IMG/VR virus record: IMGVR_UViG_3300032093_000261
Coordinates: 1-43,338 of that record
Length of the DNA: 43,338 nucleotides
Direction: 5' to 3' (one strand)
Source of the DNA: a virus
Shown: positions 1-43,338 of the stretch, piece by piece
Position numbering within the stretch: the stretch's first letter is position 1
Layout of the letters: each line of letters opens with the position of its first letter
The notes under the pieces: generated by a model
Databases searched by the model: none
Told to the model about the DNA's origin: nothing
Seen by the model: the letters and a program-made list of their open reading frames with translations, nothing else
Made by a program: the position numbers and the translations under genes

Positions 1-126
1 GTTCAATGCCGCCCATTGCTCTGTAGTACTGAAAGGTTCCCAGTTCCCAGGATACGATGGGCAAGTTGTTCACTTGATAGGCCAAGCAAATGGGTTCTGT
101 AGAAGGGTGGGTCGAGTAGACCCACC
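1..126. repeat. Terminal redundancy, left copy (same as 43212-43337)
   Basis: These 126 bases recur exactly at the right end of the window. The next base differs (C at 127, A at 43338). The DNA polymerase frame is open through both copies and joins its N-terminal exonuclease motif to the rest of the protein, so the ends are one place in a circular or circularly permuted molecule. A length close to 127 is what a k-mer assembler leaves when it closes a circle, so this is more likely an assembly overlap than a true packaged repeat. Real terminal repeats, cos or pac sites cannot be located here. Confidence 0.9.
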
Positions 127-187
127 CCCCTACGTCCTTCACGCTCAGCTCGCTTCGAGTTTCAAAGTCGAGATGAACATTCAGCAT
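1..187 (-). CDS. DNA polymerase family A, N-terminal part (continues at the right end)
   Basis: This is the start of the polymerase gene that ends at 41305. The ATG is at 187-185, 2 bp after the stop of the acidic-protein gene. The first residues contain D7-F-E9-T, the Exo I motif of the 3'-5' proofreading domain, then a VGGWVY...STEPICLAY stretch typical of phage PolA exonuclease starts. Joined over the 126-bp overlap, the protein is 697 residues: 34 residues here precede the segment that begins at 43296. A weak GAGGA lies about 12 nt upstream. Annotated without circularising, the gene would lose its first catalytic residues. Confidence 0.88.
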   Translation of the reverse strand, partial: MLNVHLDFETRSELSVKDVGGWVYSTHPSTEPICLAYQVNNLPIVSWELGTFQYYRAMGGIE

Positions 188-189
188 GA

Positions 190-480
190 CTAGACGTTTT
201 CCTCGGACTCTTCATCTTCGGAATCATCGTTGCCGTCTTCATCGGCATTCGAGAAATCGGTTTCGGTATCCGTGATATCCGCAGTCTCTTGTTGCTCCGT
301 TCCAGAACCCGCATCCGAGCTTTCCACATCTTCCACAGACGGCTGGGCAGTCTCGCCTTCCGCATCTGGGGCAGGTGCTTCTGGGCAAATCCCGTCTTGC
401 ACAGTATTCAGCTCCCCCGGAGTGGTGTTTACCTCTTGGGTTTCCGGGTTCAGGTTCTCGTTGTTCAGTTCTTCAGTCAT
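190..480 (-). CDS. Highly acidic small protein, no basic residues
   Basis: A 96-residue protein, about one third Asp/Glu, with no Lys, Arg or His. The C-terminal third is almost continuous D/E/S/N. ATG 480 is chosen over an in-frame TTG at 501. It sits immediately upstream of the DNA polymerase gene (2-bp gap) and downstream of the DUF2815 and small-protein cluster. The composition gives an extremely low pI and probably intrinsic disorder. It could be a DNA mimic, for example an anti-restriction protein acting like Ocr, or an acidic replication accessory, but no fold or family is recognised and either role is inference from charge and position. Confidence 0.7.
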   Translation of the reverse strand: MTEELNNENLNPETQEVNTTPGELNTVQDGICPEAPAPDAEGETAQPSVEDVESSDAGSGTEQQETADITDTETDFSNADEDGNDDSEDEESEENV

Positions 481-553
481 GATGTTCTCGCTTTCTATCA
501 ATATAAACAGTTACTCTAACGGACTATCCGATGCGCCTCATCGGGAAGGGGTG

Positions 554-865
554 CTATCTCCGGGCGCTATCCGGGAGATATACTAGACCGGCTTTGCCTC
601 GTGGGTCGATGCGCTCCTCGGGGAGCTTATCGCCCAGGTAGGTCAACCAGTAACGCATGAATCGATCAGCTACTTCTCCGTCCCAGACAAGGATTAGCTT
701 ATCGTCATACATCTTGGCTTCAGCCATAATGAACTTCTCGGTATTCATTGAATCCCGTTTAAAGCGCACTGTGGAGATGTCAGCCAAGTTGATATGCCTT
801 GCGCCGGTTTCGTTGCTGGCATCAGCTTTCTGTTCGAGCTGAATCCAGTATGGTTCACGAGTCAT
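554..865 (-). CDS. Hypothetical early protein, 103 aa
   Basis: The protein begins MTREPYWIQLEQKAD at ATG 865, preceded by AAGGGAAG at a good ribosome-binding distance. The longer open frame to 985 is rejected because it overlaps a better-supported small gene and has a low-quality N-terminus. It contains an alternating hydrophobic pattern (FIMAEAKMYDDKLILVW) and looks like a small alpha/beta protein that should be soluble. It overlaps the preceding 54-residue gene by 11 nt, so the two are probably translationally coupled. No family is recognised. It lies between the DUF2815 and acidic-protein genes of the replication operon. Confidence 0.7.
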   Translation of the reverse strand: MTREPYWIQLEQKADASNETGARHINLADISTVRFKRDSMNTEKFIMAEAKMYDDKLILVWDGEVADRFMRYWLTYLGDKLPEERIDPRGKAGLVYLPDSARR

Positions 866-1019
866 GATCTTCCCTTTCCTTGCTCGGGAACCGGGTATCC
901 CAGTTCCGGCGAGCGTGTTTTGTCTTCTTCGGATTAGCGAAGCGCTTCTCGCGCTCGCGCTTTTCCTTGGTAGACAACTCATCATACGGTTTCATCCGGC
1001 TGTAGTCGGTACGGGCCAT
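855..1019 (-). CDS. Small basic hypothetical protein, 54 aa
   Basis: ATG 1019 lies 9 bp after the DUF2815 stop, with a G-rich AGGGGG sequence just upstream. The product (MARTDYSRMKPYDELSTK...) is very rich in Lys, Arg and Glu, with KEKREREKR and RRNWDTRFPSK segments, and may bind nucleic acid. The end overlaps the next gene by 11 nt. It is supported by position, ribosome-binding site and tight packing rather than by homology. Confidence 0.6.
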   Translation of the reverse strand: MARTDYSRMKPYDELSTKEKREREKRFANPKKTKHARRNWDTRFPSKEREDHDS

Positions 1020-1028
1020 CAGTACCCC

Positions 1029-1685
1029 CTACAGGTCGAAGAGATCGATATTCGCGCCAGCCATTGCGGGCTGAGCGAATGCCGCGAAGTCATCGGAAGG
1101 ATTGCCTTTGCCGCCACCCAGAGGTTCGCCATCAGCCGCCTTCATGAAGTTCTGGAGGCTGAAGCCGATGCCCTGGTTGCCTTCCTTATCGTACCAGTAG
1201 GCAGTGACGGATGCCCGAGCATACATCCCGCTGTAGAACTTAGCTTCGTACTCTTTCTCAGCCTGTTCTTTCTCGTGGGGCGCAATGATCTGGCCTGTGA
1301 AATCAGGGGGATACACCAACACACCGGTACTGGCATCCACAACGCCAGGAGGTGTGCCGTAGGCGCGAGCGCTGGCAATAATCATCCCCTCGTACTCAGG
1401 GTACTTGGCGAGGTCATAGCCCAGCGGATACTCCTGCGTCTTCTGCTGACCCTTGCGAAAGGGAGAGCGCCAGAACGAAGGAACCTTCGTGCCGTGTTTC
1501 TCTTCCAGGGCTTGCTGGACAATCCGCTTCATTCCTTCGAACAGCATCTTGTCCTGCTCTGTCATGTTGGCGGGGTCGATGATCATCGTCACGCCGTAGC
1601 TGGACTTGCCGTTAGTGTTAGCTTTCGGCTTGAACAGCTCCAGGAAGGAACAACGAAATACGCAGGTAGTCACTTTATCAGTCAT
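1029..1685 (-). CDS. DUF2815 family, probable phage ssDNA-binding protein
   Basis: The 218-residue product matches the DUF2815 pattern: an early FRCSFLELFKPK segment, a YGVTMIID strand, then YEGMIIASARA, a glycine/proline turn, and a FYSGMYARASVTAYWYD segment followed by GIGFSLQNFMKAADGEPLGGG. Members are often found beside family-A polymerases, DUF2800 nucleases and VirE-type primases and are thought to coat single-stranded DNA with an OB-like fold. The tail ends NIDLFDL, an acidic-hydrophobic tip reminiscent of SSB tails and shared in style with other proteins of this phage. ATG 1685 has AAGGAAACC upstream. The family call is strong; the binding role is inferred from family context. Confidence 0.85.
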   Translation of the reverse strand: MTDKVTTCVFRCSFLELFKPKANTNGKSSYGVTMIIDPANMTEQDKMLFEGMKRIVQQALEEKHGTKVPSFWRSPFRKGQQKTQEYPLGYDLAKYPEYEGMIIASARAYGTPPGVVDASTGVLVYPPDFTGQIIAPHEKEQAEKEYEAKFYSGMYARASVTAYWYDKEGNQGIGFSLQNFMKAADGEPLGGGKGNPSDDFAAFAQPAMAGANIDLFDL

Positions 1686-1754
1686 GACGGTTTCCTTATT
1701 TAGCTTCTATTAACGGGTTTAACGTGGTTGATCGCTTTCAGCCAAGCGTCTAGG

Positions 1755-2540
1755 CTACTTCAGAGAGAAGATGGTGTTTGCGTTGCCGCCCATCACAGTG
1801 CTGGGAAGCTGGCCGTTCCACTTCTTCGCTTTCTCCAGCTCGACTTCGGCCATCTTGAACTTCACCAACTCAGGCGACTGACGCAAAGCCTCGGTCATTA
1901 ACTTGGTGCTTTCAGCTTCAGCCTTGGCTTTTGTTACTGTGATTTCAGCTTGCTTCCGCTCACGGTCAAGCTCGTAGGCTTTCTTCTTTGCTTGCATTTC
2001 CATCTGTTGCTTCTCGATGATGGCAATTTGCAGCGGTTTCGGAAGGTCTACGTGGGTAATGGGGATATCGATGACAGTCATTTGGCCGTTGAGTGCGTTA
2101 CGCACCTGGGCGACTACCTGATCTTTCACCGTATTGACGTTAGCGGTAACGTAGTCAGCCTTATACTTACTGACTACTTGGCGGAATGCCTCCTGGATTT
2201 GAGGAACCACTAGCGTCTCGTAAGGATCACCCTTTACGTTCTCAAACAAATTCAGTACTTGGCCTTCAGGGATCTTATATTGAACTCGGTAAGAGATAGA
2301 AATGGGCTGCTGGTCACTGGTTAAGGGGTTAGCTTCTCCAGTCACAGTGTCCTGCTTCACGTTATACTCATATATACTGGATGTCAGGGGGTTGTACATC
2401 GTGACGCCATTAGTGATTAAGTGCTTGTCCACTACGCCCATGTCAACCTTGACGCCGCGCTCACCGGGTTCTATCGTAGCGCACCCAGTCAGTGTCACTG
2501 TCAGTGCTATCAAAGCTACTGCGATTGCTTTTGTTTTCAA
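1755..2540 (-). CDS. SPFH/prohibitin-like lipoprotein
   Basis: A 261-residue protein with a type II signal peptide: Lys-containing N-terminus, hydrophobic stretch and lipobox LTGC, with C20 the expected lipidated cysteine. It continues with ERGVKVDMGVV and an SISYRVQYKIPEGQ beta core typical of the SPFH (Band 7, prohibitin) domain, then a long charged helix of about residues 175-235 (EKQQMEMQAKKKAYELDRERKQ) predicted to be coiled coil. SPFH proteins oligomerise into membrane rings and regulate membrane proteases or microdomains. A lipid-anchored form made early could alter the envelope, for example in superinfection exclusion; that is inference. Translation appears to start at TTG 2540, inside the end of the upstream membrane-protein gene. 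Confidence 0.8.
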   Translation of the reverse strand: MKTKAIAVALIALTVTLTGCATIEPGERGVKVDMGVVDKHLITNGVTMYNPLTSSIYEYNVKQDTVTGEANPLTSDQQPISISYRVQYKIPEGQVLNLFENVKGDPYETLVVPQIQEAFRQVVSKYKADYVTANVNTVKDQVVAQVRNALNGQMTVIDIPITHVDLPKPLQIAIIEKQQMEMQAKKKAYELDRERKQAEITVTKAKAEAESTKLMTEALRQSPELVKFKMAEVELEKAKKWNGQLPSTVMGGNANTIFSLK

Positions 2541-2694
2541 TGGATTTCCGTCCTTTCACAAACGATTTAATAGATGATACGAGGGTCATGGCTATCGCCC
2601 CGGCTAGCCATACAAACAGTACGAGGAATGTTAGGGCGAACCCTGCTGCCAACAGGACAGATATTAGTTTACAGACCGCCGCTACGGGGATCAT
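2461..2694 (-). CDS. Small membrane protein upstream of and overlapping the SPFH gene
   Basis: A 77-residue protein whose first 43 residues are almost continuously hydrophobic (LISVLLAAGFALTFLVLFVW... AIAMTLV), enough for one long or two short membrane helices. A basic segment (KGRKSIENKSNR) and a polar tail follow. ATG 2694 has TAGGAG 8 nt upstream, a very good ribosome-binding site. The last 80 nt overlap the start of the SPFH gene in another frame, so the two are probably coupled and may work together, as membrane partners of SPFH proteins often do. No family is recognised. Confidence 0.7.
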   Translation of the reverse strand: MIPVAAVCKLISVLLAAGFALTFLVLFVWLAGAIAMTLVSSIKSFVKGRKSIENKSNRSSFDSTDSDTDWVRYDRTR

Positions 2695-2705
2695 GTTGAG
2701 TACTC

Positions 2706-3947
2706 CTATAGGTTGTCGAGTAATAGACCGGCAAAGTCGCTAGCAATGGCGGGAGCTGTCTTCTTCCTGGCGTCAGCATCCCGAACTAGCGTTGGTTTGC
2801 CTTCAGGAATCATGTACAGGTCTTCGATTTCCGCTTTGCGCTTCGATCCCAGCAATTTCTCGATTTGATTTGGTGACTGAAGCACTGGCGGTTTGTACAT
2901 CTTCGGGCGCTTGGTGTCGTCCAGGAGTTTCGCTACTTGCTTCTCAGCTTTAGTAACGTCCTTCCATTTCCGGTTGCCGGTCTTCTTAACTAGCTTCCAC
3001 CCTGGAACTCGCTTCCCGGCTTCAGCTAATCGGAAGGCATATCCGAAAACGTCGTCCGCCCAGCCTTTAATTCGATCTGCGTTATCAAGAACGAAAGCAA
3101 GTTGTTGCTCTGTGAGAGCTTCTGGGGCTGGCGGCTGTACTTCTCGGGTGAGTACGTGCTGGAAGTCATCGAACGCAGACCTTGCGATATCTTCCCTAAC
3201 CGCTTCACACGTAGCCTTGGCGGTACAGTATTTGCACCACTTACCGGCTTTTCGAGTTGTATCACCCATTCGAACCCGTAGGATAGCTGCTGTGTAATCT
3301 TTTTCGAAAGCCAGTAGTTCGTCCACTCCGATGAACTCGCTTCGTATGGTATCGGGAAACTGTCCGACTCTAGGCTGAGCGATGATAGTTTCGACACCAG
3401 ATAAGTCCAGCCTATCCATTTCGGGCAGTTTATAGTATGCACCCAGCGCGTAAATGCGGAGTTGGGGATTATTGACATGATTTACAAAGCTCCGTCCGTA
3501 TTTCAGGTCAGCTACGAACAATCTGTTCATCGGGGCAACGATTACGGCGTCTGATGTACCGTAAGCCTCTTTGTCGATATGCTCTAGGGCGAATCTCTGC
3601 TCCACCACTAGGTCGTCTTTAGCTGACAGTCCTAATCTTTCGAGAGTGTTAGTTAGGTATTCAACGTACTGACGGACGCCATCAAGCATCTCGTCGTCCA
3701 CTTCTATGTCAAATCCATCCGCTTCGAGTTCATACCCCAGGTTTTTATCCCACTCGGGATCTTTCCCAGCCTGGATGTTAGCCAGAATGCGCTCTGCTTC
3801 TGCGTGAGCGACTGTTCCCTGCGCTGCGTAAATGGATGGCTCCCCCGGCGGGAGTGCCGCGATTGCCGCGACACTCCCAGGGCAGTTCATCCACCGTTCC
3901 GCTTGCGATGCACCAATAGGGCTGTGCTTTGGCTGAACGGCGGTCAT
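2706..3947 (-). CDS. DUF2800 family protein (PD-(D/E)XK, Cas4/RecB-like nuclease)
   Basis: A 413-residue protein. The N-terminus has the DUF2800 signature: SQAERWMNCPGSVAA with a cysteine, then AAQGTVAHAEAERIL, equivalent to the GTxxHxxxE motif of Cas4/RecB-like nucleases. A central VADLKYGRSFV supplies the D...xK motif, and KWCKYCTAKATCEA supplies clustered cysteines typical of the Fe-S-binding C-terminus in this superfamily. The role is processing of DNA ends or recombination intermediates. ATG 3947 lies 2 bp past the helicase stop with GGGAGG upstream; the longer frame to 4031 is rejected as it runs into the helicase. It ends in GLLLDNL. Confidence 0.85.
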   Translation of the reverse strand: MTAVQPKHSPIGASQAERWMNCPGSVAAIAALPPGEPSIYAAQGTVAHAEAERILANIQAGKDPEWDKNLGYELEADGFDIEVDDEMLDGVRQYVEYLTNTLERLGLSAKDDLVVEQRFALEHIDKEAYGTSDAVIVAPMNRLFVADLKYGRSFVNHVNNPQLRIYALGAYYKLPEMDRLDLSGVETIIAQPRVGQFPDTIRSEFIGVDELLAFEKDYTAAILRVRMGDTTRKAGKWCKYCTAKATCEAVREDIARSAFDDFQHVLTREVQPPAPEALTEQQLAFVLDNADRIKGWADDVFGYAFRLAEAGKRVPGWKLVKKTGNRKWKDVTKAEKQVAKLLDDTKRPKMYKPPVLQSPNQIEKLLGSKRKAEIEDLYMIPEGKPTLVRDADARKKTAPAIASDFAGLLLDNL

Positions 3948-3948
3948 C

Positions 3949-5757
3949 CTACAGACCTCCCAGAGGATCGAAGGTTTGGGGTTGCAAATATGGGGCAGAG
4001 CCGCCAGCCATGTCGCTTGCGAAGCCTGCATAGAACTCAGGCTTCAGCTCAGCCATCTTCGCAGCGCCGTACTTGGGTAACAACACAGTGCGGATGACGT
4101 TTTTGCCTACTTCCTTATCCGGGAAGGTTTGGATGAAGGCGGTAGCCAAGTCTCCAATTTGTGCTGCGCTATAACCCACAGGAGTTGCGGATACAGTTGG
4201 TGCGGCGGGCGGAACGGTAGGTGTTGGGTTAGCGGGAGCCTGCGGTACAACCTGGGCCATAACGTCAACTGTCTGCGCTGATGGGGGAGGGGTATCGTCA
4301 GCAGCGGTCGCTGCGGCTGCGGCTTTCTCAGCATTCTTACCGCCTTTCGGTTTATTGGGCTGTAAGGGGAGGGTTTGTTGGCCGGACAACAGGCCGTGGA
4401 TCAAGCTCATGGTGCTAGACATAGCTTCCATAGCGGCCAGGGTAGCTTCCATGCTCTTGCTCAGCGTCTGCATTGTTGCCTGAATTTGTTTTGTGTCCAT
4501 GTTTTGAGGTTCCTTATCGCTTTCTAATACGGTGTCTATTACCACTCGCTTGCCGTCAAGCGAGTCCATGATGATGGATTCCATAGAACCCGGCACCACT
4601 AGATAGTGTACGAATACGGTGTTGGCCTGCCCTATCCTGCGTAACCTGTCTATCGCTTGATTGAGGATCATAGGCGACCAGTCTAGTTCAGCGAACACAA
4701 CGTAATTGCACACTCCCTGTAGACCATCAATCCCCGTACCCCCTGCTACAATCTGCGCTAGCAGGACGTGACAGTTGGGGTCGTTGATGAAACGGTCTAC
4801 TTGACCCTGCTTATGCTCTGCATTCTTGCCGCCATAGACTATGATCGGCTCATGCTCTTGCAGGCGTTCGTTCAGGATATGAATGACATCCCTATGGTGA
4901 CAGAAGACAACGACTTTATCAGTGTCTGCCAGCATATCTTCAATGTGTTGCGCCACTTTCGGGGCTTTAGCTACGCCAAGCTCCTTCCAGACGGTAGACA
5001 TCGGGGTGTCTTCCAGATCACAGGGGATAGGGACATCGATTTCAATCCAAGATTCTACCTTTGGCGGCAACTGGTCTAGTACTTCGTCTTTGGTTCGCCG
5101 GAGCATAAAGGATTTCAATCGATCTGCAAGTTCCTGGGTGTTGCTTGACCCCCAGTTCTCTTGCCCCCTGTCGTTTATGTAGCCTCCACAGTACCGTTTA
5201 CCAAAGTCTTCCCAGCTATTGTGAGGCGCAATGACCTCTGGCGCAAGGGTTGATAGAATCGGGTAAGATTCCACGGGGCGATTGAGCAGGAAACTTCCAG
5301 TCAGCATCCACTTATAGCGGGCGTTGTGCATGAAAGAATCCTTGCCCAGAACTCGTTTAGTGCGTTTCGCATCGCGATTCTTCAGGTAATGAGCTTCGTC
5401 ACAGACAACCGCATCATACCCCACTCGCTGCCCTCTGGAGACGAGTTGCTTAAATATCTTGTCTCTCAGTAGCAGTTCGTAGTTTACGACGATTATGTTG
5501 ACGCGCAGCGGGATCTCTGTGCTTCCATCCTTCACCACAAAGACAACCAAACGACGGTCAGACCACTTGGCGATCTGTCTGGCCCAGTTGTATTTCACGG
5601 AAGAAGGGCAGATGACCATCATCGACCGTACCCCTAGCTTATCCCAGGAGGCAATTACCTGAATGGTCTTCCCAAGACCCATATCATCCCCTAAAAGCGC
5701 GTGGAACCTACTGGTAAGAAAGGCCACGCCCTCTTCCTGATACGGGAATAGCTGCAT
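3949..5757 (-). CDS. SNF2/SMARCAL1-like DNA helicase with a C-terminal extension
   Basis: A 602-residue protein. Residues 1-410 form a compact SF2 motor: Walker A DDMGLGKT at 24-31, DEAH box at 120-123, a LTGSFLLNRP motif III region near 152, and motif VI QAIDRLRRIGQ at 367-377. This is the SNF2 annealing-helicase type often found next to VirE primases in phages, acting on forks or branched DNA. Residues about 420-600 are unusual for the family: a Met/Gln-rich helix, an Ala/Pro linker, then a small domain (DKEVGKNVIRTVLLPKYGAAKM). It ends in FDPLGGL. An ATG at codon 420 (position 4500) has AAGGA 10 nt upstream, so the tail may also be made separately. Confidence 0.88.
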   Translation of the reverse strand: MQLFPYQEEGVAFLTSRFHALLGDDMGLGKTIQVIASWDKLGVRSMMVICPSSVKYNWARQIAKWSDRRLVVFVVKDGSTEIPLRVNIIVVNYELLLRDKIFKQLVSRGQRVGYDAVVCDEAHYLKNRDAKRTKRVLGKDSFMHNARYKWMLTGSFLLNRPVESYPILSTLAPEVIAPHNSWEDFGKRYCGGYINDRGQENWGSSNTQELADRLKSFMLRRTKDEVLDQLPPKVESWIEIDVPIPCDLEDTPMSTVWKELGVAKAPKVAQHIEDMLADTDKVVVFCHHRDVIHILNERLQEHEPIIVYGGKNAEHKQGQVDRFINDPNCHVLLAQIVAGGTGIDGLQGVCNYVVFAELDWSPMILNQAIDRLRRIGQANTVFVHYLVVPGSMESIIMDSLDGKRVVIDTVLESDKEPQNMDTKQIQATMQTLSKSMEATLAAMEAMSSTMSLIHGLLSGQQTLPLQPNKPKGGKNAEKAAAAATAADDTPPPSAQTVDVMAQVVPQAPANPTPTVPPAAPTVSATPVGYSAAQIGDLATAFIQTFPDKEVGKNVIRTVLLPKYGAAKMAELKPEFYAGFASDMAGGSAPYLQPQTFDPLGGL

Positions 5758-5820
5758 TTTTGGCTCGCTTTACTCGATAAACTGTATTAAATGGCTTTAG
5801 ACGTTATTGTAGGCGATATC

Positions 5821-7968
5821 CTACAGGTCAGCAAGTAGATCTTCTTCGGGCGTCTGGACGGGATTTTTGTACCCTTGCTTGCGGGAATTAGTAGGCCCGA
5901 CAAGCCCTTTAGTCCAGCCGAGCGCCTTCATCACCAGGGATACCCTAGTATAGACCTGCTTATCGACCTGACGCATTGGGATATTCAGGACATCCTCCAG
6001 AATTTGAGTAGTCGCCAAATACTTATGGTGTACCGGTTGACGGGCCAACCATTCTGGAATCGTAATCTCCCAAACATCTTTTTCCCTACGGTCTTCCTGC
6101 GCCCGCTTAGCGTAAGCTATCGCCTTTGGATTGACCATCTCTAAAGGCTCTCCAGCCTTGAACAGTACGACCGCTTCAGCCCATAACTGGTCGAGGTCAC
6201 GGGTTAGGTGGGGTATATTAATCTCGCCGATAGTGATGGGGACGTGTCTCCGGTTGCCTGTCTGGTCTTTATAGTACGTGTTATCCCCTGAAGGGTTATG
6301 TGTACCGATGAATACCGACTCCCTAGGTAAGTTTTCAGGGTTTCGACCATACGGTAGCCGCACTACATCTGTTTGTTTAGAGATGAATGACTTCAAATCC
6401 TCTGCGTCAGACTTTTTAGCACAGATCATTTCGCTGACTTCGCACATCCATTTACCTTGCATCACCACAATAGTGTCCTTATTGCGCGGCTCAAGATAGA
6501 TGTCAGCGTACCATTCATCTTTAACGGCCAAAGTGCGGCAGAAGGTGCTTTTACCTCTTCCGGGTTCGCCTTCCAAGGTAACGATGGTATCGTATTTACA
6601 CCCAGGCTCTAGTATTCGCCCCGCGCCAGCGGCCATAAACATACGTGCCGCACAACGGTAGTATATGTTATCCTCTGTACCAGCGTAATCGATGAACAAA
6701 CGCTCAACTCGGGGGATTCCGTCCCACTTTAACCCGTTCAGGTAGTCTTTGACCGGGTGATAATGTTCGCGTTGAGCCGCCACTATCACAGCGTTCTGGA
6801 TGGTGCTGAGGGTATAATCCACGTATTTCGTCTCACTCAGCCACGCTTGTACGTGAGAGTTATCGTCGTCACCCCAGTTCACCCGCTTCTCATCCTTCGG
6901 GTGCCAGAATGCTGGACGAGTGAACTCTATGCGGTTCGTAAACAGGTTGTACCGAACTAATTTATACAGTGGATTCGGGTCTTTAGTGAACGCCGGTACG
7001 TTATCCAGCATGTACAGTATGTTCGTTATGTTTGGTTTCAGCTTTCCGTGGCTATCTAACGCCCAGCGAACTGCTTGGTGGCCTTCCAATTTGCCTGGAT
7101 CAGTCTCAAATCCCTTAAAGTCTGCTTCTGGATGGTCAGAACCTAACCCAGAACGTGAGTAATCGTAGGCGTTATTGACTTTTTTAGCCAGCTCCCCCAT
7201 CTCCCAGGGAGGTGAACACCGTTCGTTCCAGTGATCCCGCATCTCCTCAAAGGTTACTTGGGGGGATAAGCCCATCGTCTTGCCCTTGCAGGCAGTATAG
7301 TATGTAGTCGGATCACCGTCTTCGCCCCATACCGCAACAGGAGTCTCGAATAAAAACGCCCTAAACCGCTTGCGGGTAGCCTCATCGTCTTTTGGTGCAT
7401 CCAGGGCGCCAACCAAAGTTCGATCAGTCTTAATGTACAACTCCATTAGAGCGGTAGGTATATCCGCTAATTTATCCGGCGTACCCCGCACTACACGGTA
7501 CTCTTTACCGCTAATAGGGTGGATACTGCCTGCACCGACAAGAAAACTACCCACCGTTTTAATCTCAATACCTGGATAGTCTACGTTCTTGGTGCGAAGC
7601 TTGACGCCCAGCGGCTTATTGAGGTATATGTGCATTCCGTCATCGCCGCGACCACTCAAAACAGTGTAGGTGTCGAAGTCTGTGATACCTATATCGGTCA
7701 TTAACTTCTGAAATGAGTCGATTCCGTCTTTAAAACCCCGTGGATCAGCGTCAATGATTACCTTGCTGTCATCAGGGATCACCCCATAGTTAAATGGGAA
7801 GTCTGCTGGCCCCTGCGTAGGGTCTGGAGGAATATCTGTCCAGCACTCATGCACCGGCACTTTAGTCCCCTGATAAAGAGGCATCAGGGCGAACCCTGAT
7901 GCCACTAGCTCATTGATCCACTCTGCCTTCCCTTTAGAGGTCGGCAAGGAGGTCTTCTGTTCGGTCAT
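5821..7968 (-). CDS. Primase-polymerase / VirE-type superfamily 3 helicase
   Basis: A 715-residue bifunctional replication protein. The N-terminal third has archaeo-eukaryotic primase motifs: IIDADPRG (D73, D75), GMHIYL (H113) and GIEIKT. The C-terminal half is a VirE/virulence-associated-E helicase: GLKWDGIPR near 412, Walker A GEPGRGKST at 467-475, the acidic GKWMCEVSEM Walker B region, and GTHNPSGDNTYYKDQTGNRR with sensor and arginine-finger features. It would unwind DNA and prime synthesis for the family-A polymerase. The start overlaps the HTH gene by 35 nt in another frame. It ends EDLLADL, the same residues as the upstream HTH protein but in different codons. Confidence 0.9.
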   Translation of the reverse strand: MTEQKTSLPTSKGKAEWINELVASGFALMPLYQGTKVPVHECWTDIPPDPTQGPADFPFNYGVIPDDSKVIIDADPRGFKDGIDSFQKLMTDIGITDFDTYTVLSGRGDDGMHIYLNKPLGVKLRTKNVDYPGIEIKTVGSFLVGAGSIHPISGKEYRVVRGTPDKLADIPTALMELYIKTDRTLVGALDAPKDDEATRKRFRAFLFETPVAVWGEDGDPTTYYTACKGKTMGLSPQVTFEEMRDHWNERCSPPWEMGELAKKVNNAYDYSRSGLGSDHPEADFKGFETDPGKLEGHQAVRWALDSHGKLKPNITNILYMLDNVPAFTKDPNPLYKLVRYNLFTNRIEFTRPAFWHPKDEKRVNWGDDDNSHVQAWLSETKYVDYTLSTIQNAVIVAAQREHYHPVKDYLNGLKWDGIPRVERLFIDYAGTEDNIYYRCAARMFMAAGAGRILEPGCKYDTIVTLEGEPGRGKSTFCRTLAVKDEWYADIYLEPRNKDTIVVMQGKWMCEVSEMICAKKSDAEDLKSFISKQTDVVRLPYGRNPENLPRESVFIGTHNPSGDNTYYKDQTGNRRHVPITIGEINIPHLTRDLDQLWAEAVVLFKAGEPLEMVNPKAIAYAKRAQEDRREKDVWEITIPEWLARQPVHHKYLATTQILEDVLNIPMRQVDKQVYTRVSLVMKALGWTKGLVGPTNSRKQGYKNPVQTPEEDLLADL

Positions 7969-8182
7969 CTACTAAAACCTCGCTCAATTCATCTTTTGAA
8001 GTATTGTCCTGGACGAGGTGTTTATCAACCTCTCTGGGGTTGAAATAGTACCTACGCCCTACTTTCACACTGGGGATTCGCTTTGTTCTCGCTAGGTCAC
8101 GGACATGCGACACGCAGAAATTATACCGGGCGGCAATGTCCCTGACCTCTTCCCATTTTACCCCATCCTTGACATAACTCAT
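7934..8182 (-). CDS. Helix-turn-helix protein, excisionase/MerR-like
   Basis: An 82-residue protein. VKWEEVRDIAARYNFCVSHVRDLARTKRIPSVKVGRRYYFNP-type sequence is the classic winged HTH_17 arrangement: a recognition helix followed by an R-x-P-x-x-K-V-G-R-R-Y-Y wing and a REVDKHL helix. Members are excisionases or small DNA-binding regulators. With no integrase visible, a role as transcriptional regulator or replication-origin binder is more likely; the dyad sites at 13461-13543 are possible targets (inference). A disordered acidic linker ends EDLLADL. It is translationally overlapped with the primase-helicase, suggesting they act together. Confidence 0.8.
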   Translation of the reverse strand: MSYVKDGVKWEEVRDIAARYNFCVSHVRDLARTKRIPSVKVGRRYYFNPREVDKHLVQDNTSKDELSEVLVDDRTEDLLADL

Positions 8183-8210
8183 AGCGGATTCCTCTCGATA
8201 TTAACTTCAC

Positions 8211-8339
8211 TTATTGTAGTTTATCGCTATTAGTGTACATCACTTTATCCCCGTTGCAAAGTGGACAGGTGGGTGTGATATCTTTATCCGTCCAGAACTT
8301 ACAAGAACAGCGTAAACAGCGGACTTCAATCAACTTCAT
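8211..8339 (-). CDS. Zinc-ribbon mini-protein, 42 aa
   Basis: ATG 8339 begins inside the end of the DUF6378 gene (14-nt overlap) with GGAGG 9 nt upstream. The product, MKLIEVRCLRCSCKFW...PTCPLCNGD, has CxxCxC and CPLC knuckles about 16 residues apart, a standard zinc ribbon. Such proteins are common in phage early regions, where they bind nucleic acids or host proteins. The longer frame to 8447 is discarded because its upstream part is a shadow of the DUF6378 gene. Confidence 0.7.
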   Translation of the reverse strand: MKLIEVRCLRCSCKFWTDKDITPTCPLCNGDKVMYTNSDKLQ

Positions 8340-8688
8340 CTTCGGCATCCTCCGCAATGACGGGTGTAGCGATAGGTTTGAATGCCCCGAAATTCTTTGC
8401 CTGTTCCTTGGCTCGCTGACGATAGGCGAACAGCGCAGCGATACCACCGTAGCCCAAGTTATCGTCGAAGTCGTCTACGTTGAGTTCGCCATGCTTGTGG
8501 CGACTCATTTTCTGTAATTGATTCATAAAGGCCACGTCCACCCCATCCAGGGGAACCTGGAGATAAGCACTCCATAGAGATGCGGTATGACTCAACTGTT
8601 GAATTGGGTCGCCGTGGGTTTTGTGCCTGTCCTGAGTGACAGTTGCCAGGATCTTTTCGAAGATATCTTTCAATGAAACCATCGTCAT
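8326..8688 (-). CDS. DUF6378-like phage protein, 120 aa
   Basis: The protein has the conserved pattern of this small phage family: HKTHGDPIQQLSHTASLWSAYL, then VDVAFMNQLQKMSRHKHGELNVDDFDDNLGYGGIAAL. It is all-helical with conserved His, Asp and Glu that resemble MazG-like metal-binding folds, although the classical nucleotide pyrophosphatase motif is not clear. The C-terminus is acidic (EDAEDEVD). ATG 8688 has AAAGGAA upstream. The biochemical role is not established. Confidence 0.6.
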   Translation of the reverse strand: MTMVSLKDIFEKILATVTQDRHKTHGDPIQQLSHTASLWSAYLQVPLDGVDVAFMNQLQKMSRHKHGELNVDDFDDNLGYGGIAALFAYRQRAKEQAKNFGAFKPIATPVIAEDAEDEVD

Positions 8689-8689
8689 A

Positions 8690-8849
8690 CGTTCCTTTCG
8701 TTTGTGATTGACCTGCTACATACGGGCAACTGTGAGTTTCAGTATGTTTCTGGGAATGCCAGACTCGTCCACAGTCACCACAATGATGTTTGTACCAGAA
8801 TGTTCTGTTCCACTTCCACAGCGTTGGTTCTTGCGCGTTTAGATGCCAT
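8690..8849 (-). pseudogene. Possible frameshifted zinc-binding mini-gene
   Basis: A strong GAGGAGAAAA ribosome-binding site leads to ATG 8849, but that frame stops after 24 codons at 8775. The +1 frame, without a usable start, encodes WYKHHCGDCGRVWHS and TETHSCPYVAG: a CxxC plus a CP knuckle resembling the two intact zinc mini-proteins just upstream. The pieces look like one zinc protein split by a single-base change, either a real mutation, a sequencing indel or programmed frameshifting. The zinc frame has no stop of its own before it runs into the DUF6378 gene, which weakens the case. Confidence 0.35.
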
Positions 8850-9048
8850 AACGTGTTTTCTCCTCGTAAAATAATGATATAGGACTCATTTGACCGTGTT
8901 TGAAGGGGCAAACCCTTGGTGTATGTGCCATTGCGCCCCAGTAACAGATGGCACAGTATTGTGTGATAGGGATCGTGTTGTTGGCGAGCGTTAAATTTAG
9001 CTCATACAGGTAGAACTCGAACCCCACGGATCTATCACTCAAACTCAT
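8839..9048 (-). CDS. Zinc-binding mini-protein B, 69 aa
   Basis: The start ATG 9048 overlaps the stop of the upstream gene in an ATGA arrangement. The centre reads QYCAICYWGAMAHTPRVCPF followed by KHGQM: CxxC, a Trp-Gly, then H-x4-C-P and a second His, compatible with a treble-clef or zinc-finger fold. It is clearly paralogous to the preceding gene (YCKICLWG... HVCPYGHGEM). No function is recognised. Confidence 0.65.
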   Translation of the reverse strand: MSLSDRSVGFEFYLYELNLTLANNTIPITQYCAICYWGAMAHTPRVCPFKHGQMSPISLFYEEKTRYGI

Positions 9049-9245
9049 AAATCGCCCAGCGCATATTCGCGAATATCGACCATTTCACCATGGCCATAGG
9101 GGCATACGTGGTATTGCACGTTGCTTGAACCCCACAAGCATATCTTACAATACAGTTTGATGGGCCACCCAGTCATTATTTGCCAGCTTAATTGCTCACT
9201 ATAGTGGTTTGGTGGCACCTTTTTTAAGGCTTTAGAGAACGTCAT
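9045..9245 (-). CDS. Zinc-binding mini-protein A, 66 aa
   Basis: ATG 9245 overlaps the previous stop (ATGA). The core LYCKICLWGSSNVQYHVCPY followed by GHGEM contains CxxC and H-x-C-x2-G-H zinc ligands. It aligns without gaps over the core with its downstream neighbour, so the pair arose by tandem duplication. The C-terminus ends REYALGDL. The family is unknown; small zinc proteins made early by phages often bind host enzymes. Confidence 0.65.
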   Translation of the reverse strand: MTFSKALKKVPPNHYSEQLSWQIMTGWPIKLYCKICLWGSSNVQYHVCPYGHGEMVDIREYALGDL

Positions 9246-9745
9246 TGGTTCTGCGCCTCGTCTTTATCCTGTTCTGCCCTCGTCGCTTTAAGCTTGGTAA
9301 CAACTTCCTCGAAAAATGATATGCGTTTGTCTGTTATTTCCTCCCAACCGCTATCCAACAGCGGATTATCATCGCTTAACAGGTTTAAATAGACTTGAAC
9401 GCCGCCTTGATCGGTGTTACCCATTATGAAATTATTTAAGTAAAGCTTCATCAGGTACTCAAAGTGGTTATCACAGAAGTAAGTGTAGGGCATCCCCTTC
9501 TCTTCATCCCACTGAAAGTATGGAGTGCTGAGCCGGATTTCGTTTTCACCGGTTTTTAAGACATCAAAACTATTTTTACGGGCTTGGAAAGCTTCGTCGT
9601 AAGGGTTATCCGTCTCATTTGTGAAGGCGCAAGTAAAAAGATCCTCGGTTTTCTTTTTGTGCGCTTCAACTATCGCTTCTATTTCCTCCAGAAGCTTTAT
9701 ACCTGTTAGCATTTCGTACAGTGTCTTTTTATTATCGGCGTTCAT
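9242..9745 (-). CDS. Hypothetical early protein, 167 aa
   Basis: The protein starts at ATG 9745 with GGGAG 8 nt upstream. It is mostly helical, acidic at the N-terminus (KLLEEIEAIVEAHKKKTEDLF), with an aromatic centre (YFQWDEEKGMPYTYFCDNHFEYLMKLY) and a charged helical C-terminus (FFEEVVTKLKATRAEQDKDE). No motif of a known enzyme is visible. It is AT-rich relative to the replication genes, like its neighbours, suggesting an accessory early gene. A structured intergenic segment lies directly upstream. Confidence 0.7.
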   Translation of the reverse strand: MNADNKKTLYEMLTGIKLLEEIEAIVEAHKKKTEDLFTCAFTNETDNPYDEAFQARKNSFDVLKTGENEIRLSTPYFQWDEEKGMPYTYFCDNHFEYLMKLYLNNFIMGNTDQGGVQVYLNLLSDDNPLLDSGWEEITDKRISFFEEVVTKLKATRAEQDKDEAQNQ

Positions 9746-9789
9746 TATGGTATCTCCCTATTATTTATCATACTAACAACCCTGTATGA

Positions 9790-9889
9790 GGCCACGTATG
9801 AGCCTATTCAACTACATACGTGGCCCGAACAAGGTGACTCGGTAAACCTACAACCCTTCAAAAGGGTCTGGTTCCTCCGTAGGACAGTC
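9790..9889 (-). other. Intergenic RNA structure: 11-bp hairpin plus nested stem-loops
   Basis: This is the leader of the 167-residue gene. Bases 9790-9800 pair perfectly with 9815-9825 (11 bp, 14-nt loop). Upstream on the minus strand, 9836-9889 can form nested helices: 9836-9839 with 9886-9889, 9847-9851 with 9879-9883, and a tight 6-bp hairpin 9853-9858/9862-9867. Neither hairpin is followed by a U tract, so these are not ordinary terminators. They may be mRNA-stabilising or regulatory structures. Confidence 0.5.
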
Positions 9890-10580
9890 AACTTGAGGAA
9901 TTAGCGTGGAGTGTAAAGCTGTTTACTTTTTCATCAGGGACATAAACGCTGACGGGTACTTTAAATTTCGGGTGTACTGCACGTCCATACGTGTATGTTA
10001 GGTTTTCTTGGCTTTTGAAAAAGTCTGTAACCCATTTGAACACGGTTCTAGGGTGTACTTGTTCCGCCAATAGTTGTTGTATTTCAACGATATACACCAA
10101 ATTCCGTTTCTCGATTTCTCTGAAAAGAAAATTTTCCAGATCGATTTTAATTGATTCAGGATATCGCTTAAACTTAACACCCTCTCTGGTTCCTCCTGAT
10201 TTTCGGTTACGTGTTCCGATAGGAGGACGTAAACCACTTCCAGGTACTTTGAGCCTGTCCGTCGATAAACGCTTGTTCTCGTCGATGCTAGGGGGCTCCT
10301 GGACGATATCCTGACAGAAAGAGGACATTGCGGCCACCCTCTCAGCCCCCGGATTTACTACTGGTATCGTTTTTTCTGAAAAATCCACCCCAAGATAAAC
10401 CGGGAAAGCTTGCCCTGGAGCTACTTTAAGTAAGATAATCCGGTAGGTGTCTTCGGTGCCAGCGTAAGTAGATAAGACGTTACAGTCATTTTCCGCTTGC
10501 TGTCTATCAAAGTAACAAGCCAAAAGCCCTAGACTAGGATCATTGTATGTATTTCGAGCCAGTATATAAACTTCGTTCAT
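9888..10580 (-). CDS. Hypothetical early protein, 230 aa, with HTH-like C-terminus
   Basis: ATG 10580 overlaps the preceding stop (ATGA). Residues 1-75 look like a compact domain (EVYILARNTYNDPSLGLLAC... YRIILLKVAPGQAFPVYLG), a linker rich in Pro, Gly and Arg follows (about 95-140), and the C-terminus from about 143 (IKIDLENFLFREIEKRNLVY... HPRTVFKWVTDFFKS) is helical and resembles a small winged-helix or HTH domain. No family is recognised. It may be a DNA-binding early regulator; this is inference from the C-terminal pattern and basic linker. Confidence 0.7.
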   Translation of the reverse strand: MNEVYILARNTYNDPSLGLLACYFDRQQAENDCNVLSTYAGTEDTYRIILLKVAPGQAFPVYLGVDFSEKTIPVVNPGAERVAAMSSFCQDIVQEPPSIDENKRLSTDRLKVPGSGLRPPIGTRNRKSGGTREGVKFKRYPESIKIDLENFLFREIEKRNLVYIVEIQQLLAEQVHPRTVFKWVTDFFKSQENLTYTYGRAVHPKFKVPVSVYVPDEKVNSFTLHANSSS

Positions 10581-10747
10581 AGCTTTAACCCTTTATCCCT
10601 TGCATGTTTCCAACACTGATATTCTGTTTTAGCTCCCTGCTCTCTGGCTTGTGCCAATGCACAAGCTAATAAACTAGACGCCTCGCTCTCTGTAGGTGCT
10701 TTTATGCGTATAGCTATATTTAAAAACCGGAAGATATACGTTCTCAC
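10577..10747 (-). CDS. Small hypothetical protein, 56 aa, GTG start
   Basis: The start GTG 10747 overlaps the TGA of the upstream gene (GTGA), and its own TGA overlaps the ATG of the 230-residue gene. This double coupling is the main support. The product MRTYIFRFLNIAIRIKAPTE... has a beta-beta-helix look: an alternating hydrophobic strand, then a helix ASSLLACALAQAREQ, then a basic tail. Similar short beta-alpha proteins are frequent in phage early operons but no named family is claimed. Confidence 0.65.
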   Translation of the reverse strand: MRTYIFRFLNIAIRIKAPTESEASSLLACALAQAREQGAKTEYQCWKHARDKGLKL

Positions 10748-11019
10748 GCGCTCATCTCCTCATTGCGCCCTGTACGCTCCACCAAGGGGAGTAAATTAAA
10801 CCACTTGGGCGAATTGCTGAACGTGATTTTAAACGTGTTCTCGGTCAAGCTGGCGGGCTCTCCGTTCGCATATCGCGAACTATAGAACTTTTGCGCCGCC
10901 TCTTTGAGCGTTCTACTTTGGTTGGTGCTACAAACGTACTCATAGTAACCTTTTTGCTTGCTCCACTGATAGAAATCAATCTTTTTGTGTAACTTTCCAT
11001 CCCAAGGTTTAATTTGCAT
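10744..11019 (-). CDS. Hypothetical early protein, 91 aa, downstream of hammerhead 1
   Basis: The product begins MQIKPWDGKLHKKIDFYQWSKQ, with basic and aromatic residues, and is otherwise unrecognised. ATG 11019 is preceded by AAGGA at about 9 nt. The mRNA 5' end predicted from hammerhead 1 cleavage (11048) would leave a 29-nt leader, so this gene would be translated from a ribozyme-processed message with a 5'-hydroxyl end. It is followed by two more genes with overlapping stop/start codons. Confidence 0.7.
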   Translation of the reverse strand: MQIKPWDGKLHKKIDFYQWSKQKGYYEYVCSTNQSRTLKEAAQKFYSSRYANGEPASLTENTFKITFSNSPKWFNLLPLVERTGRNEEMSA

Positions 11020-11042
11020 GGTTGGTATTCCTTATTTTAACT

Positions 11043-11103
11043 GTCCTATACAGGGAGCTAGTTTGCTCCCTGTTTCAGCTATTTAAGCACTCATCAGTAG
11101 GAC
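11043..11103 (-). ncRNA. Hammerhead ribozyme 1 (type I)
   Basis: On the minus strand: stem I GUCCUA (11103-11098) pairs with UAGGAC (11048-11043). The core CUGAUGA is at 11097-11091, GAAA follows a short stem II, and stem III is an 8-bp CAGGGAGC/GCUCCCUG with a 6-nt loop. The cleavage triplet GUA places the cut between 11049 and 11048. Stem II is weak (GCU/AGC plus a wobble and a bulge). The 5' part, including the CUGAUGA core, is also the last codons (CTA CTG ATG AGT GCT TAA) of the 311-residue gene, which may explain the imperfect stem II. All invariant hammerhead core bases are present. Confidence 0.85.
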
Positions 11104-12018
11104 TAATTGCGGGCCTAGTTGCTCGATATCCTCAAAGGGGACTGAGTGACATCCAGCGACAACACGCTTTGTCTCTGTATTTACTTGGGTTATGGTGTAG
11201 CCTAACAGTTTTAAACCCAATAATTTACCACGTTTGAACGCTTCAAAAGCTATTCTTGCCTCTCTGTTAGGTATAATCATACCTTTGGATGTCTCAACAT
11301 CATGATTTTTATTGATGCGTAGGTGTGTAGTGTGGTAGATGTTTAGTTTTTTACGCTTGCCGCGCTTCCATTCTTCCACTTGTTCCGCTTCAGTCTTAAT
11401 TTGACGCTCTTTTTGATTGCTCAAATATGCGCCTGCCTCAAGGTGTAATGTGTCGATAGTGTCACTTGATGGCGTGGCTTCAGTGATTGAGTCCATAGCC
11501 GCATAGAAGCGTTTTTGTGCGCTTATGGGCCATTCCCCTTCAATGTCATCTATTCGGGCAATACAAAAGGTTTTAAACCGTCTAGCGTTGGCCGCTTCTC
11601 TGTCGTATTGTTCCACAAGCCACGCTTTAGAGGATCTAGCGCGTTTAATTTTGCCCGGAAACTTGTTAAGTTCATCCACAAGGTAAGCGCTTTGATTCTC
11701 TACCCAAGTTAAAAAGGCATTAGAAAAGCGTAAATCCCAATTGCTCGGGGCTTCATCTACTTTGATGTCCATCAAGTGGCTAGCTGCCTTGTGCATAGCG
11801 TTTTTATGCTTGCCCTCAGTGGTGACACTATAGGATCTAGCACTATATATGTATTGTGTGCCCGCTGGTGTTGACACTCTTTGAGCTATGACTGTGTTAT
11901 AACTCAAGAGGGCTGAGCCATCAAAGCTAAACGAACGGCTGGAAGTATAACCACATGGCTGTTTAGCATTGGCCCAAGCATGAGCCACTTGATCATTGTT
12001 TTTCAAAACTTTAGCCAT
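11083..12018 (-). CDS. DUF8033-like phage protein, 311 aa
   Basis: Starts MAKVLKNNDQVAHAWANAKQ at ATG 12018, with AGGAG about 11 nt upstream. The longer frame to 12078 is rejected because it runs through hammerhead 2. The pattern of an N-terminal VAHAWANA... SFSFDGSALLSYNTVIA... YSARSYSVTTEGKHKNAM block, a charged helical middle, and a C-terminal GYTITQVNTETKRVVAGCHSVPFEDI block is seen in many phage early proteins of unknown function. I associate it tentatively with DUF8033. It lies between two hammerhead ribozymes, so its transcript would be excised as a separate message; its last codons form part of hammerhead 1. Confidence 0.7.
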   Translation of the reverse strand: MAKVLKNNDQVAHAWANAKQPCGYTSSRSFSFDGSALLSYNTVIAQRVSTPAGTQYIYSARSYSVTTEGKHKNAMHKAASHLMDIKVDEAPSNWDLRFSNAFLTWVENQSAYLVDELNKFPGKIKRARSSKAWLVEQYDREAANARRFKTFCIARIDDIEGEWPISAQKRFYAAMDSITEATPSSDTIDTLHLEAGAYLSNQKERQIKTEAEQVEEWKRGKRKKLNIYHTTHLRINKNHDVETSKGMIIPNREARIAFEAFKRGKLLGLKLLGYTITQVNTETKRVVAGCHSVPFEDIEQLGPQLVLLMSA

Positions 12019-12043
12019 AATCTGATGATCTCCTAAATTAACT

Positions 12044-12097
12044 GTCCTATACAGGGCTTGCGCCCTGTTTCGCGTCATAAACGCTCATCAGTAGGAC
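12044..12097 (-). ncRNA. Hammerhead ribozyme 2 (type I, minimal)
   Basis: A complete 54-nt type I hammerhead. Stem I GUCCUA (12097-12092) pairs with UAGGAC (12049-12044). CUGAUGA is at 12091-12085. Stem II is GCGU/ACGC with loop UUAUG. GAAA is at 12071-12068. Stem III is CAGGGC/GCCCUG closed by a GCAA tetraloop. The GUA triplet predicts cleavage between 12050 and 12049. The stop TAG of the upstream membrane-protein gene (12099-12097) overlaps the first stem I base, and the next gene starts 31 nt after the cut. Every invariant core position matches. Confidence 0.93.
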
Positions 12098-12312
12098 TAG
12101 GGATGTAAAATGCGGTCTAGGATTGCCCAAAACCTGCGTATATATTTTGGCTCCTCAGGTTCTTCGAGGTGTTCCACTAGCTCTAGGTCTAATTCAGGGA
12201 ATAAATAGACTCTGACATTAGACTCAGGGGCGTTTTTGATCATATAGATCATGGTTGCTTGTGATATCAAGAGCAATGCACCAAGGGCAAAGCCTGCGAT
12301 TGTTAGTATCAT
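12097..12312 (-). CDS. Small single-pass membrane protein, 71 aa
   Basis: ATG 12312 overlaps the stop of the 56-residue gene (ATGA); the frame extends to 12330 but that start is less likely. Residues 2-27 form one hydrophobic helix (ILTIAGFALGALLLISQATMIYMI), followed by an acidic cytoplasmic-type tail (LDLELVEHLEEPEEP) and a basic aromatic end (RRFWAILDRILHP). It is not near the lysis genes and is transcribed early, so an envelope-modifying role is more likely than a holin role. The stop codon abuts hammerhead 2. Confidence 0.65.
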   Translation of the reverse strand: MILTIAGFALGALLLISQATMIYMIKNAPESNVRVYLFPELDLELVEHLEEPEEPKYIRRFWAILDRILHP

Positions 12313-12479
12313 GCGGTCACTACATCCCAACCTTGGGGGATTAGGTTCGGCGCGGTGCTATCGTGTACCGCTTGCCTAACGGTTTCATAAAACTCATTAA
12401 CTAAAGTTTGGTGACCGGCCTTATTGATAGTCTCTAAAGCGTTCAATAGTGTTGCAAGTTCATACTGTTTGCGGTTCAT
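12309..12479 (-). CDS. Small hypothetical protein, 56 aa, downstream of hammerhead 3
   Basis: Begins MNRKQYELATLLNALETINKAGHQ; ATG 12479 has AGAAGGA 8 nt upstream. The hammerhead 3 cut would leave a 28-nt leader. The stop TGA overlaps the ATG of the membrane-protein gene, so the two are translated in tandem. The sequence is helical with an aromatic VNEFYETVRQAV segment. No family is recognised. Support comes from the ribosome-binding site, coupling and amphipathic composition. Confidence 0.65.
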   Translation of the reverse strand: MNRKQYELATLLNALETINKAGHQTLVNEFYETVRQAVHDSTAPNLIPQGWDVVTA

Positions 12480-12501
12480 GATTGAAATCCTTCTAATTAA
12501 T

Positions 12502-12627
12502 GTCCTAAACAGGCTCAGCCCGATAGCTGGCTTGATTGAGCATTACCCGGCAAGGGCTAGCTGACACAAGAGCATCATCGGGTAGGATCTGAGCCTGTTT
12601 CGCGTATTAAACGCTCATCAGTAGGAC
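12502..12627 (-). ncRNA. Hammerhead ribozyme 3 (type I, extended stem III)
   Basis: Stem I GUCCUA (12627-12622) pairs with UAGGAC (12507-12502). CUGAUGA is at 12621-12615, stem II GCGU/ACGC with loop UUAAU, GAAA at 12601-12598. Stem III is a 9-bp CAGGCUCAG/CUGAGCCUG (12597-12589 with 12518-12510) enclosing a 70-nt insert that can fold further (CCCGAU/AUCGGG, or an alternative UACCCG/CGGGUA). The triplet is GUU, so the cut falls between 12508 and 12507. The large peripheral insert is unusual beside the two compact copies and could act as a regulatory module. Confidence 0.9.
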
Positions 12628-12783
12628 TCATATATTTAATTATCAAAGTACAGAGCTATTAGCGAGGGGTTGGGAGCGTAGCTCTCGTCTCTCGCTTTCG
12701 ATGTAATTAGTAAATCAGATTATTCAGGCGATGTCAAACACTAATTTATGATGATGGCTTAATCTGTTTACAATGCTTAACAA
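12628..12783. other. Leader segment between the first early gene and hammerhead 3
   Basis: No credible gene is seen here. On the minus strand it contains a sigma70-type promoter (12709-12737). Downstream, a GCGAG/CUCGC stem may form just after the expected transcription start, followed by an AT-rich run up to hammerhead 3. Confidence 0.45.
12709..12737 (-). promoter_or_regulatory. Sigma70-type early promoter upstream of hammerhead 3
   Basis: On the minus strand, a perfect -35 TTGACA (12737-12732) is followed after 17 bp by a -10 TTTACT (12714-12709, 4 of 6). Transcription would start near 12702, giving a leader that contains hammerhead 3. This would let the ribozyme-punctuated genes be expressed by host RNA polymerase. 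Confidence 0.55.
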
Positions 12784-13005
12784 TTAGTATGAGTGGTGAT
12801 TGCATAACTTACGTCTAGCTTTGTCCCCCTCACGTTTATAGTATGTTTGATCCCAAAAAGCTCTAGGCATACCAGGTGATAGGTGTTTAAACCATTTAAT
12901 AGCTTGTTGCTCAGAGGATACCAAGGGGCTTGACCCAACGAAATTGAGCGTGTTGGTTGTGAATTGTTGCGATGTTCCCACCCAAAAAGAATATCTAGCT
13001 TTCAT
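12784..13005 (-). CDS. First gene of the early arm, hypothetical, 73 aa
   Basis: ATG 13005 has CAGGAG about 6 nt upstream; the frame extends to 13026 but that start lacks a good site. The product MKARYSFWVGTSQQFTTNTL... is basic and aromatic-rich, ending in a Lys/Arg/His tail (KREGDKARRKLCNHHSY). Its N-terminus, a predicted strand-turn-strand followed by SSEQQAIKWFKHLSPG, resembles the fold pattern of other small early phage proteins but matches no family I know. As the most promoter-proximal early gene it may act on the host soon after infection. Confidence 0.6.
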   Translation of the reverse strand: MKARYSFWVGTSQQFTTNTLNFVGSSPLVSSEQQAIKWFKHLSPGMPRAFWDQTYYKREGDKARRKLCNHHSY

Positions 13006-13173
13006 GTGAACTCCTGTTGCGTACATTTATGTGGATACGTTCAGTCAAAGTTAAGACTATCACTGAATCTGAACACTGTAAACATATTGAACGCGCATTA
13101 AAAAGAGTAATACAATAACGATAACCCACTTCAATAAATATAGTTAGGTCATGAGCCTAGCGCTATATAGAAA

Positions 13174-13203
13174 CTTATAGATTATGTATTACATCCCGTT
13201 CAA
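13174..13203 (-). promoter_or_regulatory. Candidate early promoter
   Basis: On the minus strand, -35 TTGAAC (13203-13198) and -10 TATAAG (13179-13174) are separated by 18 bp. The start would be near 13167, about 160 nt ahead of the first early gene. It is a plausible sigma70 match in an AT-rich stretch where other partial matches exist. Confidence 0.35.
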
Positions 13204-13395
13204 CAATATCCATTAGCGGTTTTTGAATCTGTTCAACCTAGTGCGGGCCAATGAGTGAACGGCTTTCCACCTCATAAAACAATACGCTTTTTCATTTTTT
13301 AAGCCGAAAAAGTGCAAAAAGCTACTTTGCTTGTGTCGAGGCTGACGCCTCCCCACTTTGGTTAATCACCTTTATTAACGCTTTGCATCTTTTAT

Positions 13396-13431
13396 CGCTT
13401 TTAACGCTTTTAACGCTTTTAACGCTTGTTA
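13396..13431. repeat. 9-bp tandem repeat (CGCTTTTAA), iteron-like
   Basis: Three perfect CGCTTTTAA units and a fourth degenerate one (CGCTTGTTA) run head to tail. A further related CGCTTTGCA lies just upstream. Short tandem AT-containing units next to protein-binding dyads are common at replication origins, where they act as initiator sites or DNA-unwinding elements. Confidence 0.75.
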
Positions 13432-13460
13432 CGTTGATAGCGCTAGCCTACGCTCGACCA

Positions 13461-13543
13461 CTTCACGTATTGAAGCGTTGAGCTGGGCTTGACTCTTCAA
13501 TCATTGAAGTAATGTGGCTATGACTGCGCTTTACAAATTGAAG
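13461..13543. promoter_or_regulatory. Three dyad elements at exact 34-bp spacing, operator-like
   Basis: CTTCACGTATTGAAG (13461), CTTCAATCATTGAAG (13495) and CTTTACAAATTGAAG (13529) begin exactly 34 bp apart. The middle copy is a perfect dyad around one central base; the others keep the TTGAAG half and most of the other half. The sequence between copies is not conserved, so these look like protein-binding sites rather than a longer repeat. They may be operators or initiator boxes for a dimeric HTH protein. Confidence 0.65.
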
Positions 13544-13544
13544 T

Positions 13545-13569
13545 GGGGGTGAGGTGGCACCCCCTTTTT
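13545..13569 (+). terminator. Intrinsic terminator in the control region
   Basis: GGGGGTG (13545-13551) pairs with CACCCCC (13558-13564) around a 6-nt loop and is followed by five T. It would stop plus-strand transcripts starting left of 13545, upstream of any late gene. The reverse strand has no U tract. Confidence 0.75.
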
Positions 13570-13663
13570 CGACCCCCTATGCGTCCCGAGCGCATCGTGG
13601 CCGCGCGCCCGAGAAACCCCTTGACACCCTCCAAACCCCAAAATTTTCCAATACACCGATTAC

Positions 13664-13708
13664 GCTACTAAAGCTGGTATAGCTACTAAAGCTGATAACG
13701 CTATTAAC
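13664..13708. repeat. 18-bp tandem repeat (GCTACTAAAGCTG core)
   Basis: GCTACTAAAGCTG occurs at 13664 and 13682, and a partial GCTATTAAC lies at 13700, keeping an exact 18-bp period. It is adjacent to the C-rich stretch. It could be an initiator or activator binding array for late transcription or replication. Confidence 0.6.
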
Positions 13709-13817
13709 CCCTTCCACCGCCAGGATAACTCAACAGACCTTGACCACGATAACCAACACAAGCTAAACTCAACTTGCCAATTCATTTCAAACATTTCTAC
13801 TCACTGGAAATACACCG

Positions 13818-13845
13818 CCGCGCGACCCCCCTTGCGCGGTTTTTT
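13818..13845 (+). terminator. Intrinsic terminator just before the late genes
   Basis: CCGCGC (13818-13823) pairs with GCGCGG (13834-13839) around a 10-nt loop, followed by six T. It lies 80 bp upstream of the first late start codon, so late transcripts from farther left must read through it. Confidence 0.8.
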
Positions 13846-13860
13846 ATTGATGACTATACT
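13832..13860 (+). promoter_or_regulatory. Possible late promoter overlapping the terminator
   Basis: A -35-like TTGCGC (13832-13837) and a good -10 TATACT (13855-13860) are 17 bp apart. It is the only reasonable promoter match between the last terminator and the first late gene. The weak -35 makes it tentative. Confidence 0.25.
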
Positions 13861-13924
13861 TTTGGAAGCGAGCCAAATCATACACAAGCAACTTGAGTAT
13901 CAGCGTGGAAAGGTAATATCGTCA

Positions 13925-14581
13925 ATGAAAAGAACCGAAGATAAGTACGAAGTAACCGTCAGAGGCCAGTATTACAACAACGTCAACGGCGTTAAGGGCC
14001 AGAAGAACTACGAATTTACTATGATTCTTGGTGAATCCGCCCGAAAACAGGGATTTCTGTCCGTTATCCGCAAGAATTACCTAGACGACATCCTGCGGAA
14101 CAAGCACGAGGATTATAAGCGGTTTCGTACCCACGAGATTATTAGCGTGGTCAACGTCAAGTATCGTGACCAGCCTATCAATGAAATCGGCCTGATGAAT
14201 CGCAAGCAGTTAGTGGCTTTCATCCGTTCCAAAAAACTAGGAATCAACCCAGCGCTCTATCCTACGGCTGCGGATCTCCGAGCAGCTCTCATCAACTACA
14301 AAGACAACAAGACACAGTTCCTTAAAGTGCAGGAACACAAGCATAAGCGGATGGCACCCACCCTCCAGATTAACAAGTCCTTTGTGGAGGACAACCCTGA
14401 ACTGGCAAAGCTAATTGGCAAGGACACCGATTACGCTCCCAACGAGCCAACCCCTGAAGAAGACGATGGTTTTGGTGAATCAGTCCCCAATTCCATCGAT
14501 TTTGGGCCAAAAATGCAGACCATCAGCAACGATGACGAAGATGATTTCGACATGTCTGAGAGCGATTTGGACGGGTTATAA
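13925..14581 (+). CDS. First late-arm protein, hypothetical, 218 aa
   Basis: The chosen start is ATG 13925 (MKRTEDKYEVTVRGQYYNN), preceded by GGAAAGG about 11 nt away; upstream in-frame starts fall in or against the terminator at 13818-13845. The N-terminal two thirds are alpha/beta and basic (KYEVTVRGQYYNNVNGVKGQ... YRDQPINEIGLMNRKQLVAF); the C-terminus is long, acidic and probably disordered (EDDGFGESVPNSID... DDEDDFDMSESDLDGL). The final DLDGL resembles the tails of the replication proteins and of the next gene. Its place directly before the terminase genes suggests a DNA-packaging or late-regulation role, but no family is recognised. Confidence 0.65.
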   Translation: MKRTEDKYEVTVRGQYYNNVNGVKGQKNYEFTMILGESARKQGFLSVIRKNYLDDILRNKHEDYKRFRTHEIISVVNVKYRDQPINEIGLMNRKQLVAFIRSKKLGINPALYPTAADLRAALINYKDNKTQFLKVQEHKHKRMAPTLQINKSFVEDNPELAKLIGKDTDYAPNEPTPEEDDGFGESVPNSIDFGPKMQTISNDDEDDFDMSESDLDGL

Positions 14582-14584
14582 GCC

Positions 14585-15067
14585 ATGAAAGTAACGGGTG
14601 GACGCTACATGCGCTGGGAGAATAACCTCCCAGTCCCAGAATACACACCGCCTGTAACTAAAGAGGCGGTGAATCAGATGTCGTTGACGGCGTTATCCCT
14701 CCCTTATGAGGGGGAATACGATCCCGTGTCTGATTCGTATGTCGTCGAACCGGAGTTCGAAGGCCGTACTAACCTGGAAGTAGCGTTCATTCGGCGGGCA
14801 AGGAAAGCGGCAGGCGGGGACTCCAAAGAATTGGATGCCCTGCTTGACCGTGTACTGGGCAAACCCAAACAGTCTACCGAAACTGTCCAGATGCGAATGT
14901 CCTATACCCAGTATCTTGACTTCCTTGCGGAGAAGGATGCCCAGGATACCAGCACAGGCGACCCGTGGGACGACGAAAACATCAAACAGATACCTTCATC
15001 CCCATCCAGCATTTTCGACCCCATTGACGAAGACCTGGAAGAGGAAGACCTACTAGCGGGATTGTAA
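14585..15067 (+). CDS. Probable terminase small subunit
   Basis: A 160-residue protein immediately upstream of the large terminase (2-bp gap). The central EFEGRTNLEVAFIRRARKAAGGD... LLDRVLGKPKQSTETVQM stretch resembles the helical segment of phage small terminases that recognise the packaging site, and position supports this. Residues 55-75 are acidic, and the C-terminus is an acidic tail ending EEEDLLAGL. Small terminases are poorly conserved, so the call rests mainly on synteny. Confidence 0.5.
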   Translation: MKVTGGRYMRWENNLPVPEYTPPVTKEAVNQMSLTALSLPYEGEYDPVSDSYVVEPEFEGRTNLEVAFIRRARKAAGGDSKELDALLDRVLGKPKQSTETVQMRMSYTQYLDFLAEKDAQDTSTGDPWDDENIKQIPSSPSSIFDPIDEDLEEEDLLAGL

Positions 15068-15069
15068 CG

Positions 15070-16704
15070 ATGAGCCAAAACCCACCCCTATCCGACCAGC
15101 AGCGTCGGATTCACGCAAAGCTGCAAAGCAACCTCAAGTACTTCTGTGCGCGAGCGGTATTCATTAAGGCCAAAGCGGGCGGTATGATTCCGTTTATCTG
15201 GAACAAGGCGCAGCAATACCTGCATGACCGGATCGAAGACCAGCTTCGACGCACCGGGATGGTACGAATGGCGATCATTAAAGGCCGTCAACAAGGTATC
15301 TCTACCTACTTACAGAACCGAATTTACCATAAGACAACCCGAAATAAGGGGCTTAACGCCTTTACATTGTCTCACCATGCCACTACAACCGAGACACTGT
15401 ACCAGATTATGGAGAAGACCCATGAGAACTGCCCAGGTGAAATCAAGCCGCAGGCCACTACGAACAACCGTAGACAGATGCGTTTCGAGAACGGTAGCCA
15501 GTACACTGTGGGTACTGCTGGTTCTGGCGCTATCGGACGGGGTGAAACGAACCAGCTATTCCACGGATCAGAAGTCGCTTTCTACGAGAATACCGACGAT
15601 ATCCAAACAGGGGTTATGCAAACGGTTGCCGATGTACCTGGGACAGAGGTGTACCTTGAGTCTACTGCCAACGGGATCGGTAATTACTTTCACAAAGTAT
15701 GTATGGATGCCTTGGAGGGCAAGGGTTCTTTCGAAATAGTTTTCATCCCGTGGTACTGGCAGGACGAGTATAGGCTTCGGATCCAAGACCATGAGCGGGA
15801 AGACTTCCAGTTGACTGATGAAGAAGTCACCCTCATGGAGCTTTACGGCCTGGATGAGGAGCAAATCAATTGGCGCAGAAACAAAATCAGCTTTTTTAAG
15901 AGCGAGTGGAAATTCAAACAAGAGTATCCGTTTACTGTTCGAGAAGCGTTTCAGTCCAGCGGTATCAGTCTCATCGATCCTGAATCTGTAACCAAGGCGC
16001 GGAAATCCACCCTAAAAGATAGCTCAAAGCCAATTGTTATTGGTGCAGACCCCGCCCGAAAAGGTGACCGGACGGTACTCACAATCCGCCAAGGACGCCA
16101 TATACTCAAGATTATCAAGTATACGGAGATGGATGAGATGCGATTGGCGGGGATTCTCGCCAAACTCATCGACCAATATAACGCTGCCAAGTGTTTTGTG
16201 GACGTGGCGATGGGCTATGGAACCATCGACAGGTTGCATGAGATGGGGTACGCCGATATCGTGACCGGAGTTCACTTCGGTGAAAAGCCCATCAATGATG
16301 AGGTTTACTACAACAAAAGGGCTGAAATGGCAGGCGATTTCAGGGATTGGCTCAACACCCCAGGCGGCACCAACATCCCCGACGACGAGGAAGTGGAGGT
16401 GGATTACCTCGCTATCCCTGATTTCAAGACAACAAGCAATAACTTGCTTCAACTGGAGAGTAAGGATAACATTAAGAAAAAGTTCGGAAAGTCCCCCGAT
16501 ATCTTTGATGCGACGATTCTTACCTTCGCATACCCAGTCAGGTCTGAAGGAAGCGGGCATCGCAAGCAGAAATACACGGAGAACACAAAGCGTGGCTCTG
16601 TCCTGAAGGCCAGACGAACACAAGTTACAAACACTCCACCCCCGTTGGATGACGACTATCGAACAGACAAGTGGAGTAGCACGACAAAGAGGTTACGACG
16701 ATGA
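15070..16704 (+). CDS. Terminase large subunit
   Basis: A 544-residue packaging motor. The ATPase has a Walker A-like IIKGRQQGIST (about 69-79), the acidic GSEVAFYEN in place of Walker B (E168), and ESTANG motif III at 197-202. The nuclease domain begins near 320 with VIGADPARKGDRT (D327), then CFVDVAMGYGTIDRLHEMG (D378) and a late SPDIFDATILTFA acidic motif. It cuts concatemers and drives DNA into the prohead with the portal. Its stop overlaps the next gene's ATG (ATGA). Confidence 0.92.
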   Translation: MSQNPPLSDQQRRIHAKLQSNLKYFCARAVFIKAKAGGMIPFIWNKAQQYLHDRIEDQLRRTGMVRMAIIKGRQQGISTYLQNRIYHKTTRNKGLNAFTLSHHATTTETLYQIMEKTHENCPGEIKPQATTNNRRQMRFENGSQYTVGTAGSGAIGRGETNQLFHGSEVAFYENTDDIQTGVMQTVADVPGTEVYLESTANGIGNYFHKVCMDALEGKGSFEIVFIPWYWQDEYRLRIQDHEREDFQLTDEEVTLMELYGLDEEQINWRRNKISFFKSEWKFKQEYPFTVREAFQSSGISLIDPESVTKARKSTLKDSSKPIVIGADPARKGDRTVLTIRQGRHILKIIKYTEMDEMRLAGILAKLIDQYNAAKCFVDVAMGYGTIDRLHEMGYADIVTGVHFGEKPINDEVYYNKRAEMAGDFRDWLNTPGGTNIPDDEEVEVDYLAIPDFKTTSNNLLQLESKDNIKKKFGKSPDIFDATILTFAYPVRSEGSGHRKQKYTENTKRGSVLKARRTQVTNTPPPLDDDYRTDKWSSTTKRLRR

Positions 16705-16955
16705 CGGGTATGGAAGCATTAGCTATCGCAGGCATTGCGTCTGCTATCGCGGGAGGCACTACGTCTATTGTGCAGGCGAGCCGGAAGCCCCCAAAAGTTA
16801 CACCACAACAAACACTTCAACCCCAAGCGCCGTCCATTTTAGAAGATACGAAGCTGAAGCCGGGGCAAAAAACAAATCTAATCAACACCTCGCCGCAGGG
16901 CGTGTTAAGTGGCGATACCGCATCCACGGGTCGCAATCGATTGCTGGGAGGATAG
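16701..16955 (+). CDS. Small hydrophobic protein between terminase and portal, 84 aa
   Basis: Begins MTGMEALAIAGIASAIAGGTTSIVQASRK: one short hydrophobic Ala/Gly/Ile helix followed by a Pro/Gln-rich polar tail. The start overlaps the terminase stop. Small proteins of this kind occupy the same slot in many podoviruses; their role is unknown, and a minor virion component is possible. Confidence 0.6.
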   Translation: MTGMEALAIAGIASAIAGGTTSIVQASRKPPKVTPQQTLQPQAPSILEDTKLKPGQKTNLINTSPQGVLSGDTASTGRNRLLGG

Positions 16956-16959
16956 TCCA

Positions 16960-17130
16960 ATGGGTGGTCAAAAAGCGGCAGTAGACAGCAAAGTGCAACA
17001 AGCAGTGCAGCCGAAAAAAGAGCCAGAGAAGAAAACCGCCAGAGGCGGATTCTTCGGCGCACAACCAGATAGCACACCCAATCTGCTAGGCGAGGCAAAT
17101 TCCCGCAGGGCAACCTTCTTGGGGTATTAA
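16960..17130 (+). CDS. Small basic protein upstream of portal, 56 aa
   Basis: ATG 16960 has GGGAGGA 7 nt upstream, a near-perfect ribosome-binding site; the longer frame from 16909 is not supported. The product MGGQKAAVDSKVQQAVQPKKEPEKK... is Lys/Gln-rich with a Gly/Phe turn (RGGFFGAQPDS) and ends ATFLGY. It lies in the conserved terminase-portal gap with its hydrophobic partner and may be a minor head or ejection component. No family is recognised. Confidence 0.6.
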   Translation: MGGQKAAVDSKVQQAVQPKKEPEKKTARGGFFGAQPDSTPNLLGEANSRRATFLGY

Positions 17131-17137
17131 GACGATT

Positions 17138-18883
17138 ATGAAAAAAGCTCGGATGATCCTTGACCGTCACAAGGAAATGAAGACGGAGAAGCAGCCTTGG
17201 CTCAACCTCTATCAGTTGTTGGGTGAATACATCATGACGCGCAAACAGCACTTCACGTCTAACGTGAATCCGGGCGAAATGCAGAACGACAAGATTTTTG
17301 ATGACACTGCGCCCAACGCCGTCCATCTTATGGCCGCTTCATTGATTGGTGCATTGTGGCCCAATGGCCCGAAGACCTTTCAAATATCCATGCCCTTCGG
17401 TTTAGAGCGTGAAGTAGGCGATACTGAGGAGTGTAAACAGTACTACCAGTTCGTTACCAAGCGCATGGCCGAGTTCATGGATAACCCCAAAGCTGGGCTA
17501 GTAACCAGTCTGGAAGAGTATATGCTTGACCAGGGAGCGTTCGGTATCAGCGGTATCGGTACGTTTGAGCAGGATGACCCGGAAGTGCCGGTCATCTACA
17601 AAGCTGTGGACGCTAAGAATGTCACTATCGATGAGGGGCCAAACGGCTTTGTAGACACTGTATACATCGAAAAAGAGTTTACTTTAAGGCAGGCAGTCGT
17701 AGAATACGGCTACGATGCACTATCTAAAGCCCGTCAGGAAGCTTACGAGAAGGGTGATTTTAAGTGTAAAGTTAAGGTATTACACGCAATTCAGCCTCGT
17801 ATTGAACGCGACCCGTTCGGATTCGGCAACGCTGATATGCCCTACGCTAGTATCCATATTGACGTTGAGAATGAAAAGATCCTGAGAGAGTCCGGTTATA
17901 CTGAGATGCCGGTAAACGTAACCCGTTTCTGGAAAGCTATGGGCGAGAAGTATGGCAGAAGTCCTGGAATGAATGCCTTACCTTCAATTCTTGAAGCGAA
18001 TGCAATTCGTGAAGCGACTATACTTGCGGTCGAGAAAAACCTTGACCCGCCGCTAATCGTGCTGGACGATGGTTCGCTGGGTGGCGGCACCATCAACACC
18101 AGTGCTGGAGCTATTAACGTGTTCAGCGTATCCGGGCGTTTAGGCAGTATGGGGGCCAAGCCTGTTGAGCCGATGCTTATTGTGGGCGAACTCCAGTCCA
18201 GCTACGCCAGATTGACTGAGTTGATGGAAATTATCAAGAACCACTTCTTCCAAGACCGATTGATGGACTTAAACAACGAGACACGTATGACTCTCGGGGA
18301 AGCTAACATCCGCAATAACCTGCGTGGACAGACTTTAAACACCATCTATACCCGGCAGATTACGGAACTGTTCGTTCCGATGATTGAGCGTACCTTCAAT
18401 ATCCTTTTACGGAAAGGATTCCTGGGGGTTATCAAAGGTTCTGTTGAAGAGATGATGCTGCTCGACGAGGGTATCATCCCTATCTACATCCCGGATGCCA
18501 TCGCTGACAGGATGCTGAAAGGCCAGGAAGTCTACAAAATCACGTTTGTCAGCCCTGCTATTCGGATCATGCAGACCGAAGAACTCACTGGTATCCAGCA
18601 AACCCTCCAGACGGCGGTTGAGGTGGCCGGAGTGAAGCCGGAAATCCTAGATAACATCGACATGGATTACATCATCAAACGTGTCGCAGAACTGACAGGA
18701 GCGCCCAGGGAAACCATCGTGAGCGCAGAAGTTGTTCAGAAATTCCGTAAAGCGCGAGCAGAACAACAACAGGCCATGATGGAAGCGGAAGCGCAGCGCC
18801 AGGGTTCCGAGACTGCGCGGAACATGGGGCAAGCAGTACAGCACGTATCGCAAGCGCAGGGAGGACAAAAAGGAGCAGCGTAA
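17138..18883 (+). CDS. Portal (head-to-tail connector) protein
   Basis: A 581-residue protein of the podovirus head-to-tail connecting family. The typical opening is ILDRHKEMKTEKQPWLNLYQLLGEYI, followed by DDTAPNAVHLMAASLIGALWPNG, the helical EYMLDQGAFGISGIGTFE wing and the NAIREATILAVEKNLDPPLIV core. A long C-terminal helix is rich in Gln, Ala and Met (about 525-575), like the portal barrel. Twelve copies would form the packaging vertex and the tail-attachment site. Confidence 0.92.
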   Translation: MKKARMILDRHKEMKTEKQPWLNLYQLLGEYIMTRKQHFTSNVNPGEMQNDKIFDDTAPNAVHLMAASLIGALWPNGPKTFQISMPFGLEREVGDTEECKQYYQFVTKRMAEFMDNPKAGLVTSLEEYMLDQGAFGISGIGTFEQDDPEVPVIYKAVDAKNVTIDEGPNGFVDTVYIEKEFTLRQAVVEYGYDALSKARQEAYEKGDFKCKVKVLHAIQPRIERDPFGFGNADMPYASIHIDVENEKILRESGYTEMPVNVTRFWKAMGEKYGRSPGMNALPSILEANAIREATILAVEKNLDPPLIVLDDGSLGGGTINTSAGAINVFSVSGRLGSMGAKPVEPMLIVGELQSSYARLTELMEIIKNHFFQDRLMDLNNETRMTLGEANIRNNLRGQTLNTIYTRQITELFVPMIERTFNILLRKGFLGVIKGSVEEMMLLDEGIIPIYIPDAIADRMLKGQEVYKITFVSPAIRIMQTEELTGIQQTLQTAVEVAGVKPEILDNIDMDYIIKRVAELTGAPRETIVSAEVVQKFRKARAEQQQAMMEAEAQRQGSETARNMGQAVQHVSQAQGGQKGAA

Positions 18884-18888
18884 ATTAG

Positions 18889-19170
18889 ATGGATCAGCGA
18901 ACCAAGGACAGTAATAGAGCGATTGAAGAAGCCCAAACCGAGTTTCTGCGGGCGGTTAAAGCGGTAAGTAAGTCAGACGATGGTGTAGTGGTGCTACGCC
19001 ATCTGATGATGATGTGCGGTTTTAAAGATCCCAGCATCACAGCCAACCCCAACACAGGGGAGATCAACACCTGGGCAACGAATTACAACGAAGCTCGCCG
19101 GAACTTATGGCTGGAGTTCAGGAAGTTAATCCCCAAAGGTCAGCGTAATCGTATTGAGATGGATCTATAG
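18889..19170 (+). CDS. Bbp19-like phage protein
   Basis: A 93-residue helical protein between portal and scaffold, with the pattern of the Bbp19 family of BPP-1-type podoviruses: FLRAVKAVSKSDDGVVVLRHLMMMCGF and NTGEINTWATNYNEARRNLWLEFRKLI. The function is not established; it may be a head-assembly factor. The position matches related phages. Confidence 0.75.
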   Translation: MDQRTKDSNRAIEEAQTEFLRAVKAVSKSDDGVVVLRHLMMMCGFKDPSITANPNTGEINTWATNYNEARRNLWLEFRKLIPKGQRNRIEMDL

Positions 19171-19178
19171 GAGTTATC

Positions 19179-20192
19179 ATGTTTTATGAAATCACAGCTA
19201 AACGCAGAAGAACACGATTTTCTGTACGGAACTTCTTCGCATGGAACGGCGAAGGAGATGGCGGAGCTGCGGGCAGCTCTACGAATACTACGGTTAGTGT
19301 CACGCCACCCGATGATACTGCACCCAAGTCTGTTAGTGCCGAGTTTACTCCCCCTTCTAATACTGGCGATACTAACGCTAGCGGTAGTATTGACTGGGGT
19401 AACGTAGTCCCACAAGACTTACGGGATAAGCCATATATCCAGAACATCCTGAAAAACAGCGATCCCGGTGCTGAACTGTTTAAACAGTTTGATGGGTTGC
19501 AGAAAAAGCTGGGTGAGCGCCCAACGGGAGTGCCTACACCGGAGTCCTCAGATGAAGACTGGGACAAGTTTTACGAGGGGTTACGCCCTGAGAAAGCCGA
19601 GGATTACGAGATTAAGCCCCTAGACCTTGGTGACGAAGGCAAAGAAATCGCAGAGTTCGTCAACGGTTTCAGGGACGAAGAGTTCTTAAAAACTGTCACT
19701 GCGCTAGCGCACAAACATAAGCTACCTAAGAAACTGTTTGAGGGCTTCGCGCAGGATTACGACAAACTGTTTATCGATAAGTTCGGCGCGGAGTTCAAAG
19801 CTGGCGCAGAAGCAAGAAAACAGATGGACTTGGATTTCGACAAGCTGAGTGCTGAAGAGTTTGGCGCAGACGTAGATAAAGAGCTTGCCAGTCAGAAAGC
19901 GTTCTTAAACACGGTTGTTTCAGCTAACGCAAAGAAGTATATCTCGTCTCTCAGTAACGAAGCGCTTATTGTACTAGCCAGTGCGATGAAAGGGGTGCGT
20001 AGCAAGTTTGTCAAAGAGGACACGCTAGCGAACAGCGGCCACAGTGCGGCTCCTATGTCTAAGGAAGAGATAAGTGCGGAAGGTCGCAAGCTAATGACAC
20101 ACCCCGCCTACCGAAACACAATGCACCCGGAGCATGAGTCGATCAAGCAACAGGTAGACGCTCTCTACGACCAGCTCCGCACCAAAAAATAA
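19179..20192 (+). CDS. Capsid scaffold protein
   Basis: A 337-residue, strongly acidic, helical protein directly upstream of the major capsid gene. After a basic N-terminus and a low-complexity linker (GAAGSSTNTTVSVTPPDD) comes a region with IDWGNVVPQDLRDKPYIQNI and a helix-rich DEDWDKFYEGLRPEKAEDYEI core, typical of podovirus scaffolds, and a basic Lys end (DQLRTKK) of the kind used to bind capsid protein. ATG 19179 follows TATAGGAG. A 186-bp structured gap separates it from the capsid gene. Confidence 0.85.
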   Translation: MFYEITAKRRRTRFSVRNFFAWNGEGDGGAAGSSTNTTVSVTPPDDTAPKSVSAEFTPPSNTGDTNASGSIDWGNVVPQDLRDKPYIQNILKNSDPGAELFKQFDGLQKKLGERPTGVPTPESSDEDWDKFYEGLRPEKAEDYEIKPLDLGDEGKEIAEFVNGFRDEEFLKTVTALAHKHKLPKKLFEGFAQDYDKLFIDKFGAEFKAGAEARKQMDLDFDKLSAEEFGADVDKELASQKAFLNTVVSANAKKYISSLSNEALIVLASAMKGVRSKFVKEDTLANSGHSAAPMSKEEISAEGRKLMTHPAYRNTMHPEHESIKQQVDALYDQLRTKK

Positions 20193-20199
20193 CCTTGCA

Positions 20200-20331
20200 C
20201 TAACGGACGCTCAGCCTTATAATCGTCGATAACTGCTGAAAGACAGGTAGCACCCAGCTAAATCGGTGTCTGTCTATGAGGGTGATACCCCTCCGAGCAG
20301 CCCAGCGATAAGGGTTAGGGCGTCCGTTTAG
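20200..20331 (+). ncRNA. Candidate structured RNA between scaffold and capsid genes
   Basis: Nested complementarity defines five helices. P1: AACGGACGC 20202-20210 with 20320-20328 (9 bp, possibly extended). P2: CCTTAT 20215-20220 with 20308-20313. P3: CTGCT 20233-20237 with 20296-20300. Two hairpins branch inside P3. P4 pairs 20241-20246 with 20270-20275 and 20251-20254 with 20265-20268; P5 pairs 20278-20282 with 20289-20293. P3, P4 and P5 make a three-way junction with 2-3 nt linkers. No ORF explains the region. It could stabilise or process the capsid mRNA, or be a packaging-type RNA; no known family was recognised. Confidence 0.65.
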
Positions 20332-20378
20332 GGTAGCGTTCGGAAAGTGTAAGCGTTTGAATATAGGAGTCACTTGCC

Positions 20379-21272
20379 GTGGCTGTAATGGATACTATTG
20401 ATCAGCATTTGATCACCCAATTCTCCGACAACATGCACGTTCGCGCCCAGCAAATTACTGCTCGGTTGCGCCCCTACGTGATGATCCGTAAGATGGAAGG
20501 CGAGTTCTTCGCTTACGATGGTCTGGGAACCGTAGAAGCCCGTGAAATCAACGGTCGCTTCCAGGATGTCGAGTTCGACGATATCGAACACTTCCGGCGT
20601 CAGATCCGCAAGCGGCGCTTTGTCGTCACTCTGCCTGTTGACCGGAACGATGTTGAGTCGAAACTCAAAGACCCCAACAGCGATTACGCCGATGCTTGCG
20701 TCAGAGCTATGGAACGCCGGTTCGACCGGGTTGTTACTGAAGCTATGTTCGCAGACGTTAAAACTGGTCGCGACTTCGAGAACACCATTACTGCCGCCAA
20801 CGATGGCGTCTTGACTGTGGATGCTACCGCAGGCTTGACCTATGAGAAGCTGCTGGAAATCCACGAGAACTTCATCGACAACGAAGTAGGCAATGATATG
20901 CCCACCAAGCTGGTGATGGGTATCACTGGTGGCGAACACACCGATTTGATGTCTGAGTTGGAGCTGACCTCCGGCGATTACAGCCGTCAGTACGTTGTGG
21001 ACTCCGGCACCATCCAGAAAGCCGTAGGCATCAACATGGTGAAGTTCGCTGGCGATGCCAACGTACCCATCATCCCTGTGTTGGCTGGCGTTCGTCAAGG
21101 CTTCGTAATGGCCGAAGGCGCTATCTGCGTAGGCGTTGCCCGCACCTGGGATATCAAAATCCAGGAGCGTACCGACAAGTACGACACCACTCAGATCCAG
21201 ATCACTGGCGTACTGGGCGCTGTCCGTACTGAAGGCAAGCTGATCCAGAAGGTGACGACCACCGCCGCCTAG
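20379..21272 (+). CDS. Major capsid protein
   Basis: A 297-residue HK97-type shell protein of the podovirus/BPP-1 kind. It opens MAVMDTIDQHLITQFSDNMHVRAQQ, then has the acidic-basic E-loop region with FDDIEHFRRQIRKRRFVVTLPVDRNDV, and later the GITGGEHTDLMSELELTSGDYSRQYVVDSGTI spine. GTG 20379 is used, 8 nt after TAGGAGT. Its initiation region is nearly repeated ahead of the next gene. The leader contains the structured RNA. Confidence 0.9.
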   Translation: MAVMDTIDQHLITQFSDNMHVRAQQITARLRPYVMIRKMEGEFFAYDGLGTVEAREINGRFQDVEFDDIEHFRRQIRKRRFVVTLPVDRNDVESKLKDPNSDYADACVRAMERRFDRVVTEAMFADVKTGRDFENTITAANDGVLTVDATAGLTYEKLLEIHENFIDNEVGNDMPTKLVMGITGGEHTDLMSELELTSGDYSRQYVVDSGTIQKAVGINMVKFAGDANVPIIPVLAGVRQGFVMAEGAICVGVARTWDIKIQERTDKYDTTQIQITGVLGAVRTEGKLIQKVTTTAA

Positions 21273-21308
21273 TTGTTGTAGCAGAACTCAAGTATAGGAG
21301 TCACGACC

Positions 21309-21824
21309 GTGGCTGTAATTAACGAATATGTAGACGCCAAGATCGTTTCGGGCAAGCTGACAACCGCTGCTCGGGCGCAAGGCACCAAAATCATTACCGC
21401 TCATCAGGGTTTCCAGGTTGCTGCGGCTGATGACAACGCTTCTGTGTATCGGCTGTTTAAGGATATTCCTTCGACCGCCATTCTCAAAAGTCTGAAAGTT
21501 ATGAACGACGCCATTACTGGTGGCACCGATTATGACATCGGACTGTATCTGCCGAATTACGGCGTTGTAGTGGACAAAGATTTGCTGGCTGATGGGCTGG
21601 ATTTGTCTTCTGCTCACCTCCGTACCACTTGGCTGGACGGGCTTGTGACAGTTGATATCGCCAACTTTGAACTTACCCTGTGGGAATTGGCCGTGTTGAT
21701 CACCTCCGGGCTGGGGTACACCGCGCAGAACAAACCTGCCTCCTTCGATATCTGCCTCACCGCCAACACTGTTGGTACGGCTGCTGGCGATGTCCTGGCT
21801 GAGCTGGAGTTCTACAACCCATAA
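21309..21824 (+). CDS. Probable capsid decoration (minor head) protein
   Basis: A 171-residue protein directly after the major capsid gene, with the same GTG start and translation-initiation sequence (TATAGGAGTCAC... GTGGCTGTAAT). It is rich in beta-forming segments (DYDIGLYLPNYGVVVDKDLL, GTAAGDVLAELEFYNP), which suits a jelly-roll-like decoration or head-stabilising protein. The assignment is by position and composition. Confidence 0.65.
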   Translation: MAVINEYVDAKIVSGKLTTAARAQGTKIITAHQGFQVAAADDNASVYRLFKDIPSTAILKSLKVMNDAITGGTDYDIGLYLPNYGVVVDKDLLADGLDLSSAHLRTTWLDGLVTVDIANFELTLWELAVLITSGLGYTAQNKPASFDICLTANTVGTAAGDVLAELEFYNP

Positions 21825-21842
21825 GCGTACTTCAGGGCCATG

Positions 21843-21870
21843 GGGGGAGATGCTTCCGGGCGTCTCCCCC
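21843..21870 (+). terminator. Strong hairpin downstream of the head genes
   Basis: GGGGGAGA (21843-21850) pairs with TCTCCCCC (21863-21870), extended by a further G-C pair, in the 70-bp gap before the tail tubular gene. No T run follows, so it would act at most as a partial terminator or as a 3'-end stabiliser for head mRNA, comparable in position to T-phi of T7 after gene 10. Confidence 0.6.
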
Positions 21871-21894
21871 TAGTTCTGAGAGAAAGGTGATCCC

Positions 21895-22530
21895 ATGTCT
21901 GCGCCGTCTGCTGCGGTTGATATCTGCAACTTGGCCCTTGACTACCTGGGCCAGCAACCCATCTCCTCTATCGAAGTGCCTGAAAGCCAGACAGAGGAGA
22001 TTATGGCGCGTTGGTATGACCACACTCGCCAGATCTGTCTGAGAGAATACGTGTGGAACTTCGCCACGAAGTACCAAGTAATCCCTCGCACTGGAGCCGG
22101 ATCAGCGTACTTCGTTGACGCCTACTCTAAACCCAACGATTTTATTCGTCTTCTGGGTATCGGTGAGCGGCGCGACCTACCTACTTACCTTGACTATGAA
22201 ATCACAGAAGGCACAATCATGGTTACAAATGGCGGAGACAATGGCCTGCCAATCTGGTACACCAAAGACGTAACCAACGTTGCTAGCTTTGATCCCTTGT
22301 TTGTCAACATCTTCGCTCTACGCTTGGCGCTAAAGGTGTCCTATAAGTTCACCTTGAAGAAGGGTATGGTTGACTTGCTCAACGGAATGCTGAAAGTTGA
22401 GGAAGCAAAAGCGACTTCTGTTGACGGGCAAGAGCGTCCGCCTCGTCGCGTTCAGGAATCCAAATACCACCGAGCTAGAAGGGGTATCGGGTACGGCCAA
22501 GCCGCTTCCCGGTATTATGAGTTTGAATGA
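21895..22530 (+). CDS. Tail tubular protein A-like (T7 gp11-like)
   Basis: A 211-residue protein beginning MSAPSAAVDICNLALDYLGQQPISSIEVPES, then W-Y-x4-R-x-C-L-x-x-Y-V-W-N-F-A: the characteristic start of podovirus tubular/adaptor proteins that ring the portal. AAAGGTGA lies upstream of ATG 21895. The stop overlaps the next ATG (ATGA). Aromatic and basic C-terminus (YHRARRGIGYGQAASRYYEF). Confidence 0.88.
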   Translation: MSAPSAAVDICNLALDYLGQQPISSIEVPESQTEEIMARWYDHTRQICLREYVWNFATKYQVIPRTGAGSAYFVDAYSKPNDFIRLLGIGERRDLPTYLDYEITEGTIMVTNGGDNGLPIWYTKDVTNVASFDPLFVNIFALRLALKVSYKFTLKKGMVDLLNGMLKVEEAKATSVDGQERPPRRVQESKYHRARRGIGYGQAASRYYEFE

Positions 22531-24872
22531 CGTACTCGAATAAAGCCGCAGTCAACTTTTCTGGGGGTGAACTAACCCCCAAGATGAAAGGCCGGTCTGA
22601 ACTTCCGGTATACGCAAAGTCGGCTGAACGACTCCAGGACTTTATTTCAGAACCCCAAGGGCCAGCCAGATTCAGGAACGGCACTATTTTTGTTGGCAGT
22701 ACTCGGCGCAACCGTAAAGCAGTCTTCATTCCGTTCCAGTTCAACGATATCCAATCCTACCTTATCGAAGCGACCGATGGCTTTTTCCGCTTCTATAAGA
22801 CGGTTGATGACGCAGGCGGCATCATTTTGGAAACCGCAAAAAATATTACCGGTGTTACCAACGCAAACCCAGGCGTCATCACTTCTGCCGCACACGGCTA
22901 CAGTAACGGCAACGAGGTTATCCTGTCCGGGATTGTTGGTGTATCTGGCTTGAACGGTAAACGCTTCCTGGTAGCGAACGTCACTGCAAACACTTTTACT
23001 CTAACTGATGACCTGGGTAACGCCATCAGTACTATTGGCGCAGGCGTGTATGTCTCTGGAGGAACGGCTGAGAAGATATATGAGGTCGTCACTCCTTACG
23101 CAGAAGCGGATCTTGAGACATTACAGTATACGCAAAACGCTGATACCATGTATATTGTTCACCAGCTCTATGCGCCACGCAAACTAACTCGTACTACTGA
23201 GACGAACTGGACGCTGGCGACTTACGTGCGTACCGCAGACCCGTTTACGGGTGCTGGAAAATGGCCCAGAGCAGCGGCGTTCTCCGATGATGCACGTCTG
23301 TTGATGGGCGGCACTGTTGATAACCCGGAAACCATCTACGGTTCGAGAGGCCCAACAGGAGCAGGAGCGCTCAGGTATGATGATTTCACCACTGGCACTA
23401 ACGCTTCGGATGCTGTCATCTTCACTCTCGCCCCGATTCGCGGCAAGGTGGACTCAATTCAATGGCTTAATAATACAGACAAGTTCATTGTCGCAGGCAC
23501 ATTCGGCACTGTGCGCCGCATCTACGGTGCATCAGAAGCGGAGCCTATTACTGCGTCAAGCGTTACCGCGAAGTCGGTAAGTATCTACGGTGCGTTTCCC
23601 TCGCTTCCAGTTGTAAACGGCACCACAACGTTTTATGTGGAGCGAGGCGGCAGGAAGCTTAGGTCTTTAGAGTATGACTATCAGGTTGATGGGTATGTAC
23701 CTACCGACCGAAACCTCGTAGCGGATCATATTGCCAGGGGTGGAATGAAGCAAATCGTAAACCAACTTGGCAGTCCAGAGATTATCTGGTCTGTAACGAA
23801 TCGCGGCAAGCTGCTTGGATTGACTTATAAAGACAAAGAAGATATCTCTGGTTGGCATAGACATGGCATCGCGCAGGGTGACGTTGAGTGGCTAGGTGTT
23901 ATGCCCCGGCCAACCAACTATGAGCAGCTATGGATGATCGTTAAGCGTACTATCGACGGTCAAACGGTTCGCTACGTCGAGTACTTCGCAGACCCACCGG
24001 ACTTCCCTGATCCGGTGGATTTCTTTACCGGCACAGCTAACAAACGTGCAGACAATGTACGATACCTTAACACCCTCTATGAAGCCCAGAAACAAGCCAT
24101 TCACCTGGATGCTGCCTCGGTTTACGATGGGTCAGTTTATGGCCTGGATGCAGATGCCAGCTTGACTGTTGGATTGGGCGCGGATGAACTCGACGCAACA
24201 GGGGTTGTGTTCACCGCCAGCGCCGCCGTATTTGACGCAAGTATGGTTGGAAGAGAATTATGGGGTAAATTCGATGACGAGGGTTATGGAGGCGGCAGGG
24301 CCACAATCACAGGGTTTACCGATTCAACCCATGTAACCGCCACTATTGTCGAAGCATTTCCTGAAGGCGAAGTCTACGCCGCAGGTTCGTGGTTCCTAAC
24401 AGCTACTTCTGTATCTGGGCTTGACTACTTAGAAGGTATGGAAGTAGGAGTCGTTAAAGACGGGGCTGATGCGGGTACGGAAACTGTAACTAATGGCACC
24501 ATCAGTCTGGACGATCCTGGTAGTGTCATCCATGTCGGATTACGATATACTGGTATCTTAAAGAGCTTACCGCTAGACCAGGGCGGGGTGAGTGGCCCAG
24601 CCCAATCAAAACCGAAGAACGTAGCGAAAACTGCGATTCGCTTCCTCAATTCGGGCGGTGCGGCTTTCGGAACCGATCTCTACAACCTGAGCGAGTTCAT
24701 CTTCGACACCGGAGATACAACTGGCAGGCCAGTTCCGCTATTCACTGGCGTCAAAGAACAGTTCTATCAGGATGCGTGGGACGAAAACAAATACCTTGTA
24801 ATCGTTCAAAGCTCCCCTACGCCTTGCGTTATCCAGGGGCTTGACATCTTTATGGAGACTACGGATGAATAG
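22527..24872 (+). CDS. Tail tubular protein B-like nozzle protein (T7 gp12-like)
   Basis: A 781-residue beta-rich protein with the start of the family (NFSGGELTPKMKGRSELPVYAKSAERLQDFIS... GPARFRNGTIFVG). It forms the nozzle of the short tail. Residues about 110-180 contain an inserted NANPGVITSAAHGYSNGNEV... NTFTLTDDLG module of the kind shared by many beta-sheet virion proteins. The central WLNNTDKFIVAGTFGTVRRIYGAS repeat suggests a propeller-like body. The start is ATGA-coupled to the previous gene. Confidence 0.88.
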   Translation: MTYSNKAAVNFSGGELTPKMKGRSELPVYAKSAERLQDFISEPQGPARFRNGTIFVGSTRRNRKAVFIPFQFNDIQSYLIEATDGFFRFYKTVDDAGGIILETAKNITGVTNANPGVITSAAHGYSNGNEVILSGIVGVSGLNGKRFLVANVTANTFTLTDDLGNAISTIGAGVYVSGGTAEKIYEVVTPYAEADLETLQYTQNADTMYIVHQLYAPRKLTRTTETNWTLATYVRTADPFTGAGKWPRAAAFSDDARLLMGGTVDNPETIYGSRGPTGAGALRYDDFTTGTNASDAVIFTLAPIRGKVDSIQWLNNTDKFIVAGTFGTVRRIYGASEAEPITASSVTAKSVSIYGAFPSLPVVNGTTTFYVERGGRKLRSLEYDYQVDGYVPTDRNLVADHIARGGMKQIVNQLGSPEIIWSVTNRGKLLGLTYKDKEDISGWHRHGIAQGDVEWLGVMPRPTNYEQLWMIVKRTIDGQTVRYVEYFADPPDFPDPVDFFTGTANKRADNVRYLNTLYEAQKQAIHLDAASVYDGSVYGLDADASLTVGLGADELDATGVVFTASAAVFDASMVGRELWGKFDDEGYGGGRATITGFTDSTHVTATIVEAFPEGEVYAAGSWFLTATSVSGLDYLEGMEVGVVKDGADAGTETVTNGTISLDDPGSVIHVGLRYTGILKSLPLDQGGVSGPAQSKPKNVAKTAIRFLNSGGAAFGTDLYNLSEFIFDTGDTTGRPVPLFTGVKEQFYQDAWDENKYLVIVQSSPTPCVIQGLDIFMETTDE

Positions 24873-25311
24873 CGCGACCGTCATTCCCTTCAAAATGGAT
24901 CACTTAGAGTGTATGCAGATGAGGGACTACGAGAAAAAGCAATTAGAGTTTGACCCTAGCGCTGCCAGTAAGATGGCGGCGCTTGCTACTTACGGTTTGG
25001 GCGGAACCATCATCTATGATGGCCGCATTCTCGGGGTCATCGGGTATCTGGAGATGTGGCCCGGAGTGTACGAGGTATGGGCGTTTCCTTCCATCTGGGT
25101 GCAGCGATATGCTACAGTTTACTTACGAACGGTAAAGCAGTATGTCAAGGTTCTTGAGAAGGAACACCCTATCCATCGCTTGCAGTCAGCGGCCATCAAC
25201 GATGAGCTGCACGACAAGTGGATGTCCTTCCTGGGATTCACCGAAGAAGGTGTTCTGCGCCAGTACGGGTTCGACAAGACTGACTTTAAGCAATGGGCGA
25301 GGATCATCTGA
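24865..25311 (+). CDS. gp13-like / GNAT-fold virion assembly protein
   Basis: A 148-residue protein beginning MNSATVIPFKMDHLECM. ATG 24865 overlaps the nozzle stop, with GGAG 7 nt upstream. AALATYGLGGTIIYDGRILGVIGYLEMWPGVYEVWAFPS is the central beta-bulge pattern of the GNAT fold seen in gp13-like proteins of podoviruses. The acetyl-CoA-binding loop is not clear, so it is probably a structural or assembly factor rather than an enzyme. The stop and next start overlap (TGATG). Confidence 0.75.
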   Translation: MNSATVIPFKMDHLECMQMRDYEKKQLEFDPSAASKMAALATYGLGGTIIYDGRILGVIGYLEMWPGVYEVWAFPSIWVQRYATVYLRTVKQYVKVLEKEHPIHRLQSAAINDELHDKWMSFLGFTEEGVLRQYGFDKTDFKQWARII

Positions 25312-25817
25312 TGGGGCCGACACTAGCTATCGTATCTGCTGTATCCGCTGTTGCCGGTGCTGTTGGCGGTATGCAAAAGATGCGAGCCGCCAATCAAGAG
25401 GCGATGTTCCAGGAACAGCAGGCAGGGATTGCCGCGCAGGAAGCGCAGAAATCCGCATTGCAGAAAGCGCAGGAGGTTGAAGCCTTCGCGCAGGAGCAGA
25501 CCATGAGGTACGCCAAATCCGGCGTCACCCTCGCTGGCTCCCCTGCGTTGGTGATTGCAGCGACTCGACGTAAAGGTGCTGAAGAGGTTACTGCGCTTGA
25601 GAGACAGGGCGCAATGCAGAAGTCGCTGCTAGAAAATAGAGCTTGGCAGACCAGAGCATCAGGACGTTCTGCCCTTTTGGGTAGCCTCGCTGGAAGCGCA
25701 ACCAGCGTTATGAGCAACTATGCGTTAGGTAAAAAGATTGGATTGTACGGAAACGGCACTGCGGCGTCGGTTGCGGTAAGCCCTCTCCAGTTACCAGGGA
25801 GTTCAGGATATGCCTAA
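25311..25817 (+). CDS. Internal virion protein, gp14-like
   Basis: A 168-residue protein starting MGPTLAIVSAVSAVAGAVGGMQKM: a small Ala/Val/Gly hydrophobic helix, then a long Gln/Ala/Glu-rich helix (QEAMFQEQQAGIAAQEAQKS). This is the typical plan of the gp14-like ejection protein that inserts into the outer membrane at infection. ATG 25311 is coupled to the previous stop and follows GAGGAT; the frame extends to 25293 but that start is less favoured. It overlaps the next gene by 8 nt. Confidence 0.82.
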   Translation: MGPTLAIVSAVSAVAGAVGGMQKMRAANQEAMFQEQQAGIAAQEAQKSALQKAQEVEAFAQEQTMRYAKSGVTLAGSPALVIAATRRKGAEEVTALERQGAMQKSLLENRAWQTRASGRSALLGSLAGSATSVMSNYALGKKIGLYGNGTAASVAVSPLQLPGSSGYA

Positions 25818-27420
25818 AATTCCACAATACACCCAGAACCAGCTCGCCTCTTCCTTAGTAGGCACACCGGGCGTAGACGCCTCTGCTGGAGACGTTGCTA
25901 CGGCTGTTCAGTCCGGGTTGAATACGCTGGAAACTAACATCCGGTCTATCGCGGTAGTTGAGTACCAGGAGAATCAACGGGCGCTTCGAGCGAAGCAGGC
26001 TGAAGACAGAGCTTTGGCCCGCCAGCAACAAGCGATGATCGATGACATGGACGCTGCAAAAGCGCAGTATGACATCGATAGACAACTCGACTTGAAGATG
26101 GCGGCAATCAAAGAGCAGAATTTAGACAACCCGGATGCTGCTGTTCAAGCTATGGCGCAAATTGGCCCGGAGTTTATCTCGGAGTACCGCGACAACCTTA
26201 ACGCAAACGATGTAGTAAAAACCAAAGCCTTTACTGGGAGCTTAAATCGCTTCCGGGAACAACTGGGCGGTATGCAGAATACCTGGGCTGGCGAACAGAA
26301 AGTTAAAGCCGGACTCGCCAAGTTCGAGTCTATGGCTGACTGGACAGCTATCAACATCGCGAAGAACGCTGAGGGTACGAACAGTATGCTCTCTGTTCCG
26401 CAAGCAGTAGAGTGGATGCAGAATTTCGCTAAAACCTCTACGGCGTTCAGCGCTATCGGCGTGAATGAAGCAGACATCCGAAAGCAAACTGAGAAGATGG
26501 CCGCGAATTACCTGTCTCGGCTGTCGTATGAAAACCCAGATCAGTTGACCCAAGTAATTAAACAGGGCGTGTTTGACGACTTCATTGATGGTGCAAGCCG
26601 CAATAAACTTTACAATGATGTCGAGAGCCATGCACTAGCGCGGGCCAGGGATCAGCGCGAAGAACAACAGTACACTACTGCGGTGACAATGGCCGATACT
26701 ACCCACAGTCTACAGATGGGAGCTATTCGAGGTGAAACAACTCCTGCCGATTTCCAAGCAGCAAGGGAACAAGCTGCACAACTCAAGGCTAATCCCAGTA
26801 CTTATAGGGCTATCGATTCTATCGAAGCGCAACAACTCAATCGGAACGTGAGTAAAGCGGAATCTGAAGTCAACAAGATGATGACAGAAGAGAAGCGCCA
26901 AAAAAGAGAGCAAGCTAAAGCACTTGAAAAATCACAACGAGATGCAGACTTAACACAGGTTTTGACCGAATTGAAAACCGCAGAAAAAGCCATCTTCTTG
27001 CCGAAGAGTAAAAAAGGTAAGCGATATAGCGTAGTCAGCGATAAGTACAGTGCTGAGCAAGTGTCAGAATACTTATCCAAACTGGTTATTGCCGAAACAA
27101 AAGAATACTTATCTCCTGCCGAAGCGGCTGCAAAACGAAGCATCGCTATGAGCGCATTGCAGAGATTGAATAAGAAAGATCCTGAAGCAGCAACCCACGC
27201 TAGACAGGTGCTTTTAAACGTAAGCAATATCCGTAAATGGTCTACTACTCGAACGAATGACGTTAAAGAAAATAGACGATTGGGCGTAGAGGCCATTAAT
27301 AACTTCTACTCCATGTTCGAACAGTACACCAAGGCGCATAACGGTACGCGACCAACCGGACAACAGCTACAAAATCTTATGAACGCTGCGGCACACAAAG
27401 CCGAGTTGAATAAAAAGTAG
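25810..27420 (+). CDS. Internal virion protein, gp15-like
   Basis: A 536-residue, almost entirely helical protein with many Gln, Ala and charged residues; long helical segments lie at about 55-90 and 345-400. Its position between the gp14-like and giant ejection proteins is the T7 gp15 slot, where the protein spans the periplasm during ejection. Start ATG 25810 overlaps the previous gene. Confidence 0.82.
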   Translation: MPKIPQYTQNQLASSLVGTPGVDASAGDVATAVQSGLNTLETNIRSIAVVEYQENQRALRAKQAEDRALARQQQAMIDDMDAAKAQYDIDRQLDLKMAAIKEQNLDNPDAAVQAMAQIGPEFISEYRDNLNANDVVKTKAFTGSLNRFREQLGGMQNTWAGEQKVKAGLAKFESMADWTAINIAKNAEGTNSMLSVPQAVEWMQNFAKTSTAFSAIGVNEADIRKQTEKMAANYLSRLSYENPDQLTQVIKQGVFDDFIDGASRNKLYNDVESHALARARDQREEQQYTTAVTMADTTHSLQMGAIRGETTPADFQAAREQAAQLKANPSTYRAIDSIEAQQLNRNVSKAESEVNKMMTEEKRQKREQAKALEKSQRDADLTQVLTELKTAEKAIFLPKSKKGKRYSVVSDKYSAEQVSEYLSKLVIAETKEYLSPAEAAAKRSIAMSALQRLNKKDPEAATHARQVLLNVSNIRKWSTTRTNDVKENRRLGVEAINNFYSMFEQYTKAHNGTRPTGQQLQNLMNAAAHKAELNKK

Positions 27421-27428
27421 GTACTGCG

Positions 27429-30400
27429 ATGGAAAGAGACATTACTCAGGTAGCCAACGGTGAAGGGCTGGAGTCTCCAGAGTTAAAGCTGGCAGCTATG
27501 CCTGACTACGACAATCCAGACACCATAACGCAAATTGCAGACGGCACGTACAACACCACTTACAAGCAACGCACCGGATACGATAGTCCCTGGACTGCCC
27601 CGATTGAATATATGCGGGACAAGTATGAGATGGGCGATGCCTCGGTTGTGCGGGGCGTGAAGGGCTTCGAATTATGGAGCCAGGACAATCTTAACCAGGA
27701 CGAGGAACGGGCGGCTTTAAGCGACTTGCAGACGCCTCACCTCGAAGCCATTCAGAAGAACGTGAACCTACTGGAGGCAAAGCTGGGGCCACGGAACTTC
27801 TTTCAGTTCACGGGTGATGCCATGAACATCGCCCCGTCCATGATGCACACAGTCAAGGGTGGCGGGATTGGCGCTGCTGTCGGTGCTGTGGGTGGAGGAT
27901 TACTGGGCGCGGCAATCACACGAAATCCCGCAGGCGCTATTATCGGCGCTCAATCTGGGGCCAAGACACTGTACGGTGTCGGTGCATTGGCTGCTGGTGT
28001 CCAGCTAAACATTGGTGGCGTGTATGCCGGGATGGTTGATAAGGGCATCCCCCGCGAGTTAGCCAGGAAGTATTCTATGAGCGCAGGTTTAGTAATGGGC
28101 GGCCTTGAGTATTTCGGCGTCGATCAGATGTCACACGTTGGGCGTTTGGCATTCGCCAAGCAACTAAAGACCAAAGCCGGTAAAGAAGCGGTCGCTAATA
28201 TGTTCAAGATGCTTCCGCCAGAATTGATGAAGCACCTTTCAGTAGCTGGGTCTATTGTCAAAGGCGCAGGATCGGAAACTGCTACAGAGGTTAGCCAGGA
28301 TGCAGTAGAGCTGTACGCCAATGCAATGGTAGAATATGTATCCAGCGATGGCAAAGATCGTCCCTGGGAGAGTAAGAAATTCTGGCAGGACGCCCAAGCG
28401 CAACTCATGCAAACAGCGATCACTACTGCTCGCGGGTCTTTGGCGCTGGCGGGCGGTACGCATGTCGCGGGCGACCTGACCGGCAAGGGAACTGCAACTT
28501 TCAAAGACTTGGTGCAACGCGCTCAGATCAAGGAACTACAGGCGCAACAGCGCCTTGTTGATCAGGGTATGAAATCAGTTCGAGAAGGCAAGGTCGGCTT
28601 TGGCGATGTGATGGAAGCGATTGGGCATATCGTTACTGGCGATAAAGACCAGGAGCTTGAAAAAGCAAAACTGGATGCGATGGATATGACCGATGAACAA
28701 GCTATGGCCGCGCTTTACCCTTCCAGGCAGACGACTGAAAACGGCACTACAACCTTGATGACAGGGGTATCCAAATCTGAAGCTGAAGCGAAAGAAGCTC
28801 AGGCTCAGCCAAGTGAAGAGGAGCTTGATGCTTCTGCTGCAAATGCTGCCGAAAACATGGAGCCTGAAGTCGTACTAGCTGAAATGCAGGGCGATCCTGA
28901 CGCAGCAATTGCGGAAGAACCAGACCCCGCTCAGAACCCTGATATCGAAGAGATGCCAGAAGACGCTCAGATGCTACTGGATGGACTTTTTGATGAGGAA
29001 GAAGGCACGTCATACCAGGAGTCTGACAGCACCATATATTCTGAGGCCATGCCTGAGTTCGTCGGATTGGAAGACACTGACCCCGAATCCAATGAAATGA
29101 CTGAGGTTGAGGTACAAGCTCGGGTGAATCAGTTGACTGCTGACATCCAGCGCTTGACAGTGCAGGAGCAAGACCTTATTCGTCAGATGGAAAAGAAGAA
29201 AACAAAGGGCCACAAGCTGACAGCAATGGAAGACCGGCTGGCTAAAATCCAGGAACAGAAGGAGAACCTTCAGTTCGAGCGGGATGTAACCTCCGAGGGA
29301 TTCCGCTCCAGAAACGATGTAGCCGCGCAGAAAGGTCAAGTCCGTATGTCCGTCCTCTCCAAGCTGATTAAGCGCCTGGAGCGGAACGCTGACAGCGTAG
29401 TGAAGACTCGTAAACAAACCAATGACCGTATCTCCCGCGCCAGAGGCGAAGGGTTTAAGAGTGGTGATTTCAACGCGAGACAAGCGGTTCGCTCTCTGCA
29501 AGGCCAGTTAATCCAGGTCATTAACGCTGCTACCAAGAATCAGAAGTTCCGTAACGACCTCAAGCGTTATGTCAACAAGGTAACGAACGTGCGTCAGTTC
29601 AAGACTGCTGCGAAAAAGGTCGATGCCGCATTGCGTGAGATGGAGACTAAAGCGGATCAGAAGCAATACGAAGTATCAAGAAAGAAGCTGCTCGATAAGA
29701 TTGACCGCATGACAGAGGATAAAACCAAGACTGTTGGCGGAAAACCTACTAGCAATTATGACGCAGACACCATTGCTCGACTGAAGAAGTTCCGGGTATA
29801 CGCTGCATCCAAGGTGTTAGCGGAGCGAGCGCTGCTTGATTTCGACCAAACCCACGGCACTAACTTCCAGAACGGGGATCTGCACCTGATTCCCGATGAG
29901 GCGCTTGAAGACCGGCAGATGGCGATCCTGGCGAATGACCTGGAGAACCGCAACCTGATGGAGTTAAACATCATTCAGGGCAACATTGCTCAATGGTTGC
30001 AGGACTCTCGGGATGCCATGCTCCAGAAGAAGGAAGCCCAGAAGCTAGAAGACGAACTGACGCTGAATACGGCCAAGGCCAGCCTAGGCGTTCAGCCTAC
30101 TGATAAGGCAATCAAGTCGAAGAAAGCCAAGCCCAGTCATCCGTTTAGCGATTTCCATACGCCCTGGCTGATGTGGAACTCCCTCCTGAAGTACATTACA
30201 CCAAAAGATGCGGGCCATGCCCTAGCTGCACTGCTGGATACGACGATGGCGAAAGCGGGATACTACGCTGGGCGGGAAACCTCTAGCCTCGCCATGACTA
30301 AAAAGCTACAAGAGACGTTAGATAACAACGGCTTCGCTAACACAGACATTAACAAGAAAGCGTATAAAGACTCTAACGAGATTGTAACCTTCACGTATAC

Positions 30401-32432
30401 TGATCAGGAAGGCAATCAGATCACCACTAGCCCAGACAGAGCGCAGATGATTGACATCTGGATGAAGATGCAGGACACCTCTCTGCACGATACGATGCGC
30501 GATGCGGATAAGGGTAACTCCTGGACGTTCACCGGAGAAGCCGCTGCGGGTACTTCCTTCCAAGAACAGCTAGAAGCGCTATTAAAGCCAGAGGATAAAC
30601 TGATCGGACAGGCGATGATTGACTTCTACGCAGACTATCACGCTCGCGTAAACGCCGTATACCGCGAAAAGTACGGCGTTGACCTCCCGATGCGCGAGAA
30701 CTACAGTCCGCTGAACCGGACAGGGTATGACGTTGACCCCGGAGACGGTGTTTCTTTTGGTGCATTGCTTCCGAAATCTTCTAAGAACCGTAACGCCAAC
30801 CTGAATCGGGTCGATCCGCAGAACGCATACTCCACGATTGACCAGCATATTGACCAGTGGGAACACTTCATGTCCTACGATACCCTGATGAGAAAGATGC
30901 GTGTGGTCATGAAGAACGCTGATGTTCGGACGCATATCGCTGACAACTTCGGAAACGGAACTGTCACAGTGCTGAATACATATCAACAGCGCTTTATCCA
31001 AAACAGGCCAACACTTTACGATAACTCCAGTGCATGGCTAGGCGTCCTGATGAAGAGTTTGAGCTGGGCGGCATTGGGCTTTAAACCTGTGTATCAGATG
31101 GCCGTTCAGCTATCAGCAGGTATGTCTATGTGGGCTGACTATAACCCAGTCGATGTAGCCAAAGGCGCTGTGATGTACGCCAGAAACTTGGGTCAAACTG
31201 AGCAAGAGTTCCGCAACTCGGCGGTTCTCAAGCATCGGTACAAGGAAGGCGCTTCCCAGGAGTTTAAGCAAGCCCTGTCATCCACTGGAAGACTGGGTGG
31301 GTTCTTGGCTTACGCCACCAAGGCACCGACACCGGAACTCGGGCCAGGAGCCTACAACGTAATCAGCAAGCTGACATTTGCGGGTATGCGCCTAGGTGAT
31401 GCTGGCGTTGTGCGCGTCTTCGGCGGGCCACTCTACTGGGCTGAGATCGCTAAAGGGTCTTCGCCTGAACAAGCGATGAGAGCCGTTGAGCGCGTTACTG
31501 AACAGACTCAGCAATCCGATGCTGTAGACCAGATGCCGCATGTCTTCGCCCAGGATCAGTGGAAGTACTTTGCCTTGGGTATGTTCCGGCTTCAGCCTCT
31601 CCAGTTATATGGCCAATCGCTGGTCGCGTCCAGGGACTTCCTATACAACGACCGCTCCGCCAAGGGCTTCGCCAAGCTGGGGTACAAGATGATGTCAATG
31701 TGGATGCTCCCCGGCCTGATGTATGGTTTGGTGAAAGCAGCGCCTTCTCTCATTGCACCCTCTGGTGACGATGACGACCGCGATAAGGACGCTATTTTTG
31801 ACATCGTGAGTTCCACTATCCTCGGGCCAGCAAATGCCGTACCGGGCTTCGGAGATGCCGTAGAATGGCTTTGGTGGCAAGTCGCTGCTCCTGCGGTAGG
31901 AGTGGATGTACCGAACTTCCGAAAGTCAATCGGTGGCGATCCCGTCAGCCAGCAGTTATTTGAAAACCCTTGGAAGGCGATCAAGTCCTGGGGCAAAGTC
32001 CTGGAGAATACTGCTGATGTTGACGGAGACGTTGAGGAAGAAGATGCTACAGAAGACGCTCAGAAAGCTGTAGCGGACACTGTAAAAGCTGTCAGTCAGC
32101 TTGCTGGCGCTCCTGGCGCAGCGCTTAACATGCCTGGAAACATCGTCTCCAGAGTTGAGCAAGGTGACTGGATCGGCGCTTCATTCGCCTTGGGCGGCTG
32201 GTCAACCAGTCAGTTAACCAAGCGCGGTAGCAGTACGGATGAAGAGGATGAAGAAGAAGATTACGGAGATGAAGAGGACGATACTCCTCTTTCTCAGCTA
32301 ATCGAAGAAGCGAAAGCCAGACTAGATGCTATGGATAATGAATCTGAAGGTTCCCAAGAACCGCCAGCAGATGATAGTATGAGAACAGATTCCGAAGACT
32401 TCTTCGGGCCACCAGAGGACAGCGCTCCATGA
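27429..32432 (+). CDS. Giant internal virion / DNA-ejection protein (gp16-like)
   Basis: A 1667-residue protein in the T7 gp16 slot. Residues about 143-200 form a Gly/Ala hydrophobic region (GGGIGAAVGAVGGGLLGAA) suited to membrane insertion; 560-640 is coiled coil (QLTADIQRLTVQEQDLIRQM); the C-terminus is very acidic (EEDEEEDYGDEEDD). No N-terminal transglycosylase (catalytic Glu motif) typical of T7 gp16 is visible, so wall cutting may be absent or done elsewhere. It would be ejected with gp14/gp15-like proteins to form the DNA conduit. Confidence 0.85.
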   Translation: MERDITQVANGEGLESPELKLAAMPDYDNPDTITQIADGTYNTTYKQRTGYDSPWTAPIEYMRDKYEMGDASVVRGVKGFELWSQDNLNQDEERAALSDLQTPHLEAIQKNVNLLEAKLGPRNFFQFTGDAMNIAPSMMHTVKGGGIGAAVGAVGGGLLGAAITRNPAGAIIGAQSGAKTLYGVGALAAGVQLNIGGVYAGMVDKGIPRELARKYSMSAGLVMGGLEYFGVDQMSHVGRLAFAKQLKTKAGKEAVANMFKMLPPELMKHLSVAGSIVKGAGSETATEVSQDAVELYANAMVEYVSSDGKDRPWESKKFWQDAQAQLMQTAITTARGSLALAGGTHVAGDLTGKGTATFKDLVQRAQIKELQAQQRLVDQGMKSVREGKVGFGDVMEAIGHIVTGDKDQELEKAKLDAMDMTDEQAMAALYPSRQTTENGTTTLMTGVSKSEAEAKEAQAQPSEEELDASAANAAENMEPEVVLAEMQGDPDAAIAEEPDPAQNPDIEEMPEDAQMLLDGLFDEEEGTSYQESDSTIYSEAMPEFVGLEDTDPESNEMTEVEVQARVNQLTADIQRLTVQEQDLIRQMEKKKTKGHKLTAMEDRLAKIQEQKENLQFERDVTSEGFRSRNDVAAQKGQVRMSVLSKLIKRLERNADSVVKTRKQTNDRISRARGEGFKSGDFNARQAVRSLQGQLIQVINAATKNQKFRNDLKRYVNKVTNVRQFKTAAKKVDAALREMETKADQKQYEVSRKKLLDKIDRMTEDKTKTVGGKPTSNYDADTIARLKKFRVYAASKVLAERALLDFDQTHGTNFQNGDLHLIPDEALEDRQMAILANDLENRNLMELNIIQGNIAQWLQDSRDAMLQKKEAQKLEDELTLNTAKASLGVQPTDKAIKSKKAKPSHPFSDFHTPWLMWNSLLKYITPKDAGHALAALLDTTMAKAGYYAGRETSSLAMTKKLQETLDNNGFANTDINKKAYKDSNEIVTFTYTDQEGNQITTSPDRAQMIDIWMKMQDTSLHDTMRDADKGNSWTFTGEAAAGTSFQEQLEALLKPEDKLIGQAMIDFYADYHARVNAVYREKYGVDLPMRENYSPLNRTGYDVDPGDGVSFGALLPKSSKNRNANLNRVDPQNAYSTIDQHIDQWEHFMSYDTLMRKMRVVMKNADVRTHIADNFGNGTVTVLNTYQQRFIQNRPTLYDNSSAWLGVLMKSLSWAALGFKPVYQMAVQLSAGMSMWADYNPVDVAKGAVMYARNLGQTEQEFRNSAVLKHRYKEGASQEFKQALSSTGRLGGFLAYATKAPTPELGPGAYNVISKLTFAGMRLGDAGVVRVFGGPLYWAEIAKGSSPEQAMRAVERVTEQTQQSDAVDQMPHVFAQDQWKYFALGMFRLQPLQLYGQSLVASRDFLYNDRSAKGFAKLGYKMMSMWMLPGLMYGLVKAAPSLIAPSGDDDDRDKDAIFDIVSSTILGPANAVPGFGDAVEWLWWQVAAPAVGVDVPNFRKSIGGDPVSQQLFENPWKAIKSWGKVLENTADVDGDVEEEDATEDAQKAVADTVKAVSQLAGAPGAALNMPGNIVSRVEQGDWIGASFALGGWSTSQLTKRGSSTDEEDEEEDYGDEEDDTPLSQLIEEAKARLDAMDNESEGSQEPPADDSMRTDSEDFFGPPEDSAP

Positions 32433-33841
32433 CTGTAGAAACGACAACTAACAGGGCGTTCGGAACGGGTGACGGGTCGATTACGGAGTTTGACTTCACG
32501 TTCAAGTACTTCAACGACACCGATATCGACGTTTACCTAGACGATAACACCACTCCAATCAGCCCAACGCTTTATTCCGTCGTTCGGAATCCATCCGGCG
32601 ATGGTGGCACTGTCGTGTTTATAGACCCCGTAGCCGATGATGTGCGCGTCACCATCGCTAGGGCGCTGGAGTACACCCAGACTACTCGCATCCCTGTGCG
32701 CGGTGAGCTGGGGCGAGGCACTTTGGAAAACACTTACGACAAGCTCACAATGCTTTGCCAGCAACTGAAGGATGAAGTCTCCCGTTCCTTGGTGCTGCCA
32801 GTGACATTTCAGAATGCTCAGCAATTAGTATTGCCTGAACCTGAAGCGGGACGGGCGCTTATCTGGCGTGATGACCTGAGCGGGCTGGACAATAGCGATG
32901 TCAACCTGACTACTCTTTTGGATGATGTAACTGCTCAAGCAGTTATCGCCACCCAACAAGCTGTGATTGCGGCTAACCAAGCTGCTTCAGCGACAGGCTC
33001 TGTTACTCTGGCCAGTGAATACGCTAATACAGCCAGGACTCACAGAGATAACGCCCGCTTGTGGTCAAGCGCTGGTGAAGATGTTCCCGTGGATGACGGC
33101 ACCAACACCGGGTTCTCCGCTTATCACTGGTCACGTAAAGCGCAGGGGCTATCTGTGCCGATGACCACTAAAGGGGATATCTTCGTGCGCGGGGCTAGCG
33201 GGAACGCTCGCCAACCCGTAGGTACTGACGGCCAAGTTCTTGTCGCGGATTCAACTTCAGCCACTGGATTGGCCTGGGGTTATGGTGTACCGACCGGCGT
33301 ACCCCTTCCATTTTGGGGCGGAGAAGCGTATGTACCTGCTGGTTTTATACTGGCGCAAGGATCAATCGGTAGTGCTGCTAGTGCTGCAACCCGCCGAGCC
33401 AATGCTGACACTATTAATCTGTACACACTACTATGGAATAGTTTAACCAATGCCGTCGCTCCGGTGTCCGGTGGACGTGGAGTTAGTGCTGCGGCGGATT
33501 TTGCGGCGAATAAAACCCTAACCCTTCCTCCTCCAAATGGTAGAGCGTTTATCTGCAAGGATAACATGGGCGGTGTATCCGCCAACGTAGTAACTTCTGC
33601 TTCTGAAGATGGGGGTAACGCTATTATTCTGTGCGGTACTGGGGGCGAAGAAACCCACGTACAGGCGCTCAGCGAGCTAAGACGGCACAAACACAATATC
33701 ACAAGAACGGCCAACGCAGATTCCGGGTCAGCTCGATTTACGCCTCCGTCCATCACAGAGGAGGTTAATGACGAAGGTGCAGGCGATCCGATGAACGTCA
33801 TGGGGCCGTGGATGGCCGTGAACGTTATACTAAAGCTTTAG
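32429..33841 (+). CDS. Tail fibre, T7-type N-terminus with collar-like tip
   Basis: A 470-residue protein. The first 150 residues are the T7 tail-fibre N-terminal domain (GSITEFDFTFKYFNDTDIDVYL... RGELGRGTLENTYDKLTML), which attaches to the tail. A coiled-coil stalk follows (AQAVIATQQAVIAANQA). The C-terminus has the tail-collar pattern (PLPFWGGEAYVPAGFILAQG... MNVMGPWMAVNVILKL). It is short for a receptor fibre and may serve as a branch point for the tailspikes encoded next. Confidence 0.87.
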   Translation: MTVETTTNRAFGTGDGSITEFDFTFKYFNDTDIDVYLDDNTTPISPTLYSVVRNPSGDGGTVVFIDPVADDVRVTIARALEYTQTTRIPVRGELGRGTLENTYDKLTMLCQQLKDEVSRSLVLPVTFQNAQQLVLPEPEAGRALIWRDDLSGLDNSDVNLTTLLDDVTAQAVIATQQAVIAANQAASATGSVTLASEYANTARTHRDNARLWSSAGEDVPVDDGTNTGFSAYHWSRKAQGLSVPMTTKGDIFVRGASGNARQPVGTDGQVLVADSTSATGLAWGYGVPTGVPLPFWGGEAYVPAGFILAQGSIGSAASAATRRANADTINLYTLLWNSLTNAVAPVSGGRGVSAAADFAANKTLTLPPPNGRAFICKDNMGGVSANVVTSASEDGGNAIILCGTGGEETHVQALSELRRHKHNITRTANADSGSARFTPPSITEEVNDEGAGDPMNVMGPWMAVNVILKL

Positions 33842-33874
33842 GGAAGTACGAGTGATTACGGTTAGGAGCTAATT

Positions 33875-34129
33875 GTGGAAGGACAGAATGTAGTGGAGTT
33901 ACTTACTGCGTTAGCAGGGCCGCTAGGTGGCGCACTAGCTGGGTGGATAGTATCCAGAACATTACTAAAAATGTACAACGACAAAGATAAACAGCTAATT
34001 CAATCCCTACAATCTCAGATCAACGGGATTAGCCAGGGAGAGAAACACTGTAACGAAAGATTCAATATGCTTCTCGGTGAAGTATTTAAGCTGAAGGACA
34101 GAGGCAATGATCAAAGTCCCGTTCATTAA
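33875..34129 (+). CDS. Holin-like small membrane protein
   Basis: An 84-residue protein starting at GTG 33875 with TAGGAG 7 nt upstream. Residues 7-28 (ELLTALAGPLGGALAGWIVSRT) make one hydrophobic Gly/Ala-rich helix, followed by a polar coiled-coil-like tail. It is just upstream of and overlaps the endolysin gene by 23 nt, the usual place for a holin or pinholin. A spanin subunit is an alternative. Confidence 0.6.
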   Translation: MEGQNVVELLTALAGPLGGALAGWIVSRTLLKMYNDKDKQLIQSLQSQINGISQGEKHCNERFNMLLGEVFKLKDRGNDQSPVH

Positions 34130-34532
34130 ATCGAGAAACTTCAAAAGTTACGACATCTGCCGGAGTGCAGATACTGTAACCGAGACTGGGCTGTACTTGA
34201 CTGGATACGTTCACGGTCATGCCCAAGGGCTGCGGGATTCTTTGTATAAAAAATACCCGGAACGGTTTAAAGGGTTAGTTCTTACGTCAACCAATCGAGG
34301 TGCATACAACACTGATATTAAAAATGCAGCGAAAGGTTCCCATCATGTTTGGCGTGTCGAATCCAACGGTAATCTGCATGTTGCATATGATTGCTACGGC
34401 GTAGGTATCACGCTTCAAGAACTGTATGACCATGCAGTAGCGACATGCCGGGGAGAGATTTACATGAACAAGCCCGAAGGTATTGTACATATAGCGCCAG
34501 TACCTATGGAAGACGAACACTGGATTCAGTAA
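34107..34532 (+). CDS. Endolysin, M15-type zinc peptidase
   Basis: A 141-residue enzyme with the M15 pattern: GSHHVW (S78, H79/H80), VAYDCYG with D95, and GEIYMNKPEGIVHIAP with H128, supplying the zinc ligands and catalytic acid of D,D-carboxypeptidase or L,D-endopeptidase lysins. It would cut peptide cross-links in peptidoglycan for lysis. ATG 34107 has AAGGA upstream. No signal peptide is visible, in line with holin-dependent release. Confidence 0.78.
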   Translation: MIKVPFIKSRNFKSYDICRSADTVTETGLYLTGYVHGHAQGLRDSLYKKYPERFKGLVLTSTNRGAYNTDIKNAAKGSHHVWRVESNGNLHVAYDCYGVGITLQELYDHAVATCRGEIYMNKPEGIVHIAPVPMEDEHWIQ

Positions 34533-34562
34533 CAAGTTTATTAGAAACACAAAGGATACGCC

Positions 34563-35951
34563 ATGACCCGCATTCCAGATTCTAAAACCAGCTCAGGTAA
34601 CATCATCGTTAAAGACGAGGGCTTACTTGTTGCTAACCTCCGTGAATTGAACTTTATCGGGGCTAACATTCAGTCTGTATTGAACGGTACGAGAGCGGAC
34701 GTAACGCTTAAATCTGGCCCGCAGTTAAGCCAGCGGTTTATTGGGAATATCAATAACGTTTTCGCTCGGCATTGGTCTGGCGGGATTAGCGCAGGAGGCG
34801 TCAGAAACGATTATACGTCCACGCAATGCGCCTTCGTGGTTGCGCCATGCGATGAGTTTACTCAGGTTCGCTTCCTGTTTAAGAACATCGAAGCCACTCC
34901 ACCTAACGTAACCGCTGTTTGCGCTGTCACCAATAGCTCAGCGAACAAGATTGAGCCTTCCGTAGGCAACACCAAAACCAATAACCCAACCAACGGATGG
35001 ATAGATGTCACGTTCGATGGCGACATCACAGGCACACTGCCAGATTTTACATCTGGTGACGTAAGAGTAGCCGCAACACTGTGGTCTGACTGGATGGATC
35101 TACCGTCTATTGCGCCCACAGACGGCGCATCCACAAGGCCGTACCTGATGTTTCGCACCAAATTTAGCTCTCCATTCACGTACTGGGCGCAGGGCGTCAC
35201 AAGAACGACCATCGACTACAATCCAAACTTCTTCGACCAGTACTATCGCTTTGGAGCGGATACAACTGGCACCACCGAGAATAGCACCGCAGCCAACACT
35301 AATACCTATCAGGACGGTACAGGCGTGTTTGCGGTTGAGTTCCGTTCTAGCAAGCGCGTTTTGAAAGTTGTTTGCGTCGGTGACTCCATCACCCAAGGCG
35401 TAGGCGACAACACCCAAGGTAACTCATTGGGTTCATGGGTTCCAAAATCCGAAGCGCTGCGTCTAGCCAGCGGTTTGCCTGTGAACTTCCTGAACTACGG
35501 TCAAGGTGCTTGCCCCTCGGTATCTTACCTAGCTTATGGAAAGCAGGCTGTAACCGATCACAAACCCGCAGCAGCGATATATAGCGTGTGGACGCCAAAC
35601 GACTCCATACCGGACGCCACAAACACCGTAACGGCGTTCAACCGAGCAATGGCTTTTGCCAACCATTGCTACGACAACAACACGCTACCTATCTTTGCGT
35701 TCCTTGCGCCAAACGACGGCTACATTCTGGCGGCGGATAACTTCCGAAAAGCCTTGATTACCCGCTGTAAAGCCACAGGAATTGACGTAATCGACATGAC
35801 GCCAGCCGTTGGTGATGGTGCATCGCCAGAACGATTCATTCCAGCGATGAAGAACGATAACACCCACCCTAACGCTGCTGGTTATGCCGCTATGGCGACA
35901 ATCAACATCGCAAAATTCAATGAAATCATAACCCGCAACATTAGCCTGTAG
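34563..35951 (+). CDS. SGNH-hydrolase tailspike (polysaccharide esterase)
   Basis: A 462-residue protein. The N-terminal ~50 residues form an adaptor shared with the next gene (IP-SKT... VKDEGLLVANLRELNF). Residues about 60-260 are beta-rich. The C-terminus is a GDSL/SGNH esterase: GDSIT with S275, TPND at about 344-347, and DNTHPN with D432 and H435. Such spikes deacetylate surface polysaccharide at adsorption. The catalytic Gly of block II is less obvious. Confidence 0.82.
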   Translation: MTRIPDSKTSSGNIIVKDEGLLVANLRELNFIGANIQSVLNGTRADVTLKSGPQLSQRFIGNINNVFARHWSGGISAGGVRNDYTSTQCAFVVAPCDEFTQVRFLFKNIEATPPNVTAVCAVTNSSANKIEPSVGNTKTNNPTNGWIDVTFDGDITGTLPDFTSGDVRVAATLWSDWMDLPSIAPTDGASTRPYLMFRTKFSSPFTYWAQGVTRTTIDYNPNFFDQYYRFGADTTGTTENSTAANTNTYQDGTGVFAVEFRSSKRVLKVVCVGDSITQGVGDNTQGNSLGSWVPKSEALRLASGLPVNFLNYGQGACPSVSYLAYGKQAVTDHKPAAAIYSVWTPNDSIPDATNTVTAFNRAMAFANHCYDNNTLPIFAFLAPNDGYILAADNFRKALITRCKATGIDVIDMTPAVGDGASPERFIPAMKNDNTHPNAAGYAAMATINIAKFNEIITRNISL

Positions 35952-35960
35952 GAGCTTGCC

Positions 35961-38747
35961 ATGACGTTAATCCCCAGTTCTAAAACCGGTGAAGGCCGGG
36001 TAACAGTTAAGGACGAAGGAATGCTTCTGTCCCAACTCCAGACCTTGAACTTCACAGGGGCTGGGGTGACCGCTACTTTAAACGCAGGCGCTGCTCAAAT
36101 CGACATCCCTGGTGGAGGTAGCTCTTATGTATGGCCAAGGTTTGAGGCGTTTTACGACGCCCTTACCCAGGGCTTTGCTAAAGAGATTAACTTCACCGGG
36201 GATGGAGTTTCTGTCAGTCTTGTGGGCGACCAGTTAAGCGTAACCGTACCGGGCGGAGGTGATAGCGGATCTACAACCCCTCCTACCGACACTAACTATG
36301 AGACTGCGTTTAACCCCAAGTCTACAGCGTACAACTGTCTTGGTGCAGCGGATACAACCGGCGGGGATACCGCCAAGCTGCAACAGATGTTTACGGATGC
36401 AACGAACAACCTGCCTGCCATCGTTACGATTCCGGCAGACACATATTACATTAACGGCACTATATCTATTCCGTCGAGTTCTGATTTCCAGATACCGACG
36501 ATTAGTGCGGTGAACACCGGTACTGATGTTATCACAATGAGTACCGACCACAAGAAACAGACCGGCGACCCCATCATGTTCCAGGGCTTCATGCCTGCTG
36601 GACTGGTAGCGGGAACGATATACTTTGTGAACAAGGTGTCTGCGACAACTATGAAGTTGTATAACAGCCGAGCAAACGCCATTACTGGTGGTGCAACAGG
36701 CTTGATTGACATAACTGGCGGCATTACAACTACCGGGTCTATTACAAACGGCACTGCTATACTTACGGTAGCCGCTGAACTAGGGTTAGAGCGCGGCACC
36801 AACGTTAGGATAGCTGGTGTCACCAACAGCAACGGCGGGTACTACGTCATCGGTGGGGTAGGCACAGGTACGCTAACCTTGAACGCCAACGCTAACGCCA
36901 CTGTGTCGAACGTAACTGTCACATATATTGGCACTATGGACTGGCGGTACTTCCCTTCAGGCTTGAAAATCGTATTCCAGCCAGGAGCCATCTTCAAGAA
37001 AACCACTGTGTTCGCGAACCAAGCCATCCTTAACATTTCGTTAGGTTCTGGTGTAGAGTTGAAGGGTGGCATCTTTGAAGGGAACACCACCGATCTTAAC
37101 GCCGGTATCAACGCTGGCGACGATTTGGTGCGTATATCCTCCTCTCACCGTATCCTTGTGGAGCATTGCAAGTTCCGTCATTGCGGTGACGCTGCACTGC
37201 GGGTACAAACCTCTACCGCAGACCCGCAAGCCAACACCACTTCACAACCTGAAGGCGGCGTAAACTCTGGTGAAGTGGTCGTTCGCAACAACTACTTCTA
37301 CAACGTCCACCAATTCTCCAGTACCACTAACGATTACGTCCACGGCGGCACCCAGAACCTGTTCTTCTACGGGAACACAATGGATAACCTGCGCGGCTCT
37401 ATCAAGGTGGCCAACCGTTCTGCGGGTGGTCGCAACATGTATATGTACGCCAACACGTTCAAGTCGTCCATCGACAAGGGCTTCGAGATAGATTCGATGG
37501 AGAATATCTACATATTCAACAACACTTTCCAGAACATCACAAGTTATGCGGTATACATTCTGTCCAATAACGGGCCTGCGGGAACCGGGTACGGTACGGG
37601 TATCGTCGGGTTCCAGTATGACTCTGTATTCATAAACAACAACATATTTAAGAACTGTAGCAGCACCGGAGGTACGGTTCGGTTACAGCCGGATCTGTAC
37701 TCTGATGGGACGTTAATCAACTACCGTAACGTAGACATCAGCTACAACACGTTCAAAGACCACACAGCTACTGGTGCAATCGGGATTAACCTGATAAACG
37801 GGAACTACGAAGCCCTGACAATCAACAACAACAAGTTTACGAACTGGAAAGGGCTGGACGCCATTAAGTGTACGCTGCGTGGTTCAACGGTTTCCGGGTT
37901 TAAAAACAAAATCCAGATCAACTTCAACCAGATTGACATGGATAACGTTGGTGGCTCTGCGGCACACATCTGGTTAGAGAGGACTGCCGGAACTGAAAAG
38001 CTGCGGAACATCCAGATCAACTTCAATCAGTTGACCGGAAGCACCACTCAAGCAATCGTTGCGGGTGACTGGCAGAAAGCGACACTGGCTAACAACCAGA
38101 TTGACCTCGCTGCCGGTAACTTTTTCCTGCGGAACAGCGGCACCCTTATCGATTTGACGGTTAAGAACAATGAGATGACCACAGGCGGAACGTTCGGGTT
38201 CAACCCAACGTTTACAAACGGGTTGTACATGTACAATAACCAGTTTGAGACTGCCTCCGGTACTGCGCTGTCTATCAGCAACAGTAACCAGAACGTCTGG
38301 GAGTTCAGCAACCTGGTCGTTGGCGGGTCTAAGCAAGTCGCCCAAGTACCTGTCAACACCAAGTCCCTGAGCAAGGTAGGCCGGAGAGACGACGGAACAG
38401 CGTCTCCGACTGCTGGAACTTGGAGAGTTGGTGACATCGTGGACTTCACGAACGTTGCTGCCGCTGGTTCGCTCGGCGTCTACTGTATCACATCTGGTAC
38501 GGCAGGCACTATCACCGCCACAACTGGATCTATCACTAATGGCGATGACGAACTAACCGTCAGTACCGTATCCGGCATCGCCGTGGGGTGCTACATCAGC
38601 ATCGCTGGCGTGACCGGAACAAAAGTTGTAACAGCTATCAACGGGCTAGTAGTGACTTTAGACTCTACCGCAGACGCTACAGTGGCTGCTGCGGCAGTGG
38701 CTTACGTCGCTCCTGCTTTTAAAGCCCTACCCACAATTGCGGCATAG
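35961..38747 (+). CDS. Beta-helix tailspike, probable depolymerase
   Basis: A 928-residue protein. The N-terminus is homologous to that of the SGNH tailspike (VKDEGMLLSQLQTLNFTGAG), followed by a second copy of the short motif (FAKEINFTGDGVSVSL). Residues about 130-800 have the right-handed parallel beta-helix spacing of pectate-lyase-type spikes, with many Asn/aromatic turns (NNTFQNITSYAVYI). A module (SITNGTAILTVAAELGLERG... IAGVTN) near 265-320 recurs at the C-terminus (SITNGDDELTVSTVSGIAVG... IAGVTG). It probably cleaves capsule or O-antigen. Confidence 0.82.
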   Translation: MTLIPSSKTGEGRVTVKDEGMLLSQLQTLNFTGAGVTATLNAGAAQIDIPGGGSSYVWPRFEAFYDALTQGFAKEINFTGDGVSVSLVGDQLSVTVPGGGDSGSTTPPTDTNYETAFNPKSTAYNCLGAADTTGGDTAKLQQMFTDATNNLPAIVTIPADTYYINGTISIPSSSDFQIPTISAVNTGTDVITMSTDHKKQTGDPIMFQGFMPAGLVAGTIYFVNKVSATTMKLYNSRANAITGGATGLIDITGGITTTGSITNGTAILTVAAELGLERGTNVRIAGVTNSNGGYYVIGGVGTGTLTLNANANATVSNVTVTYIGTMDWRYFPSGLKIVFQPGAIFKKTTVFANQAILNISLGSGVELKGGIFEGNTTDLNAGINAGDDLVRISSSHRILVEHCKFRHCGDAALRVQTSTADPQANTTSQPEGGVNSGEVVVRNNYFYNVHQFSSTTNDYVHGGTQNLFFYGNTMDNLRGSIKVANRSAGGRNMYMYANTFKSSIDKGFEIDSMENIYIFNNTFQNITSYAVYILSNNGPAGTGYGTGIVGFQYDSVFINNNIFKNCSSTGGTVRLQPDLYSDGTLINYRNVDISYNTFKDHTATGAIGINLINGNYEALTINNNKFTNWKGLDAIKCTLRGSTVSGFKNKIQINFNQIDMDNVGGSAAHIWLERTAGTEKLRNIQINFNQLTGSTTQAIVAGDWQKATLANNQIDLAAGNFFLRNSGTLIDLTVKNNEMTTGGTFGFNPTFTNGLYMYNNQFETASGTALSISNSNQNVWEFSNLVVGGSKQVAQVPVNTKSLSKVGRRDDGTASPTAGTWRVGDIVDFTNVAAAGSLGVYCITSGTAGTITATTGSITNGDDELTVSTVSGIAVGCYISIAGVTGTKVVTAINGLVVTLDSTADATVAAAAVAYVAPAFKALPTIAA

Positions 38748-38755
38748 GAGATATC

Positions 38756-39736
38756 ATGCTTGGATTCGCTTCATACCTAAGGAAGTTGGCATTTCAGTTA
38801 GCACTAACAACTACGCTGGATAGCGATGACCGCTTCCTGGTTGCCAGAGACAACACACCGTTCGCTGCTATGAAAGCTATCACTCCCACAGACCTTGCTA
38901 CGGCCTTGGGCGCAGCTTCCGCATACTCCATTAACGTGCAAACATTCACTGCCAATGGTACTTGGACAAAGCCCGCAACCGGGTCTATGGTGGATGTACA
39001 CGTTATCTCTGGCGGTGGCGGTGGCGGTTCAGGTCGTCGTGGCGCAGATGGCGCAATCCGCTTCGGCGGTGGCGGCGGCGGTGGGGGAGGATTCTCCCGC
39101 AAAACCTTGGTTATTGGTGGGCTAGCTGCTACCGTTGCTGTGGTAGTTGGTGCCGGTGGAACCGGTGGTGCTGCGGTTGCCGTAGATGATACTGACGGAA
39201 ACCCTGGTACTGGCGGCGGGCAATCTAACTTCGGGACGCACGTTCGTGCCAGCGGAGGATCGCTCGGTGCTGGCGGTACGGCTACTACTGGTACAGCCGG
39301 AGGCGCTACTACAGTGGGTTCGGTGTTCGGTACTGGAGGGGGCGCAGGGTCTAACGGGTCTGCCGCTGGAACTAACGGCACCAACAATACTACCGGTGCT
39401 GCGGCTGGCGGCGCTGGCGGGGGTGGTATCTCTGCCGCCAACGCAGTATCCAATGGCGGTGCTGGCGGTACTAACTCGTTCGCAAACACCACAGGTGGAG
39501 CGGCTGGGACTGCCGGAGGCTCCGGGGGTGTTGGTGCTGCAAGCTCGGTGGGTGGTTTAACGTGTGGTACGGGCGGCGGTGGCGGCGCTTCATCCACTAC
39601 TGCTAATGCTGGCGCAGGCGGTGCAGGATCTATTTATGGTGGTGGCGGTGGCGGTGGCGGTGCCGCTAAAAACGGCTTTAACTCCGGCGCAGGCGGTAAC
39701 GGCGCAGCCGGTATAGTCGTGGTCATTACGTACTAG
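38756..39736 (+). CDS. Glycine-rich tail adhesin
   Basis: A 326-residue protein. The first ~75 residues resemble a fibre base; then FTANGTWTKPATGSMVDVHVISGGGGG begins a glycine-rich domain with dense poly-Gly and GGA/GTG triplets up to a short hydrophobic end (AAGIVVVITY). This matches the polyglycine-sandwich architecture of fibre-tip adhesins, in which loops between Gly strands contact the receptor. The open minus-strand frame opposite it is a shadow of the Gly codons. Confidence 0.78.
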   Translation: MLGFASYLRKLAFQLALTTTLDSDDRFLVARDNTPFAAMKAITPTDLATALGAASAYSINVQTFTANGTWTKPATGSMVDVHVISGGGGGGSGRRGADGAIRFGGGGGGGGGFSRKTLVIGGLAATVAVVVGAGGTGGAAVAVDDTDGNPGTGGGQSNFGTHVRASGGSLGAGGTATTGTAGGATTVGSVFGTGGGAGSNGSAAGTNGTNNTTGAAAGGAGGGGISAANAVSNGGAGGTNSFANTTGGAAGTAGGSGGVGAASSVGGLTCGTGGGGGASSTTANAGAGGAGSIYGGGGGGGGAAKNGFNSGAGGNGAAGIVVVITY

Positions 39737-39738
39737 CC

Positions 39739-40164
39739 ATGTACATCTACCGCCCTCCAGTCATTACAATCCTCAATGACCGGGAAGTGGAGTTGGTTGA
39801 GCCGTTCATTTTTGAATGGAATGATCCGCTTCCCCAGCAGATTGTAATCCCGAAAGGCTTTACCTTTGATGGGGCTAGCGTTCCTCAATGGGCTTGGACG
39901 CTTACGGGCATCCTACCTATTGGCCTTCCGTTGGGCGGAGCAGCAGTCCACGACTACACTTACCAGCGAAAAGGCAGGTTGATCAGAGATGAGCTGAAAG
40001 CCAGTCATAACGGGATTTGGGTTCCAGTGGCCGCTGTGTGGCCCAGGAAGACGTGCGATGATATGTTCTATAGGATTATGAGGGAAGCATCCGTAACGCC
40101 GTGGAAATCCTATGCCATGTACCAATCTGTTCGGATTTTTGGCCAAGGCCCGTGGGATTCTTAA
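39739..40164 (+). CDS. DUF1353 family protein
   Basis: A 141-residue protein matching the DUF1353 pattern: IPKGFTFDGASVPQWAWTLTG, then GAAVHDYTYQRKG, then DELKASHNGIW... CDDMFYRIMREASVTPWKSYAMYQSVRIFG. The conserved His and Asp suggest a metal-dependent or hydrolase-like function, but none is established; such genes are frequent near phage tail-fibre and lysis genes. It is the last gene of the late arm. Confidence 0.82.
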   Translation: MYIYRPPVITILNDREVELVEPFIFEWNDPLPQQIVIPKGFTFDGASVPQWAWTLTGILPIGLPLGGAAVHDYTYQRKGRLIRDELKASHNGIWVPVAAVWPRKTCDDMFYRIMREASVTPWKSYAMYQSVRIFGQGPWDS

Positions 40165-40168
40165 ACAC

Positions 40169-40198
40169 AAAAACCCCCTGACGAATCAGGGGGTTTTT
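40169..40198. terminator. Bidirectional terminator at the convergence of both arms
   Basis: A 13-bp perfect stem (AAAAACCCCCTGA with TCAGGGGGTTTTT) around a CGAA loop. U tracts on both strands make it work for late transcripts (+) and the end of the early arm (-, ending at 40273). Confidence 0.93.
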
Positions 40199-40272
40199 AA
40201 TCGCTACGGGCTTGCAACCGGGTCTGGACGGGTTTTTAGCGATTTAGATAGGACACAGTACATCTCTCAACA

Positions 40273-40743
40273 TTACTTTACAGGATAGTGCTGCCGATGT
40301 CCATACACTGCGATAAGCATTCCGTCAGCAGTCTCTTGGGTGAACTTCATAACAGGAAACCACTGCTCGGCTTGTTGTTTCGCTGCCTTCTTCCGCAACG
40401 CCTTGGAGCCGTAGGACTTTCCCATACCGACCCCCCGCTGCCATACCTGGGGCGAGACATCATAGAACGGGATACCGTTGGCAACCAATTGACCACGCAA
40501 GAAACCATAGTTCTTGCCGAAGTTAAACATAGAGGTAACGCCTTGTCCAGGCATCGCCCCTACTTTCTCCAGGTAGGCGACAGCGTTTTGCAGCGTACCT
40601 AGCTTCTTAAACGCATGGGCGATGTCTTGCTCCGTCATCGGCTCCAGGTTTATTAACTTGGTGTATGTCTTATCGGCGTTGATCACCCCGATAACACCCT
40701 TGCTGCCAGGGTCAATGCCGATAACCCAATCAGGATGAAGCAT
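40273..40743 (-). CDS. RuvC-like Holliday-junction resolvase
   Basis: A 156-residue protein with the RNase H-fold resolvase motifs: WVIGIDPGSKGVIGVI (D11), VAYLEKVGAMPGQG (E59), SMFNFGKNYGFLRGQL, and TADGMLIAVYG (D140). It cleaves four-way junctions formed by concatemeric replication before packaging. ATG 40743 overlaps the preceding small gene by 14 nt. It is the last gene of the early arm. Confidence 0.85.
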   Translation of the reverse strand: MLHPDWVIGIDPGSKGVIGVINADKTYTKLINLEPMTEQDIAHAFKKLGTLQNAVAYLEKVGAMPGQGVTSMFNFGKNYGFLRGQLVANGIPFYDVSPQVWQRGVGMGKSYGSKALRKKAAKQQAEQWFPVMKFTQETADGMLIAVYGHRQHYPVK

Positions 40744-40861
40744 AGCAATGCTCCGCCCATGTGCGGTTCGTCTCCATTTCCTGTTCCCAGAAAACAGAGG
40801 TGATAAACACTCTCATACTGCGCTCAGCGGCTTTACTCACTTTAGTTTTATCTGTATCCAC
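40730..40861 (-). CDS. Small hypothetical protein, 43 aa, GTG start
   Basis: The GTG at 40861 overlaps the TAG of the upstream gene (TAGTG) and has AGGAG 10 nt upstream; its end overlaps the resolvase start. The product MDTDKTKVSKAAERSMRVFI... has a central aromatic SVFWEQEMETNRTW segment. Evidence is the double coupling and ribosome-binding site. Confidence 0.55.
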   Translation of the reverse strand: MDTDKTKVSKAAERSMRVFITSVFWEQEMETNRTWAEHCYASS

Positions 40862-41280
40862 TATACGTTTTCTCCTGTTGATTTCGATAACATACGCTCC
40901 AGCCAAGTCCGTTCGTCTAAACTTGGTTCGAGTTCAATGATCCAGCCTTGCATTCCCACTACCTGCGAATTGCTATCAAACACGAAATGGGCGTAAGATT
41001 CTTTTCGCTCAAAATGATACTGACGGTTATTGACAGTTAGCGTGAATTTTCCAGTATCCATTGCGTGTCTGAAGTCTTCTCGCATATCATCTTGGGTTAT
41101 TGGGCGAGTCAACCCGGCGGTAGACGTGTCCGTTAGCGGCTCGGAGGTACTCTTTTCCTGCGTGGTCAAAGTGGGTAACCCCTCTGTGCGGGTCTTCACG
41201 CCAAGGCGTAGCCTGCGCCAGATGAACAGCATTAACAAAGTCATTGTTGAGGACATGATTCCAGCTACCAAAATTTGCAC
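40861..41280 (-). CDS. Membrane-anchored hypothetical protein, nested start
   Basis: GTG 41280 has a strong AGAAGGAG 9 nt upstream. The product (139 aa) begins with a hydrophobic helix (ILVAGIMSSTMTLLMLFIWRRLRLG), then a Thr-rich linker and a beta-rich soluble domain (KFTLTVNNRQYHFERKESYAHFVF). The first 194 nt lie in another frame of the 72-residue gene. A shorter alternative starts at ATG 41085, right after that gene's stop, and would give only the soluble domain. Confidence 0.5.
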   Translation of the reverse strand: MQILVAGIMSSTMTLLMLFIWRRLRLGVKTRTEGLPTLTTQEKSTSEPLTDTSTAGLTRPITQDDMREDFRHAMDTGKFTLTVNNRQYHFERKESYAHFVFDSNSQVVGMQGWIIELEPSLDERTWLERMLSKSTGENV

Positions 41281-41305
41281 CGATCTTTTCTCCTTCTACT
41301 GTCAT
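41087..41305 (-). CDS. Hypothetical protein, 72 aa, coupled to DNA polymerase
   Basis: ATG 41305 overlaps the polymerase stop (TAATG) and follows AGAGGAAAGAGG. The product MTVEGEKIGANFGSWNHVLNN... contains HFDHAGKEYLRAANGHVYRRV, a compact beta-rich piece with several His. No family is recognised. It shares most of its length with the frame of the nested membrane-protein gene. Confidence 0.6.
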   Translation of the reverse strand: MTVEGEKIGANFGSWNHVLNNDFVNAVHLAQATPWREDPHRGVTHFDHAGKEYLRAANGHVYRRVDSPNNPR

Positions 41306-43338
41306 TATTTTTTGTACCTCTTTCCTCTCCAGCCTTCCGCTTTAATAGGCAAGCCGTCTGCCCAGGCTGGTGAATCGGCTAGTATCGCTTCGAACTCTTC
41401 CACTGAACGAGTCCCTTCAGGAACTTCCGCAGCAGCTTCATCATGTACGTGTAGCACGACGGGATACCCGCTATTCTCGCAACGCAATAGAGCATCAGCC
41501 AGAATGTCCCGAGCCACAGACTGCACAATATTTTCACAAAGTTTTCCTCCGTAGGTGAACTCTCGGGTGTACTGGAACTTGCTGTTCTCAGTCATGAAGC
41601 TGAGAGACAGCTTCTTCTCGCCCCAAGGCGTCTCTTTTTCCGACACCTTTGGCCTATGGTAACAGATGCAACGCCCGGAGGGGAGCTTGCATAGCAGGAA
41701 GTCACCCGCTACACCGAACGTCACCTTGCCGACTTGCACCTTCTCACCCGTCAGTACTGCTTTGATAGCACCAGCTTCCAGCGCATACCACAAGCTAACT
41801 ACTTTCGGGTTAGCTTCACGCCAGCGTTGCTTGATGATGTCAGCGGCAATGGCGCTCTCTCGGTCTAGGGGATCAAGTTCTCCGTTCTGTTTACACCGCC
41901 CCATGTATCCCCCGTAAGCTCGGGTAGCTTTTTCTCGCTCTTGGGTTGAAGCGGTAGGCCACAATAGCTCGAATGCAGGGCGGAGATCCACACTGTAAGC
42001 TCGGGCCATTGTGCCGAATGCCCCGATGCCACCCTGATAACCCAGAGCCAGGACAGATACTTTGCCAACACTACGTTCATACTTATCCTTCTTTGTGATT
42101 GTGCGGCCATAGATACCGCAGGCTTCGTAACAATATACGTCCTCATCGCGCCGGAAGATGTCGAGAGTTGACTGCTGATCAGCGATCCAGGCCAGTACTC
42201 TGGCTTCAATCGAAGCGTAGTCAGCCACAATCAGATCTTTGCCCCGGCCAGCAATCAGCATACCTCGCAGAGACGAGCTATAGGCTTCCATCGGATCAGG
42301 ATACACTTCCTTGAACCAGTCATAGTCACTACCCATAGCTACCCGAACAGCGATATCGCTATCGGTAGTACCTCTAGGCAAGTTATGTACCTGTACACCA
42401 CGTCCACCCCAACGCCCAGTGTGTGCCGCACCATAAAGGAAGCACTCTCTGAGCCGCTGATCCCGCATGTCGGAGCGCTCAATCATCCCCTCGTACTTGG
42501 CCGTGGATATTTTAGAGAGCTGACGCCTGATCTCAAGGGATCGTCGGACAGCGCCGGGAGGGAGAACCTTGATAGCGGCGTCCACTGTTGGTGCTTGTAG
42601 GTTCTCTAGCAACAGGCCGTTGTCCGCTAGCCACTGGCGATACTTTACAACTTGACTAGGACTGTCTACTGCACCGTTCGTTACTCTGCGGAACTCTGCG
42701 CCCAGCTCAGTGGTTGTCTGTTCGATGAGTTCAAGCATCTTACGGACGGCGGCTATATCAAGCTGGATGCCACGGAAATTGATTTCCTGGTCTAGGAACC
42801 ACAATTCTTGTTCGAATGCGTTCAGGTCGCGCAGAGCATCGTCTACGAGCTTTTCCGTCTGAACGTCCTGGATGTTGTACGCATAGGTTCTTTTGAGGTC
42901 TGCCGGATCTTCGTTCCAACGGTTTGGGTTGTTCTTGGTAGGCTTACGTGGCCGTGAACACTTGAGCATAGTCTTGTTGCCCTCCTTATCCTTTTGGATA
43001 GGAAGGTTAAGAGCAGTACCAACGCCTTCCAATGAGCGCGGTAAACCATAGGACGCCGCCTTTGCAGCGGTACAACGCCAGCGGCGGATGGGGATTGGTG
43101 GCATTCCGTATTTCGGAACCATGATGTTAGCCCAGATGCACTGCTCGAAGAAGGCATTGTGGGCTACGAAAATTACTGTGGGATCAGCCGCTAGGCGGTA
43201 CAATTCTTCCAGTTCAATGCCGCCCATTGCTCTGTAGTACTGAAAGGTTCCCAGTTCCCAGGATACGATGGGCAAGTTGTTCACTTGATAGGCCAAGCAA
43301 ATGGGTTCTGTAGAAGGGTGGGTCGAGTAGACCCACCA
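41305..43338 (-). CDS. DNA polymerase family A (gene continues at 1-187)
   Basis: The main part of the 697-residue replicative polymerase. In full numbering, the exonuclease domain has D7/E9 (on the other end of the window), FVAHNAFFEQ near 78-87 (Exo II) and YNIQD near 174-178 (Exo III). The polymerase has motif A DLIVADYASIEARV near 388-401, motif B RSVGKVSVLALGYQGG near 442-457, and motif C HVHDEAAAE near 650-658. There is no 5'-3' exonuclease domain, as in T7-type replicative enzymes. The gene runs off the window end and is completed across the 126-bp overlap. Its stop is TAATG-coupled to the next gene. Confidence 0.92.
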   Translation of the reverse strand, partial: WWVYSTHPSTEPICLAYQVNNLPIVSWELGTFQYYRAMGGIELEELYRLAADPTVIFVAHNAFFEQCIWANIMVPKYGMPPIPIRRWRCTAAKAASYGLPRSLEGVGTALNLPIQKDKEGNKTMLKCSRPRKPTKNNPNRWNEDPADLKRTYAYNIQDVQTEKLVDDALRDLNAFEQELWFLDQEINFRGIQLDIAAVRKMLELIEQTTTELGAEFRRVTNGAVDSPSQVVKYRQWLADNGLLLENLQAPTVDAAIKVLPPGAVRRSLEIRRQLSKISTAKYEGMIERSDMRDQRLRECFLYGAAHTGRWGGRGVQVHNLPRGTTDSDIAVRVAMGSDYDWFKEVYPDPMEAYSSSLRGMLIAGRGKDLIVADYASIEARVLAWIADQQSTLDIFRRDEDVYCYEACGIYGRTITKKDKYERSVGKVSVLALGYQGGIGAFGTMARAYSVDLRPAFELLWPTASTQEREKATRAYGGYMGRCKQNGELDPLDRESAIAADIIKQRWREANPKVVSLWYALEAGAIKAVLTGEKVQVGKVTFGVAGDFLLCKLPSGRCICYHRPKVSEKETPWGEKKLSLSFMTENSKFQYTREFTYGGKLCENIVQSVARDILADALLRCENSGYPVVLHVHDEAAAEVPEGTRSVEEFEAILADSPAWADGLPIKAEGWRGKRYKK
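43212..43337. repeat. Terminal redundancy, right copy (same as 1-126)
   Basis: Identical to 1-126. The final window base 43338 (A) differs from its counterpart 127 (C); that base falls in polymerase codon 21 (GGG to TGG, Gly to Trp). A single end-base mismatch is most simply an assembly-edge artefact beside a C run. Confidence 0.88.

Follow-up and report, generated by a model that had tools for sequence, protein, structure and literature searches.

The window, by which we mean the whole 43,338-nt stretch of viral DNA analysed here, is a tailed-phage genome as judged by its gene content (PHROGs). It begins and ends with an exact 127-nt repeat, and a polymerase gene spans the join of the two ends, a join that is also crossed by a near-identical contig (3300008266_000327; 29.6 kb, 99.99-100% identical to the window). 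Because of the exact repeat and the gene that runs across the join, we take the genome to be a complete circle of ~43.2 kb or circularly permuted. Genes for terminase, portal or adaptor, major head and tail proteins run rightward from ~13.8 kb. The leftward genes extend from ~13.0 kb down through the end overlap and encode small unknown proteins together with replication proteins, including a VapE-type primase, an SNF2-type helicase, a DUF2800 exonuclease, an Enc34-type ssDNA-binding protein, a PolA-type polymerase and a Holliday junction resolvase. Between these two divergent operons lie iteron-like short repeats, with a 9-bp unit (CTTTTAACG) in 4.3 copies and an 18-bp unit in 2.8 copies, which are a possible replication origin or regulator site. 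No integrase was detected among the proteins scanned, and one 82-aa ORF gave a marginal excisionase match. Three hammerhead ribozymes lie within the first 2 kb of the leftward replication operon, in its first intercistronic gaps (Table 1).

Table 1. Hammerhead ribozymes, flanking genes and other features of the window.
Feature	Position	Strand	Description
Terminal repeat	1-127 and 43212-43338		Exact, 127 nt
Intergenic stretch	9760-9895	-	Strongly structured; between two early genes
91-aa ORF	10744-11019	-	Start codon 29 nt beyond cut C; first of the next run of overlapping genes
Hammerhead C, type I	11043-11103	-	Stem II irregular; predicted cut between 11049 and 11048
311-aa ORF, PHROG 7247	11083-12018	-	Function unknown; start codon 31 nt beyond cut B, 3' end within hammerhead C
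Hammerhead B, type I	12044-12097	-	Fully canonical; predicted cut between 12050 and 12049
71-aa ORF	12097-12312	-	Lies between hammerheads A and B; probable membrane protein (hydrophobic N-terminus)
56-aa ORF	12309-12479	-	Starts 28 nt after cut A; stop overlaps next start (ATGA)
Hammerhead A, type I	12502-12627	-	Sequence; strict descriptor match; R1 39.8 bits, E = 9e-8
Copy A, stem I	12627-12622/12507-12502	-
Copy A, core CUGAUGA	12621-12615	-
Copy A, stem II	12614-12602	-
Copy A, GAAA	12601-12598	-
Copy A, extended stem III	12513-12597	-	Perfect stem of ~11 bp with a roughly 80-nt internally structured insert (fold)
Copy A, predicted cut	between 12508 (U17) and 12507	-
Copy A, candidate pseudoknot	12497-12610	-	Loop UUAAU (12610-12606) with AUUAA (12501-12497)
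Iteron-like repeats	13389-13444 and 13658-13707		Between the divergent operons

Analysis of the sequence confirmed three type I hammerheads on the minus strand, here called A, B and C. The initial annotation had read CUGAUGA, GAAA, a UH cleavage site and a stem I of GUCCUA/UAGGAC in three minus-strand copies at these coordinates, and all of these elements were found, the cleavage site being GUH; the new 5' ends that it had placed at 12507, 12049 and 11048 are likewise correct as predicted positions. The invariant core (C3-A9 CUGANGA, G12-A14, A15.1-U16.1 and H17) is present in each copy and stem I is identical in all three, with the cleavage site reading GUU in A and GUA in B and C. By folding and by descriptor, stems II and III are closed by loops and stem I is open. 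Copies A and B have a canonical 10.1-11.1 pair and a regular stem II, whereas that of copy C (GUGCUUAAAUAGCU) has only a G-U wobble adjoining the core, followed by a bulge and then by GCU/AGC, and fails the descriptor's demand for two contiguous stem II pairs. Copy C is the least certain of the three. Perreault et al. rejected candidates with mispairs adjoining the core unless activity had been measured, and reported that a weak stem II, even one with a U-U mismatch, can be tolerated (PMC3088659).

A strict type I descriptor, run on the window and on 50 first-order Markov randomisations, matched A and B in the former and gave no hit in the latter, which excludes chance. A looser pattern matched B and C, and none of 100 shuffles reached as many matches; the other two matches of this pattern in the window lack hammerhead stems. 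We built a covariance model (R1) from relatives together with copies B and C, leaving copy A out. The model recovered the left-out copy A at 39.8 bits (E = 9e-8), with B and C, both part of the model, scoring 52.0 and 50.9 bits; the next-best site in the genome reached 10.2 bits, and nothing else was credible. Moreover, the folding energies of A, B and C gave z = -4.4 to -4.6 relative to 200 dinucleotide shuffles each. At gathering thresholds, Rfam matched none of the three copies in the window, and when E-values were allowed only Hammerhead_3 appeared, on copy B, at 21 bits against a cutoff of 48.5, so that standard annotation misses these copies. Another stem I (TCGGA/TCCGA) was looked for and none was found. 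The structured intergenic stretch listed in Table 1 (-52.3 kcal/mol, z = -5.3) matched no credible Rfam family, its sole matches being to microRNA hairpins and below threshold. At 9870-9890, a UCCUA-like sequence with a strong intergenic fold was considered as a degenerate hammerhead and ruled out, as it contains neither CUGANGA nor GAAA.

A pattern scan over 2.9 million viral contigs returned 37 stretches of the same design, that is, 36 records besides the window, and R1 recovered all of these relatives, plus second or third copies in many of them. Extra copies were sought in 36 records, made up of the window and 35 others, the near-identical contig 3300008266_000327 being left out; in 12 of the 36 there are two or three, spaced 0.2-1.3 kb from one another and without exception on the same strand. 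For the 2.6-kb region and the 311-aa protein, the phage collection held no near relatives and the viral contigs only the near-identical 29.6-kb contig, whose sequence is too close to that of the window to be informative in comparisons. The same pattern, run over 84,980 prokaryote species genomes, gave a single match, which lies inside an archaeal coding gene without the stems and is dismissed as chance. In the collections searched, this stem I subtype looks essentially phage-borne. A recurring variant among the relatives has a single additional unpaired U after CUGAUGA, before stem II begins to pair (L006, L008, L011, L013, L017, L019, L027, L029-L032, L035 and L039) and is a possible core-junction variant.

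The ribozymes stand close to the ends of genes. In copy B, the first base of stem I is also the final base of the preceding stop codon. Copy C overlaps the end of the gene before it: its 5' half codes for the six C-terminal residues (VLLMSA) and the stop codon, so that ribosomes finishing the 311-aa ORF must cross the ribozyme core. Across loci, the upstream stop mostly lies within 0-5 nt of the ribozyme, and the distance from cut to start codon is 18-48 nt in 45 of 48 cases, mostly 22-36 nt, with a median of 31 nt in the filtered set; the leaders in the window measure 28 (A), 31 (B) and 29 nt (C). The genes downstream of the ribozymes in the relatives are diverse and mostly small unknowns, several of them encoding ArdC-like antirestriction proteins. 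A hammerhead directly precedes such a protein in L006, L008, L027, L029 and L039, and those of L006 and L008 have an ArdcN plus a zincin-like domain (Pfam). Perreault et al. described ardA adjoining hammerheads, with a triple arrangement around ardA in Agrobacterium tumefaciens (PMC3088659), and there may be a loose link between hammerheads and antirestriction genes, ArdC-like here and ardA in that study.

Covariation was assessed over 42 distinct copies by comparing the observed pairing with that of shuffled partners. Pairs 2-5 of stem I, 3-5 of stem III and 2-4 of stem II were paired far above shuffled partners (p ~0.0002) and occurred as several pair types, the covariation of stem II being biased because its register was picked by best pairing. 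Furthermore, the family has a pseudoknot between the stem II loop and the bases just 3' of stem I, whose pairing class covaries (score 341, where permutations averaged 256 and reached at most 293, p 0.0005, for 36 distinct loop/flank pairs), as in UGGU/ACCA, UUGC/GCAA, UGGC/GCCA and UGGAU/AUCCA. The candidate pseudoknots of the window, UUAAU/AUUAA in A, UUA/UAA in B and UUAA/UUAA in C, consist of 5, 3 and 4 A-U pairs, respectively, and are compatible with this pattern, if weak singly. Such pairing of loop II with the 3' flank may supply the tertiary contact between stems I and II; pseudoknots of this sort have been described in all three hammerhead types (Perreault et al., PMC3088659).

Stem I and the inner portion of stem III are common to copies A, B and C, which by this sequence evidence probably arose by duplication within this phage, and recently. 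A scan for the long stem III insert of copy A found it only in 3300008266_000327; it is absent from B, C and unrelated contigs. When the copies were folded in their native context with ViennaRNA, which ignores tertiary contacts and co-transcriptional folding, the probability of stem I was 0.57-0.75 for B, 0.02-0.4 for A with its flanks and 0.01-0.16 for C with its upstream flank. In these folds the flanks of A and C largely displace stem I, which suggests a competition that could make cutting slower or dependent on translation.

The reading that we favour, with a probability of roughly 80%, is that A, B and C would cleave the message of the leftward operon between its genes and so uncouple neighbouring genes from one another. 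Each hammerhead would fold as the message is made and cut 3' of its own stem III, leaving each downstream piece with a 5'-OH and a leader of ~30 nt, while each upstream piece would end in a 2',3'-cyclic phosphate preceded by the hairpin of stem III. Genes that neighbour one another on a single transcript would be uncoupled in this way, each piece decaying and being translated at its own rate. Ends with a 5'-OH are poor substrates for 5'-monophosphate-dependent RNase E, and 3' exonucleases are slowed where a hairpin stands at the 3' end. The initial annotation had likewise proposed a set that cuts one early message. An intercistronic set on one strand is well supported, whereas the single message spanning A, B and C is assumed from the gene spacing, with no promoters or terminators standing above shuffled background.

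The ribozymes might alternatively be selfish or neutral passengers, their intercistronic cutting being harmless and having no regulatory role, as the diversity of the downstream genes and the evident duplication within the genome could be taken to imply. We consider this unlikely, however, since the stems and the pseudoknot are maintained by compensatory changes where sites are orthologous (such as those preceding the same 71-aa gene in L003, L015 and L023), the orientation is always sense and the range of leader lengths is narrow.

Cleavage might also act as a translation switch, in which the UCCUA of the uncut 5' strand, the complement of AGGA, masks the downstream Shine-Dalgarno (SD) sequence until the cut frees it. 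The best fold of uncut copy A pairs GUCCUACUGAU with AUUAGAAGGAU, the latter containing the SD, and across 37 loci the predicted SD accessibility averages 0.55 before the cut and 0.65 once it is made (Wilcoxon p 0.002), a larger rise than in control genes truncated likewise (0.49 to 0.52). In the window, however, the predicted accessibility falls from 0.41 to 0.37 for A and from 0.50 to 0.33 for B and rises only slightly, from 0.63 to 0.74, for C, and many relatives have other stem I sequences without UCCU. With a weak trend in the family that folding does not reproduce in copies A and B, unmasking of the ribosome-binding site was set aside, and a translation switch is rather improbable.

Gene-sized circular RNAs, formed when the UAGGAC at the 5' end of a fragment pairs with GUCCUA in the following ribozyme of that fragment and is ligated, would draw on the identity of GUCCUA/UAGGAC in A, B and C and on between-cut fragments (458 and 1001 nt) that hold whole genes, but are very unlikely given that stem I differs among copies in 10 of 12 multi-copy records, so that exchange is not generally preserved, that duplication accounts for the common stem I, and that Perreault et al. 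sought circular or spliced products and detected none (PMC3088659). We give just as little credence to the wider proposal that there are either gene-length circular mRNAs made through the matched stem I or a copy A insert that would serve as a ligand sensor gating the first cut.

Intercistronic cleavage of this kind has precedents. The initial annotation described phage hammerheads as usually reported singly and knew of no described phage operon with serial copies, and in both respects it was mistaken: prophage genes with clustered hammerheads on their flanks were reported in 2011, a triple array being cleaved in E. coli and the same message processing being proposed (Perreault et al., PMC3088659), and a 2017 review restates the clustered phage hammerheads, treating the role of bacterial and phage hammerheads as an open question (PMC6155905). 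Both the arrangement and its interpretation are therefore already published and the window is a further example, with three hammerheads, all on the minus strand, flanking phage genes (PHROGs). In common with the 2011 clusters, it has serial hammerheads flanking single genes or small blocks of phage transcripts, a presumed cutting into gene-length mRNAs and stabilisation by pseudoknots. Unlike them, its hammerheads are all of type I with an identical stem I and one large stem III insert, and they are located at the start of a replication operon, in a genome where the proteins scanned included no detected integrase. What distinguishes the window is that all three copies have the same stem I and that copy A has a long insert in stem III. 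With the type I hammerhead of Schistosoma mansoni, the copies share the core, the three stems, the GUH site and the open stem I, but their stem I is short (5-6 bp) and without an internal loop, and their tertiary contact is apparently made by the loop II pseudoknot. Twister, pistol and hatchet are self-cleaving RNAs that have also been reported near phage genes; their folds differ from those of the hammerheads described here, and none had an Rfam match in the window.

Together, the window and ~36 relatives present a clean and repeated anatomy, in which a stop codon is followed by the ribozyme, a leader of ~30 nt and a start codon, and which makes the idea of message processing directly testable by 5'-OH sequencing. 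Since Rfam gathering thresholds miss such copies, it also appears that phage hammerheads are under-annotated.
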